Assembly: GCF_000510645.1 (NCBI RefSeq)
Contig: NZ_KI783301.1
Coordinates: forward strand, 812,086 to 876,085
Direction of reading: 5' to 3'
DNA length: 64,000 nucleotides
From: Thermicanus aegyptius DSM 12793
GTDB lineage: Bacteria; Bacillota; Bacilli; Thermicanales; Thermicanaceae
Each line of letters begins with the position of its first letter. Position 1 is the first letter of the stretch. The translations under genes and the position numbers were made by a program. Of this stretch, positions 1-64,000 are shown one piece after another. The notes beneath the pieces are model-generated. The model saw only the letters and a program-made list of their open reading frames with translations. It was not told the DNA's origin and did not search any database.

Positions 1-558
1 GAGGAACTGGCAGATATCGTAGTGTCTATGTCCAACTTATTTCGCTATACCATTAGTAAGAATGCGAAGGATGACTGGGCAACGGTGAAAGAAGAATTTG
101 ATCATATTCAAAATTATTTAGAAATCATCAGATTTAGATTTGGCGACAGAATCAAATGGAAATTGATGTTGCCTCCAACATTAGAGTCTGCCAAAATACC
201 GAAGCTTTTAATTCAACCGCTCGTTGAAAACGCAGTCATCCACGGCTCCGGGAATCAATTAAAACCTTGCACCATTATAGTCTCCGTTGAATCCGATTCA
301 TCGAACGAGAACATGAGGATAACCGTTGAAGATGATGGGGCGGGGATGGACGAGGAGAAGCTAAACTCAATTAAAAATCTCTTGGAGACGGGAGGGTTAT
401 CCACAGTAAACGGAAAAGGCATAGCGCTTTATACGATCAAAAAACGCCTTCAATATTACTACAAAGAGGAATCCGAAAAATTCTTTTCGATCTCCAGTCA
501 AGTAAATCAAGGAACAAAGATCACGATTGAAGTGCCAATCAATGGAGGGGATCTCTAA
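1..558 (+). CDS. Sensor histidine kinase, YesM-like, C-terminal part (5' truncated by window)
   Basis: The reading frame is open from the first base, so the start lies outside the window; 185 codons remain. It holds the end of the dimerisation/phosphoacceptor His_kinase domain (PF06580 type) followed by a HATPase domain: the N box is in IQPLVENAVIHG (about residues 69-80 of the visible part), and DDGAGMD and GKGIALYTIKKRL are the G boxes. YesM-type kinases are membrane sensors that act with AraC-type response regulators on carbohydrate uptake. The stop codon abuts the ATG of such a regulator, and sugar importer genes follow, so this is the sensor of that system. The ligand cannot be inferred. 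Confidence 0.9.
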   Translation, partial: EELADIVVSMSNLFRYTISKNAKDDWATVKEEFDHIQNYLEIIRFRFGDRIKWKLMLPPTLESAKIPKLLIQPLVENAVIHGSGNQLKPCTIIVSVESDSSNENMRITVEDDGAGMDEEKLNSIKNLLETGGLSTVNGKGIALYTIKKRLQYYYKEESEKFFSISSQVNQGTKITIEVPINGGDL

Positions 559-1332
559 ATGTATGATAAAACCATACTGATTGTTGACGATGAACCGAGA
601 GCAAGGGAAGGCATCAAAAGAATGTTGGAAAAATGGGCGGAAGGAAAGCATTATATCTTAACCGCCTCCAATGGCATAGAGGCCCTAGAAATCATAGAAA
701 AACAAAAGGTTCATATTCTATTAACCGATATTCGTATGCCGGAAATTTCGGGATTGCAGATCATGGAAAAAATGAAAGAAAAGGGACAAACACCGGTCGT
801 CATCGTCATTTCGGCTTACCCTGAATTTGAATATGCACAAAAGGCCATCGGGTTTGGAGTAATCCATTATCTGCTTAAACCAATCGGTAAAAGTCAACTG
901 ATTGAAGCCATTGAAGAGGGAATCCGACTTGCAGAGAAGAAGGAGAGGGCGGGCGTTATTGAGAAGATTGTCGACGATAAACTGGTCCATGCCTTCGATA
1001 AAAACAGCGGTGCCCGCGAACCGATTCGCGAAGCGATTCAGTTTATCGATCAGCATTTAAAAGAAGAAATCTCTTTAAAGGATGTAGCGGAATATGTTCA
1101 CTTAAATCCCAGCTATTTTAGCGTTCTGTTCAAAGAGCAAGTCCATCTCACATTTAGCGAGTACATCACCAGAAGAAGAATGCAGAGGGCCAAGGAATTG
1201 TTGATCACCACAAATCTACCTATCTCGGAAGTGGCTGAGGAGGCCGGCTATAAAACCACCAAATATTTTATTAAACTGTTTAAAGAAATCGAGGGTATAA
1301 CGCCGAGTGTTTACCGAAGAAACCAACAATAA
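559..1332 (+). CDS. Response regulator, YesN-like, receiver plus AraC-type DNA-binding domain
   Basis: The 257-residue protein starts with a CheY-like receiver (about 1-120; acidic pair D10/D11, phosphoacceptor D57 in LLTDIRMP, conserved Lys in YLLKPIG) and ends with an AraC helix-turn-helix domain (about 155-254, with [16 protein letters not shown] and the second helix pair near [16 protein letters not shown]). It is short for the YesN family because the linker is minimal. GGAGG lies 12 nt before the ATG, inside the end of the kinase gene, implying coupled translation. It probably activates the importer operon that follows. Confidence 0.92.
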
Positions 1333-1456
1333 AGGGCTTTCAAATATCTAAAAATACTGGTATTTTCCCTAAACGTTGTTACCTTTCTTGAGAAATATTG
1401 CAATGCTACACTATAAATGTCTTTGGGATATTAAAAAAAGTAAGGGAGGTCGTAAA

Positions 1457-2806
1457 ATGTTTAGAAAGAAAGCGTTATCATTATTGGTCATGTTGGTGCT
1501 TTTGGCCGGTTTGGTCTTGTCGGGTTGCTCTTCCTCTAATGATTCCAGTAGTGGAAGTGCTTCCAATAGTGGAAACGTTTCCTCGGGAAATGAGCAAATT
1601 CGTCTCAAGTTCATGCATGATTGGCCACAAGGAAGCTCGACGGCTTATTACAATCTTGTGAATGAGATCATTAAGGACTATCAAAACGAGCATCCGAATG
1701 TTGTCATCGACTTGGAAGTGTTGAATCCCGACCAATACAGAGATAAATTGAAAGTCCTAGCCGCATCGAATGAATTGCCGGATGTAGGATTGACCTGGTC
1801 GAACGGGTTTGCAGAACCGTATGCGACAGGCGGGCAATTTGAACCGTTAGATGATATCATTCAAAAAGAGTTTAAAGACCAGTTTGTCCCCGGCACCGTA
1901 GAGTCCTATTTCTTTGACGGAAAGTCCTATGCGCTGCCGATGGAAATGAACATTACCTATATTTTCTACAATAAGGAGATGTTCCAGAAATATAATCTTG
2001 AAGTGCCGAAAACCTTTGAGGAATTCAAAAATGTCGTGAATGTGCTGAAAAAGAATAATGTCATTCCGGCTACGGTGGGTTCAAAAGATGGATGGCCCGC
2101 TTCCATGTGGTTCATGTATTTGGCGGATCGAATCGGTGGGCCGACGATCTTAACGGATGTTATTCACGGAAAGGTAAAAATGACCGATCCCGCAATCGTT
2201 AAAGCCGCTCAAGAAATTCAAAATCTTGTCGACATGGGCGCATTTGTGAAAGGAAACACGGCCCTTTCTAATGATGAAGCGAAAGGTTACTTCATGAATG
2301 AAAAAGCAGCCATGTTCCTAACGGCAACGTGGGAACTGCCCAACTATACGACCAGTCCGGATGTTCCGCAGGAATTTAAGGATAAAGTCGGCTATTTTAA
2401 ATTCCCTCTCTATGAAGGCGGTAAAGGTACCGACCAAAATAGCTACGTGGGTGGTCCCGGACTTGGCGCCTTCGTATCCTCAAAATCGAAATATAAAGAC
2501 CAAGCGAAAGATTTTGCGGCCTATTTAGTCAAAGAATGGGGTAAGAGATCGGTAGGCGAGGCCGGCATTCTTCCTGCGACGAAGGTAAGTACGGAAGGAT
2601 TAAAAGTAAATCAAATGTACATCGACGTTTTAAATGATATCAATAATGCCACAAATGTAACTACCTGGTTTGACACGCAAGCAAGCCCCAATATTTCGGA
2701 ATTGCATCATGACCTGATGACCGCTTTATTTGGCAAGCAAATTACACCGGAAGAGTTTGCGCAACAACACGCCGATGCGTTCGCTAAAGAGGCCGCTGAA
2801 AAATAA
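1457..2806 (+). CDS. Extracellular sugar-binding lipoprotein of ABC importer (family 1)
   Basis: The 449-residue protein begins with a lipoprotein signal: basic N-terminus, hydrophobic core and lipobox LSGC with Cys24, then a Ser/Asn/Gly-rich tether. The mature part resembles family 1 solute-binding proteins for oligosaccharides (for example the MNITYIFYNKEMFQKYNLEVPKT region, reported here only in part as ITYIFYNKEMF). The ATG at 1457 is chosen because GGGAGG sits 7-12 nt upstream; an in-frame ATG at 1376 would add residues before the signal peptide and has no ribosome site. A stem-loop follows the gene and two permease genes lie downstream. The sugar is unknown. Confidence 0.9.
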   Translation: MFRKKALSLLVMLVLLAGLVLSGCSSSNDSSSGSASNSGNVSSGNEQIRLKFMHDWPQGSSTAYYNLVNEIIKDYQNEHPNVVIDLEVLNPDQYRDKLKVLAASNELPDVGLTWSNGFAEPYATGGQFEPLDDIIQKEFKDQFVPGTVESYFFDGKSYALPMEMNITYIFYNKEMFQKYNLEVPKTFEEFKNVVNVLKKNNVIPATVGSKDGWPASMWFMYLADRIGGPTILTDVIHGKVKMTDPAIVKAAQEIQNLVDMGAFVKGNTALSNDEAKGYFMNEKAAMFLTATWELPNYTTSPDVPQEFKDKVGYFKFPLYEGGKGTDQNSYVGGPGLGAFVSSKSKYKDQAKDFAAYLVKEWGKRSVGEAGILPATKVSTEGLKVNQMYIDVLNDINNATNVTTWFDTQASPNISELHHDLMTALFGKQITPEEFAQQHADAFAKEAAEK

Positions 2807-2830
2807 TGGGAGGATTTTCGTCTCTCAAGT

Positions 2831-2858
2831 TAGAGGGCATTGCTAAAAATGCCCTCTA
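2831..2858 (+). terminator. Intercistronic stem-loop between binding-protein and permease genes
   Basis: A perfect 10-bp inverted repeat (TAGAGGGCAT / ATGCCCTCTA) with an 8-nt loop lies between the binding-protein stop and the permease ribosome site. There is no long T run after it. Such hairpins commonly act as partial terminators or 3' stabilisers, giving more binding protein than permease. Confidence 0.7.
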
Positions 2859-2884
2859 ATTTGTAATCGAAGGAGGAATGACAA

Positions 2885-3754
2885 ATGAGAAATGTCATGT
2901 CCAATAAGTTCGTGATCGCTTTGTACGTGCTTCCTGCGCTCTTTCTGGTATTGGTCCTCATCTATATCCCGATTGTACTGACGGGGTACTATGGATTGAT
3001 GGACTGGGACGGGGTTGGGAAGATGAAGTTCATCGGATTGGAGAATTATATCGATCTGATCCATGATCCATATTTCTGGGCGAGCACTTGGCATTCCATC
3101 TTATTAGCCCTTTTTTCGGTATTTAGTTTATTGGGCTACTTGTTGATCTCGTTGGTATTGGCCAGCAAAATAAAGGGCGCCAATCTTTTCCGTAAGATTT
3201 ATCTCATCCCGATGCTGTTGTCTTCCGTGGCGATCGCGCAACTATGGAGTAAGGTGTTTGACCCGAATAACGGGATGATCAATAGTATATTGTCGGCACT
3301 AGGCTTTGAAAACCTGCCTTTATGGCTGGCCGATCCCAACATCGCCCTCTATGCCATCTTTATTCCCATTGTTTGGCAATATGCCGGATTTTATATCATC
3401 ATCATCTATGCGGCTTTAATCAATGTCCCTGATGAATTGATCGAAGCGGCCAAAATTGACGGGGCAAACACATTGCATATCGCTTTCAGGATTAAAGTGC
3501 CTCTGATTTCTGGCGTATTAAAAGTGTTGGTCATTCTGGCGGTGGTTGGTTCATTGAAATATTTCGATTTAATCTATGTCATGACCGGCGGCGGTCCAAA
3601 CCATGCCAGTGAGGTGATTGCTTCGTATATGTATACCGAAGCGTTTGGCAAATACAATTTCGGCTATGGCAGCGCCATCGGTTTTGGGCTATTGATCATT
3701 AGCATGACGGCCACATGGCTGATTCAAAAAATGTTGCATACAAAAGTAGATTAA
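2885..3754 (+). CDS. Sugar ABC transporter permease, MalF/UgpA type
   Basis: The 289-residue integral membrane protein has about six hydrophobic segments and the cytoplasmic EAA loop that contacts the ATPase (ELIEAAKIDGANTLHIAFRI, about residues 181-200). AGGAGG 8 nt before the ATG supports the start. It pairs with the next permease and with the upstream binding protein. No ATPase gene is present, so a shared MsmX-like ATPase elsewhere probably energises the importer, as is known for many Bacillales sugar importers. Confidence 0.92.
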   Translation: MRNVMSNKFVIALYVLPALFLVLVLIYIPIVLTGYYGLMDWDGVGKMKFIGLENYIDLIHDPYFWASTWHSILLALFSVFSLLGYLLISLVLASKIKGANLFRKIYLIPMLLSSVAIAQLWSKVFDPNNGMINSILSALGFENLPLWLADPNIALYAIFIPIVWQYAGFYIIIIYAALINVPDELIEAAKIDGANTLHIAFRIKVPLISGVLKVLVILAVVGSLKYFDLIYVMTGGGPNHASEVIASYMYTEAFGKYNFGYGSAIGFGLLIISMTATWLIQKMLHTKVD

Positions 3755-3768
3755 AAGGGGGGACGGAG

Positions 3769-4614
3769 ATGAAGAAACAGGATTCGATCGGAAAACGAAT
3801 AGGAATGGGTATTCTTTATGCGGTATTGGTGATCATGGCGATCATCCAAATCTACCCCCTGATCTGGGTATTTGAGTTATCTCTTAAAACGAATCAAGAA
3901 GTATTCGGAATGTCTCCATTTGCCTTACCCAAGGATCCGCAGTGGGGAAATTATCTCAAAGCTTGGACAACGGGCGGGATCAATAAATATTTTATGAATA
4001 GCGTCTGGTATACGGTGGTTGCCGTTCTCTTGACATTGATATTGGGGAGTTTTGTTACGTTCGCACTGACCAGAATGGAGTGGAAATTAAAGGGATTTGT
4101 TTTGGCGTTATTTATGGCTGCCTATATGATTCCTTTACACTCCACATTAATTCCGCTGTTTAATATTTTCAAACATATCCATTTAATCGATAATCCTCTT
4201 TCGATCATAATTTCCTATACCACGTTCAACCTGCCGATCACGATTATGATTTTGTTAGGCTTTTATCAGGCATTACCGCGGGAAATTGAAGAAGCGGCGG
4301 TCATCGACGGCTGCTCCGTCCATCGAATTTTTTTCCGGATTACACTTCCGATGACGTCGCCGGTGCTTGTAACCACTGCGATCATTAATATGATCTATAA
4401 TTGGAACGAATTCGTATTTGTGAACACCTTCATCAGCTCGGAGAAATGGAAAACAATTACGGTGGGTGTAAATAATTTTGTCGGCCAATATTTGACCGAT
4501 TGGGGCGCCATTGGCGCAACGTTGGTCATTAGTATTTTGCCGGTTCTTATCGTTTATTTATTCCTGAGCGACCGGATTATTGAAGGCCTTGCTGCAGGTT
4601 CGGTAAAAGGATAA
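3769..4614 (+). CDS. Sugar ABC transporter permease, MalG/UgpE type
   Basis: The 281-residue membrane protein has an N-terminal membrane segment, about six in all, and the EAA loop EIEEAAVIDGCSVHRIFFRI (about residues 173-192). The ATG at 3769 is preferred to the upstream in-frame start at 3715 because GGGGGGACGGAG lies just upstream and because the earlier start would overlap the first permease. It forms the translocation pore with the preceding permease. Confidence 0.92.
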   Translation: MKKQDSIGKRIGMGILYAVLVIMAIIQIYPLIWVFELSLKTNQEVFGMSPFALPKDPQWGNYLKAWTTGGINKYFMNSVWYTVVAVLLTLILGSFVTFALTRMEWKLKGFVLALFMAAYMIPLHSTLIPLFNIFKHIHLIDNPLSIIISYTTFNLPITIMILLGFYQALPREIEEAAVIDGCSVHRIFFRITLPMTSPVLVTTAIINMIYNWNEFVFVNTFISSEKWKTITVGVNNFVGQYLTDWGAIGATLVISILPVLIVYLFLSDRIIEGLAAGSVKG

Positions 4615-4705
4615 TCGGTGTCGGATTTGTCATGCTTCGCGGGACTTGTAGAATAGGGAAACGTTGAATCTCCCTTTCCGGGAAAGATGAAGGAGAAGAG
4701 ATAAA

Positions 4706-5320
4706 ATGAGTTTAATCAATGAGGTTTCAACGAAGGAGAAGGTTATAGCAATCACATTTGACGACGGCCCCAATCCCCTTTATACTCCACAAATTATAGA
4801 TATTTTTGCTCAAACGAATTCCAAGGCAACTTTTTTCATGATTGGTGAACAGATTGAAAAGAACCCTGAAATCGTAAAATTAGTCGCTGAACAAGGTCAT
4901 GAAATCGGGAACCATACCTTTAGCCACGCAAAATTAACCCAAATAGGGCAAGAAGAGTGCAGGGAAGAGATTAAGCGGAATGAAGAACTGATCCAAAATT
5001 TGACACACAAAAAACCGGTTATCTTGCGCCCGCCCTATCTCGATTATAATGACGAAACAACTCGCTTGGTTCGTGAGCTAGGATACGCCATGATCGGTGC
5101 ATTGAATATCGATGCGACCGATTGGGAACAGCCGGGCGTAGAATTTATTTTAGAAAAAACAAGAAACCACATAAAGAATGGCAGTATTCTACTATTTCAT
5201 GATGGTTACGGAGATCGTTCACAATCGATTGAAGCAGTTCGACGTCTACTCCCTGAATTGGTTTCACAGGGATATAAACCGGTTACGGTTAGCGAGCTTT
5301 TACGTTTATTTGGTGGGTGA
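4706..5320 (+). CDS. Polysaccharide deacetylase (NodB fold), cytoplasmic form
   Basis: The 204-residue protein is essentially one NodB domain: motif 1 TFDDGP (D19, D20), motif 2 HEIGNHTFSH (metal-binding histidines), motif 3 RPPYLDYN and a late LLFHDG. Enzymes of this family remove acetyl groups from N- or O-acetylated sugars with a divalent metal. There is no signal peptide or membrane anchor, unlike most peptidoglycan deacetylases, so it may act inside the cell on sugars brought in by the importer encoded just upstream. AAGGAGAAGAG precedes the ATG. The substrate is unknown. Confidence 0.85.
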   Translation: MSLINEVSTKEKVIAITFDDGPNPLYTPQIIDIFAQTNSKATFFMIGEQIEKNPEIVKLVAEQGHEIGNHTFSHAKLTQIGQEECREEIKRNEELIQNLTHKKPVILRPPYLDYNDETTRLVRELGYAMIGALNIDATDWEQPGVEFILEKTRNHIKNGSILLFHDGYGDRSQSIEAVRRLLPELVSQGYKPVTVSELLRLFGG

Positions 5321-5520
5321 CTTCCCCCTGCAATTGCCGGAGATGGGCCCAAGGGGGAAGGGGATGTGCGGATCAGTTGGGTTCAATCGGAGAAAGTCCT
5401 GCCGGATGCGGCGAAGAGGATCGCTGCGAGCGGCATTCTGAAGAGGAATCGGGTGACCTAATCTTAAGGAATTTTAGAATATATAAAGAAAACTTTAAAA
5501 TTTGGTTTTTATTCTTTTGA

Positions 5521-5595
5521 TATAATTGGTTCAAAGAGTGGGAGAGTACTTTTTTTGGAGATACCCTTTCTTTATTTTATAAAGAAAGAGAGGAG
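5521..5595 (+). promoter_or_regulatory. Probable promoter -10 and hairpin before the flavoprotein gene
   Basis: A TATAAT box lies at 5521-5526 in an AT-rich stretch; the -35 is poor (no good TTGACA at the right distance). A 9-bp hairpin (CTTTCTTTA at 5566-5574, TAAAGAAAG at 5580-5588, loop of 5) ends right at the ribosome site AGAGGAG, so it could limit translation. The rest of 5321-5520 shows nothing recognisable. Confidence 0.35.
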
Positions 5596-5603
5596 TTTAG
5601 CGC

Positions 5604-6953
5604 ATGACCGGGGAACGGAAGGAAAAAGCGCGGGTGGGGATTATCGGGGCAGGAATCGCCGGAAGTTTTACCGCCTTTTTTTTGAAAGAGGCATTTGGCG
5701 ATCAGGTGGATCGGATCATTTTTGAGAAAGAAGAGCGGGTGGGCGGACGGGTGAATGAAGCTCACTTCAGAGGCCTTACCTTTGAGGCAGGCGCCTCGTT
5801 GATCCACTCGGCCAATCGCTACATAGGAAGAGCCGTCGATCGGTTCGGACTTCACCGAACCGACTCCGTAAAGGGGGAGAAAAAGGCGCCTGTCCGTGCG
5901 AGATTGGGAATCTGGAATGGGAGTTCCTTCGATCTTCGAACAACCATGCGTCCGGTGCCGATGGCGATTCGGCTCTTGTCTCGCTACGGTTTCAGTCTTT
6001 TTAAGGCGAAAAAATGGGCGGAGGAGGCGGTTACCCGTCTCGACCGAGTGTATGGCGAATTGGAGCGGGGACACGGATACCTTACACCCGAGGAAATGCA
6101 CAAAAGCCTCGGTCTCTACGAGTGGGCTCAGGAGGAAGCCTATTCCTTTTTTCGTAAAGAAGGGATTGGTGAACGATTGATCGTTGAATGGATCGATGGG
6201 GTTTCCCGGGCCAATTATGTGCAGGGTAGCGAGATGAACGCTTGGGTCACCTTGATCTCTCTGGTAGGGGCCGGTTTAGGCGGAGGCTACACCTATTCGG
6301 TGCTTGAAGGAAATCGGAGGGTTTGCGAGGAACTGATCCGTCATTCCGGCGCCACCCTTCTGACCGGGAGTGCGGTGGTTGGCATGAGCCGGGAAGGGAA
6401 TGCTTATGTCATCACCACTCAAGATGGGCGCTCGGAAAGATGTGACGCCGTCATCGTGGCGACACCCCTTGAGACGATTCCCACCCCTTGGGATGACGGG
6501 GTCATCCATTCAAATTTTTGGCGTTTGAGGAAATATCAGGAGAATCATGTGACGCTGGTTGCCGGGCAACTGAGTCCTGTCTATTTCGGGTTAAAGGATG
6601 AAAAAGATCTCCCCCATCTCGTCTTAACCCGTAACAAGGAGGAGATTCCCTTCGCCGCCATCGGCAGGATGGGGATGACCGAGGACGGAAAAGAGGAGAT
6701 TTACAAGATCTTTTCGACCCGGTCTTTGGATGAGATGGCCTTATCCCGTATTTTTTCCCGCCATTCGGATGTGGAAAGATGGATTTGGCATGCTTATCCG
6801 GTTCTTACTCCGATGAAGGAGTGGCCTCCCTTTCGCCTTGGTGAGCGGCTATATTACGTGAATGGCATGGAATCGGCCGTTTCAACCATGGAGACGGAGG
6901 CCATCGCCGCGAAGAATGTGGTTAACCTCTTTCGAACAGAATGGGCGGAGTAA
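5604..6953 (+). CDS. FAD-dependent oxidoreductase resembling prenylcysteine oxidase
   Basis: The 449-residue protein opens with a dinucleotide-binding GxGxxG (GAGIAG, residues 15-20) and the FAD-contacting EKEERVGGRV segment. It then shows FEAGASLIHSANRY, NYVQGSEMNAWVTLISL and LEGNRRVCEELI, which match the pattern of the prenylcysteine oxidase/lyase family (PF07156) known mainly from eukaryotes rather than general amine oxidases. Prenylcysteine oxidase cleaves the thioether of farnesyl- or geranylgeranyl-cysteine; whether this bacterial relative does so is not known. No signal peptide is present. The 3' end overlaps the decayed transporter on the other strand. Confidence 0.75.
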   Translation: MTGERKEKARVGIIGAGIAGSFTAFFLKEAFGDQVDRIIFEKEERVGGRVNEAHFRGLTFEAGASLIHSANRYIGRAVDRFGLHRTDSVKGEKKAPVRARLGIWNGSSFDLRTTMRPVPMAIRLLSRYGFSLFKAKKWAEEAVTRLDRVYGELERGHGYLTPEEMHKSLGLYEWAQEEAYSFFRKEGIGERLIVEWIDGVSRANYVQGSEMNAWVTLISLVGAGLGGGYTYSVLEGNRRVCEELIRHSGATLLTGSAVVGMSREGNAYVITTQDGRSERCDAVIVATPLETIPTPWDDGVIHSNFWRLRKYQENHVTLVAGQLSPVYFGLKDEKDLPHLVLTRNKEEIPFAAIGRMGMTEDGKEEIYKIFSTRSLDEMALSRIFSRHSDVERWIWHAYPVLTPMKEWPPFRLGERLYYVNGMESAVSTMETEAIAAKNVVNLFRTEWAE

Positions 6954-7215
6954 ATCTGGCCCAGGCCACCCATCCATAGGTGAGCGGTGTGCCGAAGATG
7001 GCGAGTAACCCCTTGATCGCATATTCCGTCACGATGATTTGGAGGATAGGAAGAGGGGGCATTCCCCCGGCAAAGGCGACAAAGGAGAAGAGGGTGGTAT
7101 CGATCAATTGGCTCGTCATCGTGGATGCGTTGTTCCTAAGCCACAAGTGTTTTTCCTTTCTCTTCTGCCGCAGGGTGAGGAAGATCCGGACGCCGAGATT
7201 TTGAGAGACGGCAGT
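6922..7215 (-). pseudogene. Remnant of queuosine precursor transporter (YhhQ/VUT family), C-terminal third
   Basis: On the minus strand about 97 codons remain open, ending at 6922. The residues HLWLRNNASTMTSQLIDTT and the following membrane segments match the conserved C-terminal part of the YhhQ/YpdP queuosine-precursor transporters. Upstream the frame is closed by a TGA at 7216-7218 and no N-terminal membrane segments can be found, so roughly the first half of the gene is gone. The end overlaps the flavoprotein gene by 32 nt. I interpret it as a dying gene, not an expressed protein. Confidence 0.7.
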
Positions 7216-7269
7216 TCATATTCATGCGGGTATTGGTGATTTCCATTCCTTTTTTCTCTAAAGGCATGG

Positions 7270-7321
7270 TATAATACTCCTGATATGCACTTTAAAATCA
7301 CCCGGGTCCCGCGAGGGACCC
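7270..7321 (+). promoter_or_regulatory. miaB promoter -10 and GNRA-capped leader hairpin
   Basis: TATAAT at 7270-7275 is a good -10; the -35 is weak. The leader then contains a perfect 7-bp hairpin, GGGTCCC / GGGACCC (7304-7310 and 7315-7321), closed by a GCGA tetraloop. It has no T run and ends 12 nt before the ribosome site AAGGAGGA, so it is more likely an RNA stabiliser or regulatory element than a terminator. Confidence 0.45.
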
Positions 7322-7346
7322 TTGCAAGTGTAAAGGAGGAAGATCT

Positions 7347-8930
7347 ATGTCGGAGAAGGAGCGCCAACCGGACTTAAAATTCGCGAAGGCGCAGGAAAAT
7401 GGGAAGAGACCGCCCATGAAAGTCCTCTTAGAATACGACGGCAAGCAGAAGGTGAAGATTTTAGGAACGGGTCGAAATGCCCTCATCTACTCCAGCCCTT
7501 CGTACCGGGATGAACGAAAAAGGGGAAAGGCGGAGACGGAACACCTCTCCTTTGAGGGATTCCCGGAGGATGTGAAGAGGTTGGGGAGAGGAAAGCGGTA
7601 TCTCATCTATACCTGGGGCTGCCAAATGAATGTCCACGATTCGGAAGTGATGGCAGGCATCTTGGAGGAGATGGGGTACACCCCAACCGAAGAGGAGAAA
7701 GAGGCGGATCTCATCCTCTTTAACACCTGTGCCGTGCGGGAAAACGCAGAGGATAAGGTGTTTGGGGAATTGGGCCGGCTAAAGGTTTTAAAGCTTGAAA
7801 AACCGGGACTGATCCTGGGTCTTGCCGGATGTATGTCCCAGGAAGAGACGGTGGTGAATAAGATCCTCCGTTCCTATCCCCATGTGGATCTCGTATTCGG
7901 AACCCACAACATCCACCGCCTTCCCATCCTGCTTCGGGAAGCCCTCTTTGGCAAAGAGATGGTGATCGAAGTCTGGAACAAGGAAGGGGACATCGTGGAG
8001 AACCTGCCCAAGCAACGCCGGGACGGGCTGAAGGCTTGGGTGAATATCATGTACGGATGCGATGAGTTCTGCACCTATTGTATCGTTCCCTATACGCGGG
8101 GGAAGGAGAGGAGCCGGCGTCCCGAAGAGATTTTGGCCGAGGTGAGGGATTTAGCCCGGCGGGGTTATCAAGAGATTACTCTTCTGGGGCAGAATGTGAA
8201 TGCCTACGGGAAAGATTTTACCGACCGGGACTATAACTTTGCCGACCTGCTAAGCGATATTCACAAGATCGATATTCCCTGGGTTCGTTTTACCACCAGC
8301 CATCCGAGGGATTTTGACGATCGCCTCATCGACGTCCTCGCCCAAGGAGGAAATCTCCTGGAACATGTCCATCTTCCTGTTCAGTCGGGAAGCAACCGGA
8401 TCTTAAAACGGATGAACCGGAAATATACCCGGGAAGAGTATTTGGATCTCGTCCGTCGCATGAAGGAGAGGATCCCGGGACTTACCCTCACCACCGATAT
8501 CATCGTCGGTTTCCCCGGAGAAACGGAGGAGGATTTCCAAGAAACCCTGCGTCTGGTGGAAGAGGTGGGGTATGATGCGGCCTTTACGTTTATCTACTCC
8601 CCACGTGCCGGTACTCCTGCCGCCCGAATGGAGGATAACGTGAGTGAAGAAGAGAAGAAGGAGCGCTTAAACCGCTTAAACGAGCTTTTAGCCAAACAGG
8701 GTAGGCAGAAAAACGAGTCCCTCAAGGGGCGTGTCGTCGAAGTTCTCGTGGAAGGGGAGAGCAAAAAAGACCCCACTATCCTATCTGGAAGAACAAGAAA
8801 TAATAAGCTGGTTCATTTCAGGGGAGCGAAGGAGTGGACCGGCCGATTCATCCGGGTCCGCATCACGGAACCTAAAACCTGGGTTTTAATGGGAGAAGCG
8901 GTAGAAGAGGGGAGCTATGTCCATGAATAA
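7347..8930 (+). CDS. miaB: tRNA-2-methylthio-N6-dimethylallyladenosine synthase MiaB
   Basis: MiaB adds the methylthio group to i6A37 in tRNAs reading UNN codons, using two 4Fe-4S clusters and S-adenosylmethionine. The 527 residues contain the N-terminal UPF0004 domain with Cys92, Cys128 and Cys162 (auxiliary cluster), the radical-SAM motif CDEFCTYC with Cys238, Cys242 and Cys245, and a C-terminal TRAM domain. The length matches Bacillus MiaB (about 509) with a slightly longer N-terminus. AAGGAGGA lies 6 nt before the ATG. It overlaps ricA by 14 nt, as expected for a miaB-ricA operon; miaA, which makes the substrate i6A, lies 9 kb downstream. Confidence 0.97.
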
Positions 8931-9345
8931 AGAAAGATTGGTTACCCGGGAAGAGATCCTGGATAAGGCGAGAGAACTGGCCGATCTCATCTCCCGGTCC
9001 GACGAGGTCGATTTTTTCAAGAAGGCGGAGCAAAAGATTAAAAAAAACATGAAGGTACAGCTCCTCATCGGCCAGATTAAAGGGAAACAAAAAGAAGCGG
9101 TCCATGCGGAGCATTACGGAACGCCTCAGCACTTGGCGGAGGTGGAGAAGGAGATCGAACGCCTGAATCAGGAATTGGATGAGATCCCTGTGGTGCAGGA
9201 ATTTAAACAATCCCAGGTGGAGGTCAATGATCTGCTGCAGTTAATCACCAATATCATCTCCAATACAGTCACCGAAAAGATTATTCTCTCCACAGGAGGG
9301 GATCCTTTAACCGGGAAAACGGGGATTTTACCGGATGAGGAATAA
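8917..9345 (+). CDS. ricA: RicA/YmcA, YlbF-family regulatory protein
   Basis: The 142-residue, mostly helical protein matches YmcA ([11 protein letters not shown] near 32-42, [20 protein letters not shown] near 91-110, [18 protein letters not shown]). In B. subtilis RicA acts with RicF and RicT to promote RNase Y-dependent mRNA maturation, biofilm formation and sporulation. Position right after miaB and before cotE is the conserved one. The translated protein contains no cysteine at all; B. subtilis RicA has a C-terminal Cys thought to help bind an iron-sulfur cluster. The start overlaps miaB; a second ATG two codons on (8923) is equally possible. Confidence 0.88.
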
Positions 9346-9401
9346 AAACAGGCAATCTCTCTTTGAAAAAAGCAAATATTGCATCGTTCGAACTAGACGA
9401 C

Positions 9402-9436
9402 TCCCGTTCCTTTTTCATAAAGGGCGGGATTTTTTT
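9402..9436 (+). terminator. Intrinsic terminator after ricA
   Basis: TCCCG plus CCTTT pair with AAAGG plus CGGGA across a small internal loop, followed by seven T. It separates miaB-ricA from the sporulation gene cotE. Confidence 0.75.
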
Positions 9437-9439
9437 ATG

Positions 9440-9468
9440 CACCATAGACAAATGCCTTGCATAGAGAT
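9440..9468 (+). promoter_or_regulatory. Possible sigma-K type promoter for cotE
   Basis: CACC at 9440-9443 and CATAGAGAT at 9460-9468, 16 nt apart, resemble the sigma-K pattern (AC at -35; CATA three-nt TA at -10). cotE is known to be read by mother-cell sigma factors in B. subtilis. The match is short and degenerate. Confidence 0.3.
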
Positions 9469-9500
9469 GGAATGAAAGCCCGGATGGAGGAGGGAACAGA

Positions 9501-10052
9501 ATGGCCTTGAACGAAAAAGGAGTTAGCGTACGGGAAATCATTACAAAAGCGGTGATTGGAAAAGGGAACAAATTCTCTCAAGAGACCCATGTAATGATCC
9601 CGCCCAATACCCCGAACAGCATCCTTGGCTGCTGGGTGATAAATCATGCCTATACCGCTGCGAAAGTGGGAGATGCCGTCGAGATTACCGGTTCTTATGA
9701 TATTAACGTATGGTATTCATACGCCAATAATTCAAAGACCGATGTGGCAAAGGAAAATCTCTCCTATGTGGAAAGAATTCCCCTTTCTTATCTGGATGGT
9801 AACCACTTTGGCGGGGATGAGGAGGTCAAAGCGACCGTAACCCAACAACCCAGTGCGGTGGAGGCAAAAGTGGTGGAAGGTAAGTGCAGCGTCACCGTAG
9901 AAAAAGAGTTCTTTGCAGAGATGATCGGTGAAACGAAAGTATGCGTATTGGTTGCACCGGGTTCCTGCGGAGAACTGGATGAGAAGCTCTTCGAAGAAGG
10001 AGCCGACCTCGGGGATCTGGAGGATGAAGTTCTCATCGATGAATTGGATTAA
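9501..10052 (+). CDS. cotE: Outer spore coat morphogenetic protein CotE
   Basis: CotE directs assembly of the outer coat in the mother cell. The 183 residues match the family's usual length (about 181) and contain its conserved N-terminal part (IITKAVIGKGNKFSQETH, about 13-30; NSILGCWVINH, about 38-48; YDINVWYSY, about 66-74) and the typical very acidic C-terminus. GGAGGAGGG lies 7 nt before the ATG. It sits between ricA and mutS as in Bacillus. Confidence 0.97.
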   Translation: MALNEKGVSVREIITKAVIGKGNKFSQETHVMIPPNTPNSILGCWVINHAYTAAKVGDAVEITGSYDINVWYSYANNSKTDVAKENLSYVERIPLSYLDGNHFGGDEEVKATVTQQPSAVEAKVVEGKCSVTVEKEFFAEMIGETKVCVLVAPGSCGELDEKLFEEGADLGDLEDEVLIDELD

Positions 10053-10190
10053 ACAGGATGTGATTCCTTGGATTCGTTGGAATCACCGGGAGAAGGGGGA
10101 GTCATGCCTCCTTTTTTCTTCTGTGTACGGGCAAATCGAGAGAAAGAATTCCGAAAAAAAGCCCGGTGGTTCCGGGGGAGGAAGGGGAAG

Positions 10191-11591
10191 ATGTCCATCT
10201 ATGTGCTGCATGGGGAAAAGGAAAGTGCCGTCCCCCTCTTTGAAGAGGCGGGGTGGGATCACGGCAGTAATCCCCCTGTGGAAGGGATAGGGTACGATAT
10301 GATCCTCCAGTGGGGAAGGGAAGAGCTATCAGGGGAAGAGAACAGCTTTTTTGTATTAAATGGTGCAAAAGCTATAAATAATCTTTCCTCGGGGCGATGG
10401 CGATCCCTCCTTCCCCTGCATGGGTTGGCCGTCGGGGAAAAGGGAGGAAATTACAGCAGAAAGCTTCTTGTCGCTTCTTTTCAGCAGGAGATCTTAGGAA
10501 TTTACTCCAACTTGGGGCCGGCTTGGCTCGCCGAGGGAATCAACCGAAGAAGGCTGCGTGAATTCCGTTACGATGAGGGATCCCGATGGGTAAAGCGGGT
10601 CACGGTGACGGCGGTTCGCTCCCTCTACGCCATGGGCCTCGATTTTGGCTCCGTGCTTTTAGGGCAAGATGGAAATAAGTGGCGTATTCTCTCCATATCT
10701 CCCCGCCTCCCGTCTCTTCCCACCCTGTTTCAACGCTTGAGGGAAAACGTGGTCAAGCTTCGGGAGGAGCTTCTCCTCCCCAGGGGAAAAGGGGAAATCT
10801 TTCTGGGCGCCGATCCGGAATTTATCTTGCAGGATTCATCGGGCCGGTTTCTCCTCGCCTCCCGTTTTTTTCCTCAGCGAGGGGATGTGGGCTGCGACAG
10901 GATCTGGCTTCGGGGCGACCGGACGAAGAGGAGACTCCCCATCGCCGAATTGCGCCCCATCCCCTCTCCCGATCCGAAGGAATTGGCAAAAAGCATTGTG
11001 AAACTACTTCGCAAGGCAGCTCGAAAGGTTTCCGATCCCAGGATTCGCTTTCTCGCCGGAGCAACCCCCCTGAAGGGGTACCCGATCGGGGGACATATCC
11101 ATTTTAGCCCTCTTCCTGTAAATCATTTTTTGGTACGGGCCTTAGATAATTATCTGGCCCTTCCCCTATTTCTCCTGGAAGATCCGGAAGGGTTCGTTCG
11201 CCGCCCTCGCTACGGATTTTTGGGCGATGTTCGCACGAAACCCCATGGTGGCTTTGAATATAGGACTCTCCCCAGCTGGCTCATCTCCCCACGGATTGCC
11301 CAAGGAGTTCTCATCCTCTCTAAATTGATCGCTCTTCATTATGATCGGTTGAGACAAACCCCGCTCACTTTGCCTTCCGTCCAAGAAGCTTTTTATGGAG
11401 GGAAGCAGGAGGAGCTACAGGAAATGGTTCTCTCCCTCTGGGAAGATTTGGAACGACTCCCTGCGTATCCGGAATATGAAGGGGAATTGGAGCGGTTTAA
11501 GGAAAAGCTGCGCATGCTCCGAAAATGGAATCAAAAAGAGGATTTTCGCAGCCGTTGGCGTCTCCCCCCCTACGAACGGGAAACATTGTGA
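10191..11591 (+). CDS. Putative amidoligase (COOH-NH2 ligase type 2, PF14395-like)
   Basis: The C-terminal 260 residues carry hallmarks of the phage phiEco32-like carboxylate-amine ligase family: GADPEFIL (about residue 204), AELRP, GGHIHFS and FEYRTLPSW. Such ATP-dependent enzymes, related to glutamine synthetase/GCS folds, make amide bonds between peptides or amino acids. The N-terminal 190 residues are unassigned. The ATG at 10191 is chosen because GGGGGAGG lies 8 nt upstream; in-frame starts from 10068 lack a ribosome site. It is inserted between cotE and mutS, so a role in cross-linking or tailoring spore coat peptides is an attractive but untested inference. Confidence 0.75.
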   Translation: MSIYVLHGEKESAVPLFEEAGWDHGSNPPVEGIGYDMILQWGREELSGEENSFFVLNGAKAINNLSSGRWRSLLPLHGLAVGEKGGNYSRKLLVASFQQEILGIYSNLGPAWLAEGINRRRLREFRYDEGSRWVKRVTVTAVRSLYAMGLDFGSVLLGQDGNKWRILSISPRLPSLPTLFQRLRENVVKLREELLLPRGKGEIFLGADPEFILQDSSGRFLLASRFFPQRGDVGCDRIWLRGDRTKRRLPIAELRPIPSPDPKELAKSIVKLLRKAARKVSDPRIRFLAGATPLKGYPIGGHIHFSPLPVNHFLVRALDNYLALPLFLLEDPEGFVRRPRYGFLGDVRTKPHGGFEYRTLPSWLISPRIAQGVLILSKLIALHYDRLRQTPLTLPSVQEAFYGGKQEELQEMVLSLWEDLERLPAYPEYEGELERFKEKLRMLRKWNQKEDFRSRWRLPPYERETL

Positions 11592-11636
11592 TATAATAAG
11601 AGGCATAATCTCCGAAAAAGGGGATCGGGAGGAAAA

Positions 11637-14321
11637 ATGGAACAAATCACACCGATGATGCGACAATACCTGGATATAAAGAAAGAGTATGCGGATGCCC
11701 TTCTCTTCTTTCGTCTAGGCGATTTTTATGAGCTATTTTTCGAGGATGCGCTCGTCGCCTCCAGAGAGTTGGAAATTACGTTAACAGGCAGGGAGGGGGG
11801 AGGGGAGCGGATTCCCATGTGCGGGGTTCCTCACCACTCTGCCGATGCGTACATAAAGATTTTAATCGACCGAGGGTATAAAGTAGCCATCTGCGAGCAG
11901 ATGGAAGATCCGAAGCTGGCAAAAGGGGTGGTCAAACGGGAGGTCGTCCGGGTGATTACCCCTGGGACATTGATCGATCAGGAACTTTTAGACAGTGAGA
12001 ATCATTATCTGGCGGCTTTGGTGAAGATCGACGGGGAGTATGGCCTGGCTTTTTCCGATCTCTCCACCGGGGAGTTTTATCTCCCCTCTTCCCCTTTCTT
12101 TTCCAGGCTATCCCTCTTGGAGGAGCTTCTACCCTATGCGCCGAAAGAGCTTCTTTATGAGCCTGGAATGGATGAGGAGGATCTCTCTTACTTGCTGGAA
12201 GCCCTTAAGACGATGGCTACTCCTTATGCTTTACAGGAGGAGGATTCTTTTCATCGTTTTTTCCCCGGGCGAGGAGAGGGCCTCTCGGTTCCTTCCAGGA
12301 GGGCGGCCTCTTTACTCCTCTCCTATTTGGAGGCGACGCAGAAGAGATCGATCTCCCATGTGCGTCGTTTAGAAATTTATCCCCCTGACCGGCATATGAT
12401 TCTCGATCCCTTCACACGACGCAATCTGGAATTAACGGAGACGATCCGGAATGGGTCGAAGGAGGGAAGTCTGCTTCACGCCATCGACCGCACCGTTACC
12501 TCCATGGGGAGGCGGGGGTTGAAGCGTTGGCTGGACAAGCCGTTGCTGGACCGGGAGGAAATTGAGGCGCGCCTTGACGCGGTTCAATATTTTTACGACC
12601 ATCCCATTATCCGGGCAGAAATACGGGAGGCCCTTAAAGAGGTTTATGATCTGGAACGCTTGGTGGGGAGAATTTCCTACGGAAATGTAAACGGCAGAGA
12701 TCTGGCTCAACTCAGGAGAACCCTTGGCGTTCTTCCCCATCTACTTTCCCCCTTCATCGATGGAGAAGAGAATGAGGTTCCAAGGCTCCTTCGTTTTCAG
12801 GGGGAGATGACCACCCTTCTCACCCTCCATGGATTTTTGGAAAAGGCGCTCGTGGATGATCCTCCCGTAAGTGTGAAGGAGGGCGGCCTGATACGGGAAG
12901 GATTTAACCAAGATTTAGATCGCTACCGGGATGCCGGCCGGAATGGAAAGGCTTGGATAGCTGCGCTGGAGCAGAAAGAACGGGATCGGACCGGCATTCG
13001 TTCCCTGAAGGTAGGCTTTAATAAGGTTTTCGGCTATTATATAGAGGTGACCAAAGCAAACCTTTCCCTCGTTCCCCCTGAGTATGAGCGGAAACAGACG
13101 CTGGCCGGAGGAGAGCGGTACGTTACTCCGGAACTAAAGGAGAAGGAACAACTTATTCTTGAAGCAGAGGAGAAGATGGTCGAACTGGAATACCGACTTT
13201 TCCAAGAGATTCGGGAAATCCTGCTCGCCCATATTGAAGAGCTGCAGGAGGTGGCCGCCTGTGTCATTCGCCTCGATCTCTTCTCCTCCTTTGCCCAGCT
13301 CGCCGAGGAAAGGAACTACTGCCGTCCCCGTTCTCATGGGGAACGGAGGCTTAAGATTCTGGAAGGGCGCCATCCGGTGATCGAACAGGTGCTGAAGGGA
13401 CCCTATATTCCAAACGACACCTTTTTTGATGAGGAGCGGAGGATCTATTTAATCACAGGGCCCAATATGGCAGGGAAGAGCACCTACATGCGTCAGGTTG
13501 CGTTAATTCAGCTCTTGTTTCAGATCGGCTCGTTCGTCCCTGCCCGGGAGGCGGAACTGCCCGTTGTCGACCGGATCTTTACCCGCATTGGGGCGGCCGA
13601 TGATTTGGTGGAAGGTTCCAGCACCTTCATGGTGGAGATGAATGAGATCATGGTGACCACCACCCAAGCGACGGCCAAAAGCCTGGTCATTATCGACGAA
13701 CTGGGGAGAGGAACTTCCACCCAAGACGGCATGGCCATCGCCCAGGCGGTGATTGAATACCTCCACGACCAGGTGAAATGCCTCACCCTAGTCTCCACTC
13801 ATTTTCATGAATTGGCCGCTTTGGAGGCCACCCTCCACTCTTTACGGAATTACCACATGGCGGTAAAGGAGAAGAAGGAGGAGATCCTGTTTACCCGTCA
13901 ACTGGTGGCCGGTTCCACCTCGAACAGTTATGGCATTTATTGCGCCTATTTGGCCGGCATTCCGAAACGGATCATTGCCCGGGCCAATGAACTACTCTCC
14001 ACTTATGAGGAGAAGAGCATCGCATTGCAATTAACGTTTCCCTTTTTGGAAGAGGGTGGAGAAACATCGGGATCGGGAGCCGATCCCCGGGAAAAAGAGG
14101 AGAATGTTGATCGAAGAGAGCCGGTACAATCGGTGGACCACACGAATCGAATGGAACAAACCATTCTACAAGAATTGAAGACACTCGATCTGAACCGTCT
14201 CCCTCCCATTGAAGCCCTCATGCTCCTCTCCCGCTGGCAGGGCATCTTGAACCAGGGAGAAGTAGGGGAGGAAGAGAAAGCGGTGAAAGAGGGGAGTGGG
14301 ATAGGGGAAGGGAGGAAATAG
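11637..14321 (+). CDS. mutS: DNA mismatch repair protein MutS
   Basis: MutS recognises mismatches and recruits MutL. The 894 residues include the mismatch-reading N-terminus with the Phe-containing GDFYELFFEDA (about 23-33), clamp and lever domains, and an ATPase with Walker A GPNMAGKST (608-616), STFMVEM and ELGRGTSTQDG (Walker B/signature) followed by THFHEL. An acidic/basic linker precedes the C-terminal tetramerisation region. GGAGG lies a few bases before the ATG, and TATAAT at 11592-11597 may provide a promoter. mutL follows 22 nt later. Confidence 0.98.
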   Translation: MEQITPMMRQYLDIKKEYADALLFFRLGDFYELFFEDALVASRELEITLTGREGGGERIPMCGVPHHSADAYIKILIDRGYKVAICEQMEDPKLAKGVVKREVVRVITPGTLIDQELLDSENHYLAALVKIDGEYGLAFSDLSTGEFYLPSSPFFSRLSLLEELLPYAPKELLYEPGMDEEDLSYLLEALKTMATPYALQEEDSFHRFFPGRGEGLSVPSRRAASLLLSYLEATQKRSISHVRRLEIYPPDRHMILDPFTRRNLELTETIRNGSKEGSLLHAIDRTVTSMGRRGLKRWLDKPLLDREEIEARLDAVQYFYDHPIIRAEIREALKEVYDLERLVGRISYGNVNGRDLAQLRRTLGVLPHLLSPFIDGEENEVPRLLRFQGEMTTLLTLHGFLEKALVDDPPVSVKEGGLIREGFNQDLDRYRDAGRNGKAWIAALEQKERDRTGIRSLKVGFNKVFGYYIEVTKANLSLVPPEYERKQTLAGGERYVTPELKEKEQLILEAEEKMVELEYRLFQEIREILLAHIEELQEVAACVIRLDLFSSFAQLAEERNYCRPRSHGERRLKILEGRHPVIEQVLKGPYIPNDTFFDEERRIYLITGPNMAGKSTYMRQVALIQLLFQIGSFVPAREAELPVVDRIFTRIGAADDLVEGSSTFMVEMNEIMVTTTQATAKSLVIIDELGRGTSTQDGMAIAQAVIEYLHDQVKCLTLVSTHFHELAALEATLHSLRNYHMAVKEKKEEILFTRQLVAGSTSNSYGIYCAYLAGIPKRIIARANELLSTYEEKSIALQLTFPFLEEGGETSGSGADPREKEENVDRREPVQSVDHTNRMEQTILQELKTLDLNRLPPIEALMLLSRWQGILNQGEVGEEEKAVKEGSGIGEGRK

Positions 14322-14343
14322 AATCGAGAGGAGGGGAAGATCG

Positions 14344-16302
14344 ATGGGAAAGATTCGTATTATGGAGGAGGGGTTGGCCAATAAGATTGCCGCCGGAGAG
14401 GTGGTGGAGCGTCCAGCCTCTGTGGTGAAAGAATTAGTGGAAAACGCCATTGATGCGAAGGCGACCAGAATTGAAGTGGAAGTTGAGGAAGGGGGGCTTT
14501 CCCTGATTCGGGTGAGCGACGATGGAGAAGGAATGGATGGGGAAGATCTTCCCCTAGCCTTTACCCGCCATGCCACCAGCAAGATGAAGCATGAGCGGGA
14601 TCTCTTCCACATCCGGACCCTCGGGTTCCGGGGTGAGGCGCTGCCCAGCATCGCCGCCGTCTCCAAGGTTGAGATTGCCTCCAGAGTAAAAGGGGCTCCC
14701 TTGGCCCAAACCCTTCGTCTGGAGGCGGGTCAGGTGAAGGAGAAGGGGGAGAAACCCTTACCCCAGGGGACGACCGTCTGGGTGAGGGAACTTTTTTTTA
14801 ACACCCCCGCCCGCCTGAAATATATGAAATCCCTAACGACCGAAAATTACCATATTCAGGATATTCTGATGCGTCTTGCCCTTGCCCATCCCAACATTTC
14901 CTTTCGCCTTCTCCATGATGGAAGAGAGGTATTTCGCACCAACGGTTCCGGAGAGCTCCTCCATGTGGTCCATTCTCTCTATGGAACGGACGTCGCCCGA
15001 AAAGTGATCCCGATCAGCGGGGAGCATCCCGACTTCACCCTCACAGGTCTGATTGGGAAACCGGAATGGACCCGGGGGAGTAAACAGTACCTTACGTTTA
15101 TCGTGAATGGGCGGGTCATCCGGAGCCTTCTTCTACAGCGGGCGCTTCTGGAGGGATACCAAACCCTCCTCCCCGTTCACCGCTTTCCCTTTGCCGTTCT
15201 TTCCTTCCGGATGGATGCCTCTCTCGTCGATGTGAATGTCCACCCGGCCAAGTGGGAGGCCCGTTTTTCCAAAGAAGAGGAATTAAGCCGTTGGCTCACC
15301 TTAAGGGTAAAGGATCACCTCCTGCGAACCTCCCTTGTCCCGACGATTCCGGTGGAGAGAAAGGCAGCTTTTTCTCATCCTTCTGCAGCGGGGGGGATGT
15401 CGCCCCATGCCGGATATCCCGATCTGTACGGCATTCGGAAGGGGACGGAAGGGATTTTCAAGGAGACGGTAAAAGAAGCTTCACCCTCTATGCATAGCCA
15501 ACCAAACCACATCGGTACGGTCCAAAGCAACAATGGGGAGCCGTTTCTTCCGGACGGAAAAGAACCGACCGAAGAGGAAATCGGTGGTTATAAACATCAG
15601 AAAATGGAAGAAGAGGAAAAAGGGGAGAACGGTGGGAAGAGAGGAAATGAGGGGAAAGAGGGGGAGGTGAGCCCTATGGAGGAAAGCGGACGTTTAGGGC
15701 AGATGGTCCTCTTCCGCGGGCTTTCTCTAGAGCCTCTCGCCCAGTTGCATGACACCTACATCATCGCCCAAGGCGAAGAAGGGCTTTATCTCATCGACCA
15801 ACATGCAGCCCAGGAGCGCATTCATTATGAGCGGATCCGCCGTTCATGGCTTATGAGAAAGGATGAGCGGCGGCAGATCCTGGCCATTCCTTTCACTTAT
15901 GAGGTGGCCGCCAGTGAAGTGGCCTATGTTCGGGAAGCGGAGCCTCTCATAGAAGAGTTGGGCATCGTCCAGGAGCCTTTTGGCGAGCGGACCTTTTTGG
16001 TTCGGGAAATTCCCCTTTGGTTTAATCCGGGAGAGGAAGAGAAAATGCTGGAAGGCATTATCCAGGTGATCCTCCATGGGAAAGGGAATGCAAACCTCTC
16101 GGATCTTATGGACGGGGCTTCTAAGCAGATGGCTTGCAAGGCCTCCATTAAGGCAAACCAATCCCTTTCCAAAGAGGAGATGGCCCGTTTATTGGAGGAA
16201 TTAGGAAAAGCGGAAAACCCTTATACCTGTCCCCATGGCCGCCCTGTCCTCATCCATTTCTCCAAATATGATTTAGAAAAAATGTTTAAGCGGGTGATGT
16301 AA
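14344..16302 (+). CDS. mutL: DNA mismatch repair endonuclease MutL
   Basis: The 652-residue protein has a GHKL ATPase N-terminus (ENAIDAKATRIEVE, DDGEGMD, GFRGEAL) and a C-terminal dimerisation/nicking domain with the metal-binding endonuclease motif DQHAAQERIHYE (from D485), then ACKASIKANQSL and CPHGRPV. This motif marks the nuclease-active MutL of bacteria lacking MutH. The linker (about 340-450) is long and rich in Glu and Gly. AGAGGAGGGGAAG precedes the ATG. Confidence 0.98.
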   Translation: MGKIRIMEEGLANKIAAGEVVERPASVVKELVENAIDAKATRIEVEVEEGGLSLIRVSDDGEGMDGEDLPLAFTRHATSKMKHERDLFHIRTLGFRGEALPSIAAVSKVEIASRVKGAPLAQTLRLEAGQVKEKGEKPLPQGTTVWVRELFFNTPARLKYMKSLTTENYHIQDILMRLALAHPNISFRLLHDGREVFRTNGSGELLHVVHSLYGTDVARKVIPISGEHPDFTLTGLIGKPEWTRGSKQYLTFIVNGRVIRSLLLQRALLEGYQTLLPVHRFPFAVLSFRMDASLVDVNVHPAKWEARFSKEEELSRWLTLRVKDHLLRTSLVPTIPVERKAAFSHPSAAGGMSPHAGYPDLYGIRKGTEGIFKETVKEASPSMHSQPNHIGTVQSNNGEPFLPDGKEPTEEEIGGYKHQKMEEEEKGENGGKRGNEGKEGEVSPMEESGRLGQMVLFRGLSLEPLAQLHDTYIIAQGEEGLYLIDQHAAQERIHYERIRRSWLMRKDERRQILAIPFTYEVAASEVAYVREAEPLIEELGIVQEPFGERTFLVREIPLWFNPGEEEKMLEGIIQVILHGKGNANLSDLMDGASKQMACKASIKANQSLSKEEMARLLEELGKAENPYTCPHGRPVLIHFSKYDLEKMFKRVM

Positions 16303-16305
16303 GAG

Positions 16306-17082
16306 GTGTGGGTTACCACAGGATTAGCTCCTACGCCGGCTTTACTGCATCAGGCCAAGGATGCGGCGGTAAACTTGCGGGGAAGATATGTAGAGCGCAA
16401 AGATCTCTCCATCCAAGATCTTTTCCAACGGTACGGGATGGATCGTCTTCTCGTCTTTACCCGCAAGGGGCTGTTTGCGTATCGGAATGGAGTCGAAAAA
16501 CCGGCATTTTTTCACCCGGGCCTTGCTCCCCTTCGTATAAAGAACCTCATCCGGGGCGATACTGATAAAATGGCTGAAGTGGCGGAACTGATGGAAGGAG
16601 ATTCCTTTCTGGACTGCACGCTGGGTTGGGGCGCCGATGCGGTGGTTGCCTCCTTTGTTGTGGGGGAAAAGGGAAAGGTGGTGGGGATCGAGGCGAATGA
16701 GGTGATCGCCTATATGACCAAAATCGGATTATCTTCCTGGGAGGATGCCGATCCCCCGGTGAAAGAAGCGATGGGGAGAATCGAAGTGGTCACCGGGGAT
16801 CATGGGGACATACTAAAGCGACTTCCTACCGGTTCTTTCGACGTAGTTTATTTTGACCCCATGTTCCGGGAACCGGTGGCAAACTCTCCAGGACTCGTCG
16901 CCTTGCGTTCATGGGCCGATCCCTCCCCCCTTCGCCGGGAAACGATCGAAGAAGCCTTGCGCGTTTGCCGGAGAAAGGTTATGATGAAAGAGCGGACCGG
17001 AAGTGATCAATTTGGGAAATTGGGTTTCACGTCGTTGGAAAGGACTTCTGCCACCATCACGTTTGGGGTGATTGAAAAATAG
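16306..17082 (+). CDS. Class I SAM-dependent methyltransferase (RsmJ-like)
   Basis: The 258-residue protein has a Rossmann methyltransferase core: motif I SFLDCTLGWGADA (about 101-113), VVGIEAN (motif II acidic), and YFDPMFREP (about 183-191), which resembles the DPM motif of RsmJ, the 16S rRNA guanine-N2 methyltransferase. The likely substrate is therefore rRNA, but this is inference. It starts with GTG 4 nt after mutL, with AGAGG too close to be a good ribosome site, so translation is probably coupled. miaA follows with overlapping or adjacent signals. Confidence 0.8.
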   Translation: MWVTTGLAPTPALLHQAKDAAVNLRGRYVERKDLSIQDLFQRYGMDRLLVFTRKGLFAYRNGVEKPAFFHPGLAPLRIKNLIRGDTDKMAEVAELMEGDSFLDCTLGWGADAVVASFVVGEKGKVVGIEANEVIAYMTKIGLSSWEDADPPVKEAMGRIEVVTGDHGDILKRLPTGSFDVVYFDPMFREPVANSPGLVALRSWADPSPLRRETIEEALRVCRRKVMMKERTGSDQFGKLGFTSLERTSATITFGVIEK

Positions 17083-17102
17083 AGCAGAAAAAAGAACCTC
17101 TT

Positions 17103-18041
17103 TTGGCCGTTATCGGGCCGACCGCAGTGGGGAAAACGGTATTAGGGATTCTCCTTGCGGAGAAGTTTGATGGAGAGATTATCTCCGGGGATTCCATGCA
17201 AGTCTATAAAGGGATGGATATCGGAACCGCAAAGGCCACTCCGGAGGAGAGGAAGCGGATTCCCCACCACCTGATCGATATCGTCGAACCTTGGGAATCT
17301 TTTTCCGTGGCCGATTTTCAACGTCTTGCCCTGCAAGCGGTTCAGGAAATCAGAGAGAGGGGAAGGCTTCCGATCCTGGTGGGTGGGACCGGGTTATATG
17401 TGAAAGCTCTTCTCTATTATCCCCATTATTCTTTCACTCCGGAGGGGAAAAGGGAGGAAATCCGGAAGAAATGGGAAGCGCTTGCCGCCCTCCATGGCTC
17501 CTTGGCCCTTCACCGGGAAGCGATGAAGGTGGATCCGAAGGCTGCCGGAAAGCTTCATCCCCATGATGCCCGGCGGCTGGTACGAATTCTGGAGGAGTAT
17601 GAGCTTACCGGCAAACCTCCCAGTCGGCGCATTCCGGAGCAGGAATTCCTCCGGTCTCCTTTTGATCTCCTCCTCATCGGGCTTACCTTAGAGCGAAAAC
17701 ATCTGTACCGACGGATTGAAGAGCGGGTAGATCGGATGATGAACGAGGGTCTGTTGGAGGAAGTAAAACGGCTTCTTGCCGTTGGGGTTCCGAAAGAGTC
17801 AACGGCGATGCAGGGGTTGGGGTATAAAGAACTGATTCCTTATCTGGAAGGTAAAATCACCCTTACGGAAGCCGTTCAAGAGATGAAAAAACGAACTCGA
17901 CAATTTGCCAAAAGGCAGCTTACTTGGTTCCGCCACATGAACGGCATCCACTGGTTTTCCATGGAGGAGGAGGAGCGTGAGGATTCCCTCCATAAAATAT
18001 TTCAGATTGTAGCAGGAAAGTTTCATTTCATGGAGAATTGA
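17103..18041 (+). CDS. miaA: tRNA dimethylallyltransferase MiaA
   Basis: MiaA transfers dimethylallyl from its pyrophosphate to A37 of tRNAs reading UNN codons, making the substrate of MiaB. From the TTG at 17103 it has 312 residues, starting immediately at the P-loop GPTAVGKT, then SGDSMQVYKGMDIGTAK and GGTGLYV. The TTG has no ribosome site and would cut into the first beta strand. The frame is open back to 17076, and initiation at an ATA at 17079, 8 nt after GGGGTG and overlapping the previous stop, would give the usual N-terminus (EQKKEPLLAVIGPT). I give the canonical-codon start as the minimum extent. hfq follows, as in many bacteria. Confidence 0.95.
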   Translation: MAVIGPTAVGKTVLGILLAEKFDGEIISGDSMQVYKGMDIGTAKATPEERKRIPHHLIDIVEPWESFSVADFQRLALQAVQEIRERGRLPILVGGTGLYVKALLYYPHYSFTPEGKREEIRKKWEALAALHGSLALHREAMKVDPKAAGKLHPHDARRLVRILEEYELTGKPPSRRIPEQEFLRSPFDLLLIGLTLERKHLYRRIEERVDRMMNEGLLEEVKRLLAVGVPKESTAMQGLGYKELIPYLEGKITLTEAVQEMKKRTRQFAKRQLTWFRHMNGIHWFSMEEEEREDSLHKIFQIVAGKFHFMEN

Positions 18042-18071
18042 TATTCAAGTACATATGAGGGGGCTATCGGT

Positions 18072-18314
18072 ATGAAACAGACGGTCAACATTCAAGATAC
18101 CTTTCTTAATCAGGTGAGAAAAGAAAATATCCCGGTTACCATTTACCTGGTCAACGGCTTTCAATTGCGGGGATTGATCAAAGGGTTCGATAACTTCACC
18201 GTCGTATTGGATTCGGAGGGGAAACAACAGCTGGTCTATAAGCATGCCATCTCTACGTTTACCCCCCTTCGTAACGTCAATTTAAACGTCAACACCGAAA
18301 GCAATAACGGGTAG
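18072..18314 (+). CDS. hfq: RNA-binding protein Hfq
   Basis: The 80-residue protein is a typical bacterial Sm protein: Sm1 motif with [11 protein letters not shown]-like ITIYLVNGF (here [13 protein letters not shown], about 24-36), FDNFTVVLD, and the Sm2 motif YKHAIST (about 57-63). Hfq forms a ring hexamer that binds small RNAs and U-rich ends. It lies directly downstream of miaA, the conserved arrangement. Confidence 0.97.
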
Positions 18315-18378
18315 AAAAAATTTCTGCCGTTCTCATCCTCATCGGAGCATATTTTGCCAAAGAAAGCGGGGGCTAGGT

Positions 18379-18660
18379 GTGAAGATCACGGAGAAAGCGC
18401 GAAAAAAGCTGGAAGAGATGATCTCCGGGAAAGACCTCGTCTTGAGGGTTTTCATGACCGGTTATGCGTGAGACGGACCACAAATTCAATTGGCTCTGGA
18501 TGAGACCTACTCAGAAGATCAGATCCTCCTCATCGACGGAATCCGGGTGATCTTGGAGGAACCGATGGATACCTATTTGGAGAGGGCGACGTTGGATTAC
18601 CGGGAAGGATTGCTGCAACGGGGATTCTTTTTTCAGGGTGTGAAAGTGGCCGAATGTTGA
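18379..18660 (+). CDS. HesB-like selenoprotein candidate with in-frame UGA (Sec31)
   Basis: Starting at GTG 18379 the frame encodes a 93-residue HesB/IscA-like protein if the TGA at 18469-18471 is read as selenocysteine: LRVFMTGYA-U-DGPQIQLALDE, then LIDGIRVILEEPMD, LDYREGL and a final AEC. In HesB/IscA proteins a conserved Cys occupies the U position (G-x-x-C-x-G), and a HesB-related selenoprotein family (TIGR01911) is known. Similarity continues in frame after the TGA, and a hairpin fitting bacterial SECIS rules lies downstream. No other in-frame start exists upstream. Only one C-terminal Cys remains instead of the usual CxC. Role: probably iron-sulfur or redox related. The alternative is a nonsense mutation. 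Confidence 0.7.
18492..18507 (+). promoter_or_regulatory. Predicted SECIS hairpin downstream of the UGA
   Basis: GG, one bulged C, then TCT (18492-18497) pair with AGA and CC (18503-18507), with a five-base loop GGATG at 18498-18502. The loop begins 27 nt after the UGA. Published bacterial SECIS rules ask for a short stem, a loop with G in its first two positions and a spacing of about 16-37 nt; all are met. The stem is only 5 bp. Confidence 0.5.
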
Positions 18661-18681
18661 TGGAAAGAAGGGTAAGATTAA

Positions 18682-18714
18682 AAAAATGGGGCAATCTAAG
18701 GATTGCCCTTTTTT
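18682..18714 (+). terminator. Intrinsic terminator of the miaA-hfq-hesB operon
   Basis: A perfect 8-bp stem, GGGCAATC / GATTGCCC (18689-18696, 18701-18708), loop TAAG, is preceded by an A run and followed by six T. Confidence 0.92.
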
Positions 18715-18792
18715 GTTTCATCAGACGAATTCCCGGTGTGATTTACGCAAGGTACAGGATCGGTAAAAAAAGGAAGAAAGGAGAAGGTGGAG

Positions 18793-19161
18793 ATGGCGGA
18801 AAAAAATCTGCTTGCCTTTTTTAAAAGCCCGGAGCAAGCGAAGGAAGCGAAGGAAATCTTAGAAAAAATCGGCGTTGATACGATACAAATCGATGACTTT
18901 AGTCGGTACCCGGCCGAGGATCGGGAGGATGTGAGGCAAACCTTATCCGGCGATTTTGCCGGCCTGGCCGATCTCACGGAAGAAAAGGTCCCCACCGGGA
19001 AAAATGAAGCAATCCTCATGGCTGCCGATCCTCTGTCGAGTGGAATGAGCGTTGGGAACGGGATTGTGACGGGATATCATATCCTCTTAACGGCTGTCAT
19101 GGAGGAAGAAAAACATCAGGAAGCCATCAACATCGTGAGAGGTTTGGGAGCGATCATCTAA
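18793..19161 (+). CDS. Small uncharacterised protein, two alpha/beta halves
   Basis: I do not recognise this 122-residue protein. The N-terminal half (LLAFFKSPEQAKEAKEILEK, about 6-25) and the C-terminal half (YHILLTAVMEEEKHQEAINI, about 95-114) both look like a strand followed by an acidic amphipathic helix, as in small ferredoxin-like or YflT-like stress domains. A Gly/Ser-rich centre (SSGMSVGNGIVTG) separates them. There is no signal peptide or membrane segment. The ATG at 18793 is chosen over the GTG at 18787 because AGGAG lies 9 nt upstream. It stands alone between two terminated units. Confidence 0.7.
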   Translation: MAEKNLLAFFKSPEQAKEAKEILEKIGVDTIQIDDFSRYPAEDREDVRQTLSGDFAGLADLTEEKVPTGKNEAILMAADPLSSGMSVGNGIVTGYHILLTAVMEEEKHQEAINIVRGLGAII

Positions 19162-19193
19162 TCTGGGGGGTTGCGTAAATTTACGCTTTTCGA

Positions 19194-19222
19194 TTGCATT
19201 CCAGGGAGCGAGGTGGTATGAT
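19194..19222 (+). promoter_or_regulatory. Sigma-A promoter of the mecA-like gene
   Basis: TTGCAT (19194-19199), 17 nt, TATGAT (19217-19222): a good vegetative promoter about 65 nt before the ATG. Confidence 0.65.
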
Positions 19223-19286
19223 ATATTATACAAAATTGTAGCTATTTCTTGCCCGTTACGCATGTCCACGTGAGGGAGGGAACGGA

Positions 19287-19889
19287 ATGCGAATTGAACG
19301 ACTCACTTCGGATAAAGTACGGTTCTTCTTAACCTTCGACGATCTCATGGAACGCAACATCGATAAAGACGATTTATGGAAAGATCTCCCTAAGGTACAT
19401 GAGTTGTTTAACGATATGATGGAGCAAGCCTATTACGAGGTAGGCTTCGAAGTGAATGGTCCGGTGGCGGTGGAGGTATTCGCCCTACCATCCCAGGGAA
19501 TGATGGTGATCATTACCCGGGGCCGCACGCCGGCGAATCCTTCCGAAGAGATGGAAGACGTACAGGATGTCGACACGTTTGAACTGGAAGTCATGTTGGA
19601 AGAGCGGGAGGATCTGGTCTTTGCCTTCCGGGATTTTGAAGATTTGATTCGGGCTGCCCACCGAGTTCACCACCTGGTGGTAGAGGGCGGGAAGCTTTTC
19701 TTCTATAAAGGAATGTATATCCTTTATTTTGATCATCTGGATCTGGAGGAGGGGAATCTTCAACTTCTGATCTCCATTTTAGCCGAGTATGGAGAGATTC
19801 TTCCGGTCACGGAGGCCGTCCTTTCCGAGTATGGGAAATTAATCCTGGCGAACGATGCGGTAAAGGAATTAATTTTACGATTCCAATAA
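19287..19889 (+). CDS. mecA: MecA-family adaptor protein for ClpC
   Basis: The 200-residue protein starts with the MecA substrate-binding domain (MRIERLTSDKVRFFLTFDDL, ERNIDKDDLW) and ends with the ClpC-binding domain (about 110-200; FEDLIRAAHRV, LYFDHLDLEEGNL, SEYGKLI). MecA-type adaptors deliver proteins such as ComK to ClpCP for degradation and control competence and related development. The acidic linker is short, and the protein could equally be called the paralogue YpbH. It has its own promoter and terminator. Confidence 0.9.
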   Translation: MRIERLTSDKVRFFLTFDDLMERNIDKDDLWKDLPKVHELFNDMMEQAYYEVGFEVNGPVAVEVFALPSQGMMVIITRGRTPANPSEEMEDVQDVDTFELEVMLEEREDLVFAFRDFEDLIRAAHRVHHLVVEGGKLFFYKGMYILYFDHLDLEEGNLQLLISILAEYGEILPVTEAVLSEYGKLILANDAVKELILRFQ

Positions 19890-19902
19890 AATAAAGAGAA
19901 AG

Positions 19903-19931
19903 GCACGTAACGGGTTGTTGCGTGCTTTTTT
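19903..19931 (+). terminator. Intrinsic terminator after the mecA-like gene
   Basis: GCACGTAAC (19903-19911) pairs with GTTGCGTGC (19917-19925) with one G-U pair, 5-nt loop, followed by six T. Confidence 0.92.
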
Positions 19932-19962
19932 ACTTTTTCCCCGTGAAAAAAGGTGAAAGGAC

Positions 19963-19991
19963 TTCTCAGTAAAGTGAGCTAGGTGTATACT
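19963..19991 (+). promoter_or_regulatory. Sigma-A promoter of the glutamate dehydrogenase gene
   Basis: TTCTCA (19963-19968), 17 nt, TATACT (19986-19991), about 57 nt before the ATG. Confidence 0.55.
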
Positions 19992-20047
19992 AAGTTCGTA
20001 CTACTTTCATTGCATAGGCATAAGAAAACGTTCTGAGGTGGTTAGGG

Positions 20048-21340
20048 ATGATCGAACGAAAAGCGGCAGACCCGGTAAAAGAGGAAGGGGAGAAAAAGAA
20101 GGAAAATTTAAACCTTCTCACCTCGACTCAGATCATTATTCGGGAGGCCTTGGAAAAGTTAGGCTATCCTGAGCAGGTGTATGAACTGCTCAAAGAACCC
20201 ATGCGCATGTTGACGGTTCGGATTCCTGTCCGCATGGATGACGGAAATGTAAAGATTTTTACGGGCTACCGTGCTCAACATAACGACGCCGTCGGACCCA
20301 CCAAAGGGGGTGTCCGCTTTCACCCCGATGTTACTGAAGATGAAGTGAAAGCGCTATCAATATGGATGAGCTTAAAATCAGGGATCGTAGATCTTCCTTA
20401 TGGAGGGGGGAAGGGAGGAATCGTCTGCAATCCTTCCGAACTCTCTTTCCGGGAGTTGGAACGGTTAAGTCGCGGATATGTCCGGGCGATCAGCCAAATC
20501 GTGGGCCCTACCAAGGATATTCCCGCCCCTGACGTGGCGACCAATTCACAAATCATGGCATGGATGATGGATGAATATAGTCACATCCGGGAATTTGATT
20601 CGCCGGGTTTTATCACGGGGAAACCTTTGGTATTGGGAGGGTCCCACGGTAGGGAGACCGCCACCGCCAAGGGAGTAACCATCGTCATTCGGGAAGCCGC
20701 GAAACTGAAGGGAATCCCATTAGAGGGAGCCAGGGTCGTGATCCAGGGATTCGGCAATGCGGGGAGCTATCTGGCCAAATTTATGTATGATGCGGGGGCG
20801 AAAGTGATCGGCATCTCCGACGCCTATGGCGCCCTTTACGATGAAGAGGGGTTAGATATTGACTACCTTCTGGAGCGGAGAGATTCTTTCGGTACGGTGA
20901 CACGCCTTTTTAAGGATACCATCACCAATAAAGAATTGCTGGAGTTGGATTGTGATATTTTGGTTCCGGCAGCGATTGAAAATCAGATTACCGCCGAAAA
21001 CGCGCCGAATATTAAGGCGAAGATTATCGTTGAGGCAGCCAATGGCCCAACCACCTTAGAAGCCACCAAGATTTTAACCAAGCGGGGAATTTTGATCGTG
21101 CCCGACGTGCTGGCCAGTTCGGGAGGCGTAACGGTCTCTTATTTTGAATGGGTGCAGAATAATCAGGGATATTATTGGTCGGAGGAAGAGGTGGAGGAGA
21201 AACTGGAAAAGGTGATGGTCCGTTCCTTCCACAATGTATACAACACCGCCCAACAACGGGGAGTGGATATGCGCCTGGCCGCCTACATGGTGGGAGTGCG
21301 AAAGATGGCCGAAGCGGCTCGTTTCCGGGGCTGGGTATAA
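20048..21340 (+). CDS. gudB: NAD-dependent glutamate dehydrogenase (GudB/RocG type)
   Basis: The enzyme oxidatively deaminates glutamate to 2-oxoglutarate and ammonia. The 430 residues (family about 424) include the glutamate-binding KGGVRFHP and the catalytic-lysine segment YGGGKGGI, then PAPDVATN, the Rossmann fingerprint GFGNAGSYLA and AANGPTT. An N-terminal Lys/Glu-rich extension of about 20 residues is typical. Its position before prsW-ypeB is that of gudB in B. subtilis, hence the symbol; rocG would be the same family. Confidence 0.93.
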   Translation: MIERKAADPVKEEGEKKKENLNLLTSTQIIIREALEKLGYPEQVYELLKEPMRMLTVRIPVRMDDGNVKIFTGYRAQHNDAVGPTKGGVRFHPDVTEDEVKALSIWMSLKSGIVDLPYGGGKGGIVCNPSELSFRELERLSRGYVRAISQIVGPTKDIPAPDVATNSQIMAWMMDEYSHIREFDSPGFITGKPLVLGGSHGRETATAKGVTIVIREAAKLKGIPLEGARVVIQGFGNAGSYLAKFMYDAGAKVIGISDAYGALYDEEGLDIDYLLERRDSFGTVTRLFKDTITNKELLELDCDILVPAAIENQITAENAPNIKAKIIVEAANGPTTLEATKILTKRGILIVPDVLASSGGVTVSYFEWVQNNQGYYWSEEEVEEKLEKVMVRSFHNVYNTAQQRGVDMRLAAYMVGVRKMAEAARFRGWV

Positions 21341-21387
21341 GGAAAAAGGAACGGTGAAAAAAGGTGAAAAAAGGAAGAAGCGCGTTA

Positions 21388-21415
21388 GCCCTCCGGACTG
21401 TAACGGAGGGTTTTT
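21388..21415 (+). terminator. Intrinsic terminator after gudB
   Basis: CCCTCCG (21388-21394) pairs with CGGAGGG (21403-21409), 8-nt loop, then five T. Confidence 0.88.
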
Positions 21416-21497
21416 CTCCGTCTTAAGATCGATGGGAAAGAAGTGAAAAATCTGTTACAATAAAACTATACATCCCATGCAAGGAGGATTCCCGGGA

Positions 21498-22220
21498 ATG
21501 TTCTCCGTGGTACTGACCGCATTTGCGCCCAGCGTTGCTTTTTTACTTTATTTTTATTTGAAGGACCGGACGGAACAGGAGCCTTTGGGGTTAGTGATTC
21601 GCCTCTTTCTTTTTGGGGGGGTGATCGTATTTCCGGTGATGATCCTCCAGCACGTTCTGCTGACCGAAATAAGTAACCATCCGCTTTTTATGAGTTTTAT
21701 CGCCACCGGATTGGTGGAAGAATTTTTTAAATGGCTTCTCTTCATGTTCTTTATTTACCATCATATCGAATTTAACGAGCGGTTTGACGCCATCGTATAT
21801 AGTGTAGCCATTTCGATGGGATTTGCGACCTTGGAGAATTTCTTCTATCTTCTTCTTGACGGCATTTCCACCGCCTATTTGCGCGCCCTCTTTCCCGTTT
21901 CAGGGCATGCCCTGTTTGGGGTGCTGATGGGGTACTATATAAGTCGCGCCAAGTTTTCCGGCGAGGTAAAAAGAGAAAAGTTTTATCTCCTTCTTTCCCT
22001 TAGCGTTCCCTTCATTCTTCATGGGATCTATGATACCCTCCTCCTTTGGGTCGATCATTGGTTTTTGCTACTGCTCCCCTTCATGGGGTTTTGGTGGATG
22101 GTTGCCTTGAAAAAAGCGGAATCCACGAACCTTCCTTCTAAAAATCTCACGGTTCGGCAAGACTATGGAAAGGAGATCTCCTTGGCAGGAGAAGGAGCCG
22201 GAAAGGGAGTGAATTCATGA
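21498..22220 (+). CDS. prsW: PrsW-type intramembrane metalloprotease
   Basis: The 240-residue multipass membrane protein carries the PrsW/PF13367 motifs in membrane segments: EEFFK (GLVEEFFKWL), ATLENFFY, HALFGVLMG and HGIYDTLL, which supply metal ligands. In B. subtilis PrsW performs site-1 cleavage of the anti-sigma factor RsiW. The ATG at 21498 is used because AAGGAGG lies 10 nt upstream; the in-frame ATG at 21477 precedes that ribosome site. The last part (about 215-240) is a soluble tail. It overlaps the next small gene by ATGA. Confidence 0.9.
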   Translation: MFSVVLTAFAPSVAFLLYFYLKDRTEQEPLGLVIRLFLFGGVIVFPVMILQHVLLTEISNHPLFMSFIATGLVEEFFKWLLFMFFIYHHIEFNERFDAIVYSVAISMGFATLENFFYLLLDGISTAYLRALFPVSGHALFGVLMGYYISRAKFSGEVKREKFYLLLSLSVPFILHGIYDTLLLWVDHWFLLLLPFMGFWWMVALKKAESTNLPSKNLTVRQDYGKEISLAGEGAGKGVNS

Positions 22221-22375
22221 AAAAGGTGAAAGTTACGGTTCGTTGCAACCGCTGCGGGGAGGTTTATACCCTGCGCGGGAGAAGGGATAAGAACGGCCTC
22301 ATTAAAACGGGATTCCGTAGATGTATCTGCGATAACGCCGATGATTTTACCATTACCTCCGATCCCCATCCGTAA
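22217..22375 (+). CDS. Small zinc-ribbon-like protein, 52 residues
   Basis: The gene starts with an ATGA overlap with prsW, so it is translationally coupled. The 52 residues contain CNRCG (about 10-14) and CIC (about 40-42), a likely four-Cys metal site (CxxC plus CxC), with a very basic middle (LRGRRDKNGLIKTGFRRC). The family is not recognised. It occupies the place where sleB would be expected before ypeB, but it is not related to SleB. Confidence 0.75.
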   Translation: MKKVKVTVRCNRCGEVYTLRGRRDKNGLIKTGFRRCICDNADDFTITSDPHP

Positions 22376-22416
22376 GTTTTCAAGGGGAAGATCCGTCTTC
22401 CATCCATTCTCGAATA

Positions 22417-22447
22417 TGTATAAAAGAACTCCTCCCACCTCAGACTA
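22417..22447 (+). promoter_or_regulatory. Possible sigma-G promoter of ypeB
   Basis: TGTATA (22417-22422), 18 nt, CAGACTA (22441-22447) resembles the forespore sigma-G pattern TGAATA / CATACTA, each with one mismatch. ypeB is known to be transcribed in the forespore, which fits. Confidence 0.45.
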
Positions 22448-22478
22448 AGGTAAGACGGTATATAAGGGAGGGTTTTCT

Positions 22479-23813
22479 TTGGGCAAAATCGCAACCATCC
22501 TCGTTCCGGTTCTGGCCGTCTCCCTGGTGGGGACATCCTATTGGGGGTATCGGGAGAATCAGGAAAAAAACTCTATTTTGATCAAAGCAGAAAATCAATA
22601 CCAGCAAGGTTTTCACGATTTAACCTTTTATATGGATTCATTGCATCGGGAGTTGGGAAAATCGATTGCCATGAACTCCCGGAGACAATTGGGCCCCTGT
22701 CTTACCAATGTATGGCGCTTATCCTATGCGGCCCAAAATGGCGTCGGACAGCTCCCCCTTACCTTAATGCCCTTTAACAAGACGGAGGAATTCCTCTTCA
22801 AGATGGGGGATTTCTCCTTCCGGACGGCAACCAGGGATTTAGAGAAAGAACCCCTGACCTCTTCCGAGTGGAAAACCTTAAAAAATCTTTATGCCCGTTC
22901 CGGGGAGATCGTGCAAGAACTGAGAAAGGTGGAGCAGGCCATTTATGACAAGAAACTGAGATGGATGGACGTGGAGCAGGCGATCGCCACGGAAGATAAA
23001 AAGATGGATCATACGATCATCGATGGGTTTAAATGGATTGATCAACGGGTGGATGGGTTTCGGGAGATCGATTTCGGGATGAATACCACCTCCAGTGAAG
23101 AGATCCAGATCAAACGCCTGGAGAATCTCACGGGGGAAGAGATCTCTCCGGAGGAAGCGAAGCAAAAGGCATTAACTTTTACCGGGATCAAAACTCCAAG
23201 GAAGGTAAAGGTGACTGCTGTGGATAAAAAAGGAGTCTATCCGGTCTATGATATCTCTATTCTAAACGGTGATGACTCATCTACCTTGGTGGAGGTGACG
23301 AAGAGGGGAGGACGGCTTCTCTGGATGATGAACACCCGACCGATTAAGGCGGCTCGTCTATCCATAGAAAATGGAGAAGTGAAGGCATACCGGTTCTTGC
23401 TTTCCCACGGGTGGGATGGAATGGAAAATGTGAAGACGGAAAGACAGGATAATACAGCGATCTATACCTATGCTCCCAGAGAAGGTGGAATCCTCCTATA
23501 CCCCGATGTGATTACGGTAAAGGTCGCTTTAGACCGGGGGGATGTGGTGGGAATTCAAGCCCAGAACTATGTGGCCAATCATCGGAAACGGAATCTTCCA
23601 AAGCCAACTCTTTCGGTTCAAGCGGCGGAGAAGAGATTAAATCCCAATTTTAGGGTGGAAGAACGTTCCTTGGCCTTAGTTCAGAATGAACGGAATGAAG
23701 AGGTTTTGGTCTACGAATTTGTCGGCAAAGTGGACAAGACGGACTATCAGGTTTTTATCAACGCAAAGAACGGGGAAGAAGAGAAAATCGACCATTTGGA
23801 TTATGTTTCGTAA
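22479..23813 (+). CDS. ypeB: Germination protein YpeB
   Basis: YpeB is a forespore-made inner-membrane protein needed for placement and stability of the cortex-lytic enzyme SleB. The 444 residues (B. subtilis about 450) start with a single signal-anchor (about 3-24), then a helical domain, followed by PepSY-like repeats (ISPEEAKQKALTFTGI near 222-237 and two more). It begins with TTG after GGGAGGG. No sleB gene is adjacent, although sleB-ypeB is normally an operon. Confidence 0.93.
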   Translation: MGKIATILVPVLAVSLVGTSYWGYRENQEKNSILIKAENQYQQGFHDLTFYMDSLHRELGKSIAMNSRRQLGPCLTNVWRLSYAAQNGVGQLPLTLMPFNKTEEFLFKMGDFSFRTATRDLEKEPLTSSEWKTLKNLYARSGEIVQELRKVEQAIYDKKLRWMDVEQAIATEDKKMDHTIIDGFKWIDQRVDGFREIDFGMNTTSSEEIQIKRLENLTGEEISPEEAKQKALTFTGIKTPRKVKVTAVDKKGVYPVYDISILNGDDSSTLVEVTKRGGRLLWMMNTRPIKAARLSIENGEVKAYRFLLSHGWDGMENVKTERQDNTAIYTYAPREGGILLYPDVITVKVALDRGDVVGIQAQNYVANHRKRNLPKPTLSVQAAEKRLNPNFRVEERSLALVQNERNEEVLVYEFVGKVDKTDYQVFINAKNGEEEKIDHLDYVS

Positions 23814-23883
23814 ATCTTTTTACTCCTTTTCCAAGGCCGTTATGATAAAATAGAGTCATCACGGCATGGAGAGGAGCAAGAAG

Positions 23884-24555
23884 ATGTTTCCGTCTGTTGG
23901 GCAGAAGATTCAATTAGAACCCATCCTGCAAGAAGGAAAAAAGGAGAAGGTTTACAGCAGCCGTGTAGCCGACATCCCGAATACGAAGACCTTTCACATT
24001 GAGCTGCCGATCGATCCATCGGGGAGTACGGAACTTTTTCCCAGCGGAACGGAATTTACCTGTTGGTTTATAGGAGAAGACGGGGGACAGTATCGATTTC
24101 GAACTCGATTGATGGATCGAACTCGGGATCCTATCCCTTTATGGATCATGGAAAGGCCGATGGATCATGAGATTGAGCGTTCCCAACGGCGGCACCATCT
24201 TCGGGTAGAAGCGCACCTGGATCTGGCCGTAAAGAGCCTGAACGAAGCAAGGCCATATCATTATATCACCCAAACCTTAGACGTAAGCGGAGGGGGACTC
24301 TCTTTCTTCTGTCCATCTTCCCATGAGATTCAAAAAGGGGACCGTCTCAGGGGTTTTCTCCCCTTTCATGTGAAAAATGAGGGGATGTACCATGTGGACT
24401 TCGTGGGAGAAGTGGTTCGTCTTTTTTATCCTGAGAGAGCGGAGGTGGAGGTGGCGTCGGTGAAATTTCATTCCATACGGGAACGGGATATGGAAGCCCT
24501 GGTTCGCTACACCTTTCAGCGCCAGATCGAACTTTATAAGAAGGAAAACGATTAA
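23884..24555 (+). CDS. ypfA: PilZ-domain flagellar brake/cyclic-di-GMP receptor YpfA
   Basis: The 223-residue protein has an N-terminal YcgR-like beta domain (about 1-90) and a C-terminal PilZ domain with the cyclic-di-GMP-binding signatures RRHHLR (about 104-109) and DVSGGGLSF (about 139-147). In B. subtilis YpfA (DgrA) slows motility when bound to cyclic-di-GMP. The ATG at 23884 has GAGAGGAG 8 nt upstream, better than the ATG at 23866. It lies between ypeB and cmk as in Bacillus. Confidence 0.92.
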   Translation: MFPSVGQKIQLEPILQEGKKEKVYSSRVADIPNTKTFHIELPIDPSGSTELFPSGTEFTCWFIGEDGGQYRFRTRLMDRTRDPIPLWIMERPMDHEIERSQRRHHLRVEAHLDLAVKSLNEARPYHYITQTLDVSGGGLSFFCPSSHEIQKGDRLRGFLPFHVKNEGMYHVDFVGEVVRLFYPERAEVEVASVKFHSIRERDMEALVRYTFQRQIELYKKEND

Positions 24556-24568
24556 AAAAATCGATTCG

Positions 24569-24700
24569 TTGCCCATATCAAAAGAGTGTGATAGAATAAA
24601 GCCATAACGGCTAAAGTTTTAGGGATTGCCTCGATGATGGAGATGATGTAGGAAGAGTTCTACATACACGTAGAAAAGCAGGCTATTCCCTGCTTTTTAT
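24569..24700 (+). ncRNA. Promoter-to-terminator unit before cmk: small RNA or leader
   Basis: TTGCCC (24569-24574), 17 nt, TAGAAT (24592-24597) forms a promoter; about 95 nt later an intrinsic terminator follows (AAAGCAGG 24675-24682, CCTGCTTT 24689-24696, then T). Between them ATGTAG can pair with CTACAT, or CTAC with the next GTAG, so the RNA has two mutually exclusive small hairpins. No reading frame is visible. It is either a roughly 95-nt small RNA or an attenuated leader of cmk. I recognise no known family. Confidence 0.4.
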
Positions 24701-24728
24701 TTGTGAAGCAATGGGGTGTAGGGGAGAG

Positions 24729-25394
24729 ATGAGGATTGCAATCGATGGACCTGCGGGCGCAGGGAAAAGCACCATCGCCCGTTCGCTGGCGGCGAGACTA
24801 AAGGCCCTTTATATCGACACAGGGGCGATGTACCGCGCCCTTACGTTAAAAGCGAAGGAAGCGGGTGTCTCGGCCGACGATGAGGCAGGACTAACGAAAC
24901 TTCTGGAGGAGACGGAGATCCGTCTCTTCTCCACCGGAGAGGGAAGCGAACGGGTGGTGATGGATGGCAGGGATGTGACGGAGGCGATACGGCATCCGGA
25001 CATAAGCCGCCTTGTCTCCATCGTCTCGAAGCATCCCCGGGTGAGGGAGATCATGGTAAACCGTCAAAGGAAGATGGCAGAAGAAGGAGATGTGGTGATG
25101 GACGGGCGTGATATAGGGACGGTGGTCCTGCCCTATGCCGACCTGAAGATCTTCCTGACCGCTTCCATCCAGGAAAGGGCGATGCGAAGGTATAGAGAAT
25201 TATGGGAGAAGGGACATTCACCCAACTTGTCGCAACTGGAAGAGGAGATCAAAAAGCGGGACCGCCTGGATGCGGAACGGTCTCATTCCCCTTTAAAAAA
25301 AGCGGAAGACGCGATTTTGGTCGATACGACGCATCTCACCATTCAAGAAGTGGTGGATCGGCTATATTCTTTATGTAAAAACGGAAAAGGATAA
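24729..25394 (+). CDS. cmk: Cytidylate kinase
   Basis: Cmk phosphorylates CMP and dCMP with ATP. The 221 residues show the P-loop GPAGAGKST (about 7-15), DTGAMYRALT, the NMP-binding insert, VVMDGRDIGTVV and RYREL. AGGGGAGAG precedes the ATG at 24729, which is preferred to the start at 24711. The neighbour is the S1-like gene, as is conserved. Confidence 0.97.
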   Translation: MRIAIDGPAGAGKSTIARSLAARLKALYIDTGAMYRALTLKAKEAGVSADDEAGLTKLLEETEIRLFSTGEGSERVVMDGRDVTEAIRHPDISRLVSIVSKHPRVREIMVNRQRKMAEEGDVVMDGRDIGTVVLPYADLKIFLTASIQERAMRRYRELWEKGHSPNLSQLEEEIKKRDRLDAERSHSPLKKAEDAILVDTTHLTIQEVVDRLYSLCKNGKG

Positions 25395-25492
25395 GGTCGT
25401 TTCGATTTTCATCCTCTCTTCTTGTGAAGAAAGGGTAAAATATAACCAATTCAACCCATCCCTCTCGGTCTAGGGTTAAGGAGGAAAAGAGC

Positions 25493-26815
25493 ATGTCGGA
25501 AGATTTAAAGCAAGTTGATGAGCTTAAAGAAAATGTAGAAAATAAGAAGTCGGCGGAAGAGGCTCCACAGGGAGAAGAAGCCGATGCCCAAATCCAGGAA
25601 GGCGCCGATCTTACGTCCCAGGAATCTTTCGAGGGAAATGGCCCGGAAGAGGCGACTTCGGTAAACGAGGCCGTTCCCGCAGTCCCCGAGGTTCAGGTGG
25701 GGGATATTCTGACCGGCAAAGTCTCCAGGATTGAGGAGAAACAAGCTTTGATCGATGTCGGCTTTAAGTATGAAGCCATCTTACCCATCAGCGAAGTCTC
25801 GAGCCTGCACATCGAAAAGATTGAAGATGTTCTCCATCTCGGGGATGAAATTGAGGTGAAGGTGAAAAAATTTAACCCGGAAAAAGATGAGCTGGTCGTC
25901 TCCAAAAGGGCGGTGGCTGCTGAAAAAGCGTGGGAAGTCCTTTCCAAACGGTTTGAAAACGGGGAAACCTTCGAAACAACCATCGTCGATGTGGTAAAGG
26001 GAGGACTGGTCGCCGATGTGGGGTTGAGGGGCTTTATTCCCGCTTCCCAAGTGGAAAGGAATTATGTGGAGGACTTTAGCGATTATAAGGGAAAACCTTT
26101 AAAAGTGAAAGTGATTGAATTGGATCGGGAGAATAATCGCGTTATCCTTTCTCACCGGGCCGTTTTAGAGGAAGAGGCGGAACGGAGGAAGAAGGAAGTG
26201 CTCAATCGACTGGAAGCGGGGCAAGTGGTGGAAGGAAGGGTGGAAAGAATTACCGACTTCGGCGCCTTTGTCGACTTGGGTGGAGTGGACGGTTTGATCC
26301 ACATCTCGGAACTCTCTTGGGATCATGTGGAGAAGGCCACCGATGCCGTCTCCGTGGGCGATATCGTAAAGGTAAAGGTATTGAAAGTAGATCGGGAGAA
26401 TGAGCGGATCAGCCTGAGCCTGAAAGCGACACAGCCAAGTCCTTGGGAGAAGGCGGCTCAATCCATAAAACCGGGAGATGTGGTAAAGGGAATTGTACGC
26501 CGTTTGCCTTCTTTCGGCGCTTTTGTGGAGCTCATGCCCGGTGTGGAGGGACTCGTCCATGTCTCTCAAATTTCCCGCAAACGGGTTGGAACTCCTGGTG
26601 AGGTGTTAAAAGAGGGACAGGAGGTTGAAGTGAAGGTCCTCGATTTTAACCTGGAGGATAAGCGGATTAGCTTGAGCATGAAGGAATTGGAAGAGGCGCC
26701 CGTGCCGGAGTCAAAGGAATGGGAGAAAACAAATGCAAAGGATGAAGAGAATAAGGGATTCGGCGTCTCCATCGGGGATATGATCGGGGAAGATATGCGG
26801 AAAAAATTAAAGTAA
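25493..26815 (+). CDS. ypfD: 30S ribosomal protein S1 homologue (YpfD), four S1 domains
   Basis: The 440-residue RNA-binding protein has a 65-residue acidic N-terminal extension and four S1 repeats starting near residues 66, 152, 237 and 322 (DILTGKVSRIEEKQALIDVG, ETTIVDVVKGGLVADVG-like, VVEGRVERITDFGAFVDLGG, VVKGIVRRLPSFGAFVELMP). Low-GC Gram-positive S1 homologues have four rather than six repeats. AAGGAGGAAA lies upstream of the ATG and a strong terminator follows. It may assist mRNA binding; in B. subtilis it is not essential. Confidence 0.93.
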   Translation: MSEDLKQVDELKENVENKKSAEEAPQGEEADAQIQEGADLTSQESFEGNGPEEATSVNEAVPAVPEVQVGDILTGKVSRIEEKQALIDVGFKYEAILPISEVSSLHIEKIEDVLHLGDEIEVKVKKFNPEKDELVVSKRAVAAEKAWEVLSKRFENGETFETTIVDVVKGGLVADVGLRGFIPASQVERNYVEDFSDYKGKPLKVKVIELDRENNRVILSHRAVLEEEAERRKKEVLNRLEAGQVVEGRVERITDFGAFVDLGGVDGLIHISELSWDHVEKATDAVSVGDIVKVKVLKVDRENERISLSLKATQPSPWEKAAQSIKPGDVVKGIVRRLPSFGAFVELMPGVEGLVHVSQISRKRVGTPGEVLKEGQEVEVKVLDFNLEDKRISLSMKELEEAPVPESKEWEKTNAKDEENKGFGVSIGDMIGEDMRKKLK

Positions 26816-26840
26816 TAAAAAAAAGATCTGACTCAGTCGA

Positions 26841-26871
26841 CATCTCATCGAGCTTCGATGAGATGTTTTTT
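26841..26871 (+). terminator. Strong intrinsic terminator after the S1 gene
   Basis: Perfect 10-bp stem CATCTCATCG / CGATGAGATG (26841-26850, 26856-26865), loop AGCTT, then seven T. Confidence 0.95.
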
Positions 26872-26946
26872 TAGGGTTAAGATAAGGATAAAATTGTCAA
26901 TACTAGAGTAGAATAATTCATTCTGGAGGAAAACGGATCTCGACGG

Positions 26947-27579
26947 ATGAATGACGGTTCTCTTTCCCTTCTCGTAGCTCTTACCCTCCTACTCCTGTTG
27001 TGGGGAGAATGGTTTTATTCCGATCTGAGTCGGATTGGGCTGAAAAAGAAAACGGTTGCCCTTTTTTTGATCGCTTGGGCCTTCGCCGGCCTGATTCCTT
27101 TCTCCTATGGGAAAGTGGAGGGAAGTTTTGCCCTTTTCCTTTATCCCCCTACCCTCTATCTCCTAGCGAAACGAATTCCTGAAAAAAGAAAGGTCGCCCT
27201 CTTGGCCAACGGCCTTTTTCTCGCCGCCATCTATGTACTGACGGAAGAAGTACTCTATAATGACCCGATCCTCTTGATTTGGGAGGAACCTTGGATAACC
27301 TCCCCATGGATGGGACTTCTTCTCTTCTTTTTTTCCTCTTCCTTTCAAGAGAGGCTCCTTCTCCTCCTCCTCAGTTCCTTCTTTGGTGAGGCCATGTTTT
27401 TTTTCGATTTCGCAGAGGAAATGGGGAGAATTTCTTTTTTCTCCGCCTATCAGATGGATTCCTTTTTCCTTACGCTTCTCTTCCTCTCCTTTTACTCGTT
27501 GTTGATGGGGAGAAGAGACCCGGTCTTCTTTAGAAAGGATCGACTCAAATCGGAAGAAAAGAGGAGCGTGGAATCATGA
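26947..27579 (+). CDS. yphA: YphA-like integral membrane protein
   Basis: The 210-residue protein is almost entirely hydrophobic, with about six or seven membrane segments, and a basic cytoplasmic tail (KDRLKSEEKRS). It lies between the S1 gene and the YIEGIA gene, the position of yphA in B. subtilis (about 200 residues, membrane), which is the main basis for the name. The best ribosome site, GGAGG, is 18 nt from this ATG, so initiation may be weak. The stop overlaps the next start by ATGA. Function unknown. Confidence 0.75.
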   Translation: MNDGSLSLLVALTLLLLLWGEWFYSDLSRIGLKKKTVALFLIAWAFAGLIPFSYGKVEGSFALFLYPPTLYLLAKRIPEKRKVALLANGLFLAAIYVLTEEVLYNDPILLIWEEPWITSPWMGLLLFFFSSSFQERLLLLLLSSFFGEAMFFFDFAEEMGRISFFSAYQMDSFFLTLLFLSFYSLLMGRRDPVFFRKDRLKSEEKRSVES

Positions 27580-28463
27580 CGGTATATGTAACGGCCATTC
27601 TCTCCGGAACCTTGTTCGGTTTTGTCGCTCGGGTGATCATGTTAAGGACCGATTATCGCCAATATCCCACCTATCGTCATGGAAAAGTGATTCATCTTGC
27701 CTTGGGTTTTATCGCCGCAGGCATGGGAGCGGTGGCTGTTCCTGCATTAAAGGAAAATAATTATACGGCCATCACGTTTCTTGCGATGGCGGCCCAGCAG
27801 TTCCGGGATGTGCGGAATATGGAACGGGAAACCCTCTCCCAATTAGACGGGATGGAGCTTGTTCCCAGAGGATCCGCCTACATCGAAGGAATCGCTATGG
27901 TCTTCGAAGGGAGAAACTATTTGGTCATCTTCACCGCCTTTCTCACTTCCCTGGGTGTCGTCTGGTTTAACATCTGGGTGGGGTTATTGCTTGGAACGAT
28001 CTCTCTCCTGGTGGACCTCTGGTTCATGAGCGGGCACCACCTAGCCGATATTGCCCGGGTAAAAGAGGGGGAGATCCGCATCGAAGGGGAAAGCCTCTAT
28101 GTGAATCAGATTTATCTCATGAATGTGGGGCTCGTTTCTAACCGAGAGATTCTGGAGAAACATGCCGTCGGGCTCGTGATTGAGCCGAAGAATTTGGACA
28201 GTGCCGTCACCCTCGCCAATCTGGGTCAGCGCCAGGCGATCCTCCATGACGCCTCGGTGATCTTGGGGGTTTACCGGGATAGCGGCGAACCGGCCCTGGT
28301 GCCCCTGATTAAACGAGATATGGATACAGGAGAGTTGGGCGTTCTTCTCCTTCCTCAGCGTAGGGAGATGAAGAAAGCGATCCAAGTGGTGGAGAGGGTT
28401 CCTGTATTAGAGACGGCTCTTCGCCTTCCGAAAGAGGCGAAGGTGAATGGAGGGAAGGAATAG
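27576..28463 (+). CDS. YIEGIA-family membrane protein (YphB/SeaA-like)
   Basis: The 295-residue protein has four or five membrane segments in its first 150 residues and contains the family name motif YIEGIA (about 102-107, in GSAYIEGIAMVFEG), followed by a soluble C-terminal domain. The family is nearly confined to spore formers and the B. subtilis member is expressed in sporulation; the precise role is not known to me. The partner gene encoding its small capping subunit follows at once. Confidence 0.85.
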   Translation: MTVYVTAILSGTLFGFVARVIMLRTDYRQYPTYRHGKVIHLALGFIAAGMGAVAVPALKENNYTAITFLAMAAQQFRDVRNMERETLSQLDGMELVPRGSAYIEGIAMVFEGRNYLVIFTAFLTSLGVVWFNIWVGLLLGTISLLVDLWFMSGHHLADIARVKEGEIRIEGESLYVNQIYLMNVGLVSNREILEKHAVGLVIEPKNLDSAVTLANLGQRQAILHDASVILGVYRDSGEPALVPLIKRDMDTGELGVLLLPQRREMKKAIQVVERVPVLETALRLPKEAKVNGGKE

Positions 28464-28658
28464 ATGGATAAAGCAGAGGAAGGCGCTTCGATTAAAGCGA
28501 TCGTTACCCTTTCCCGGGATCAGGTGGCGGGTGGTGCCCCTATTTTTATCGTAAAGGATAAAGAGGAATTGCAGAGAACCGCCTTTCTCCTGGAAAAGAT
28601 CATCGACGCCATGGCCCACGAATTAAATGGCGAAACCATGATCCTGGTTAAACATTAA
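28464..28658 (+). CDS. Small capping-complex partner of the YIEGIA protein
   Basis: The ATG directly follows the YIEGIA stop. The 64-residue protein (IKAIVTLSRDQVAGGAPIFI, then FLLEKIIDAMAHEL) corresponds to the small conserved protein annotated as capping complex subunit for YIEGIA and always found next to it. It has no membrane segment. Assignment rests on size, position and general similarity. Confidence 0.75.
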   Translation: MDKAEEGASIKAIVTLSRDQVAGGAPIFIVKDKEELQRTAFLLEKIIDAMAHELNGETMILVKH

Positions 28659-28735
28659 GATGCCGTTTATGATAAAATAAACTTGTTTTTCGATCGATAT
28701 GACGGTGATGAACAGATCGAAAGGGGGCTTATAGG

Positions 28736-30058
28736 ATGAAGAAACCGGTGGTGGCCATTGTTGGTCGGCCCAACGTGGGGAAATCGACGATTTTCAATCA
28801 CATCATGGGCGAGAGAATCGCCATTGTAGAAGATCGACCTGGAGTGACCCGGGATCGAATATATGGAGCGACGGAATGGCTGGATTACCCTTTTCACTTG
28901 ATCGATACAGGGGGTATCGAAGTGGGGAGCGAGGATGAGCTGTTGCTTCAGGTAAGGACACAGGCGGAACTTGCCATTGATGAAGCGGATGTCATCCTTT
29001 TCATTGTAGATGGCAAGTCCGGTCTTACTTCCACCGATGAAGAGATCGCCGGCCTTCTTTTCCGCTCGGGGAAACCGGTGGTGCTTGTGGTGAATAAGGT
29101 GGATCATCCCAATCAATTACCCGGCATCATGGAATTTTATCGGCTGGGATTTGGCGAGCCTTTTCCTGTCTCCGGTGCCCATGGAACGGGTTTCGGCGAT
29201 CTCCTCGATGAGGTGATTAAGCATTTTCCGGAAAAAATCGAAGAAGAGATGGATGAAGATACGATCCGTGTCGCCCTCATCGGCAGGCCCAATGTGGGAA
29301 AGTCTTCTCTGGTGAATGCCATTTTGGGAGAGGAGCGGGTCATTGTAAGCGAGGTTGCAGGGACGACCCGGGATGCGGTAGATACCCCTTTTGTCCACGA
29401 GGGGCAGAAATACCTCCTCATCGATACGGCGGGAATGCGGAAACGGGGCAAGGTTTATGAAACGACCGAGAAATATAGTGTCTTGCGGGCTCTGGCTGCC
29501 ATTGAACGGTCCGATGTGGCCCTTGTCGTCTTGAACGGAGAACAAGGAATCATTGAGCAGGATAAAAAAATTGCCGGGTATGCCCATCAGGCGGGAAGAG
29601 GGGTGGTTCTTCTGGTTAATAAATGGGATAAAGTGGAAAAGGATGAGAAGACCCACCAGGAGATGACGAAGGAGATTCGAAAAGAATTCCAATTTCTTGA
29701 TTATGCTCCCATCCTCTTCGTCTCTGCCAAGACGAAACAAAGGATCAACCGCATCCTTCCCCTGGCCAAAGAGGTGGCGGAGAATCATGCGATGCGCATT
29801 CCCACACCGGTTCTTAATGAACTCATCGCCGATGCGGTGGCGATGACCCCTCCCCCTTCCCGTAAAGGGAAGCGGCTCAGGGTGAAATATGTGACGCAGG
29901 CGGGCGTTAAACCCCCCACCTTCATCATCTTCGTAAATGACAGGGAATTGATGCATTTTTCGTATGAACGATATTTAGAAAATGCGATCCGAAAAGCTTT
30001 CCCCTTAGAGGGAACGCCGATTCGGATCTTAACGAGGAATAAAGAAGAGTCGTTCTAG
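28736..30058 (+). CDS. der: Ribosome biogenesis GTPase Der (EngA)
   Basis: Der matures the 50S subunit. The 440 residues carry two tandem GTPase domains, each with a full set of motifs: GRPNVGKST (about 10-18), DTGG and NKVD (about 121); GRPNVGKSS (about 183-191), DTAGM and NKWDK (about 297), then the KH-like C-terminal domain. Length and order match B. subtilis EngA (436). GAAAGGGG precedes the ATG. Confidence 0.98.
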
Positions 30059-30074
30059 GGAGAGGAGACCTGAG

Positions 30075-31109
30075 ATGCCTACGAAGAGCCCAACCGTAGT
30101 ATTAGGTTTAGGCAGTTGGGGGACTGCTTTGGCGATGGTGTTGGCGGAGAACGGCCACCCTGTCCGCATTTGGGGGAGGGATCCCAAGCAGTGCATGGAA
30201 ATGAATGAACTTCATACCAATTCCCGCTACCTCCCGGGGGTCGTCTTACCCCCGTCCATCTACGCCACCGATGACATGGAGGAAGCCTTTTTCCAGGCCG
30301 AAAACGTCCTTTATGTCGTTCCATCCCACGCCATGCGGGAGGTGGTAGAGAAGTCTCTTCCCTTCCTTCGGGAGGGGATGATGATTATCCATGCCACCAA
30401 AGGGCTGGAACAGGGGAGTTTGAAGCGGATGAGCCAGGTGATCCGAGAGACCGTTCCCGACTCATTTAAAGAGAAGGTGGCCGTTCTCTCCGGGCCAAGC
30501 CATGCGGAAGAGGTCGCGGTTCACTCACCCACCACCGTTGTCGCCACGTCGGAGAGGAGGGAGGTGGCGGAGTATGTCCAAGATCTCTTCATCAATCCCC
30601 GTTTCAGGGTTTATACCAACCCGGACGTGATCGGTGTGGAGATCGGAGGATCGCTGAAAAATATCATCGCCATCGGAGCGGGAATGTCGGATGGTTTGGG
30701 GTTCGGGGATAATGCCAAGGCCGCCCTTCTCACCAGAGGGCTGGCGGAGATCGGCCGCTTAGGTGTGAAAATGGGGGCAAACCTCTATACCTTCGCCGGG
30801 TTAACGGGTGTAGGGGACCTCATCGTCACCGGAACAAGCCGCCACAGCCGGAATTGGCGGGCAGGGAAAATGCTGGGAGAGGGGAAGAAACTGGACGAGG
30901 TGCTCGCCGACATGGGAATGGTGGTAGAAGGAGTGAAGACAACAGATGCCGCCTATCGGTTAAGCATCCGGGAAGAGGTGGACATGCCCATCACCCGTGA
31001 ACTCTATCAAGTTCTTTTTCAGGGGAAAGATCCCAGGCTTGCGGTGGAGGATCTCATGGGGCGTGGACGCACCCATGAAGTGGAGGAAACAGCCCGTCTT
31101 TTTCCTTGA
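30075..31109 (+). CDS. gpsA: NAD(P)-dependent glycerol-3-phosphate dehydrogenase
   Basis: GpsA makes glycerol-3-phosphate from dihydroxyacetone phosphate for phospholipid synthesis. The 344 residues start with the nucleotide-binding GLGSWGTALA (about 11-20) and contain the catalytic-lysine region GGSLKNIIAIGAGMSDGLGFGDN (conserved Lys in SLKN) and the C-terminal MGRG. It follows der by 16 nt, the order found in Bacillus. Confidence 0.97.
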   Translation: MPTKSPTVVLGLGSWGTALAMVLAENGHPVRIWGRDPKQCMEMNELHTNSRYLPGVVLPPSIYATDDMEEAFFQAENVLYVVPSHAMREVVEKSLPFLREGMMIIHATKGLEQGSLKRMSQVIRETVPDSFKEKVAVLSGPSHAEEVAVHSPTTVVATSERREVAEYVQDLFINPRFRVYTNPDVIGVEIGGSLKNIIAIGAGMSDGLGFGDNAKAALLTRGLAEIGRLGVKMGANLYTFAGLTGVGDLIVTGTSRHSRNWRAGKMLGEGKKLDEVLADMGMVVEGVKTTDAAYRLSIREEVDMPITRELYQVLFQGKDPRLAVEDLMGRGRTHEVEETARLFP

Positions 31110-31170
31110 TTCACATCTTTTCCTTCTCTTTCATAAGATAAGTTGAGGAAAGAAGAAGGAGGGGTTGGAG

Positions 31171-31443
31171 ATGGGGCAGAACAATCTATGGGAGATTTTA
31201 AATAAGATGACCGCCGCCAGGCCGATTGATCAACAAGCCTTATCCAATATTGCCAAAGGGGTTAAACAAGGAGATCAACATAATGATGAGAAGATGAAGC
31301 AATTGGTACGTTCTCTTTCGGCCTTACTAGGAATGAATCTTACCCCTGAAAAAGAAGCGGATATCTTAAGTTACCTAAAGAAAAATCAGTTTACCGGTAT
31401 AGAATCGATTCAAAAACTTTTAAAAAATAGTGGGAAATCTTGA
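31171..31443 (+). CDS. SpoVIF-like sporulation protein
   Basis: The small helical protein (about 90 residues) resembles stage VI sporulation protein F: an N-terminal helix with a phenylalanine-poor start, a central KQLVRSLSALLGMNL and a C-terminal EADILSYLKKNQ. In B. subtilis SpoVIF is a late mother-cell factor influencing coat assembly and spore properties. The ATG at 31171 (GGAGGGG 6 nt upstream; the earlier ATG at 31165 is not in the ribosome-site window) is one reading; initiation at 31165 is also possible and gives 92 residues. The stop codon forms the loop of the following terminator. Confidence 0.7.
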   Translation: MGQNNLWEILNKMTAARPIDQQALSNIAKGVKQGDQHNDEKMKQLVRSLSALLGMNLTPEKEADILSYLKKNQFTGIESIQKLLKNSGKS

Positions 31444-31460
31444 AGATTTCCCATTTTCTT
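31431..31460 (+). terminator. Terminator overlapping the spoVIF-like stop codon
   Basis: Perfect 10-bp stem TGGGAAATCT / AGATTTCCCA (31431-31440, 31444-31453); the 3-nt loop TGA is the stop codon. A T-rich run follows. It separates this gene from the convergent gene downstream. Confidence 0.88.
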
Positions 31461-31465
31461 TTTCC

Positions 31466-31939
31466 TTAATCTTGAGCTCCCCCTTTTTTTTGGGGGGATG
31501 GGGAGAGAAGATTCTGAATGAGGGGAGAATCGAGGATTTGATTCACCTGTTTGAAATCGATCCGTTCCATCATGGCGATGAGCCGTTTAATCTGATCCAA
31601 GGGCTGCACTCCCCCGGTTCGTTCTCCCGCCTGCCCTTGAGGTGGAGGGCCGGCGAAAAACTGATTCAGTCGTTTTAACCCCCCTAACTTTTCGAGCGTT
31701 TGCATCATCTGGGTAATGGATTCCATCGTTTTTTCTACTTGATGGATAGAAGAAGAAAGCCCTCGGATTCCTTCCCGGAAGTTGTTCATTTGCGAGATGA
31801 AATCCCCTGCATGGGGGGGAGGAGAGAGGAGATTCTCATCGGGGTGATTTTCCGCATTCTTTTTGGGAGAGGTTTTCATTTCTTTCAAAGGGAGGTTTTT
31901 TTGTTTTTCCGGATTCGGGTTGCGCCAAGATTTCGTCAC
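31466..31939 (-). CDS. Uncharacterised Pro/Gln-rich helical protein
   Basis: The 157-residue protein on the minus strand starts with GTG, with a perfect AAGGAGGT 9 nt upstream, which makes it a real gene rather than a shadow. The N-terminal 45 residues are basic and low-complexity; residues about 48-90 form amphipathic helices with regular hydrophobic spacing (likely coiled coil); a Pro/Gly/Gln-rich stretch follows, and then a helix (IKRLIAMMERIDFKQVNQIL). I do not recognise the family. In this sporulation neighbourhood a spore coat role is possible but unproven. Confidence 0.65.
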   Translation of the reverse strand: MTKSWRNPNPEKQKNLPLKEMKTSPKKNAENHPDENLLSPPPHAGDFISQMNNFREGIRGLSSSIHQVEKTMESITQMMQTLEKLGGLKRLNQFFAGPPPQGQAGERTGGVQPLDQIKRLIAMMERIDFKQVNQILDSPLIQNLLSPSPQKKGGAQD

Positions 31940-32056
31940 TCATCCTTACCTCCTTCATTCCAGGTCACTTTATCCTATGCACCTCTTTCCGCCCTTGTTC
32001 CCGGTGTCCATTCATTGCCTTCCTGTGATATAATCAATCCATCGAGGAGGGATAGG

Positions 32057-32218
32057 ATGCTTGATGCGGTCATTGCGATTTTTATCATGTTCTTGGCTAA
32101 TCTTCTGATTACATTTTCCAGGTCGCGCCTGCAAGGAATCGGGAGGAAGGTCCTCTCCTCCATCGCTTTTCTCCTTCTTCTCCCTGCCTTTCTCTTTGCT
32201 TTAAGGGCCGTTTTCTAA
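32057..32218 (+). CDS. DUF2768 small membrane protein (YphE-like)
   Basis: The 53-residue protein has two membrane segments (about 4-19 and 34-51) separated by a basic loop SRSRLQGIGRK, the pattern of DUF2768/YphE. ATG at 32057 has GAGGAGGGA upstream; the longer frame opening at 31700 has no coding support because it overlaps the minus-strand gene. In B. subtilis yphE also lies between gpsA and yphF-spoIVA. Function unknown. Confidence 0.8.
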   Translation: MLDAVIAIFIMFLANLLITFSRSRLQGIGRKVLSSIAFLLLLPAFLFALRAVF

Positions 32219-32231
32219 GGAGGAGTCCTTC

Positions 32232-32942
32232 ATGAGGAAACACCTTGCCCTTCTGGGATCCTTTCTTTTCCTTCTCCTTCTCTCCGGTTGCTTCTACCCG
32301 GGAAAGGAAGAGGAAAATTTCTCCACTCTTACCTTTCAGGTGCAGACGGTTCAAAGCGCCGTCGATCGTTATTTCAAACAGACAGGGAGTCTCCCCCTTA
32401 TCGAAAATAGCGGGGAACGTTTTCTTTATGAGAAAAATGCCATCGACTTCGGCAAACTCTACCCTCAATATCTTTCCACCCTGCCGACCAATTCCTTTGA
32501 AAAAGGAGGGCATTACCGGTATGTCCTCTATCTGAATGGGGAAGAGATCGCCGTAAAGTTGATTGACCTCACTTTAAGCAGCGCTGTGGGAGAGCTTCAG
32601 TTGAAGATCAATGATTTTTTCCAAAGAGAAGGGATATTACCCATGAAGAGAGGCCCGAACCTTTATCAATATGAGATCGATTACGAGAAATTGGGGATCA
32701 AAAAACCGGTTTTAAACAGCCCCTTTACAGGGAAACCCCTCTCGTTCGCTTTATCTCCCAAGGGGGAGGTCTTTATCGACTACGCCCCCGACCTTATGCA
32801 ATATAAAGAAAAAGGTTATACGGGAAAAGGGGAAGATGCGCGGGAGATCCTCATCGAGAATTCCTATTTCGTGCCGGTGAAGTCCTTCCCATACCGCTGG
32901 ATAAAAGGGGAACCCGTTCTCTCCATGGATCTTCCCCGCTGA
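32232..32942 (+). CDS. yphF: YphF-like lipoprotein
   Basis: The 236-residue protein starts with a lipoprotein signal peptide and lipobox LSGC (Cys20). The mature part has two related segments beginning VQTVQSAVDRYFKQTGSLP (about 37-55) and VGELQLKINDFFQREGILP (about 119-137), so it looks internally duplicated. Position before spoIVA matches yphF of B. subtilis. Function unknown. Confidence 0.82.
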   Translation: MRKHLALLGSFLFLLLLSGCFYPGKEEENFSTLTFQVQTVQSAVDRYFKQTGSLPLIENSGERFLYEKNAIDFGKLYPQYLSTLPTNSFEKGGHYRYVLYLNGEEIAVKLIDLTLSSAVGELQLKINDFFQREGILPMKRGPNLYQYEIDYEKLGIKKPVLNSPFTGKPLSFALSPKGEVFIDYAPDLMQYKEKGYTGKGEDAREILIENSYFVPVKSFPYRWIKGEPVLSMDLPR

Positions 32943-32955
32943 GTCATTTTTTTTG

Positions 32956-32997
32956 GGGATGGCCATATAGATCTACTATAGGGCCATCCCGCTTTTT
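32956..32997 (+). terminator. Intrinsic terminator after yphF
   Basis: GGGATGGCC (32956-32964) pairs with GGCCATCCC (32982-32990); the loop itself can pair TATAG with CTATA; GC and six T follow. Confidence 0.9.
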
Positions 32998-33027
32998 TAT
33001 TTTTCTGTGCAAAGATAGAGGAAACGG

Positions 33028-33055
33028 TCATACGACGGTGGGAAGTACATATATT
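33028..33055 (+). promoter_or_regulatory. Probable sigma-E promoter of spoIVA
   Basis: TCATACG (33028-33034) and CATATATT (33048-33055), 13 nt apart, resemble the mother-cell sigma-E pattern (TCATATT and CATACAAT). spoIVA is a known sigma-E gene. Confidence 0.55.
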
Positions 33056-33117
33056 TATAGTGTCCAAGTATAAGCCTTAGAGCAAATAAGGGTTCGGAAA
33101 TTAAAGGAGGGAACGAA

Positions 33118-34596
33118 GTGGAACGATTTGATATCTTTCGGGATATTGCGGAAAGGACGGGCGGAGATATCTATGTGGGGGTAGTGGGCCCTGTCCGTAC
33201 CGGAAAATCGACATTTATTAAGCGGTTTATGGAAATGGTGGTTCTCCCTCATATTAAGAATGAGGCGGATCGGGCTCGCGCCCTGGATGAGCTCCCCCAA
33301 AGCGCCCAGGGAAGAACCATCATGACCACCGAACCCAAGTTTATTCCCAACCAGGCGGTGGCCATAAAGGTGGCCGAGGGATTGGAAGTGAACGTGCGCT
33401 TGGTCGATTGTGTGGGATACGCCATCAGCCAGGCGAAGGGATATGAAGATGAGAATGGACCCCGTATGATTCATACGCCTTGGTTCGAAGAGCCCATCCC
33501 CTTCCACGAAGCGGCGGAGATCGGTACGAGGAAGGTGATTCAAGATCACTCTACCCTTGGCATCGTGGTGACTACCGATGGAACCATCGGCGAAATTGCC
33601 AGGGAGAATTATGTAGAGGCTGAGGAGCAGGTGGTATCTGAACTGAAAGAAGTGGGAAAACCTTTCATCATCGTATTAAACTCCGCCCATCCCTATCAAC
33701 CGACCACCGAAGGACTTCGGGCCTCCTTGGAAGAGAAATACGATGTTCCTGTCCTCTCGTTAAGCGCCGCGGTGATGACCGAGGGGGATGTGCTGGATGT
33801 TCTCCGGGAAGCCTTGTATGAATTTCCGGTTCATGAGGTGAAAGTAAACCTGCCCAGCTGGGTGATGGTTTTGCGGGAAGACCATTGGCTGAGGCACAAT
33901 TTTGAGGAGGCGGTGGAGGAGACGGTCAAAGATATTCATCGTCTTCGTGATGTGGACCGGGTGGTGGATCGTTTCACCCGGTACGACTTCATCGAACAGG
34001 CGGCCTTAGCCGAGATGCATATGGGCCAAGGGATCGCAGAGATTGATCTTTCCAGCTCCGATGAACTCTATGACGAGATTCTCATGGAAGTGGTAGGGAC
34101 GGAGATTCGGGGAAAGGACCACCTGCTGGAGCTTTTGATCGATTTCACCCATGCGAAGCGAGAATATGAGCATTTTGAAAGCGCCATTGAAATGGTACGG
34201 GCTACCGGCTACGGCATCGCTCCCCCCCGAATCGAGGATTTAAGGCTGGAGGAGCCGGAGATTATCCGCCAAGGAGCCCGCTTTGGGGTGAGGCTGAAAG
34301 CGGCGGCTCCCTCCATCCACCTCGTCCGGGTGGATGTGGAGTCGGAATTTTCCCCCATCATCGGAACAGAAAAGCAGAGTGAGGAATTGGTCCGCTTCCT
34401 CATGCAGGACTTCGAAAAGGATCCCAACTCCATCTGGAACACGGAGATTTTCGGCAGAACCCTCTACTCCATCGTAAATGAAGGGATTCAGGCCAAACTG
34501 GTCATGATGCCGGAGACCGTTCGCGTCAAGATGCAAGAGACCCTCGGGAAAATTATTAACGAAGGGACGGGCGGGTTGATCGCGATCCTGTTATGA
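33118..34596 (+). CDS. spoIVA: Stage IV sporulation protein A, coat morphogenetic ATPase
   Basis: SpoIVA polymerises on the forespore surface using ATP and forms the basement layer of the coat. The 492 residues equal the B. subtilis length. It shows Walker [10 protein letters not shown] (24-32), the polymerisation-linked central and C-terminal domains and the conserved C-terminus GGLIAILL. It starts with GTG with AAAGGAGGG 8 nt upstream. Confidence 0.98.
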
Positions 34597-34643
34597 ATCT
34601 TCCAACATTCTTAGGGAAAAAGAATCGATCCCGCTTTGGCAGT

Positions 34644-34673
34644 CTTCATTCATCGGAATGAAGGCTTTTTCTT
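34644..34673 (+). terminator. Intrinsic terminator after spoIVA
   Basis: Perfect 8-bp stem CTTCATTC / GAATGAAG (34644-34651, 34656-34663), loop ATCG, then GC and a T-rich tail. Confidence 0.92.
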
Positions 34674-34780
34674 TAAAATTCTCCGTTTTTGCGTCCCCTG
34701 CCTTGAATTTCCCGTCGGCCTATATTAAGATGAATTTGACGAGCCTAACGTTTAGGCTTGTGGTGAGAGGGGGTGACAAA

Positions 34781-35056
34781 ATGAACAAGACGGAATTAGT
34801 CGCAAAGGTAGCCGAAGCCACGGAGCTCTCCAAAAAGGATGCCCAGAAAGCGGTGGAGGCGGTTTTCGATGCCATTACCGAAGCGTTGAAGGCCGGAGAT
34901 AAGGTGCAATTAGTTGGATTTGGGAATTTTGAAATTCGGGAGCGTTCTGCGCGCAAGGGTCGCAATCCTCAAACCGGTGAGGAGATCCAGATTGCAGCCA
35001 GCAAGGTGCCTGCCTTTAAACCGGGCAAAGCGCTTCGTGATTCGGTTACTCAGTAG
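34781..35056 (+). CDS. hbs: DNA-binding protein HU
   Basis: The 91-residue protein (B. subtilis HBsu 92) is a complete HU: dimerisation helices, [21 protein letters not shown] with the DNA-bending arm, and [11 protein letters not shown] at the end. AGAGGGGGTGA precedes the ATG; the frame opening at 34658 is not used. It lies between spoIVA and folE as in Bacillus. Confidence 0.97.
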
Positions 35057-35097
35057 TTAAACGGATGGAAAGGGTTGTTACATAGCTTTCATCCTTC

Positions 35098-35138
35098 CTC
35101 CCCTTGAGCTTTCGGAGTTCAGGGGGAGTTTATTTTTT
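35098..35138 (+). terminator. Intrinsic terminator after hbs
   Basis: CTCCCCTTGA (from 35098) pairs with TTCAGGGGGAG (35118-35128) with one bulge; a T-rich tail follows. TGGTACAGT (35149-35157) just downstream looks like an extended -10 for folE. Confidence 0.8.
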
Positions 35139-35232
35139 GATCCCGATCTGGTACAGTAGTGGTGTCCATTTTTAAGGAGGGGGGCTCGTCGATATGGTCC
35201 CCATCGTAAAGAAGGAGAGTCCTACGCGATAG

Positions 35233-35289
35233 GGCATCGACGGGTGTAGCCGCGGGGCGGATCATCGATGCCGCTCCATCGAGAGGAGG
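35233..35289 (+). promoter_or_regulatory. Candidate folate-type riboswitch in the folE leader
   Basis: P1 is a perfect 8-bp helix, GGCATCGA (35233-35240) with TCGATGCC (35265-35272). Inside it are CGGGTGTAG, a small hairpin CCGC-GGG-GCGG (35250-35260) and ATCA. The 3' arm of P1 can instead pair with 35277-35282 (TCGATG / CATCGA), hiding CTCC in the loop. When P1 forms, CTCC (35274-35277) is free to pair with GGAG (35285-35288) of the folE ribosome site. This is a translational OFF-switch layout. Two-helix architecture and the folE gene suggest a tetrahydrofolate riboswitch (THF-II/folE motif), but I cannot run a covariance search. A 12-codon reading frame (35194-35232) ends one base before P1. 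Confidence 0.55.
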
Positions 35290-35297
35290 AATGTTTC

Positions 35298-35864
35298 ATG
35301 GGAGTAGATCATGAGAAGATAAAGAAAGCGGTCACCATGATTTTGGAGGCGATCGGAGAGGACCCGGAGAGGGAGGGGCTGAAGGAAACGCCGGCCCGGG
35401 TAGCCCGCATGTATGAGGAGGTCTTTGCCGGTCTTCATGCGGACCCGAAGGAACATTTCTCCGCGATTTTTAGCGAGGATCACGAAGAATTGGTCCTGGT
35501 GAAAGATATCCCTTTTTATTCCATGTGTGAGCATCATCTCGTTCCCTTCTTTGGGAAGGCTCACGTCGGGTATATTCCTAAAGATGGAAAAGTGGTCGGT
35601 TTAAGCAAATTGGCCCGAGCGGTGGAGACGGTAGCCAAACGCCCCCAGCTCCAGGAACGCTTAACCTCCATCGTGGCCGACTCGATCATGGAGCGGTTGA
35701 ATCCTTATGGGGTGATTGTGGTGGTGGAGGCGGAGCATATGTGCATGACCATGAGAGGGGTAAAGAAGCCGGGCTCCAAAACGGTTACTTCCGCCGTGCG
35801 GGGGATCTTTGCCACCAATGCCATGGCAAGATCGGAGGTATTAAGTTTAATCAACCGAAACTGA
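35298..35864 (+). CDS. folE: GTP cyclohydrolase I
   Basis: FolE converts GTP to dihydroneopterin triphosphate, the first step of folate synthesis. The 188 residues include the zinc ligands in MCEHHLVPF (Cys and His) and [11 protein letters not shown], plus [10 protein letters not shown]. The ATG at 35298 lies 8 nt after GAGGAGG, which is part of the proposed riboswitch. mtrB follows, the order of the B. subtilis mtrA-mtrB (folE-TRAP) operon. Confidence 0.97.
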
Positions 35865-35914
35865 AAAAGAGATGGCAAAAAAACTACATAAACATGGAAG
35901 GCGAAGGTGAGAGA

Positions 35915-36163
35915 ATGGAACAAAGTGACTGGTCCCTGGTGAACGGCAGCGTGAAGGAGTACGTGGTGATCCACGCCAAGGAGAATGGCGTCCATGTGAT
36001 CGGACTGACCCGAGGTGAGAGCACCAAGTTCCACCACACCGAGAAACTGGACAAAAACGAGGTGATGATCGCCCAATTTACGGAACACACCTCGGCCATG
36101 AAGATACGCGGGAAGGCGGTCATTTACACCGCGGTGGGAGTGATCGATACCACGAAAGAGTAA
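35915..36163 (+). CDS. mtrB: trp RNA-binding attenuation protein TRAP
   Basis: TRAP forms an 11-subunit ring that binds tryptophan and GAG/UAG repeats in trp leader RNAs. The protein (82 residues from this ATG) has the conserved [20 protein letters not shown] and [16 protein letters not shown] segments; the RNA-binding KKR-type residues correspond to the K in STKFHH and the K and R in MKIRG. An in-frame ATG at 35894 would add seven residues (MEGEGER); AAGGTGAGAG favours 35915. No trp genes are in the window. Confidence 0.96.
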
Positions 36164-36315
36164 GCGGACTGCCTGAGTACCTCCGATGGCTGCCGAACCT
36201 GTTTTCAACCCTTTCCCCTATGTGCTTGCAGCCGGGCGTTCGTTCCCCCCTCTTCTAATCTTTCTTTGTGACGAATAGGTATGAAGGGAGAAGGAAAAGC
36301 CAAGGGGGAATGGCT

Positions 36316-36840
36316 GTGGCTCGCCTAAGAGAATTTACCCTTATGGTGATCACGGGGGGGGTTCTCCTCATCCTTCTCTCCTACCTGCCGGAGAGCTCCT
36401 GGAAGGGGGGGACCTCCCTTTTGCCTGTGTATCAAAGTTTGCAGGATACATCCGAAGAAGCATTGGTCCATTTCCTCGTTCACACTCCCTTTGGGGAACG
36501 GATCAAGAAGGTGCAGCTCACCAATAACCGCCTTCTGTTAGACTTTTCTTCCCCTTCCCTTCCGGAGCGGAAGACGGTTCTTCATGACCTGTCCCGCTTG
36601 GTAGACGGAGGTTTTTCCTCCCTTCCCCTGAAGGAGATCTGGGTGAGGGTACTCGCCCAAAGGGAGGGGGAAGAGGAGCTGGTGGTGGGGCTTATGGCCG
36701 AGAGGGCGAAGTTTCAACGGGGCATCTGGAAAGAGGGAATGGGAGAGGAGGAACTCCTCGCGTCCCTGCAGGAGCATTACCAGCTTACCTATGGCCTCCT
36801 CTGGTCCCTCTATGAGAAACGAACCCCTGCCGGTGACTGA
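36316..36840 (+). CDS. Uncharacterised membrane-anchored protein
   Basis: I do not recognise this protein of about 174 residues. One N-terminal membrane segment (MVITGGVLLILLSYLP) is followed by a mainly extracytoplasmic domain with a likely beta-alpha pattern (KKVQLTNNRLLLDFS; LKEIWVRVLAQ). The GTG at 36316 is chosen because AAGGGGGA lies 7 nt upstream; ATG at 36310 and GTG at 36268 are in-frame alternatives. It is inserted, with the next transporter gene, between mtrB and hepS, which are adjacent in B. subtilis. Confidence 0.65.
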   Translation: MARLREFTLMVITGGVLLILLSYLPESSWKGGTSLLPVYQSLQDTSEEALVHFLVHTPFGERIKKVQLTNNRLLLDFSSPSLPERKTVLHDLSRLVDGGFSSLPLKEIWVRVLAQREGEEELVVGLMAERAKFQRGIWKEGMGEEELLASLQEHYQLTYGLLWSLYEKRTPAGD

Positions 36841-36863
36841 AGCGAAGGGAAGGAGGTATTCGC

Positions 36864-38129
36864 ATGCGCTTTGCCCAACTTCATCCCACGATTCGAATTC
36901 GGATCATCAGCCTCTTCATGACGAAACTGGTGAGTGCCATGGTTCTCCCTTTTATGGGGGTTTATTTCGCCGAAAGACTTAGCCCCTTTCTGGCGGGAAT
37001 TTTGTTGTTTATCAGCTTATTGGCGGGCATCGCCTCCAGTTTTTACGGCGGGTATGTCGCCGATGCGGTGGGCAGGAAAAGAACTTTGGCGGTGGCGGAG
37101 ATCATGCAGGGAATCGCCTTTGCCGGGATGGCCTTTGCCAACTCCGCCTGGTTTACATCTCCCTGGGTCACCTATGCCGCCCTGCTCATTCAAAGCGTAA
37201 GCGTAGGTTTCATGATGCCTGCTTCCGATGCCATGCTGGTTGATGTGAGCACGAAGGAGAATCGAAGATGGATGTACAGCATCAACTATTGGTCTCTCAA
37301 TCTCTCAACCGCCGTCGGTTCTCTTACGGGGGGCCTCTTTTTCGTCACCAACCACTTTCACCTGTTTCTGGCGATGGTTCTGGTCTCCATCCTCAATCTC
37401 CTTCTCCTGCTCCTTTTCATTCACGACACGTATCAACCGGCTCCTTCCCCAAAGAAAGATCCGAATCCCTTTAAAAAAATGGCGATGAATTATGCGGTGG
37501 TTGCCCGGGATCGGACATTTGCCCTCTACTGGTTGGCCGGTTTGCTGGTTCTCTCCCTCTCGTTTCAAATCCCCAACTACATCACGATACGTTTACAGGA
37601 AGAATTTACTCCCCTATCCCTTCACTTCTTCGGCCATCCCCTCACCCTGGACGGGGTTTTTGTGGGAGGAGGAATTCGCACCCTGAATACGATTTTGATC
37701 GTCGCGGGGGCTTTCGCCGCAGCCTGGATGGTGAAGAGGATGTCGAACCGGATCGCCCTTTTCGTTGGTGTTTTTCTCAATGTTCTCGGGCATGCCCTCC
37801 TCGGCTTTGTGAACGATCTTGCCCTCCTTGCCTTTTCCGTGGTCCTCTTATCCCTGGGAGAGCTGATCTATGTGCCTGTGAAACAATCGATCCTGGCGGA
37901 GATTGCGCCGGATAACTTGCGAAGTTCTTACATGGCTCTCAATGGGATGGTCTTCCAGGGGGCCAGGCTTTCAGGGGCGCTGGGCATCACCGTGGGGGCC
38001 TTCCTTCCTCCCGGCGTGATGTCCACCCTCTTCTTGCTCGCCGGGTTTTCCGGATTATTTCTTTTTCAGCGGGTATTGGATCGCCTGACACCCGCCCCAT
38101 CCGCTCACGCGGAGAAAGGCAGGGGCTAA
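36864..38129 (+). CDS. Major facilitator superfamily transporter
   Basis: The 421-residue protein has about 12 membrane segments with a central cytoplasmic loop, and MFS motif A between segments 2 and 3 (GGYVADAVGRKRTL, about 59-72). The family resembles drug or metabolite efflux proteins; the substrate is unknown. GAAGGAGG lies 8 nt before the ATG. It appears co-transcribed with the preceding membrane protein and is followed by a terminator. Confidence 0.88.
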   Translation: MRFAQLHPTIRIRIISLFMTKLVSAMVLPFMGVYFAERLSPFLAGILLFISLLAGIASSFYGGYVADAVGRKRTLAVAEIMQGIAFAGMAFANSAWFTSPWVTYAALLIQSVSVGFMMPASDAMLVDVSTKENRRWMYSINYWSLNLSTAVGSLTGGLFFVTNHFHLFLAMVLVSILNLLLLLLFIHDTYQPAPSPKKDPNPFKKMAMNYAVVARDRTFALYWLAGLLVLSLSFQIPNYITIRLQEEFTPLSLHFFGHPLTLDGVFVGGGIRTLNTILIVAGAFAAAWMVKRMSNRIALFVGVFLNVLGHALLGFVNDLALLAFSVVLLSLGELIYVPVKQSILAEIAPDNLRSSYMALNGMVFQGARLSGALGITVGAFLPPGVMSTLFLLAGFSGLFLFQRVLDRLTPAPSAHAEKGRG

Positions 38130-38203
38130 CCCGATGGCGTCCTGGATCCCGTTGGGATGCGGATCGATCTCATTATGCCGGGACCGGATCACACCTTTGT
38201 GCT

Positions 38204-38228
38204 GCGCTTCCCATGGGAGGCTTTTTTT
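38204..38228 (+). terminator. Intrinsic terminator after the MFS gene
   Basis: GC-CTTCC (38204-38211, one bulge) pairs with GGGAGGC (38215-38221) around loop CAT; seven T follow. Confidence 0.7.
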
Positions 38229-38347
38229 GTTTACCGATCGAAACGGTTGACAGGAAGGTTGGTCTTCCATCGTGCTAAGGTGATCAATGATCATGACGAA
38301 GAGGGTCATTATTGAAGGGGTCGTGTTGAAGTAAACCGTTTTAATTT

Positions 38348-38425
38348 GTGGTGGACTCCACCCACAATAGAGCCTTCGAGAAATCCCGGAGAGGAATCCC
38401 ATTTCACAATAAAGTGTGCTATACT
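38348..38425 (+). promoter_or_regulatory. Inverted repeat and -10 box before hepS
   Basis: TTGTGGTGG (38348-38356) and CCACCCACAA (38360-38369) form an inverted repeat with one bulge and no T run, a possible operator. TATACT at 38420-38425 is a likely -10 of the hepS operon. The rest of 38229-38472 shows nothing else recognisable. Confidence 0.4.
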
Positions 38426-38472
38426 AAAAGGTAGTCCATTTTGAAGCGAAGAAAGATGTTGGGGGAACTTTC

Positions 38473-39210
38473 ATGGGATTTAACATCGATGAAGAAGTAG
38501 AGAAAATTATAACGGAGATTAAGAAGCAATCGAAGGAGAAATACCTCTCTCCTCAGATTGACTACCCGGAGATCCCCAGGTGGAAGCTTACACTTCTCTA
38601 CCTGCTTCTTAGGGCCCAGGGCATTCGGTCTCCGGAGATTGAGGTGGCTTGTACCGCCACCATGTTGGTTCAGTTGGGATTGGACATCCATGAAGAGGTG
38701 ACGAATGGGGAAGAGATCGCTCCTCATAAGATCCGAAATCGGCAGCTTCAGATTCTGGCAGGCGATTATTTCAGCAGCCGGTATTTCCTCCTACTTTCCC
38801 GCCACGGAATGATCGAGAAGATCAGGGAACTGGCCGTTTCGGTCAAAGGGATTAACCAACAGAAGGTTCTCCTCTATGAATGGAAGCAAGGCGTGCCGGA
38901 GGGAGAGTTTGACCGCTGGTTGGAGATTAAGACCCGGGTTGAGTCGGGACTTCTTCTTGCCCAGGTAAAGGAGGAGAGTTCCCCTTGGTCCCGCCTCATC
39001 GTACTGATCACCCGCCTGGCCCTCATCCGGGAACATACCCGCCTCTTAGAAAAGTTTCCCTTATGTGTCCGTCGTTATCATCAGGGGTTAAATGAGGTGA
39101 AGAAACTCCTGAGAAGCGAACCTTTTCATGCGGTGCGGGATGAACTTTTCCAGCTTGTTTCTTCGCTGGAGAGTTCACATCTTCCTACTCTAGCTGCGGA
39201 GGAAATGTAA
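38473..39210 (+). CDS. hepS: Heptaprenyl diphosphate synthase component I
   Basis: HepS is the small, non-catalytic subunit that with HepT makes the C35 side chain of menaquinone-7. The 245-residue all-helical protein fits the HEPPP_synt_1 family and heads the hepS-menG-hepT cluster, the order known from B. subtilis. It abuts menG (stop followed directly by ATG). The side-chain length (C35) is inferred from the family. Confidence 0.88.
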   Translation: MGFNIDEEVEKIITEIKKQSKEKYLSPQIDYPEIPRWKLTLLYLLLRAQGIRSPEIEVACTATMLVQLGLDIHEEVTNGEEIAPHKIRNRQLQILAGDYFSSRYFLLLSRHGMIEKIRELAVSVKGINQQKVLLYEWKQGVPEGEFDRWLEIKTRVESGLLLAQVKEESSPWSRLIVLITRLALIREHTRLLEKFPLCVRRYHQGLNEVKKLLRSEPFHAVRDELFQLVSSLESSHLPTLAAEEM

Positions 39211-39933
39211 ATGGCGGAGATCCAGGGCAAAGAGAAGGAACAGTATGTACACCATGTCTTTGAGACGATTGCGGAACGGTATGATTTGATGAACACCCTC
39301 CTCTCGTTCGGGGTGCATAAGTATTGGCGAAATGTCACCATGAAGAAGATGGGTGTAAAAGAGGGGGATACGGCCCTCGATGTGGCCTGCGGCACAGGGG
39401 ATTGGACGATCGCCCTGGCGAAGAAAACGAAGAACCCGGAGGGGATATACGGCCTCGATTTTAGCCGCCAGATGTTAAAGGTAGCCGGCAGGAAGCTGAA
39501 TCGGGAGGGATTGGGAAAGGTTAATCTGGTCTATGGAAGCGCTCTTGAACTTCCGTTCCAGGAGAACCGGTTTGATTACGCTACCATCGGCTTTGCCCTC
39601 CGAAATGTACCGGATATTGGACGCGCCTTGCAAGAGATGCTCAGGGTGGTTAAACCAGGCGGGAAGATTGTCTCGCTGGAATTATCCAAGCCGGTATGGC
39701 CGCTCTTTCGCATGGTTTATTTCTTCTATTTTAACCATATATTACCTTTTTTAGGAAAAATTTTTACAAACCGCTATGAACAGTATAAATGGCTCCCGCA
39801 ATCCTTGGCCTCTTTCCCAAACCACCGGGAGTTGGAGGAGATCTTTTATCAGGCGGGGTGCGAAAAGGTGGAGACCTATCTGCTTACAGGGGGTATCGCC
39901 GCCATCCACATCGGAACGAAAAAGAGTGTCTGA
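39211..39933 (+). CDS. menG: Demethylmenaquinone methyltransferase
   Basis: MenG/UbiE performs the last C-methylation of menaquinone using S-adenosylmethionine. The 240 residues contain FETIAERYDLMNTLLSFG, motif I LDVACGTGDWTIALAK (about 54-69), GLDFSRQML and ATIGFALRNVPD. It begins immediately after hepS. Confidence 0.96.
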   Translation: MAEIQGKEKEQYVHHVFETIAERYDLMNTLLSFGVHKYWRNVTMKKMGVKEGDTALDVACGTGDWTIALAKKTKNPEGIYGLDFSRQMLKVAGRKLNREGLGKVNLVYGSALELPFQENRFDYATIGFALRNVPDIGRALQEMLRVVKPGGKIVSLELSKPVWPLFRMVYFFYFNHILPFLGKIFTNRYEQYKWLPQSLASFPNHRELEEIFYQAGCEKVETYLLTGGIAAIHIGTKKSV

Positions 39934-39989
39934 AGGATAAAATGGTTTATTATCTCCCATCTACCCTGATTTAAAAGAGGTGAACGTCT

Positions 39990-40859
39990 TTGAGGAAGTT
40001 GCGCATCATATTGGAGATGATTAAGTTTGAACATACCCTCTTTGCCCTCCCGTTTGCGTATATGGGACTTATCCTGGGAAATTTTTATGTGGAGGGAACC
40101 TGGCCTTCATTCCATGAATTCATCTGGACCACCGTCGCCATGGTCGGGGCGAGAAGTGCCGCCATGTCCCTGAACCGGGTGATCGACCGGGTCATCGACG
40201 GGAAGAATCCGCGGACGGCTAAAAGGGCGATCCCCGCAGGGCTCATTTCCGTGGCGGAGGTTTGGCTTTTCATCATCGTTTCCTTTCTTCTTCTCTTTAT
40301 AGCCGCGTTTCAATTAAATCTCCTTGCGGTGAAACTCCTTCCCCTGGCCGTCTTTGTTCTCGTTTTTTATTCCTATACGAAGCGCTTCACCTGGCTTTCG
40401 CATCTGGTGTTGGGGGTCGCTCTGGGCTTTGCCCCCCTGGGCGGGTGGATCGCCGCAACCGGGAGAGCGGATGGGGTGGCGCTTCTCCTCTTTGCCACGG
40501 TCGCCCTTTGGACGGCCGGTTTCGACATCATTTATGCGACGCAAGACCTTGATTTTGACCGGAAGGAGGGGCTTTATTCCATTCCCGCCCGATTCGGTCT
40601 CCTTCCTTCCCTCTGGATTTCCCGCTTTTTTCATTTCTTATCCGCGGTAGGCTTCATTCTGATCCTCTTTTTTGCCCACCTTCATTGGCTTTATGGTCTT
40701 GGGGTTTTGGTAGCCATTCTCCTCCTCATCTATGAACACGCCATCATCTCGCCCTACGATATGAGCCGAACCAACACCGCTTTCTTTACCATGAACGGGA
40801 CCTTGAGCACCGTCGTCTTCCTCTTTACCACTTTAGATCTTTGGCTGTGGTTCGGATGA
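39990..40859 (+). CDS. mqnP: UbiA-family prenyltransferase (MqnP type)
   Basis: This integral membrane enzyme of 289 residues and about nine segments attaches the polyprenyl chain to the aromatic ring. The prenyl-diphosphate/Mg motifs are NRVIDRVIDGKNPRTAKR (about 52-69) and DLDFDRKEGLYS (about 187-198). The first motif matches the NRxxDxxxDxxNPRT form of enzymes prenylating 1,4-dihydroxy-6-naphthoate or 4-hydroxybenzoate; with mqnA two genes on, the futalosine pathway role is likely. It starts with TTG, with AAAGAGGTGA 7 nt upstream, and overlaps ubiX by ATGA. Confidence 0.88.
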   Translation: MRKLRIILEMIKFEHTLFALPFAYMGLILGNFYVEGTWPSFHEFIWTTVAMVGARSAAMSLNRVIDRVIDGKNPRTAKRAIPAGLISVAEVWLFIIVSFLLLFIAAFQLNLLAVKLLPLAVFVLVFYSYTKRFTWLSHLVLGVALGFAPLGGWIAATGRADGVALLLFATVALWTAGFDIIYATQDLDFDRKEGLYSIPARFGLLPSLWISRFFHFLSAVGFILILFFAHLHWLYGLGVLVAILLLIYEHAIISPYDMSRTNTAFFTMNGTLSTVVFLFTTLDLWLWFG

Positions 40860-41473
40860 GGAGGAAGCGGTTTGTTGTGGGAATAACCGGCGCGAGCGGC
40901 GCCGTCTATGGGGTGAGGATGGCGGAGGTTCTACTCCGTCTCGGTGCAGAGATCCATTTGGTGGTTACCGATGCGGGGTGGTTGGTCTTAAAAGAGGAGA
41001 AAGCGATCCCGGGTCGGACCGAATGGCTTGAAGCCCTGAAAGGGATCGGAGGGGAGGACCGCATCCATTTCCATGGAGTGAAGGAGTTAACCGCCCCCAT
41101 CGCCAGCGGCAGTTTTCCCATTGACGGAATGATCGTCATTCCTTGCTCCATGGGAACCCTCTCCGGCATTGCCCAGGGGGCAAGCGGCAATCTCTTAGAA
41201 AGGGCGGCCGATGTGATGCTGAAGGAAGGAAGGCCCCTGATCCTCGTTCCCAGGGAGACGCCCCTTCATGCCATCCACCTTCGCAATATGTTAACCCTGG
41301 CAGAGATGGGCGTCCGCATTCTCCCTGCCATGCCCGCCTTTTACCATCAGCCGCAGAGGATCGAGGATCTGGTTGATTTCGTGGTTGGAAAAGCTTTGGA
41401 TGCGCTACACATCCCGGATCATCAACTTTACAAACGTTGGAGGGAACAAGATGCTGCGGATCGGGAAAATTGA
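40856..41473 (+). CDS. ubiX: UbiX-family flavin prenyltransferase
   Basis: UbiX makes prenylated FMN, the cofactor of UbiD-type decarboxylases. The 205 residues include GITGASGAVYG (flavin-binding, about 9-19), IPCSMGTLSGIAQGASGNLLERAADVMLKE (given here in part, IPCSMGTLSGIA, about 97-108) and LVPRETPLHAIHL. ATG at 40856 overlaps the previous stop; the TTG at 40841 is an alternative. Here it probably serves the decarboxylase step of the futalosine menaquinone route; no ubiD gene is in the window. Confidence 0.92.
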   Translation: MRRKRFVVGITGASGAVYGVRMAEVLLRLGAEIHLVVTDAGWLVLKEEKAIPGRTEWLEALKGIGGEDRIHFHGVKELTAPIASGSFPIDGMIVIPCSMGTLSGIAQGASGNLLERAADVMLKEGRPLILVPRETPLHAIHLRNMLTLAEMGVRILPAMPAFYHQPQRIEDLVDFVVGKALDALHIPDHQLYKRWREQDAADREN

Positions 41474-42287
41474 TTATACCAACACGTTGCCTGTTTTTCA
41501 TTACTTTCATGTCGAAGATTTTGCCGGCGAGGTGACCATGATCCCCCAGGTGCCCGCCGTACTAAACCGGGCGATGCGGGAAGGAAAGGTGGATCTTGGC
41601 CCCATTTCCTCCTTTGCTTATGGGGAAAATTATGGGAAATATCTCCTCTTGCCCGATTTATCCGTAAGCGCCTTGGGACCGGTTGGCTCCATCTTTCTCT
41701 TTACAAAAGCCCCCCTGGAGAGCTATGGGAGGATGAGGGTCGCCTTAACCAGCACCTCGGCCACATCGGTCAATCTCCTAAAAATTCTTTTTCATTTTTT
41801 TCTCCGTACCGAGGTGGAGTACGAGACGATGGAACCTGAGCTGGAAGAGATGTTGGTGGATCATGACGGGGCTCTTCTCATCGGGGATGATGCGCTCCGG
41901 GCCGGTTGGGGGAGCCACCCTTATCAGGTCTATGATCTGGGAGATCTCTGGCACCGCTTTACGGGGAAGTGGATGACGTTTGCCGTTTGGGCGGTGCGGG
42001 AAGAGGCTTATCTGGAAAATCCCTCTCTCCTCGAAAGGGTTTATGGGGCTTTCCTCGCGAGCAAGGAACGATCCCGTCGGGAGATTGACCCCATCATTCG
42101 AACCGCCCAGGAGCGGGCGGGAGGAAGCGAGGAGGCGTGGCGGCGCTATTTCGCCGGACTGTCCCACGAACTGGAGGCGCCTCAATTGGATGGACTCAGC
42201 ACTTATTATGATTTTGCGGTCCAACTGGGCCTCCTCCCGGTTCAACCCGAGATGCGCCTGGTTTCCCATTTAAGTTACCATCGCTAA
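41451..42287 (+). CDS. mqnA: Chorismate dehydratase MqnA (futalosine pathway)
   Basis: MqnA dehydrates chorismate to 3-enolpyruvyl-benzoate, the first step of futalosine-dependent menaquinone synthesis. The 278-residue periplasmic-binding-protein-like fold starts RIGKIDYTNTLPVFH and includes KVDLGPISSFAYG and LTSTSATSVNLLKI. The ATG at 41451 lies within the end of ubiX (23-nt overlap) and has GGAGGG upstream. Chorismate comes from aroB/aroC further down. mqnB-E are not in the window. Confidence 0.95.
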   Translation: MLRIGKIDYTNTLPVFHYFHVEDFAGEVTMIPQVPAVLNRAMREGKVDLGPISSFAYGENYGKYLLLPDLSVSALGPVGSIFLFTKAPLESYGRMRVALTSTSATSVNLLKILFHFFLRTEVEYETMEPELEEMLVDHDGALLIGDDALRAGWGSHPYQVYDLGDLWHRFTGKWMTFAVWAVREEAYLENPSLLERVYGAFLASKERSRREIDPIIRTAQERAGGSEEAWRRYFAGLSHELEAPQLDGLSTYYDFAVQLGLLPVQPEMRLVSHLSYHR

Positions 42288-42326
42288 AAAAAGTAAATAC
42301 CATTAAAAAGTCAGGAGTTTTGCAGG

Positions 42327-43292
42327 ATGACGATTTCCGATCTCTATCGTTCTTTGGCAGCAGAATTAAATGAGGTGGAGGATGGGTTGGAGGAATCGAT
42401 CGATCTGGAGATTCCCTTGCTCTATGAGACTTCCACCCATCTTTTGAAGGCGGGAGGGAAAAGAATCCGTCCCCTCTTCGTCTTGGTTTCCGGCCAGTTC
42501 GGGGATTTCCGGAAGGAAGAGTTGATCACCGTCGCCATTACGTTGGAGCTGATTCACATGGCCACCCTGGTCCACGATGACGTGATTGATGATGCGGCGA
42601 CCCGCCGGGGAAGGGAAACGGTGAAGGCGAAGTGGGATAATAAAATTGCGGTTTATACCGGCGATTATATCTTTGCCAAGGCGCTGATGCGCATCACGGA
42701 GATTCCCGATGAGCGGGTACAGAAGATCCTCTCCCACGCCATCATGGAAATGAGCATCGGCGAGATCGAACAGCTTCATGATTTCTATCGGATCCAGGTG
42801 GGTCTTCGCCACTACCTGCGCCGGATCAAACGGAAAACCGCCCTTCTCATCTCCATCAGCGCCGCGTTGGGCGGACTGGTTAGCGGAGCTCCCCAGGATG
42901 TGGTCCATCTTTTGCGGAGGTTCGGTTATTATGTGGGGATGGCTTTTCAGATTACCGACGATATCCTCGATTTTGTCGGAACGGAAGCGGAGTTGGGGAA
43001 ACCGGCCGGCAGCGACATCCGGCAGGGGAACATTACCCTTCCCACGATCTATTCCCTAAAATCCTCTCCGGAGAGGGAGCGTCTTTCCCATTGGATTGAG
43101 GCTCAGGAACTGGAAGAGAGAATGGCGGATATCCTGACGCTGATCCGGGAAGGCGGAGGGATTGAATACAGCCGTAATCTGGCCAAACGCTACCTGGAAA
43201 AGGCAAGGGGAGTCCTGGAAAAACTCCCTTCGATTCCGGCCAGGGAAGGACTTCATGCCATCGCCGATTTTATTGAAAAGCGGAAGTACTAA
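42327..43292 (+). CDS. hepT: Heptaprenyl diphosphate synthase component II
   Basis: The catalytic trans-prenyltransferase subunit has 321 residues with the two Asp-rich Mg-binding motifs, DDVIDDAATRRG (FARM, about 83-94) and DDILDF (SARM, about 211-216), and GGKRIRPL near the start. It works with HepS and supplies the menaquinone side chain. Confidence 0.95.
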   Translation: MTISDLYRSLAAELNEVEDGLEESIDLEIPLLYETSTHLLKAGGKRIRPLFVLVSGQFGDFRKEELITVAITLELIHMATLVHDDVIDDAATRRGRETVKAKWDNKIAVYTGDYIFAKALMRITEIPDERVQKILSHAIMEMSIGEIEQLHDFYRIQVGLRHYLRRIKRKTALLISISAALGGLVSGAPQDVVHLLRRFGYYVGMAFQITDDILDFVGTEAELGKPAGSDIRQGNITLPTIYSLKSSPERERLSHWIEAQELEERMADILTLIREGGGIEYSRNLAKRYLEKARGVLEKLPSIPAREGLHAIADFIEKRKY

Positions 43293-43341
43293 TGGTACAA
43301 TGTGGAGGGTTTTTTATGGAGATACATAGGAGGTTGAACGG

Positions 43342-43785
43342 ATGGAACGCACCTTTGTGATGATTAAGCCCGATGGAGTTCAACGGGGACTCATCGGCGA
43401 GATCTTGTCCCGTTTCGAACGAAAGGGATTTAAATTGGTGGCCGCGAAGTTTTTCCAAGTTCCCGCATCCCTCGCGGAGAGACATTATGGAGAACATAAA
43501 GAAAAGCCTTTCTTCCCGGAATTGGTTCGATTTATTACGTCCAGCCCTGTTTTCGCCTTTGTTTTAGAGGGAAAAGATGTGGTGCGCGTGGTGCGGGAAA
43601 TGATGGGAAAGACCAATCCTGCCGACGCCCTGCCGGGCACCATCCGCGGGGATTATGGGTTAAGCATCGGCATGAACATCATCCACGGATCCGATTCGCC
43701 GGAGAGCGCAGCCCGGGAGATCTCCCTCTGGTTTAAGGAGGAAGAACTTACCTCTTATGAGAAGGACCTGGAGAAGTGGATCTAA
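43342..43785 (+). CDS. ndk: Nucleoside diphosphate kinase
   Basis: Ndk equalises nucleoside triphosphate pools. The 147-residue protein starts [16 protein letters not shown] and contains the active-site histidine in [12 protein letters not shown] (about 113-124). AGGAGG lies upstream of the ATG. It stands between hepT and cheR as in Bacillus. Confidence 0.97.
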
Positions 43786-43812
43786 TTTTCCCTTCCCGGT
43801 CGCATAGGGTAT

Positions 43813-43838
43813 GCCCCGCCTGACAAGGGGCTTTTTTT
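43813..43838 (+). terminator. Intrinsic terminator after ndk
   Basis: GCCCC (43813-43817) pairs with GGGGC (43827-43831), followed by seven T. Confidence 0.85.
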
Positions 43839-43936
43839 CTATAACCATCTCCCTTCGAGAGGAATAAAATCGATGAGGAGATTACCCTCGTTATCGATCG
43901 ATGGAAAAAAGGATGAATCGTAAAGGGATGGGTAGG

Positions 43937-44740
43937 ATGGCTTTAGAACCTCATTTGCAGAGAGAACGCGATGACGACTATAAATTATTCATCACCCAAA
44001 TTCGTCGGCGGTTTCATGTCGACCTTTTCCAATATAAAGAGGCACAGATGAAACGGCGCCTTACGACGCTCCGGGAGAGGAGGGGATATTCCACCTTCCA
44101 GGATTACTTTGAAGCTTTGGTTCGAAACCCGGAATTGGCCGAGGAGTTTCTCAACCGGATCACCATCAATGTGTCGGAATTCTTCCGCAATAAGGAGAGA
44201 TGGAAAGATCTTGAGAGGAGCATCCTTCCCCGGATCTTTCGTGAGAATAAGGCGCCCCGCTTCTGGAGTGCCGCCTGCTCAACCGGGGAGGAGCCTTATT
44301 CCCTCGCTCTGCTCCTTACCCGTTTTCAAGCGGGCAGAGATGGAGTGATCCTAGCCACGGATATTGACGAGGTCGCTTTGGCCAAGGCGAAGGAGGGGAT
44401 TTATGAAGAGAGAACGCTTAAGGAGATCGACCCCAATCTTCTTTCCCGCTATTTTCAAAAAGAAGGGGGATCGTATCGGGTTGCGCCCGAAATTCGCCGC
44501 ATGGTTACTTTCCAGAAGCATGACCTGTTGGTCGATTCCTATCCCAACGGATTTGATTTGATCCTTTGCCGGAATGTGATGATCTATTTTACCGATGAAG
44601 CGAAAGAGACCATGATCGAAAAATTTAGCCGTTCCTTAAAAACCGGTGGCTTCCTTTTCGTAGGCAGCACCGAGCAGATTTTTAATCCGGGAAAGTTTAG
44701 CATGGAGATGGCTTCCCCCTTTATTTATCGAAAGATATAA
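43937..44740 (+). CDS. cheR: Chemoreceptor glutamate methyltransferase CheR
   Basis: CheR methylates receptor glutamates with S-adenosylmethionine in chemotactic adaptation. The 267 residues have the N-terminal helical domain (YKEAQMKRRLTTLRERRG) and the methyltransferase core with FWSAACSTGEEPYSLA (about 107-122), ILATDIDEVAL and FDLILCRNVMIYFT. Of several in-frame ATGs, 43937 has the best-spaced ribosome site (AAAGGGA). No other chemotaxis gene is nearby; the isolated ndk-cheR-aroC placement is normal for Bacillus. Confidence 0.95.
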   Translation: MALEPHLQRERDDDYKLFITQIRRRFHVDLFQYKEAQMKRRLTTLRERRGYSTFQDYFEALVRNPELAEEFLNRITINVSEFFRNKERWKDLERSILPRIFRENKAPRFWSAACSTGEEPYSLALLLTRFQAGRDGVILATDIDEVALAKAKEGIYEERTLKEIDPNLLSRYFQKEGGSYRVAPEIRRMVTFQKHDLLVDSYPNGFDLILCRNVMIYFTDEAKETMIEKFSRSLKTGGFLFVGSTEQIFNPGKFSMEMASPFIYRKI

Positions 44741-44902
44741 TCTGTCGTATGCTCTCGGTTCGCCACGGAGATAAATAAAGAGACATTGAAGAAAAAGTGC
44801 GAAAAAAGATTTTCATGGATCCGTTGACAAAGAAGGCATGGAAGTCTTGAAACGAATAAAATGATGGAGGGACATAGAGATGAGAGGAGTGGAGGAAACG
44901 CG

Positions 44903-46075
44903 ATGAGATATTTAACCGCAGGGGAGTCCCACGGACCCCAGTTGACGGCCATCCTGGAAGGCGTGCCGAGCCACCTGTCCCTCATGGCGGAGAAGGTGAA
45001 TGAAGAACTGGCCCGCAGGCAGAAGGGATACGGGAGAGGGCGGCGGATGCAGATCGAAAAGGATCAGGTGAAGTTTCTCTCAGGCGTGCGGCATGGGTAT
45101 ACCACCGGCGCCCCCATCACGTTGGTGGTGGAAAATAAGGATTTTTCCCATTGGCAGAAGGTAATGGCTGCCGAGCCGGTTCCGGAAGAGGAAGAGTATC
45201 ATGAGAGGACCGTCACCCGGCCCCGTCCCGGCCATGCGGATCTTAACGGGGCGATTAAATATGGCCATCGGGACATCCGGAATGTGCTGGAGCGTTCCAG
45301 CGCCCGGGAGACCACTATCCGGGTCGCCGTGGGGGCGGTGGCAAAAGCTCTCTTGCAAGAGGTGGGCATCGAGATGGCCGGGCATGTGGTGATGATCGGC
45401 GGGGTGAAGGGGGAGGCGGATCCTGCCCGCTATACCCTAGAGGAAATCCGCCGCATCACCGAAGCTTCGCCGGTTCGCTGCCTCGACCCCGAGGCGGAGA
45501 AGAGGATGATGGCCCGCATTGATGAGGCGAAGGAGAATGGGGACACGGTGGGGGGCATCGTGGAGGTGATCGTCTCCGGCGTCCCCATCGGTTTGGGGAG
45601 CCATGTCCAATGGGACCGGAAATTGGACGGGAGGCTCGCCCAGGCGATTTTAAGCATCCAGGCGTTTAAGGGGGTGGAGATCGGCATCGGTTTTGAAGCG
45701 GCTCACCTTCCCGGCTCCCAGGTTCATGATGAGATCCTCCATGATCCGGAGAAAGGGTATACGAGGCGTACCAACCGGGCCGGCGGCATCGAAGGGGGGA
45801 TGTCTACGGGCATGCCCATCGTGGTCCGCGGGGTGATGAAACCGATCCCCACCCTGTATAAACCCTTGCAAAGCGTCGACATCCTGACGAAGGAGGCTTT
45901 CGCCGCATCGGTGGAGCGCTCCGATGCTTGCGCCGTCCCCGCCGCTTCCGTCGTGGCGGAAAGCGTCGTCGCCTTTGAGATCGCGCGTGCTCTTTGTGAG
46001 AAGTTCCCCTGCGACCGTCTGGAAGAGCTGCAGGAAGCGGTGAAGCGGTACCGGGAATACTGCCGAAACTTTTAA
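44903..46075 (+). CDS. aroC: Chorismate synthase
   Basis: AroC (aroF in B. subtilis) forms chorismate from EPSP with reduced FMN. The 390 residues start [14 protein letters not shown] and contain [29 protein letters not shown] and [10 protein letters not shown], all signature regions. The ATG at 44903 has GGAGG 8 nt upstream; in-frame 44861 does not. Product feeds tryptophan, folate and MqnA. Confidence 0.97.
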
Positions 46076-46076
46076 G

Positions 46077-46133
46077 GGAATAACGGGGTGAACCGCCTCT
46101 TCCGCTCACGGATCGGTTATTCCGTCTTTTTTT
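46077..46133 (+). terminator. Intrinsic terminator between aroC and aroB
   Basis: GGAATAAC (46077-46084) pairs with GTTATTCC (46116-46123) around a long partly paired loop; a run of seven T follows shortly. Confidence 0.65.
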
Positions 46134-46201
46134 GACCGGAAGATGCGTCAGATGATATAGGGCAGCATGTTCAAAAGGACTTTTTTTGGGGAGGGAAGAG
46201 G

Positions 46202-47287
46202 ATGAAGGAACTTTGGGTCGAACTAGGCCCGCAGCGCTATCCCATTCGCGTGGAGAGAGGACTTCTTCATCATGTGGGGGAATGGCTTCTTAAGGATGAA
46301 CGGATAAAGGGGAAGAAAGCCTTTTTACTGAGCGAGATCCGGGTTGCGGAACATTATCTGGAACCGGTAAGATCTTCCCTGGAACGGGCCGGAATTGAGG
46401 TTTATACGAAGGTCGTTTCCGCCGGGGAAGCGTCGAAAAGCTTGACACAGGTGGAGGAAATCGTGGGTGCCATGCTTACGGCCGGCATTGACCGATCTTC
46501 CCTCCTCCTCGCCTTGGGAGGCGGCGTGATCGGGGACTTGGGAGGCTTCATCGCCTCCGTCTACATGCGGGGCATTCCCTTCATAGGACTCCCCACTACC
46601 ATCCTCGCCCACGACAGCAGCATCGGCGGAAAGGTGGCGGTCAACCACCCCCTGGCGAAGAACAGCATCGGTTCTTTTTACCACCCCTTGGCCGTCTACT
46701 ATGACCCAGGCACCTTTGCTACCCTGCCCATGCGGGAGGTGAAGTCCGGTTTGGCCGAGGTGGTGAAACACGCCCTCCTTGCCGGGAAGGAATTCTTCTA
46801 TTGGCTTCGTGCCCACAGCGATGCCCTTCTCTCCCTGGACGGGGAGGAGATGGGGGAAGCCCTAATTCGGGGGATGAGGGTGAAGGTGAGGATCGTCGAG
46901 GCAGACGAGCGGGAAACAGCAGGCGTTCGGGAGCTTCTGAATCTAGGGCACACCATCGGCCATGCGGTGGAAGCGGCCGCCGGCTACGGGGAAGTCCTCC
47001 ACGGTGAGGCGGTGGCCATCGGTCTCGTCCAAGAGGGACGCATCGCGAGAGGTCGGGGACTTCTGTCCGAAGAAGAACTGAATGAAATCAAAGACCTCCT
47101 TCTCTCCTTCGGCTTGCCGACGGAACTTCCCTCCGAAATGAGGATGGAGGAACTCCTCCCCTACATGTATCGAGACAAAAAAAATCGGGACGGCAAGATC
47201 CGCATGGCGCTCCTTCAGGGCATCGGAACGGCGAAGGGAATGGAAGTGACGGAAGAGGAGATCCTCGCTCTTGACCAAACAAAATAA
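46202..47287 (+). CDS. aroB: 3-dehydroquinate synthase
   Basis: AroB cyclises DAHP to 3-dehydroquinate, the second shikimate-pathway step, using NAD and a metal. The 361 residues include LGGGVIGDLGGFIASVYMRG (about 102-121), PTTILAHDSSIGGKVAVNH, the metal-ligand region EVVKHALL and NLGHTIGHAVE. GGGGAGGG lies upstream. A strong hairpin follows. Confidence 0.97.
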   Translation: MKELWVELGPQRYPIRVERGLLHHVGEWLLKDERIKGKKAFLLSEIRVAEHYLEPVRSSLERAGIEVYTKVVSAGEASKSLTQVEEIVGAMLTAGIDRSSLLLALGGGVIGDLGGFIASVYMRGIPFIGLPTTILAHDSSIGGKVAVNHPLAKNSIGSFYHPLAVYYDPGTFATLPMREVKSGLAEVVKHALLAGKEFFYWLRAHSDALLSLDGEEMGEALIRGMRVKVRIVEADERETAGVRELLNLGHTIGHAVEAAAGYGEVLHGEAVAIGLVQEGRIARGRGLLSEEELNEIKDLLLSFGLPTELPSEMRMEELLPYMYRDKKNRDGKIRMALLQGIGTAKGMEVTEEEILALDQTK

Positions 47288-47326
47288 TGCGTTCGGTTGG
47301 ATCGATCGTGATCACGAAGATGGGTT

Positions 47327-47365
47327 CATCCCCACCCTGCAAATCTGCAAGGTGGGGATGATTTT
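47327..47365 (+). terminator. Long hairpin terminator after aroB
   Basis: A 15-position stem with one mismatch (CATCCCCACC from 47327, GGTGGGGATG ending 47360) and a 4-nt loop, followed by TTTT. It could act in both directions, since the next gene is convergent. Confidence 0.85.
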
Positions 47366-47525
47366 ACGCAACCACATTCGCTTGAATAACAATGGTTTAG
47401 GGTGTGTACTTTTTACATTGGATATGGTGCGATAATGAGGTCCTACCTTTTTAGTATGGAACCGGAAGATGTTCCGGAAAATGGCGAAGGATGCTAAAAG
47501 GAAAAAGAAAAACCGGACCGATCGT

Positions 47526-48149
47526 TCAAGGGTTGAATAGAGAAGTTCCCATATAACCTGCCGCTCCCCACATCACCAACGCGGAAATTTTGTTAAATAT
47601 CCTCATGAAACGACCCGTTTGATCCAACTCGCCTGTGAATCTTCCCACCGCCGCCAATCCTGTAAACCATATCCAAGAAACCAGAATAGAGGCGAGGGTA
47701 AAAGCCACTTTTTCCACACCATCGTACTGAAGGGAACTGGTCCCGATCACTCCGACCGTATCCATGATCGCATGGGGATTTAGGAGAGAGACCGATGCGG
47801 CAAAGGCAATTTGTTTGCGGGGAGTGAAGATCTCTGCCGCCTTTTTCTTTTCTTCGTCATGTCCAGGGATACTCCGCCAAGTGGTCCATCCCATATAGGA
47901 CAAAAACAGAATGCCGGCACTTAAGAGAATCGTTTTGAACAAAAAAGAACTCAGGACAACAAAAGAGACGCCGAGTACCGCAAGGGTAATTAAAAGTGTA
48001 TCGCATAATGAGGCGGTCAGAACGACCGGTAGGGCATGGATGAAACGTTTCTGCAGAGCCCCTTGATTAAAAACAAAGACATTTTGAACACCGAGGGGTA
48101 GTATAAGTCCAAACGCCAATATAAACCCGTGTGTAAAGGCGGCTGCCAT
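47526..48149 (-). CDS. LysE/ArgO-family amino acid exporter
   Basis: The 207-residue protein has six membrane segments and the family N-terminus LPLGVQNVFVFNQGA (about 17-31) and NPHAIMDTVGVIG in the second half. Relatives export lysine or arginine. The ATG at 48149 has GAGGAGG 8 nt upstream on the minus strand; the longer frame reaching 48323 would run into the divergent gene. Divergence from a MocR-type regulator suggests that regulator controls it. Confidence 0.9.
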   Translation of the reverse strand: MAAAFTHGFILAFGLILPLGVQNVFVFNQGALQKRFIHALPVVLTASLCDTLLITLAVLGVSFVVLSSFLFKTILLSAGILFLSYMGWTTWRSIPGHDEEKKKAAEIFTPRKQIAFAASVSLLNPHAIMDTVGVIGTSSLQYDGVEKVAFTLASILVSWIWFTGLAAVGRFTGELDQTGRFMRIFNKISALVMWGAAGYMGTSLFNP

Positions 48150-48212
48150 TTCTGTTCCTCCTCTTTGAATCATGTTATATATACCATAATACTTAGGCCC
48201 CGGCCACTGTCT

Positions 48213-48255
48213 CCAACCAAATTGGATGGATTTTAACCCAACCAAATCATACAAT
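48213..48255 (+). promoter_or_regulatory. Direct-repeat operator in the lysE-mocR control region
   Basis: CCAACCAAAT occurs twice in the same orientation (48213-48222 and 48238-48247), 25 nt start to start, just before a TACAAT -10 candidate (48250-48255) for the regulator gene. MocR/GabR-type regulators are known to bind direct repeats in divergent control regions. Confidence 0.55.
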
Positions 48256-48289
48256 ACGTTTAAAGCAAATGAGCGAGGATGGCTGACGC

Positions 48290-49768
48290 ATGGTTCAACT
48301 GGATTGGAAACCCGACAAATCATCGCCGATTCCTATTTACTTGCAGATCAAAAAATATATCAAAGACAAAATTGAAACCGGAGAATGGCCGGTAGGCAGC
48401 AAAATTCCTACGCAACGGGCCTTAGCTGAAGGATGGAAAGTGAACCGCAGCACGATCGTTACGGCGGTTGAAGAGTTGATCGCAGAGGGGTTGCTGGAAG
48501 GTAAAAGAGGAAGCGGGACGAGGATTATCAATAATACGTGGTCCTTAATGACTTCCACTCCGCCCCCTGACTGGAACTCGTATGTTAAATCAGGAATCCA
48601 TCAACCGAACTTTCCCACGATACGGGAAATCAACAAAGCGGAGTTTTATCCCCATATCATCCGATTGGGGACGGGAGAACTTTCCCCCGATTTATTCCCT
48701 CGTGCGATGATGAAAAACGTGTTTGATCGGTTGTCGGATCACATCGGTTCGCTTGGTTATGAAGAGCCGAAAGGGTTGCTTTATTTGCGAGAGCAACTGG
48801 GCAAGTATCTGAAAACATTTGGGATCGACGTCTCCCCTTCCTCCATTTTGATTGTTTCAGGGGCGCTGCAGGCATTGCAGCTGATTTCCATCGGTTTATT
48901 GCAAAGGGGATCTACGATCTTTTTGGAAAAGCCCTCCTATCTGTATTCTCTCAATCTGTTTCAATCCGCCGGGATGAGATTATTCGGCCTGCCTATGGAT
49001 GGGAACGGGATTCAAACGAACATGATCCCGGAACAAAAAAAGAAACGTAACGCAGCATTGCTCTATACGATCCCTACCTTCCATAATCCAACAGGAATCT
49101 TGATGTCCGAGGAGAGACGAAAGGAGCTGCTGGAGATATGCCGGCAGGAGCGGCTGCCGATCATCGAAGATGACGTGTATCGTGAGTTGTGGCTTGACTC
49201 CCCGCCCCCTCCTCCTTTGAAATCCACCGATCCTAACGGCCTTGTTTTGTATCTGGGCAGCATGTCCAAAACATTGAGCCCAGGGCTTCGAATCGGTTGG
49301 GTCGTTGGTCCTGAACCGGTCATTGATCGGTTGGCGGATCTTAAAATGCAGACGGATTATGGTTCCAGTTCTTTATCTCAGTGGGTCGTCGCGGAATGGC
49401 TATCAAGCGGGCTCTATCATCACCATCTAGAAAAGGTTCGGGAAAATTTGAAAGTCCGGAGAGAAATCATGTTGGATGCATTAGAAAAACATTTTTCGGA
49501 TATAGCTGCGTGGACCGTCCCAAAGGGAGGTTTTTATGTTTGGCTAGGTTTGCGACTTTCTCTTTCCTTGCGAGAACTGTTTGAAAAAGCTCTACAGGAG
49601 AAAATTTTATTGAATCCTGGGAATATCTACGATCAACATGCCGGGCAGTATCTTCGGATTTCTTACGCTTATGCTTCCCCAGCCGACTTGGAAAAAGGAA
49701 TCGTCCGTCTTTCGGAACTGATTCGACAGTTATCTCGCAACACCGCGTCGAGAGAAAACCGGGTATGA
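48290..49768 (+). CDS. MocR-family regulator: GntR helix-turn-helix fused to aminotransferase
   Basis: The 492-residue fusion has a winged helix-turn-helix (about 10-78; IPIYLQIKKYIKDKIETG, KIPTQRALAEGWKVNRSTI) and a type I PLP aminotransferase-like domain (about 115-480) with the PLP-lysine segment YLGSMSKTLSPGLRIGWVV. Such proteins sense an amino compound through PLP and control neighbouring transport or vitamin B6 genes. It is read divergently from the LysE exporter. The effector is unknown. Confidence 0.93.
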   Translation: MVQLDWKPDKSSPIPIYLQIKKYIKDKIETGEWPVGSKIPTQRALAEGWKVNRSTIVTAVEELIAEGLLEGKRGSGTRIINNTWSLMTSTPPPDWNSYVKSGIHQPNFPTIREINKAEFYPHIIRLGTGELSPDLFPRAMMKNVFDRLSDHIGSLGYEEPKGLLYLREQLGKYLKTFGIDVSPSSILIVSGALQALQLISIGLLQRGSTIFLEKPSYLYSLNLFQSAGMRLFGLPMDGNGIQTNMIPEQKKKRNAALLYTIPTFHNPTGILMSEERRKELLEICRQERLPIIEDDVYRELWLDSPPPPPLKSTDPNGLVLYLGSMSKTLSPGLRIGWVVGPEPVIDRLADLKMQTDYGSSSLSQWVVAEWLSSGLYHHHLEKVRENLKVRREIMLDALEKHFSDIAAWTVPKGGFYVWLGLRLSLSLRELFEKALQEKILLNPGNIYDQHAGQYLRISYAYASPADLEKGIVRLSELIRQLSRNTASRENRV

Positions 49769-49969
49769 CGGTCGACTCTATTTTCTCATTCCGTTTTCAT
49801 TACAAACCTTTATTGATGGAGAAAAGGAATATTGGTACCATAGTAGTGAAATTGACAATATGGAGATTGAGATCAACTGAAGAGCGGGGTAAATGAGGGG
49901 GTTGGAGGGATTCAAAATAAACGGAGACAGGGTATAATTTGATCATTTTGTGGAGAGGGGAGAAAATGA

Positions 49970-50452
49970 ATGAAACGATCGCTGGCCATTGTACTCGGAC
50001 TGCTTCTGTTGTTCAGTACTGCAGCTTGCTCAAACGTAGCCGGTGAACAAATTGTCCAAACGGGCCTCTATCAAATTTCTGTTCCCAAAGACTGGGGAGC
50101 GGAGAAACTTGAAGGGAACATGCTTTTATTTAAGCAAGATAATGGAAAGATCGGTGGGTTGGATATCCTGGGCTATGATCCCGATCAACCTCTCTCCCAA
50201 TTGGAACCTAATCATTCAGAAGTTTTGGAATCAAAAAAACTTGAAGGATTCTTCACGGAGGTGCTGAAGGAAAAACTAAAAATCATTCCTCCTGCCGCTT
50301 CGGGCGCACCATCGGCGACAGAGGAAATCCACCTGTTTTTTATCATGAAGGAGCAAAAAAACGCCTATGACCTGTATTTTGATACCTCCCGTGTTGATGA
50401 ACAGACCGCTTTAACGATTGCTAAGAGTTTCAAATTGGCTCAAAATCCTTAG
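49970..50452 (+). CDS. Small lipoprotein of unknown function
   Basis: The 160-residue protein has a lipoprotein signal with lipobox STAAC (Cys20). The mature part (YQISVPKDWGAEKLEGNMLL, about 33-52, and a closing TALTIAKSFKL) resembles PsbP/DUF1795-like domains that begin with an I-x-x-P-x-x-W element. No specific function can be given. TATAAT at 49933-49938 may be its -10, and a terminator follows. It stands alone. Confidence 0.78.
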   Translation: MKRSLAIVLGLLLLFSTAACSNVAGEQIVQTGLYQISVPKDWGAEKLEGNMLLFKQDNGKIGGLDILGYDPDQPLSQLEPNHSEVLESKKLEGFFTEVLKEKLKIIPPAASGAPSATEEIHLFFIMKEQKNAYDLYFDTSRVDEQTALTIAKSFKLAQNP

Positions 50453-50526
50453 TAATATGGTCCTGTTACGATAATGTGCAAACCGGTACTGTTCGCAGAG
50501 GATGGAATGAAGAGAGCAAAGTCAAT

Positions 50527-50560
50527 GCTTACCCTTATCTCATAGGGGTAAGCCTTTTTT
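50527..50560 (+). terminator. Intrinsic terminator after the lipoprotein gene
   Basis: GCTTACCC (50527-50534) pairs with GGGTAAGC after a partly paired loop; six T follow. Confidence 0.88.
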
Positions 50561-50647
50561 ATGGAGCCATCCAACCATGAGGATAGGCATCATCATGGCA
50601 GCAAGAAGAGAACAGGGTTTCCAGCCTGGCTCGTTCGGAACAAAGCA

Positions 50648-50704
50648 TTGACAAAAATACTAACCCGTTATATATTTTTCGTGTCGAAAAAATACTAACT
50701 CGTT
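50648..50704 (+). promoter_or_regulatory. padR promoter flanked by 17-nt direct repeats
   Basis: TTGACA (50648-50653), 17 nt, TATATT (50671-50676) is a near-consensus promoter. AAAAATACTAACCCGTT (50653-50669) lies in its spacer, and a copy with one change (AAAAATACTAACTCGTT, 50688-50704) lies just downstream. A palindrome TTTTTCG-TGT-CGAAAAA (50675-50691) sits between. The layout predicts autorepression by the PadR protein. The second copy ends 11 nt before the ATG and leaves almost no separate ribosome site. Confidence 0.65.
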
Positions 50705-50715
50705 GAGGGATTTTT

Positions 50716-51351
50716 ATGTCGGTTCGCAATGCGTTATTGGGACTGATCCGTCAAAAACCTCGTCATGGATATGAACTATTGACCGCCTTCACCGCCCTGG
50801 TCGGTGGGGAGAAGAACTGGGAGGTAAAGCCGGCTCAGATCTACATGACCCTAAACCGGCTGAACCAGGCCGGTCTAATCCATATAGAAAGGGTGGAACA
50901 GGAGGGCGGCACGGAGAAGCAGATCTATGCCATCACCGGGAAGGGGGAGGCTGAGCTTAAGAAATGGCTCGTAGAGCCTGTGAAAACCACCTATCGCAGG
51001 GACGAGTTTTTCCTCAAATGGATGATCAGCCTCGCCCTGGAAGACGGGGATCCTGTCCGGCTCCTCTACCTTCAGCGGGCCAGTCTCTATAAGGAGCTGC
51101 ACAAGTTAAACCAGGAGAAGATGAAGGCAAATCCCGGCACGGAGTTGGCCCATGTTCTACTCCTTGACCAGGCTATCATGCACACCGAAGCCGATCTCAG
51201 GTGGCTTGATATGATCGAAGCGAGGTTGGATGAAATAAAACGGCAGCCCCTCCCCGAGGGAGAGCCAAGATCCCCCGAGGGAGAGCCAAGATCCAGGGGC
51301 AGGCCCGCCAAAGTGAGGGAGGAGATCCAACCGGACGATCCGGGAGGATAG
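50716..51351 (+). CDS. PadR-family transcriptional regulator
   Basis: The 211-residue protein has the PadR winged helix (about 3-90: LLGLIRQKPRHGYELL, QIYMTLNRLNQAGLI, YAITGKGEAELKKWL) and a C-terminal dimerisation helix domain. The tail carries an exact 7-residue duplication (EGEPRSP) encoded by a 21-bp tandem repeat (51252-51293). PadR proteins usually repress adjacent transporter genes; the ABC genes downstream are likely targets. Confidence 0.9.
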   Translation: MSVRNALLGLIRQKPRHGYELLTAFTALVGGEKNWEVKPAQIYMTLNRLNQAGLIHIERVEQEGGTEKQIYAITGKGEAELKKWLVEPVKTTYRRDEFFLKWMISLALEDGDPVRLLYLQRASLYKELHKLNQEKMKANPGTELAHVLLLDQAIMHTEADLRWLDMIEARLDEIKRQPLPEGEPRSPEGEPRSRGRPAKVREEIQPDDPGG

Positions 51352-51839
51352 GAAATCGATAAAAAACGTGGGATGGGCGAAGAAACGAGACGATTTAGAA
51401 ACAAACGAGGAGTAGGTTACAGACCGACCATGAGAACGAAGAGAAGTGGGATTTCGAAAAGAAAGGGTTTAAAAGAACAGAATGAGGGTGCCACTGTTTG
51501 ATCGAATGCGATTGATCAGTAAATAGAGGGCAAGAGAAGCTAATGTTTTTCGTGCCGTACATACCACAGTTCGAAGGGGCGCGGGTTGTTTGCAAAGAAA
51601 CGATAGGAGAAGCCGACGTATTTAAGAATCATGCGTTCCTCAACTCGATGGGAAGGCGGAAATCATATTGGATAAAAACCTTGGATAAAAACCGCATGAG
51701 GTTTAGTAACAATAACAATATGATGAAAGATTGACCGGGAGACCAAGGTGAGTGTGTCGCCGCATGAGGATAAGAAAGTCCTTTGAAATGGAGACGAGGG
51801 ATTGCCGAAGATCATGGTGAATGAGGAGGAGGAACCCCC
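51352..51839 (+). other. 488-base region without a recognisable gene
   Basis: No supported reading frame is seen. It contains a 13-bp tandem duplication (TTGGATAAAAACC at 51668-51680 and 51681-51693). A ribosome site GAGGAGGA precedes the ABC gene. Base composition and lack of coding signal suggest a degraded stretch. Confidence 0.4.
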
Positions 51840-52573
51840 ATGAGCATGGTGGTTGTAAAGAATCTGACGAAAGTATATGAATCGGGAAGCACGCCGGTAC
51901 AGGCGGTCCGAAACATCAATCTCACCATTGAACCAGGAGAGTTTGTGGCAGTAATGGGGCCGAGCGGCTGCGGGAAATCCACCCTTCTTCATTTGGTGGG
52001 AGGACTGGATCAGCCGACGTCCGGAAATATTTACATCGAGGGGATCGATCTTATCATAAACTGACGGAACTGAGAAGGAGAAAGATCGGCTTTATCTTCC
52101 AATACTTTAACCTGATCCCCGTGCTGGACGCCGTCGATAACACCGCTCTCCCCCTCGTCCTGGATGGGGTGGCTCCATCGGTGGCCAAAAAGAAGGCGGT
52201 GGATTGGCTGGAAAAACTGGGGCTGAAAGAGCGGCTCCACAACCGCCCCGATCAACTCTCCGGAGGGCAGCAGCAGCGGGTGGCCATCGCTAGAGCTTTA
52301 GCCATAGAACCGGCCCTCATTCTGGCCGATGAGCCGACGGGAAACCTGGATTCGAAGACGGGGGACGAGGTGATCGCCCTCATCCGCAAGATATCCACCG
52401 ACTGGGGGAGAACCGTCCTGATGGTGACCCACGATTCCCGCATGGCCGCCTATGCGGACCGGATCGTTTTCTTAAAAGACGGGAGCATTGTCGATGAAAC
52501 CAGGCTGTCGGGAAACGAAAGGAATGGGGAGGAGAAGAGTGAACTGATCCGAGAGAGGGTGGATCGCATATGA
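51840..52573 (+). pseudogene. ABC transporter ATP-binding protein, LolD/MacB type, frameshifted
   Basis: The first frame (51840-52064) has Walker A GPSGCGKST and stops at the TGA ending 52064. The rest continues in another frame from about 52055 (HKLTELRRRKIGFIFQYFNL) to 52573, with signature LSGGQQQRVAIARAL and Walker B ILADEPTGNLD. Comparison with the family suggests a small deletion near 52050-52056 that removed a few codons and shifted the frame. All other ATPase motifs are intact and the permease gene overlaps the end (ATGA), so the break is recent, or is an assembly error. Two separately translated halves are unlikely to form an ATPase. Confidence 0.8.
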
Positions 52574-55107
52574 TCTTTGATATAAAACTCGCCTTTCGTT
52601 ATCTTTCCGGGAGAAAACTGAGAACCTTTTTAACCACCCTGTCCATTCTTTTTGGAGTGATGATCATCTTCGGCCTAAACGGAGTGATTCCCTCCCTGCA
52701 GGATTCCTTTCGCCGCGGCGTCATGCTCACGACCGGTCAGGTGGACTTTGCGGTGACCAGCCTGACCCAGGGCCCCTTTGCCGAAGAGGTGTTGGATCGA
52801 TTACAAGAGGTAAAAGGGGTGGCGGGGTATACCGGAAGTTTAAGCAAAAACATCTTGCTCCCCGAGTCCCTGGCCCTCAAAACGGATGAGGGGAAGAGAA
52901 TCTCCTCCTTTACCCTGGTCGGGATTGACCCTATAACCTATGAAACGGTGAGAAAAATAGATCTGGCGGAAGGAGGTTCTTTCTCGGATCCCGAAGGTTG
53001 GGAAGCCTATATTTCAGAAGAACTGGCGAAAAAAACCGGTAAAAGGGTGGGGGATGCCCTCCCCTTGCCCACCGTTTCCGGAGAAAAGGAAGTAAGCATT
53101 GTCGGAATTTATAAGGAACCGACGGGAATGGGGCAAGAGGAAGTCTACCTTCCTCTGAGGACCGTTCAACGCATCCTGGGGCTTCCCGGACAGGTTAATC
53201 TGGCGGAAATGCTTTTTGCCCCGGGGATCGATCCGGAACAGGTGAAGCAAGAGATCCTTGCCGCGTTGGGAGAAGGGTTCCAGGCAGGGGGACAGGAGGC
53301 CGGTTCGGAAATGAAGGCTGCCTTGGAGATGGGACAGAAAATATTCACCCTTTTCGGTTTAATTGCCATCCTGATGGGCGGTTTTATTCTCTTCATTACC
53401 TTCCGCACCATCGCTGTGGAGAGGAGAAGGGAAATCGGTCTTCTCCGCGCCGTGGGAGCCACTCGTGGCAAAATCCTCCGCCTCATGCTTTGGGAAGGAG
53501 TGATTCTGGGGATTATTGGAACACTCCTCGGAATGATCGCAGGGTTTTTGTTCGTTCGGCTTCTCTTTCTCTATATTCGCCCTGTCATCGAAGAATTGAT
53601 CAAGATGGAGATCGGGGATCCGGTCTTTCCTCTGGATTCGTATCTCTTGGCGATTTTTTCAGGCGTAGGGATCACCATTCTGGGGGGAATTCTCCCGGCG
53701 ATTCGCGCGAGCCGTATTTCCCCCTTGGAGGCGCTTCGGCCTTCGACGGTCTTGCCGAAACGGGGGGAAGGACGGAGAAGGGGATGGATTGGTACTCTCC
53801 TCCTTCTCCTTTCCCTCCTCGGTCCCCTTTCAGGGAACCTAAACCTGAATGCGTTGGGATTCTTCCTCTTTATGGCAGGGTTAATTCTTGTCGGACCGGT
53901 TTTGATCAAACCGGTAACGGAAGGGTATAGTCGAGTGATCGGTCTCCTCTTTGCCAGGGAGGGACAAGTGGCGAAGGGGAACCTGGAGAATCATCCGCAC
54001 CGGGCATCCATGACGGCCTTTACCCTTATGATCGGACTGGCGCTCCTGATTGCTCTGGGGGGAACGGTAACCTCCCTCATCACAGCCATGAATTCATACC
54101 TAGAGAAAAGCATGGGCTCCGATTATATCCTGGCTCCCCAATCCCTCATGTTGGGAGGAGGGAATGTGGGGGCCGACCCGGAATTGACCGCCAAGCTGAA
54201 AGAAATTCCCGGGGTTGCGGAGGTGACGGGGCTCCGTCTAAGCATGGCCAAAGGTAAGGAGACCAATCTGCAGGTGATCGGTATTGATCCGGAGGTCTAT
54301 CCAAAGGTGGCCGGACTGGAATTTACCGCAGGTGACCCCGAGCGGGTATTCCCCCTTCTGAAATCGGGCAGGAACCTCATCATCAACGGCATTTTGGCCT
54401 CTTCCCAGCAGGTGAAGGTGAATGATGAATTGATGCTGTCCACCCCGGAAGGCGTGAAGCCTTATAGAGTCGTGGGAATCGGCATGGATTTTCTCAACGC
54501 GAAAATCGCCACGGCTTACATCTCCCAGGAAAATCTGGCTCGGGACTTCCATGAGCAAACCGATCTCCTCCTCCTCATCAATAAAGAGAAGGGAGCAGAC
54601 GGTACAGCCGTGGAAAGAGCGATCCGGGATGGTGTAAAGGATTATCCCGCCTTTACCCTTTCCTCCACGGCGGAGTACAAAGCGGAATTGGAGAAGCAGG
54701 TTGCTTCCATAACATCCTTTTATTTCTTGCTCCTCTTTGCCATCGCCATTCCTTCCCTCATCGGCCTCGTCAACACCCTCGCCATCGCCGTGATGGAGAG
54801 GATCCGGGAGATCGGAGTGATGCGGGCGATTGGCGCGACACGGAGGCAGGTAAAGAGAATCATCCTGGCGGAAAGCCTCCTTTTGACGGGGATTGGGACC
54901 CTGTTCAGCCTTGTCACCGGGATATGGCTGGGATACCTCTTCGTAGCCGCCACCAATGGTATGGGCTTTAAGGTAGACTATTCCTTTCCGGTGCTGGGCA
55001 TTCTTGTCGGCATCGCCGCGGGGCTCCTCTTCGGCCTCATCGGCGCGATCATTCCCGCCCGCCACGCATCCAGGGTAAATCTCCTCGATGCGTTACAATA
55101 TGAATAA
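52570..55107 (+). CDS. FtsX-like ABC transporter permease, duplicated type
   Basis: The 845-residue protein has a MacB/FtsX layout doubled: N-terminal membrane segment, large extracytoplasmic domain, three membrane segments (about 265-385), one or two more segments, a second extracytoplasmic domain and three final membrane segments (about 715-835). Each FtsX half shows the typical EIGLLRAVGATRGKI (about 286-300) and EIGVMRAIGATRRQV (about 744-758) cytoplasmic motif. Relatives export lipoproteins, peptides or antibiotics. Its ATPase partner is frameshifted. Confidence 0.9.
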   Translation: MIFDIKLAFRYLSGRKLRTFLTTLSILFGVMIIFGLNGVIPSLQDSFRRGVMLTTGQVDFAVTSLTQGPFAEEVLDRLQEVKGVAGYTGSLSKNILLPESLALKTDEGKRISSFTLVGIDPITYETVRKIDLAEGGSFSDPEGWEAYISEELAKKTGKRVGDALPLPTVSGEKEVSIVGIYKEPTGMGQEEVYLPLRTVQRILGLPGQVNLAEMLFAPGIDPEQVKQEILAALGEGFQAGGQEAGSEMKAALEMGQKIFTLFGLIAILMGGFILFITFRTIAVERRREIGLLRAVGATRGKILRLMLWEGVILGIIGTLLGMIAGFLFVRLLFLYIRPVIEELIKMEIGDPVFPLDSYLLAIFSGVGITILGGILPAIRASRISPLEALRPSTVLPKRGEGRRRGWIGTLLLLLSLLGPLSGNLNLNALGFFLFMAGLILVGPVLIKPVTEGYSRVIGLLFAREGQVAKGNLENHPHRASMTAFTLMIGLALLIALGGTVTSLITAMNSYLEKSMGSDYILAPQSLMLGGGNVGADPELTAKLKEIPGVAEVTGLRLSMAKGKETNLQVIGIDPEVYPKVAGLEFTAGDPERVFPLLKSGRNLIINGILASSQQVKVNDELMLSTPEGVKPYRVVGIGMDFLNAKIATAYISQENLARDFHEQTDLLLLINKEKGADGTAVERAIRDGVKDYPAFTLSSTAEYKAELEKQVASITSFYFLLLFAIAIPSLIGLVNTLAIAVMERIREIGVMRAIGATRRQVKRIILAESLLLTGIGTLFSLVTGIWLGYLFVAATNGMGFKVDYSFPVLGILVGIAAGLLFGLIGAIIPARHASRVNLLDALQYE

Positions 55108-55293
55108 GCGAATGGAGACATAATCGTTCAATATCTTTTAAATAATGATCAAGAAAAAATCGTTATCAAGGCAGGGTTACCCGTTTTTTCACGTTTGTGA
55201 TCCCTTTCGGGAGCGTGAATTACCTGCCGTTAATGCACATCCTGGATAAAAAGGATGGAACTAAGGGAAAAAGGGCATTATTTAAAAAATTGC

Positions 55294-55323
55294 TTGACAC
55301 TTCCGCATGTGCGGTGGTAGAGT
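55294..55323 (+). promoter_or_regulatory. Promoter with palindromic operator before the leader peptide
   Basis: TTGACA (55294-55299), 18 nt, TAGAGT (55318-55323). The spacer contains a perfect palindrome CCGCATGTGCGG (55303-55314), a likely repressor site. It starts the leader of the exporter operon. The upstream stretch 55108-55290 contains a short coding-like piece (VQYLLNNDQEKIVIKAG) broken by stops, perhaps a gene remnant. Confidence 0.5.
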
Positions 55324-55419
55324 GAAATAGGCGATGATAGCCATGCAATGGAGGAAATTTTCGGTGTACGGCAGAGTAAATAGCGATGCCGACCAAGCAA
55401 TAAAGGAGGAGGTTCGGTC

Positions 55420-55530
55420 ATGATTCGGTTGATTCGACGGCAACATAACGCAGCAATGACATTACAACACCCATACCAACCCGATCGTGGCCTGACCCTT
55501 CCGCGGATAAACTTTCGGAGACGCATGTAG
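55420..55530 (+). CDS. Leader peptide of 36 residues, BmrB-like in role
   Basis: A strong ribosome site (AAGGAGGAGG) lies 7 nt before the ATG. The basic peptide begins MIRLIRRQHNAAM and ends LPRINFRRRM; it is too short for the usual gene callers. It is followed within 16 nt by a terminator and then by a second one, ahead of an exporter related to B. subtilis BmrCD, whose leader gene bmrB controls the operon by ribosome-mediated attenuation. I infer the same role; there is no clear sequence similarity to BmrB that I can assert. Confidence 0.55.
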   Translation: MIRLIRRQHNAAMTLQHPYQPDRGLTLPRINFRRRM

Positions 55531-55545
55531 CATCAGGAAGATAAA

Positions 55546-55581
55546 GGCGCAGGTCATGTTCGGATGATCTGTGCCTTTTTT
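55546..55581 (+). terminator. Attenuator terminator 1 in the exporter leader
   Basis: A fully paired 12-bp stem with two G-U pairs (GGCGCAGGTCAT 55546-55557, ATGATCTGTGCC 55564-55575), 6-nt loop, six T. Short segments within the leader frame (ATGAC, and TGACC) can pair with its 5' arm as antiterminators. Confidence 0.85.
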
Positions 55582-55625
55582 CTGTCCTCTTACGGTTTTA
55601 AAAATGGCCATATCCTTGGGAAAAA

Positions 55626-55657
55626 GGCATTCTGCGATCATGCAGAGTGCCTTTTTT
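55626..55657 (+). terminator. Attenuator terminator 2 in the exporter leader
   Basis: 10-bp stem GGCATTCTGC / GCAGAGTGCC (55626-55635, 55642-55651, one G-U pair), 6-nt loop, six T, 43 nt before the exporter ATG. Confidence 0.85.
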
Positions 55658-55699
55658 CTTTCCTGGGGTTCCATAGAGAGATAAGGGAAGGATGAGAGG

Positions 55700-57499
55700 A
55701 TGTTTGAGGTTTTGTTTAAATTGAAAGATTTTTTTAAGGAGAATTGGAAGAGGTATACGGTGGCGGTCTTTCTCCTCGTCGTGGTGGATGTGATCGATGT
55801 GTTGCCGCCCCAACTCATAGGTGTGGCGGTGGATCTCATTCACCAGGGAAAAGTGACGCCTCCGGTTCTTTGGCAGCTCGTTCTGGGCTTAATCGGCTTG
55901 GCTCTGGCCAGCTACGTCATTTCCTATTTTTGGGTACATCTTCTCTTCGGCGGTTCGTTTCTTTTGGAAAAGAAGTTGCGAAGCCGCCTGATGGAACAGT
56001 TCCTGCGACTCACTCCCTCTTTTTACCAGAGGAGCCGAACCGGGGATCTCATGGCCCGGGCCACCAATGATTTAAAAGCGATCGCGACAACGGCGGGGTT
56101 TGGCATTCTCACCTTGGCCGACTCCATTTTTTTCATGGCGGCCATTTTGGTGATGATGATTCTGTTCGTTCATTGGAAACTGACGTTGGCTTCCTTTCTC
56201 CCCCTTCCGCTCATGGCTGTTCTCATTCAGATCTATGGGAAATATATTCACACCCGCTTTATGGAGGCGCAGGATTCCTTCGGCAAGATGAACGACCAGG
56301 TCCTGGAGACCATCACCGGGATTCGGGTGATCCGGGCCTATGTGCAGGAAAAGGCGAGTGAAGCCCGTTTTCAGGAGATAACGGAAGAGGTTTATCAAAA
56401 AAATAGAGAGGTAGCCCGCATCGATGCCCTTTTTGAGCCGACGATTAAGATTTTGGTGGGGATCAGTTACCTGATCGGTTTGGGGTATGGAGCGTACCTT
56501 GTCGCTCAGCAGGAGATGACACTCGGGAGTTTGGTTAGCTTTAACATCTACCTCGGTATGGCCATCTGGCCCATGCTGGCCATCGGCGAGTTTATCAATG
56601 TGATGCAGAGGGGAAACGCCTCCCTGGACCGGGTGATGGAAACGCTCCGGGAGGAACCCGATGTGAAGGATCCCCCTTCACCCCAGTTGATCACGACTCC
56701 TGAAGTGCTTCGTTTCCGGCATGTCACGTTCCGTTATCCCACCGCGAACGTGCCGAGTCTGGTGGACGTCTCCTTTACCCTGCGGAGAGGAGAAACCCTG
56801 GGAGTCGTGGGAAAGACGGGCAGCGGGAAGACGACCCTTTTCCGGCAGTTCCTCCGGGAGTTTCCCCTGGGGGAAGGGGAGGTGTCGATCAACGGGATTC
56901 CGTTACAGGAGATCCCGGTGGGAGAGATACGGAAATGGATCGGCTACGTTCCGCAGGATCAATTCCTCTTTTCCGGAACGGTGGAGGAGAACATCTCCTT
57001 CGGGGTGGGGGAAGTTTACTGGGAAATGATGGAACATGTGCTCAAGGTGAGCGCCTTATCGGAAGATATGAAGCGTCTCCCCCAAGGGCTTAAGACCGTG
57101 GTGGGAGAGAAAGGAGTCTCCCTTTCCGGCGGGCAGAAACAGAGGATCGCCATCGCCCGGGCCCTCGTGTTAAATCCTGAAATCTTAATTCTGGATGATG
57201 CCCTCTCGGCGGTGGACGCCCGGACGGAGGCGGAGATCCTCTCCCACTTGCGGTCTGAAAGACGGGGAAAGACCACCCTGATCGCCTCCCACCGCCTCTC
57301 CGCGGTGGAGCATGCCGATTGGATTCTCGTTCTGGATGAGGGCAAAGTGGTGGAGGAAGGGAGACACCATGACCTACTGAAATGGAGTGGCTGGTATAAA
57401 GAACAGTATGATCGTCAGAAATTGGAAGAAACTTTTGAAGAGAGAGAGGAACAAGGATGCGTACAGGGAGACGATTATTCCGATATGCCGTCCAATTAA
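55700..57499 (+). CDS. Heterodimeric multidrug ABC exporter subunit, BmrC/YheI-like
   Basis: The 599-residue half-transporter has six membrane segments (about 15-300) and an ATPase domain with Walker A GKTGSGKTT (371-379), LSGGQKQRIAIARAL and Walker B ending LDDALSAVD. D500 replaces the usual catalytic Glu, marking the degenerate nucleotide site typical of heterodimeric exporters. AAFGIL-type TAGFGILTLADS (about 131-142) is characteristic of the YheI branch. The partner overlaps by 43 nt. Substrates are probably hydrophobic drugs. Confidence 0.92.
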   Translation: MFEVLFKLKDFFKENWKRYTVAVFLLVVVDVIDVLPPQLIGVAVDLIHQGKVTPPVLWQLVLGLIGLALASYVISYFWVHLLFGGSFLLEKKLRSRLMEQFLRLTPSFYQRSRTGDLMARATNDLKAIATTAGFGILTLADSIFFMAAILVMMILFVHWKLTLASFLPLPLMAVLIQIYGKYIHTRFMEAQDSFGKMNDQVLETITGIRVIRAYVQEKASEARFQEITEEVYQKNREVARIDALFEPTIKILVGISYLIGLGYGAYLVAQQEMTLGSLVSFNIYLGMAIWPMLAIGEFINVMQRGNASLDRVMETLREEPDVKDPPSPQLITTPEVLRFRHVTFRYPTANVPSLVDVSFTLRRGETLGVVGKTGSGKTTLFRQFLREFPLGEGEVSINGIPLQEIPVGEIRKWIGYVPQDQFLFSGTVEENISFGVGEVYWEMMEHVLKVSALSEDMKRLPQGLKTVVGEKGVSLSGGQKQRIAIARALVLNPEILILDDALSAVDARTEAEILSHLRSERRGKTTLIASHRLSAVEHADWILVLDEGKVVEEGRHHDLLKWSGWYKEQYDRQKLEETFEEREEQGCVQGDDYSDMPSN

Positions 57500-59475
57500 A
57501 GGGACCGCTCCTCCTGGGGCTGTTCCTGCTCGCCATGTCGGTCTCTGCAGAACTGGCAGGCCCGCTGGTGGCTAAGGAGATGATCGACGCCCATATCCTG
57601 GGCATCGAGAAACCATGGGTGGAAGTTTCACCGGATGTAAAAGGGGCCGTCCCTTTTCGAGGAAAGTTTTATGAGCGTCTCGACCGTCTTGCGCCGGGCA
57701 TGGAACACGGCCGGGAGGTTCGCTTCTTGCAGGTAGGCAAAGCGATTTATTTCATCCCGGAGAAGATTCCCTTCGATGGGGAACGGGGAATCGAAGGGGG
57801 GAACCTGGTGATTCAAAAGGGAGAGGAGAAGAAGAGCTACCCTGCAATCCCTTTGGTTCGTTCGGAAGTATCTGGTTTCTATCAACGGGAGGTTTCTCCT
57901 CTCCTCAGCCTTTCCCTGCTTTACTTTGGGCTGATTCTCCTCTCCGCCCTCTTTCACTTTGGGCAACGGTATCTTTTGCAGATTTCCGCCAATCGCATCA
58001 TTCAACGGATGAGAAATGAGGTATTCCGCCAAATTCATCGGTTGCCTGTCTCCTTCTTTGATCATCTTCCGGCGGGGAAGATCGTCTCCAGGATTACCAA
58101 TGATACGGAGGCGGTGCGGGATCTTTATGTGACGGTGCTGGGCAACTTCGTTTCAGGGGGGATTTATCTCGTTGCCATCTATGGTGCCCTCTTCTATCTG
58201 GATCGCCGTTTGGCCGCGCTCACCCTCCTCCTTCTGCCGCTCATTTTCCTCTGGGCTATCCTCTATCGGAAATGGGCTTCCCGTTATAATCATAAAATCC
58301 GTTCCCTGATCAGCGACATCAATGGGAAGATTAACGAATCGATTCAGGGAATGAGGATTATCCAATCCTTTCGCCGGGAGAAGGAGATCTTGGCCGGGTT
58401 TGAGAAGATGAATGAGGAGCATTATGCCTATCAGAATAAGCTGCAGAAGCTGAATGCCCTCACCTCTTTCAATTTGGTCAACATCTTGCAAAAGGTGGCT
58501 TTCGTCCTCTTCATCTGGTATTTCGCCGGGGCTTCCTTCCGGGGTGAGATGTTCATCGGCCTGGGAACCCTTTACGCTTATGTGGATTATCTGAATCGCC
58601 TCTTCCAACCGATCCAGGGCATCGTCAACCAGTTTTCCAACATGGAGACGGCAAACGTATCCGCCGAGCGGGTTTTTCGGCTGATGGATGAGGAAGGGGT
58701 GGACGTGAAAGAGGGAGAGATTTCTCGTCCGGAAGGACATATTCGCTTCGAACATGTATGGTTTGCTTATCGGAAAGACGAGTGGGTATTAAAAGATATA
58801 AACTTCGAAGCTCGTCCTGGGGAAACGGTCGCCTTCGTGGGACACACCGGCTCCGGGAAGAGCTCCATCATGAATCTTCTCTTTCGTTTCTATGAAGTGG
58901 GTAAGGGAAGAATTACCATCGATGGGGTGGATATCCGGAACTACACCCTTCAGGAATTGCGCAGGTTTATGGGCATCGTCTTGCAGGACCCCTTCCTCTT
59001 CAGCGGAACCATCTCCTCCAATGTAAGCCTGGGTGACCCAAGAATTACGAAGGAGAGGGTGGAGTGGGCATTAAAAGAGGTGGGGGCAGACCCGATTTTC
59101 GCCCGCCTGCCGAAAGGGGTTGAGGAACCGGTTTTGGAGAAGGGAAGCACTCTCTCCCTGGGAGAGCGACAGCTCATCTCTTTTGCCCGAGCCCTTGCGT
59201 TTCAGCCGGCAATCCTTATTCTGGATGAAGCGACGGCCAACATCGATACGGAGACGGAAGGGATCATCCAGCGGGCCCTGGAGGTCGTAAAGAAAGGGAG
59301 GACCACCCTGATCATCGCCCATCGACTCTCCACCATCAAAGATGCGGATCAGATCCTGGTCCTGGATCGGGGGGAAATCGTGGAACGGGGCACCCATGAA
59401 GAACTGATGGCGCGGAAGGGGAAATATTACCGCATGTATCAAATGCAGCGGGGGGAAAGGGGGAAGGTATCTTAG
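57457..59475 (+). CDS. Heterodimeric multidrug ABC exporter subunit, BmrD/YheH-like
   Basis: The 672-residue half-transporter has an extra extracytoplasmic region of about 100 residues between membrane segments 1 and 2 (about 38-145), a feature of BmrD. The ATPase domain has Walker A GHTGSGKSS (462-470) and Walker B LDEATANID with catalytic E591. Its signature reads LSLGERQ rather than LSGGQ, as expected for the partner of a subunit with a normal signature, so one composite site is fully active and the other degenerate. It begins inside the previous gene. Confidence 0.93.
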   Translation: MRTGRRLFRYAVQLKGPLLLGLFLLAMSVSAELAGPLVAKEMIDAHILGIEKPWVEVSPDVKGAVPFRGKFYERLDRLAPGMEHGREVRFLQVGKAIYFIPEKIPFDGERGIEGGNLVIQKGEEKKSYPAIPLVRSEVSGFYQREVSPLLSLSLLYFGLILLSALFHFGQRYLLQISANRIIQRMRNEVFRQIHRLPVSFFDHLPAGKIVSRITNDTEAVRDLYVTVLGNFVSGGIYLVAIYGALFYLDRRLAALTLLLLPLIFLWAILYRKWASRYNHKIRSLISDINGKINESIQGMRIIQSFRREKEILAGFEKMNEEHYAYQNKLQKLNALTSFNLVNILQKVAFVLFIWYFAGASFRGEMFIGLGTLYAYVDYLNRLFQPIQGIVNQFSNMETANVSAERVFRLMDEEGVDVKEGEISRPEGHIRFEHVWFAYRKDEWVLKDINFEARPGETVAFVGHTGSGKSSIMNLLFRFYEVGKGRITIDGVDIRNYTLQELRRFMGIVLQDPFLFSGTISSNVSLGDPRITKERVEWALKEVGADPIFARLPKGVEEPVLEKGSTLSLGERQLISFARALAFQPAILILDEATANIDTETEGIIQRALEVVKKGRTTLIIAHRLSTIKDADQILVLDRGEIVERGTHEELMARKGKYYRMYQMQRGERGKVS

Positions 59476-59726
59476 GGTTTTAATGATCTGAAATGGGAAA
59501 ATCATGACAAGAAGTGTATGATAACAAGGGGGAATATATCACAAACATCCTGGCGATAATCTATTCATTGTTCGATAAAAAGGAAGGATCGAATGATCAG
59601 AATGAAACGTCATAGAAGTTCCGGCGTATTAAAGAGACAAAAGGATTCATTTTGGTTTAACCGAAGTGGGAGATTCGTATCATAGAGGTAGAGGAAAGAT
59701 CTTCTTATGGGAGGGGAGGAGTCTCG

Positions 59727-60146
59727 ATGTTGCCGTTTAACGATCCTTTTGGAGATTTTATGTTTTCATTTGGGCCTGTCTTTTTCATGATCATTTTTTC
59801 CCTGATGGTTGTGACCATTTTGGTAGCTGCCGTAAAAGGAATTAGCACTTGGAGGCATAATAATGCCCAGCCCGTTCTTTCTGTTACGGTAAAGGTGGTG
59901 GGGAAGAGGGCGGATGTTTCCCATCACACGCACACCCAAGCAAATAACGGCATCGATCATTCCAATTTCCATTCTTCCACCACCTATTATGTTACGTTTG
60001 AAGTGGAGAGCGGAGACCGCCTGGAATTTAAGGTGAGTGGCCGGGAATATGGGATGATCGCGGAGGGAGACGTGGGAAAGCTCACCTTCCAGGGAACCCG
60101 GTATCTTGGCTTCGAACGGGAGAAGAGAGCCGAGCTAGGCAGATGA
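59727..60146 (+). CDS. DUF2500 family membrane protein
   Basis: The 139-residue protein has one N-terminal membrane segment (about 14-36) and a beta-rich domain with VTVKVVGKRADVSHHTHT (about 53-70), YYVTFEVESGDRLEFKV and GDVGKLTFQGTRYLGF, the DUF2500 pattern. GGGAGGGGAGG precedes the ATG. Function unknown; it is followed by a long stem-loop. Confidence 0.85.
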   Translation: MLPFNDPFGDFMFSFGPVFFMIIFSLMVVTILVAAVKGISTWRHNNAQPVLSVTVKVVGKRADVSHHTHTQANNGIDHSNFHSSTTYYVTFEVESGDRLEFKVSGREYGMIAEGDVGKLTFQGTRYLGFEREKRAELGR

Positions 60147-60207
60147 GCATTCATCTTTGAGAAATTTGGAGAGCAGACGAATGCGGTGAGGGAAAAAATA
60201 TTCTTAC

Positions 60208-60256
60208 CATGCAAGTCATGTTACCCGTCTGATGCGTAACATGACTTTTGTGCATG
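60208..60256 (+). terminator. Long stem-loop after the DUF2500 gene
   Basis: AAGTCATGTTAC (60213-60224) pairs perfectly with GTAACATGACTT (60236-60247), and CATGCA/TGCATG extend the stem after a short bulge. The T tail is short (TTTTG), so it may be a terminator or a stabilising structure. Confidence 0.6.
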
Positions 60257-60318
60257 CAAAAACGGCAATTTTTTCTTTACTTTTTTTCAATTTTATGAGA
60301 TCTTATATTGAGAACATT

Positions 60319-60422
60319 CCTGACACGTGAGATAAACAGGAGTGGCTTGTGTGCTAGGCAAAACTTCGGCGGCGGGGGTTGTTCCTTAGGATCCCCGCTT
60401 TTTGGCGTGTGGCGTGTCACGG
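60319..60422 (+). promoter_or_regulatory. Structured leader with terminator before the NERD gene
   Basis: TGACACG (60321-60327) pairs with CGTGTCA (60413-60419), enclosing about 85 nt that includes a terminator hairpin GCGGGG / CCCCGC (60372-60377, 60393-60398) followed by TTTTT. TATATT (60304-60309) may be the -10. Opening the terminator by the outer pairing is not possible without refolding, so an attenuator is plausible. No known RNA family recognised. Confidence 0.4.
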
Positions 60423-60457
60423 AGTATAGTACATTGTTTAAGAAAGGAGATGCTAAG

Positions 60458-61216
60458 TTGGTTAAAATTGATTTCTTTCAACTTTTTTTGCCGGTTTTTT
60501 ATCCATTCCTATTTGTTTTTGTTCTCTTCCTGCTTTTTCTGGCTGTCTATATTATTCTGGATAAGCGCTCCTTTGAAAAGAGCCCATATAAAAAGGTGTC
60601 CGGAATCTCTTATTTTAAGATGCGCTTAAATCAAGGTTACTATGGGGAATATTTGATCTTCTCCATGTTGGAAAGAATTAAAGGGGAGAAACATATCCTA
60701 ACTAATGTCTACATACCTAAAGGTACAGACGATGACAAAACGACGGAAATAGATGTAATCATGTTGCATGAAACCGGTCTTTATGTGATTGAGTCGAAAA
60801 ATTACAGTGGCTGGATATTCGGCAAAGAGGAAGACCGTTATTGGATGCAAACCTTGAATCAGCGGTCAAAAAATAAGTTTTATAATCCGATTAAACAAAA
60901 TGAAATGCATTTAAAGTATCTCTTTAAGATCTTGGAAGAGAAAGGACTTCCCATACGACGATATTTCTCTCTTATCGTGTTTAGCGTTCGCTGCGAGCTG
61001 AAGAATGTTAGTTATACATCAGAACATGTAAGGGTGATTAAAAGGAACCGATTAAAAAATATGATCGAAAAACTAACCCGGGAAAGCGGTCCCGTTTACT
61101 CAAGCGCGGAGCTTCAACAAATTTTTGATTTGTTGAAGCCGTTCTCCAATGTAAGCGAAGAGTTGAAAGTAAAGCATATCGCAGACATCAAAGAAAGAAA
61201 AGGTGCCGGAATATAA
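60458..61216 (+). CDS. NERD domain-containing membrane protein
   Basis: The 252-residue protein has one N-terminal membrane segment (about 10-33) and a NERD (nuclease-related) domain with GYYGEYLIFSML (about 60-71), TTEIDVIMLHETGLYVIESKNYSG (in part EIDVIMLHETGLYVIESKN, about 95-113) and a following W-rich turn. The D and ExK residues match the nuclease-like active site. It starts with TTG after AAGGAG; the frame opening at 60308 covers the structured leader and is not credible. It is more AT-rich than its neighbours, hinting at recent acquisition. Function unknown. Confidence 0.82.
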   Translation: MVKIDFFQLFLPVFYPFLFVFVLFLLFLAVYIILDKRSFEKSPYKKVSGISYFKMRLNQGYYGEYLIFSMLERIKGEKHILTNVYIPKGTDDDKTTEIDVIMLHETGLYVIESKNYSGWIFGKEEDRYWMQTLNQRSKNKFYNPIKQNEMHLKYLFKILEEKGLPIRRYFSLIVFSVRCELKNVSYTSEHVRVIKRNRLKNMIEKLTRESGPVYSSAELQQIFDLLKPFSNVSEELKVKHIADIKERKGAGI

Positions 61217-61330
61217 ACAAATACAATTACGTAACATATCAGCAAATAAATCTGCAAAAACTACATTGTCAAATCTTGCGGTTCACAATTTTTTCTATTC
61301 GCCCACCAAAAATTTCTCAATTAAATTCGT

Positions 61331-61360
61331 GCAAAAAAGAAGAAGCTGGGCGCAGCTTCT
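61331..61360 (-). terminator. Intrinsic terminator of the lacI-type gene
   Basis: Read on the minus strand, AGAAGCTG / CAGCTTCT (8 bp, loop of 4; 61341-61360) is followed by TTCTTTTTT. Confidence 0.85.
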
Positions 61361-61368
61361 CGGAAGGC

Positions 61369-62382
61369 TTATTTTTTATACATGGACACCGATTCCCGCC
61401 GGATCAGTTTTGTAGGGAGGAGAATCTCGACGTGAGGTTCATGGGGATGATTGATGCGCCAGAGGAGTTGTTCCACAGATTTTCTTCCAAACAGACGGAG
61501 ATCAATATCTACAGAGGTTATTTTTGGCGTGGATAGGCGGGATAACAGGCCGTTGTCGAAGCTGACGACGGAGACCTGATCCGGGACGGCGATTCCCCTT
61601 TTTTGCAGGGATGAGACCACCAGAAAACCTAACCGATCATTCGCACAAAACCAAGCGGATGGGAATGAGGAGAGAGAGGATAACGCCTTCTCAACAAATT
61701 CTTCTTCATCCTTTACGTCGATGTGGAAGAAATCGGGGTTTTCCTGTATTCCGTGTTTCTGTAGGGCGAGTCGATATCCTTCTAGTCTTTCTTGATAGCT
61801 GGGCGAAAGGTTAATCTCCCCGATGAAGGCAATGTCCTTATGTCCCATTTGAATGAGATGTTCTACGGCAGTATAAGCCCCAAAACGGTTATTGGTCAAC
61901 ACGGCATCGGCGTCGATGGATGGGTCGTGGTGATCCACCGTAACGACCGGAATCCCCTGGGAAATCACCTTTTGGATGTAGGCGTTGGTGATGTGGGAAA
62001 GAATGAGGATTCCATCCACCGTTTTTTCTTCGATAAAGGCAGGGAGGGAGAAATGATCTCTCGCCTCCTTATTGATCGATTGAATGAGGAGGTTTAATCC
62101 TTGCTTACGGGTCTCCTCTTCGATGGCAAGATAGATCTCCCCAAAGAAATCCTTAAATGAGAAAGCAAAGTCCGAAGCGATGAGTCCGATGTTTCCCTTA
62201 CCGCTTGCAACAGAGCTTCTTTTATATTTATGGTAGGAATACCCCATTTCCTCCGCCGTTTTCTCGATGAGTCGTCTTGTCTCTTCGCTTACCCCAGGTT
62301 TACCTGATAGCGCTTGGGAAACCGTATTTTTGGAGAGGTTGAGGCGATTAGCGATATCCTGCATGGTTACCCGTTTTTTCAT
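61369..62382 (-). CDS. LacI-family transcriptional regulator
   Basis: The 337-residue repressor has the N-terminal LacI helix-turn-helix (VTMQDIANRLNLSKNTVSQALSG, in part DIANRLNLSKNTVSQALSG, about 8-26), the hinge helix and a sugar-binding periplasmic-type domain (NIGLIASDFAFSF, GILILSH, HLIQMGHKDIAFIG). The Met at 62382 is used because upstream in-frame residues do not fit the family. It is divergent from a sugar-binding protein gene and a perfect 16-bp palindrome lies just upstream, so it likely represses that uptake operon and itself. Confidence 0.93.
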   Translation of the reverse strand: MKKRVTMQDIANRLNLSKNTVSQALSGKPGVSEETRRLIEKTAEEMGYSYHKYKRSSVASGKGNIGLIASDFAFSFKDFFGEIYLAIEEETRKQGLNLLIQSINKEARDHFSLPAFIEEKTVDGILILSHITNAYIQKVISQGIPVVTVDHHDPSIDADAVLTNNRFGAYTAVEHLIQMGHKDIAFIGEINLSPSYQERLEGYRLALQKHGIQENPDFFHIDVKDEEEFVEKALSSLSSFPSAWFCANDRLGFLVVSSLQKRGIAVPDQVSVVSFDNGLLSRLSTPKITSVDIDLRLFGRKSVEQLLWRINHPHEPHVEILLPTKLIRRESVSMYKK

Positions 62383-62429
62383 CTTTGCTTTCTTCCTTCC
62401 CGGGGATGGTGTAGATGAAATCAAAAAAA

Positions 62430-62445
62430 TTTGTAACGTTACAAA
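62430..62445. promoter_or_regulatory. Perfect palindromic operator TTTGTAACGTTACAAA
   Basis: A 16-bp perfect palindrome with central CG, typical of LacI-family operators, lies 47 nt upstream of the regulator start. Related TTGTAA/TTACAA half sites recur at 62517-62525 with 62552-62560 (9-bp inverted repeat ATTACAAGA / TCTTGTAAT) and at 62610-62616 with 62643-62649, the last pair flanking the transcription start of the binding-protein gene. Confidence 0.75.
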
Positions 62446-62577
62446 ATAACTATATCCGATGATGAAAAAAAAGTAAAGATCTTTACCATGGCGCCCTGCC
62501 TCTCTAAGATTCATTCATTACAAGACGGATGGATGAACAATGCATAAAATCTCTTGTAATCATTTTTTACGAACGGA

Positions 62578-62606
62578 TTGACAAGTGAAAAATACAGATT
62601 TATAAT
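62578..62606 (+). promoter_or_regulatory. Consensus sigma-A promoter of the binding-protein operon
   Basis: TTGACA (62578-62583), exactly 17 nt, TATAAT (62601-62606): a perfect consensus promoter. It needs strong repression when off, matching the operator half sites and the cre-like site that follow. The leader to the ATG is about 260 nt and contains a 12-nt direct repeat TATTTGTCATCC (62653-62664, 62675-62686). Confidence 0.8.
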
Positions 62607-62621
62607 CTATTTGTAAGATGA

Positions 62622-62636
62622 TTGAAAGCGCTGTAG
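62622..62636 (+). promoter_or_regulatory. Possible cre (CcpA) site
   Basis: TTGAAAGCGCTGTAG matches the catabolite-repression cre pattern (WTGNAANCGNWNNCW) except at the last two positions. It lies just after the predicted transcription start, where CcpA acts as a roadblock. Confidence 0.5.
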
Positions 62637-62872
62637 TAAAGATTACAAAAGTTATTTGTCATCCCTAACTGTAGTATTTGTCATCCGGAATGAGCAGGGT
62701 CTTAAAGGGGGAGTCACTCTGGAATGGGATGAAAGGTAGGGATGTAAAGGGAAAGAGTTGGGGAAAGGAGGCGGCACGGAGAGAAAAGTCAAGCATAAAA
62801 ATTGACATTTGTGAAATGATATGTGCGGACCTTCTGATGATCGGTTGATAAAAAAAGGGGGAAAGAAAGATC

Positions 62873-64000
62873 ATGAGAAAAAAGCTATCCTTATTTGTTG
62901 CGGTCTTCTTCTTGTTGTCCATACTCCTTTCCGCTTGTGCGAGCGGTACCAATCAAGGGGGACAAAACCAGAATGATAAAAGCACGAATCAAACGGCCCA
63001 GAAGGTGGAGATCCGCCTCTCCACATGGGCGGGAGCCGAGGAAGCAAAGCAGTTGCAGGCCATCTTGGATGATTTGAACAAGAAGTCCACCACCTATACG
63101 ATCGTACAGGATTCAAACCCTGCCGAATACGATACCCGCATCATTACCCAATTATCGGGCGCTTCCGGCCCTGACCTCTTTTGGGTGAGTGCCCAGCGGG
63201 CAGCCCAGTTTGCAGCTCAAGGGGCCATGTTGGATATTACGGATCGGTTGGCTAAATCGGACCATCCGGCGGCAAAGACCGACGATTACTTTGAGAACTC
63301 TTTAAAACCCTTCACCAATAAAGGCAAAATCTACGGGCTTCCCTGGCTGGAGCAGCCGGTCATGCTCTACGTGAATAAAGATCTCTTTGATAAGGCAAAT
63401 GTGCCCTATCCCGACGCCAACTGGACATGGGACACCTTCCTGGATGCCGCCAAGAAGCTGACGGTGGATGTGAACGGAAAACATCCGGGTGAGAACGGAT
63501 TTGATGCGAAGAATATAAAGCAGTGGGGCTTTACGTTGAATGGATGGCCGCCTGTGCAGATGTTTATCTGGCAGAACGGCGGGGAAGTGATCGCGGAAGA
63601 TTTCAGCCAATCTCCCATCGATTCCCCCAAAGCGATGGAGGCGTTTAAGTTTTATGCGGACTTGGTAAACAGTCCTTACGTTCCTTCCCAGCAATTGATT
63701 CGGGATCGAGGCTTTGACGCCATGTACAAGAACCAGCAGGTGGCCATGTTTATGGGAGGCGCCGCCGATTCCCTGGACTGGGATGTTAAGTTTAAATCGC
63801 AAGCCTTTGAGGTGCCTGCAGGTCCGACGGGCATTCATGCCACCTTTGGGGATATTCTCGGGATGGGCATTAATGCGAAGACGAAAAATCCCGATGCTGC
63901 ATTTCAAGCCCTGTTAGATTTGACCGATGCGATTCATCATTGGAAGATCATGCCGCCACGGAAATCGCTGGCCGACACTCAGACACTCCAAAAACTTCAT
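62873..64000 (+). CDS. Extracellular sugar-binding lipoprotein, family 1 (3' truncated by window)
   Basis: The frame is open from the ATG to the end of the window (376 codons), so the gene continues outside. It has a lipoprotein signal with lipobox LSAC (Cys22), a Gly/Asn/Gln-rich tether, and a family 1 binding-protein domain (VEIRLSTWAGAEEAKQLQ, SGASGPDLFWVSAQ, GLPWLEQPVMLYVNKDLF, MFMGGAAD). GGGGGAAAG precedes the ATG. Permease genes are expected downstream. The LacI repressor and a cre-like site upstream suggest sugar induction and catabolite repression. Confidence 0.92.
   Translation, partial: MRKKLSLFVAVFFLLSILLSACASGTNQGGQNQNDKSTNQTAQKVEIRLSTWAGAEEAKQLQAILDDLNKKSTTYTIVQDSNPAEYDTRIITQLSGASGPDLFWVSAQRAAQFAAQGAMLDITDRLAKSDHPAAKTDDYFENSLKPFTNKGKIYGLPWLEQPVMLYVNKDLFDKANVPYPDANWTWDTFLDAAKKLTVDVNGKHPGENGFDAKNIKQWGFTLNGWPPVQMFIWQNGGEVIAEDFSQSPIDSPKAMEAFKFYADLVNSPYVPSQQLIRDRGFDAMYKNQQVAMFMGGAADSLDWDVKFKSQAFEVPAGPTGIHATFGDILGMGINAKTKNPDAAFQALLDLTDAIHHWKIMPPRKSLADTQTLQKLH

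Follow-up and report, generated by a model that had tools for sequence, protein, structure and literature searches.

The locus raises the question of whether a HesB-like gene that follows hfq and is interrupted by an in-frame UGA encodes a selenoprotein. The first-pass annotation had proposed a likely HesB-like selenoprotein, and we have re-examined this proposal using the frame itself, its relatives, its downstream RNA signals and the genome around the window, the window being the whole 64,000-nucleotide stretch of DNA that was analysed. Three features define the frame, in which TGA was translated as U:

18379-18660, forward strand: predicted gene for a HesB/IscA-like selenoprotein of 93 residues, running from a GTG start to a TGA stop, with a single UGA in frame
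18469-18471, forward strand: in-frame UGA that is predicted to encode selenocysteine (U31) and aligns with the first conserved Cys of IscA (invariant U/C column)
18655-18657, forward strand: codon of the single conserved C-terminal Cys, C93

The translation reads VKITEKARKKLEEMISGKDLVLRVFMTGYA-U-DGPQIQLALDETYSEDQILLIDGIRVILEEPMDTYLERATLDYREGLLQRGFFFQGVKVAEC, with the motif LRVFMTGYA-U-DGPQIQLALDE around the UGA, in which residues 31-34 (U-D-G-P) constitute a UxGP motif; 62 codons follow the internal TGA, and the frame ends with the stop at 18658-18660. When U was read as Cys, the best NCBIfam match was NF038090 (E 4.4e-12, residues 2-86), TIGR00049 matched over nearly the full length and across the TGA (E 5.9e-12), and Pfam PF01521 (Fe-S_biosyn) scored 27.3 bits against a gathering score of 26.3. 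The AlphaFold2 model (pLDDT 90) has the predicted A-type fold, its best match in the PDB being E. coli IscA (1r94), with 1s98 (also E. coli IscA), 1x0g (another IscA) and 2d2a (SufA) among the other matches. The 62-residue part downstream of the TGA gives a family match by itself (E 5.5e-5), so the frame past the stop resembles real coding sequence, and the initial observations of a single TGA exactly at the conserved Cys of HesB/IscA proteins and of homology-like sequence beyond it are both borne out. The 30 residues before the UGA, taken alone, match no NCBIfam family, as is expected at such a short length; this is also what would be seen if the locus made a 30-residue truncated peptide or a regulatory leader and the downstream homology were residual, but the region after the UGA is conserved with the family at both the protein and the SECIS level, and we give that explanation practically no chance.

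The position of the gene next to hfq had been noted from the outset. Its surroundings are as follows:

17103-18041, forward strand: miaA (tRNA dimethylallyltransferase), upstream of hfq (Pfam IPPT, E 5e-93)
18072-18314, forward strand: hfq, the upstream neighbour, with 64 nt from its stop to the gene (Pfam Hfq, E 1.7e-35)
18688-18716, forward strand: likely intrinsic terminator downstream of the gene, at 18688-18709 plus its T run, with a 9-bp stem (terminator scan, consensus match only)

The gene lies on the same strand as hfq. Neither hfq nor miaA adjoins any of the 29 other relatives' loci (with flanks of at most about 1.5 kb either way), and the linkage is therefore probably incidental. 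Between the predicted selenoprotein gene and mecA lies a 124-amino-acid open reading frame (18787-19161) with no Pfam match.

The comparison covered 61 relatives and then 399 genomes of the class, none of the genomes returned being from the same genus or family as the window organism. The top-scoring matches in both searches were HesB-like proteins of small size (about 92-105 residues), many with a single TGA. This TGA occupies the same column in all 15 extracted Sec-type loci (the window locus and 14 others), the Cys-type homologues carry Cys in the U31 column, and in alignments of nine and 26 rows that column is U or Cys in every relative, with an identity of 25-36% between the window protein and its relatives. 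All nine sequences of alignment A1 have C93, whereas canonical IscA proteins end in CxC; a single C-terminal Cys, which had been remarked on as a departure from CxC, is therefore the norm of the subfamily. In the tree the window sequence sits on a long branch (1.6) with the Sec-type rows nearest by path, its placement being uncertain. A search of a genome-contig collection with the protein returned only one Cys-type relative, which was of no help, and a plasmid search returned only distant homologues of below 60% identity.

UGA-bearing genes of other kinds were also noted. Unlike the UxGP proteins, locus L024 (genome G017) encodes a canonical IscA-like protein with a C-terminal CGCG, in which U takes the place of the first Cys (SGGUSGFSYGMALD). 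It represents a separate Sec-bearing subgroup, and additional TGA-containing matches in G017 and G054 may belong there too. Loci L091, L092 and L114-L119, the latter all from one family-level group (f36), represent further UGA-bearing HesB-like subgroups (for example, APGUGGPRYFAALDE and VPGUGGPIYKLALDE) with the same SECIS core. In L071 (G369), a Cys-type HesB-like gene, the in-frame TGA falls at the non-catalytic residue 63 of the match (IENUVVPH, with Arg in relatives) and more likely reflects a decayed copy or a sequencing error than Sec.

The first-pass annotation had also pointed to a SECIS-type hairpin after the UGA, and two features are placed there:

18490-18509, forward strand: predicted SECIS hairpin of the bacterial type, GGCTC-TGGAT-GAG(A)CC plus flanks (core conservation and pattern search)
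18495-18504, forward strand: conserved SECIS core TCTGGATGAG, 26 nt from the first base of the UGA

The loop of the predicted hairpin begins 25 nt after the UGA and has a G in its small apical loop, and the stem contains a bulged A that is absent from most relatives. We rejected hairpin energy as proof of a SECIS element: at -5.0 kcal/mol the hairpin is equalled by 71 of 150 codon-shuffled controls, so its stability is not significant and by itself proves nothing. The hairpin is thus present as claimed, with a core conserved in Sec-type relatives, but is no more stable than shuffled sequence. It is conservation, not energy, that carries the case for a SECIS element: 13 of the 15 Sec forms (window included) have TCTGGATGAG at this offset, against 0 of 15 Cys forms (Fisher p 1.8e-6). 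The rows of this comparison are not independent, but the Sec forms span about ten family-level groups and are only 25-36% identical to the window protein. A scan of the 399 genomes for the pattern TGA-N6-CC-N15-TCTGGATGAG, in which no protein homology was used, found 30 sites in 29 genomes versus one for the reversed pattern that served as control, and 29 of the 30 sites lie in HesB-like frames in which Pro is the third residue after U. As the pattern was derived from the Sec forms in hand, the recovery of these was expected, and independent support comes from the additional hits. The window genome has one match only, at window position 18469. An Rfam scan of the window gave no matches.

Decoding of this UGA as selenocysteine would need the corresponding machinery, the absence of which had been named as the main ground for abandoning the selenoprotein reading. 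The genome around the window (3.66 Mb in a single contig, 98.6% complete) was searched for it, and all four components are present, so that this objection falls away: selA (592 bits, C1:2731478-2732842), selB (350 bits, C1:2551515-2553389), a tRNA-Sec gene with anticodon TCA, UCA in RNA (64 bits, above the Rfam gathering score, C1:2554459-2554550), about 1.1 kb from selB, and selD (416 bits, C1:3058431-3059357). Targeted family searches, which had located selD (L050 of this genome, G000), also found the gene for the formate dehydrogenase alpha subunit FdhA (L083; 812 bits, C1:422607-424628). Each has an in-frame UGA at the usual Sec position, within SGUGCK in SelD (LSSKSGUGCKIG) and within RTUHAPSVAGL in FdhA (CNRTUHAPSVAGL), and both the selenophosphate synthetase SelD and FdhA are themselves predicted selenoproteins; counting the HesB-like protein, the predicted selenoproteins of this genome thus number at least three. 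The UGA might instead be decoded as another amino acid, such as Trp, or be passed by generic near-cognate read-through. In a genome with dedicated Sec machinery, whose FdhA and SelD use UGA at canonical Sec sites, and with the aligned residue being Cys and never Trp, we find this scarcely credible.

The relation of the gene to known families can be described along several lines: (i) the HesB-like selenoprotein family (TIGR01911 HesB_rel_seleno; PMC1794560, PMC5029168, PMC13188914) carries Sec within UxGP at the position of the first Cys of IscA, is about 93 residues long, has its SECIS element inside the coding frame immediately behind the UGA, and has FdhA and SelD as common companions, all as found here, while the window protein differs from it in having U-D-G-P rather than U-G-G-P, in its long branch and in its position after hfq; (ii) NF038090 (IscA_HesB_Se), the top NCBIfam match, scores 46.2 bits against a cut-off of 85, a shortfall shared with most of the UGA-bearing relatives tested from this class; (iii) IscA/SufA/ErpA proteins (TIGR00049) have the predicted fold (PDB 1r94, 1s98 and 2d2a) and their first Cys at the position of U31, but three Cys with a C-terminal CxC, where the window protein has Sec for Cys, the single C93 and a shorter C-terminus; (iv) the HesB-like selenoprotein MMJJ_08070 of Methanococcus maripaludis, for which Sec insertion was shown by 75Se labelling and a disruption mutant of which still fixes nitrogen (PMC11097638), is alike by family name only and belongs to an archaeal Sec system. 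The first-pass annotation was right that HesB-related selenoproteins form an established family, with 11 members in a 2006 survey (PMC1794560), 90 from 86 organisms in 2016 (PMC5029168) and UxGP listed as their published motif in 2026 (PMC13188914). The window protein falls below the TIGR01911 cut-off (27.2 versus 66.35 bits).

UGA-bearing relatives score 40-64 bits with TIGR01911, and of five tested only one reaches either cut-off, the 85 bits of NF038090 being attained by one of the five; judged from these sequences, the curated models under-call this lineage, missing most of the UGA-bearing relatives tested. The low scores thus weaken formal membership in TIGR01911 or NF038090, not the claim that the protein works in the manner of a HesB-like selenoprotein. 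The scores and the long branch could also be read as signs that a Cys-type HesB/IscA gene is decaying into a pseudogene and has acquired a TGA at its Cys codon by chance; against this, the remaining frame is open, the invariant residues including C93 are retained, the TGA falls at the one catalytic column, and Sec-type relatives have an identical SECIS core, which makes decay very improbable. Hairpin energy, the bulged A, the sub-cut-off scores with both models and the branch length of 1.6 were counted as points against the selenoprotein reading. Set beside the Sec machinery, the alignment of U with Cys and the family-wide SECIS core, they leave us with little doubt that the HesB-like gene is a real selenoprotein gene with Sec at the UGA at 18469. 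With the HesB domain, the UGA at the first Cys within UxGP, the downstream SECIS and selA, selB, selC and selD all in place, the gene is, on sequence grounds, a divergent new addition to the already known UxGP-type family of HesB-like selenoproteins.

The reading frame, the predicted fold, the pairing of U with Cys in the alignments, the SECIS signature and the full set of Sec genes are all established computationally, and we infer from them that selenocysteine is inserted at residue 31. The gene would encode a 93-residue selenoprotein of the HesB/IscA fold, in which SelB with Sec-tRNA(UCA) would recognise the SECIS hairpin, some 25 nt beyond the UGA, and would insert selenocysteine at position 31, the place of the first ligand Cys in ordinary A-type Fe-S proteins. 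U31 and C93 might jointly form a metal- or Fe-S-binding site or a redox site, as the corresponding first and last Cys do in IscA. A TIGR00049 search of the genome found no second A-type (IscA/SufA/ErpA) protein (next match, E 0.17), yet the genome has a SUF cluster with sufB and another member of the SufB family, probably sufD, so an Fe-S-related role of the selenoprotein is plausible, if unproved. That this protein, as the only A-type member, took over an Fe-S carrier role (or a related metal or redox role) beside a SufA-less SUF system, making general Fe-S supply partly selenium dependent, is a speculation that we consider improbable.

The UGA/SECIS signature occurs in 22 of the 145 sampled genera of the class, nearly always in HesB-like genes, and the initial remark that selenoproteins are scarce in Bacillales was overstated; the 2006 survey had already listed three selenoproteins from three families in Bacillales (PMC1794560), so the trait is not new in that group. 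To conclude, the window supplies one more predicted HesB-like selenoprotein, divergent but well supported, from a lineage without close sequenced kin among the genomes searched, and TGA-N6-CC-N15-TCTGGATGAG provides a compact DNA signature that finds HesB-like Sec genes across the class with almost no false hits. With a SUF cluster and no other A-type carrier found, this genome is a reasonable place to probe the role of HesB-like selenoproteins.
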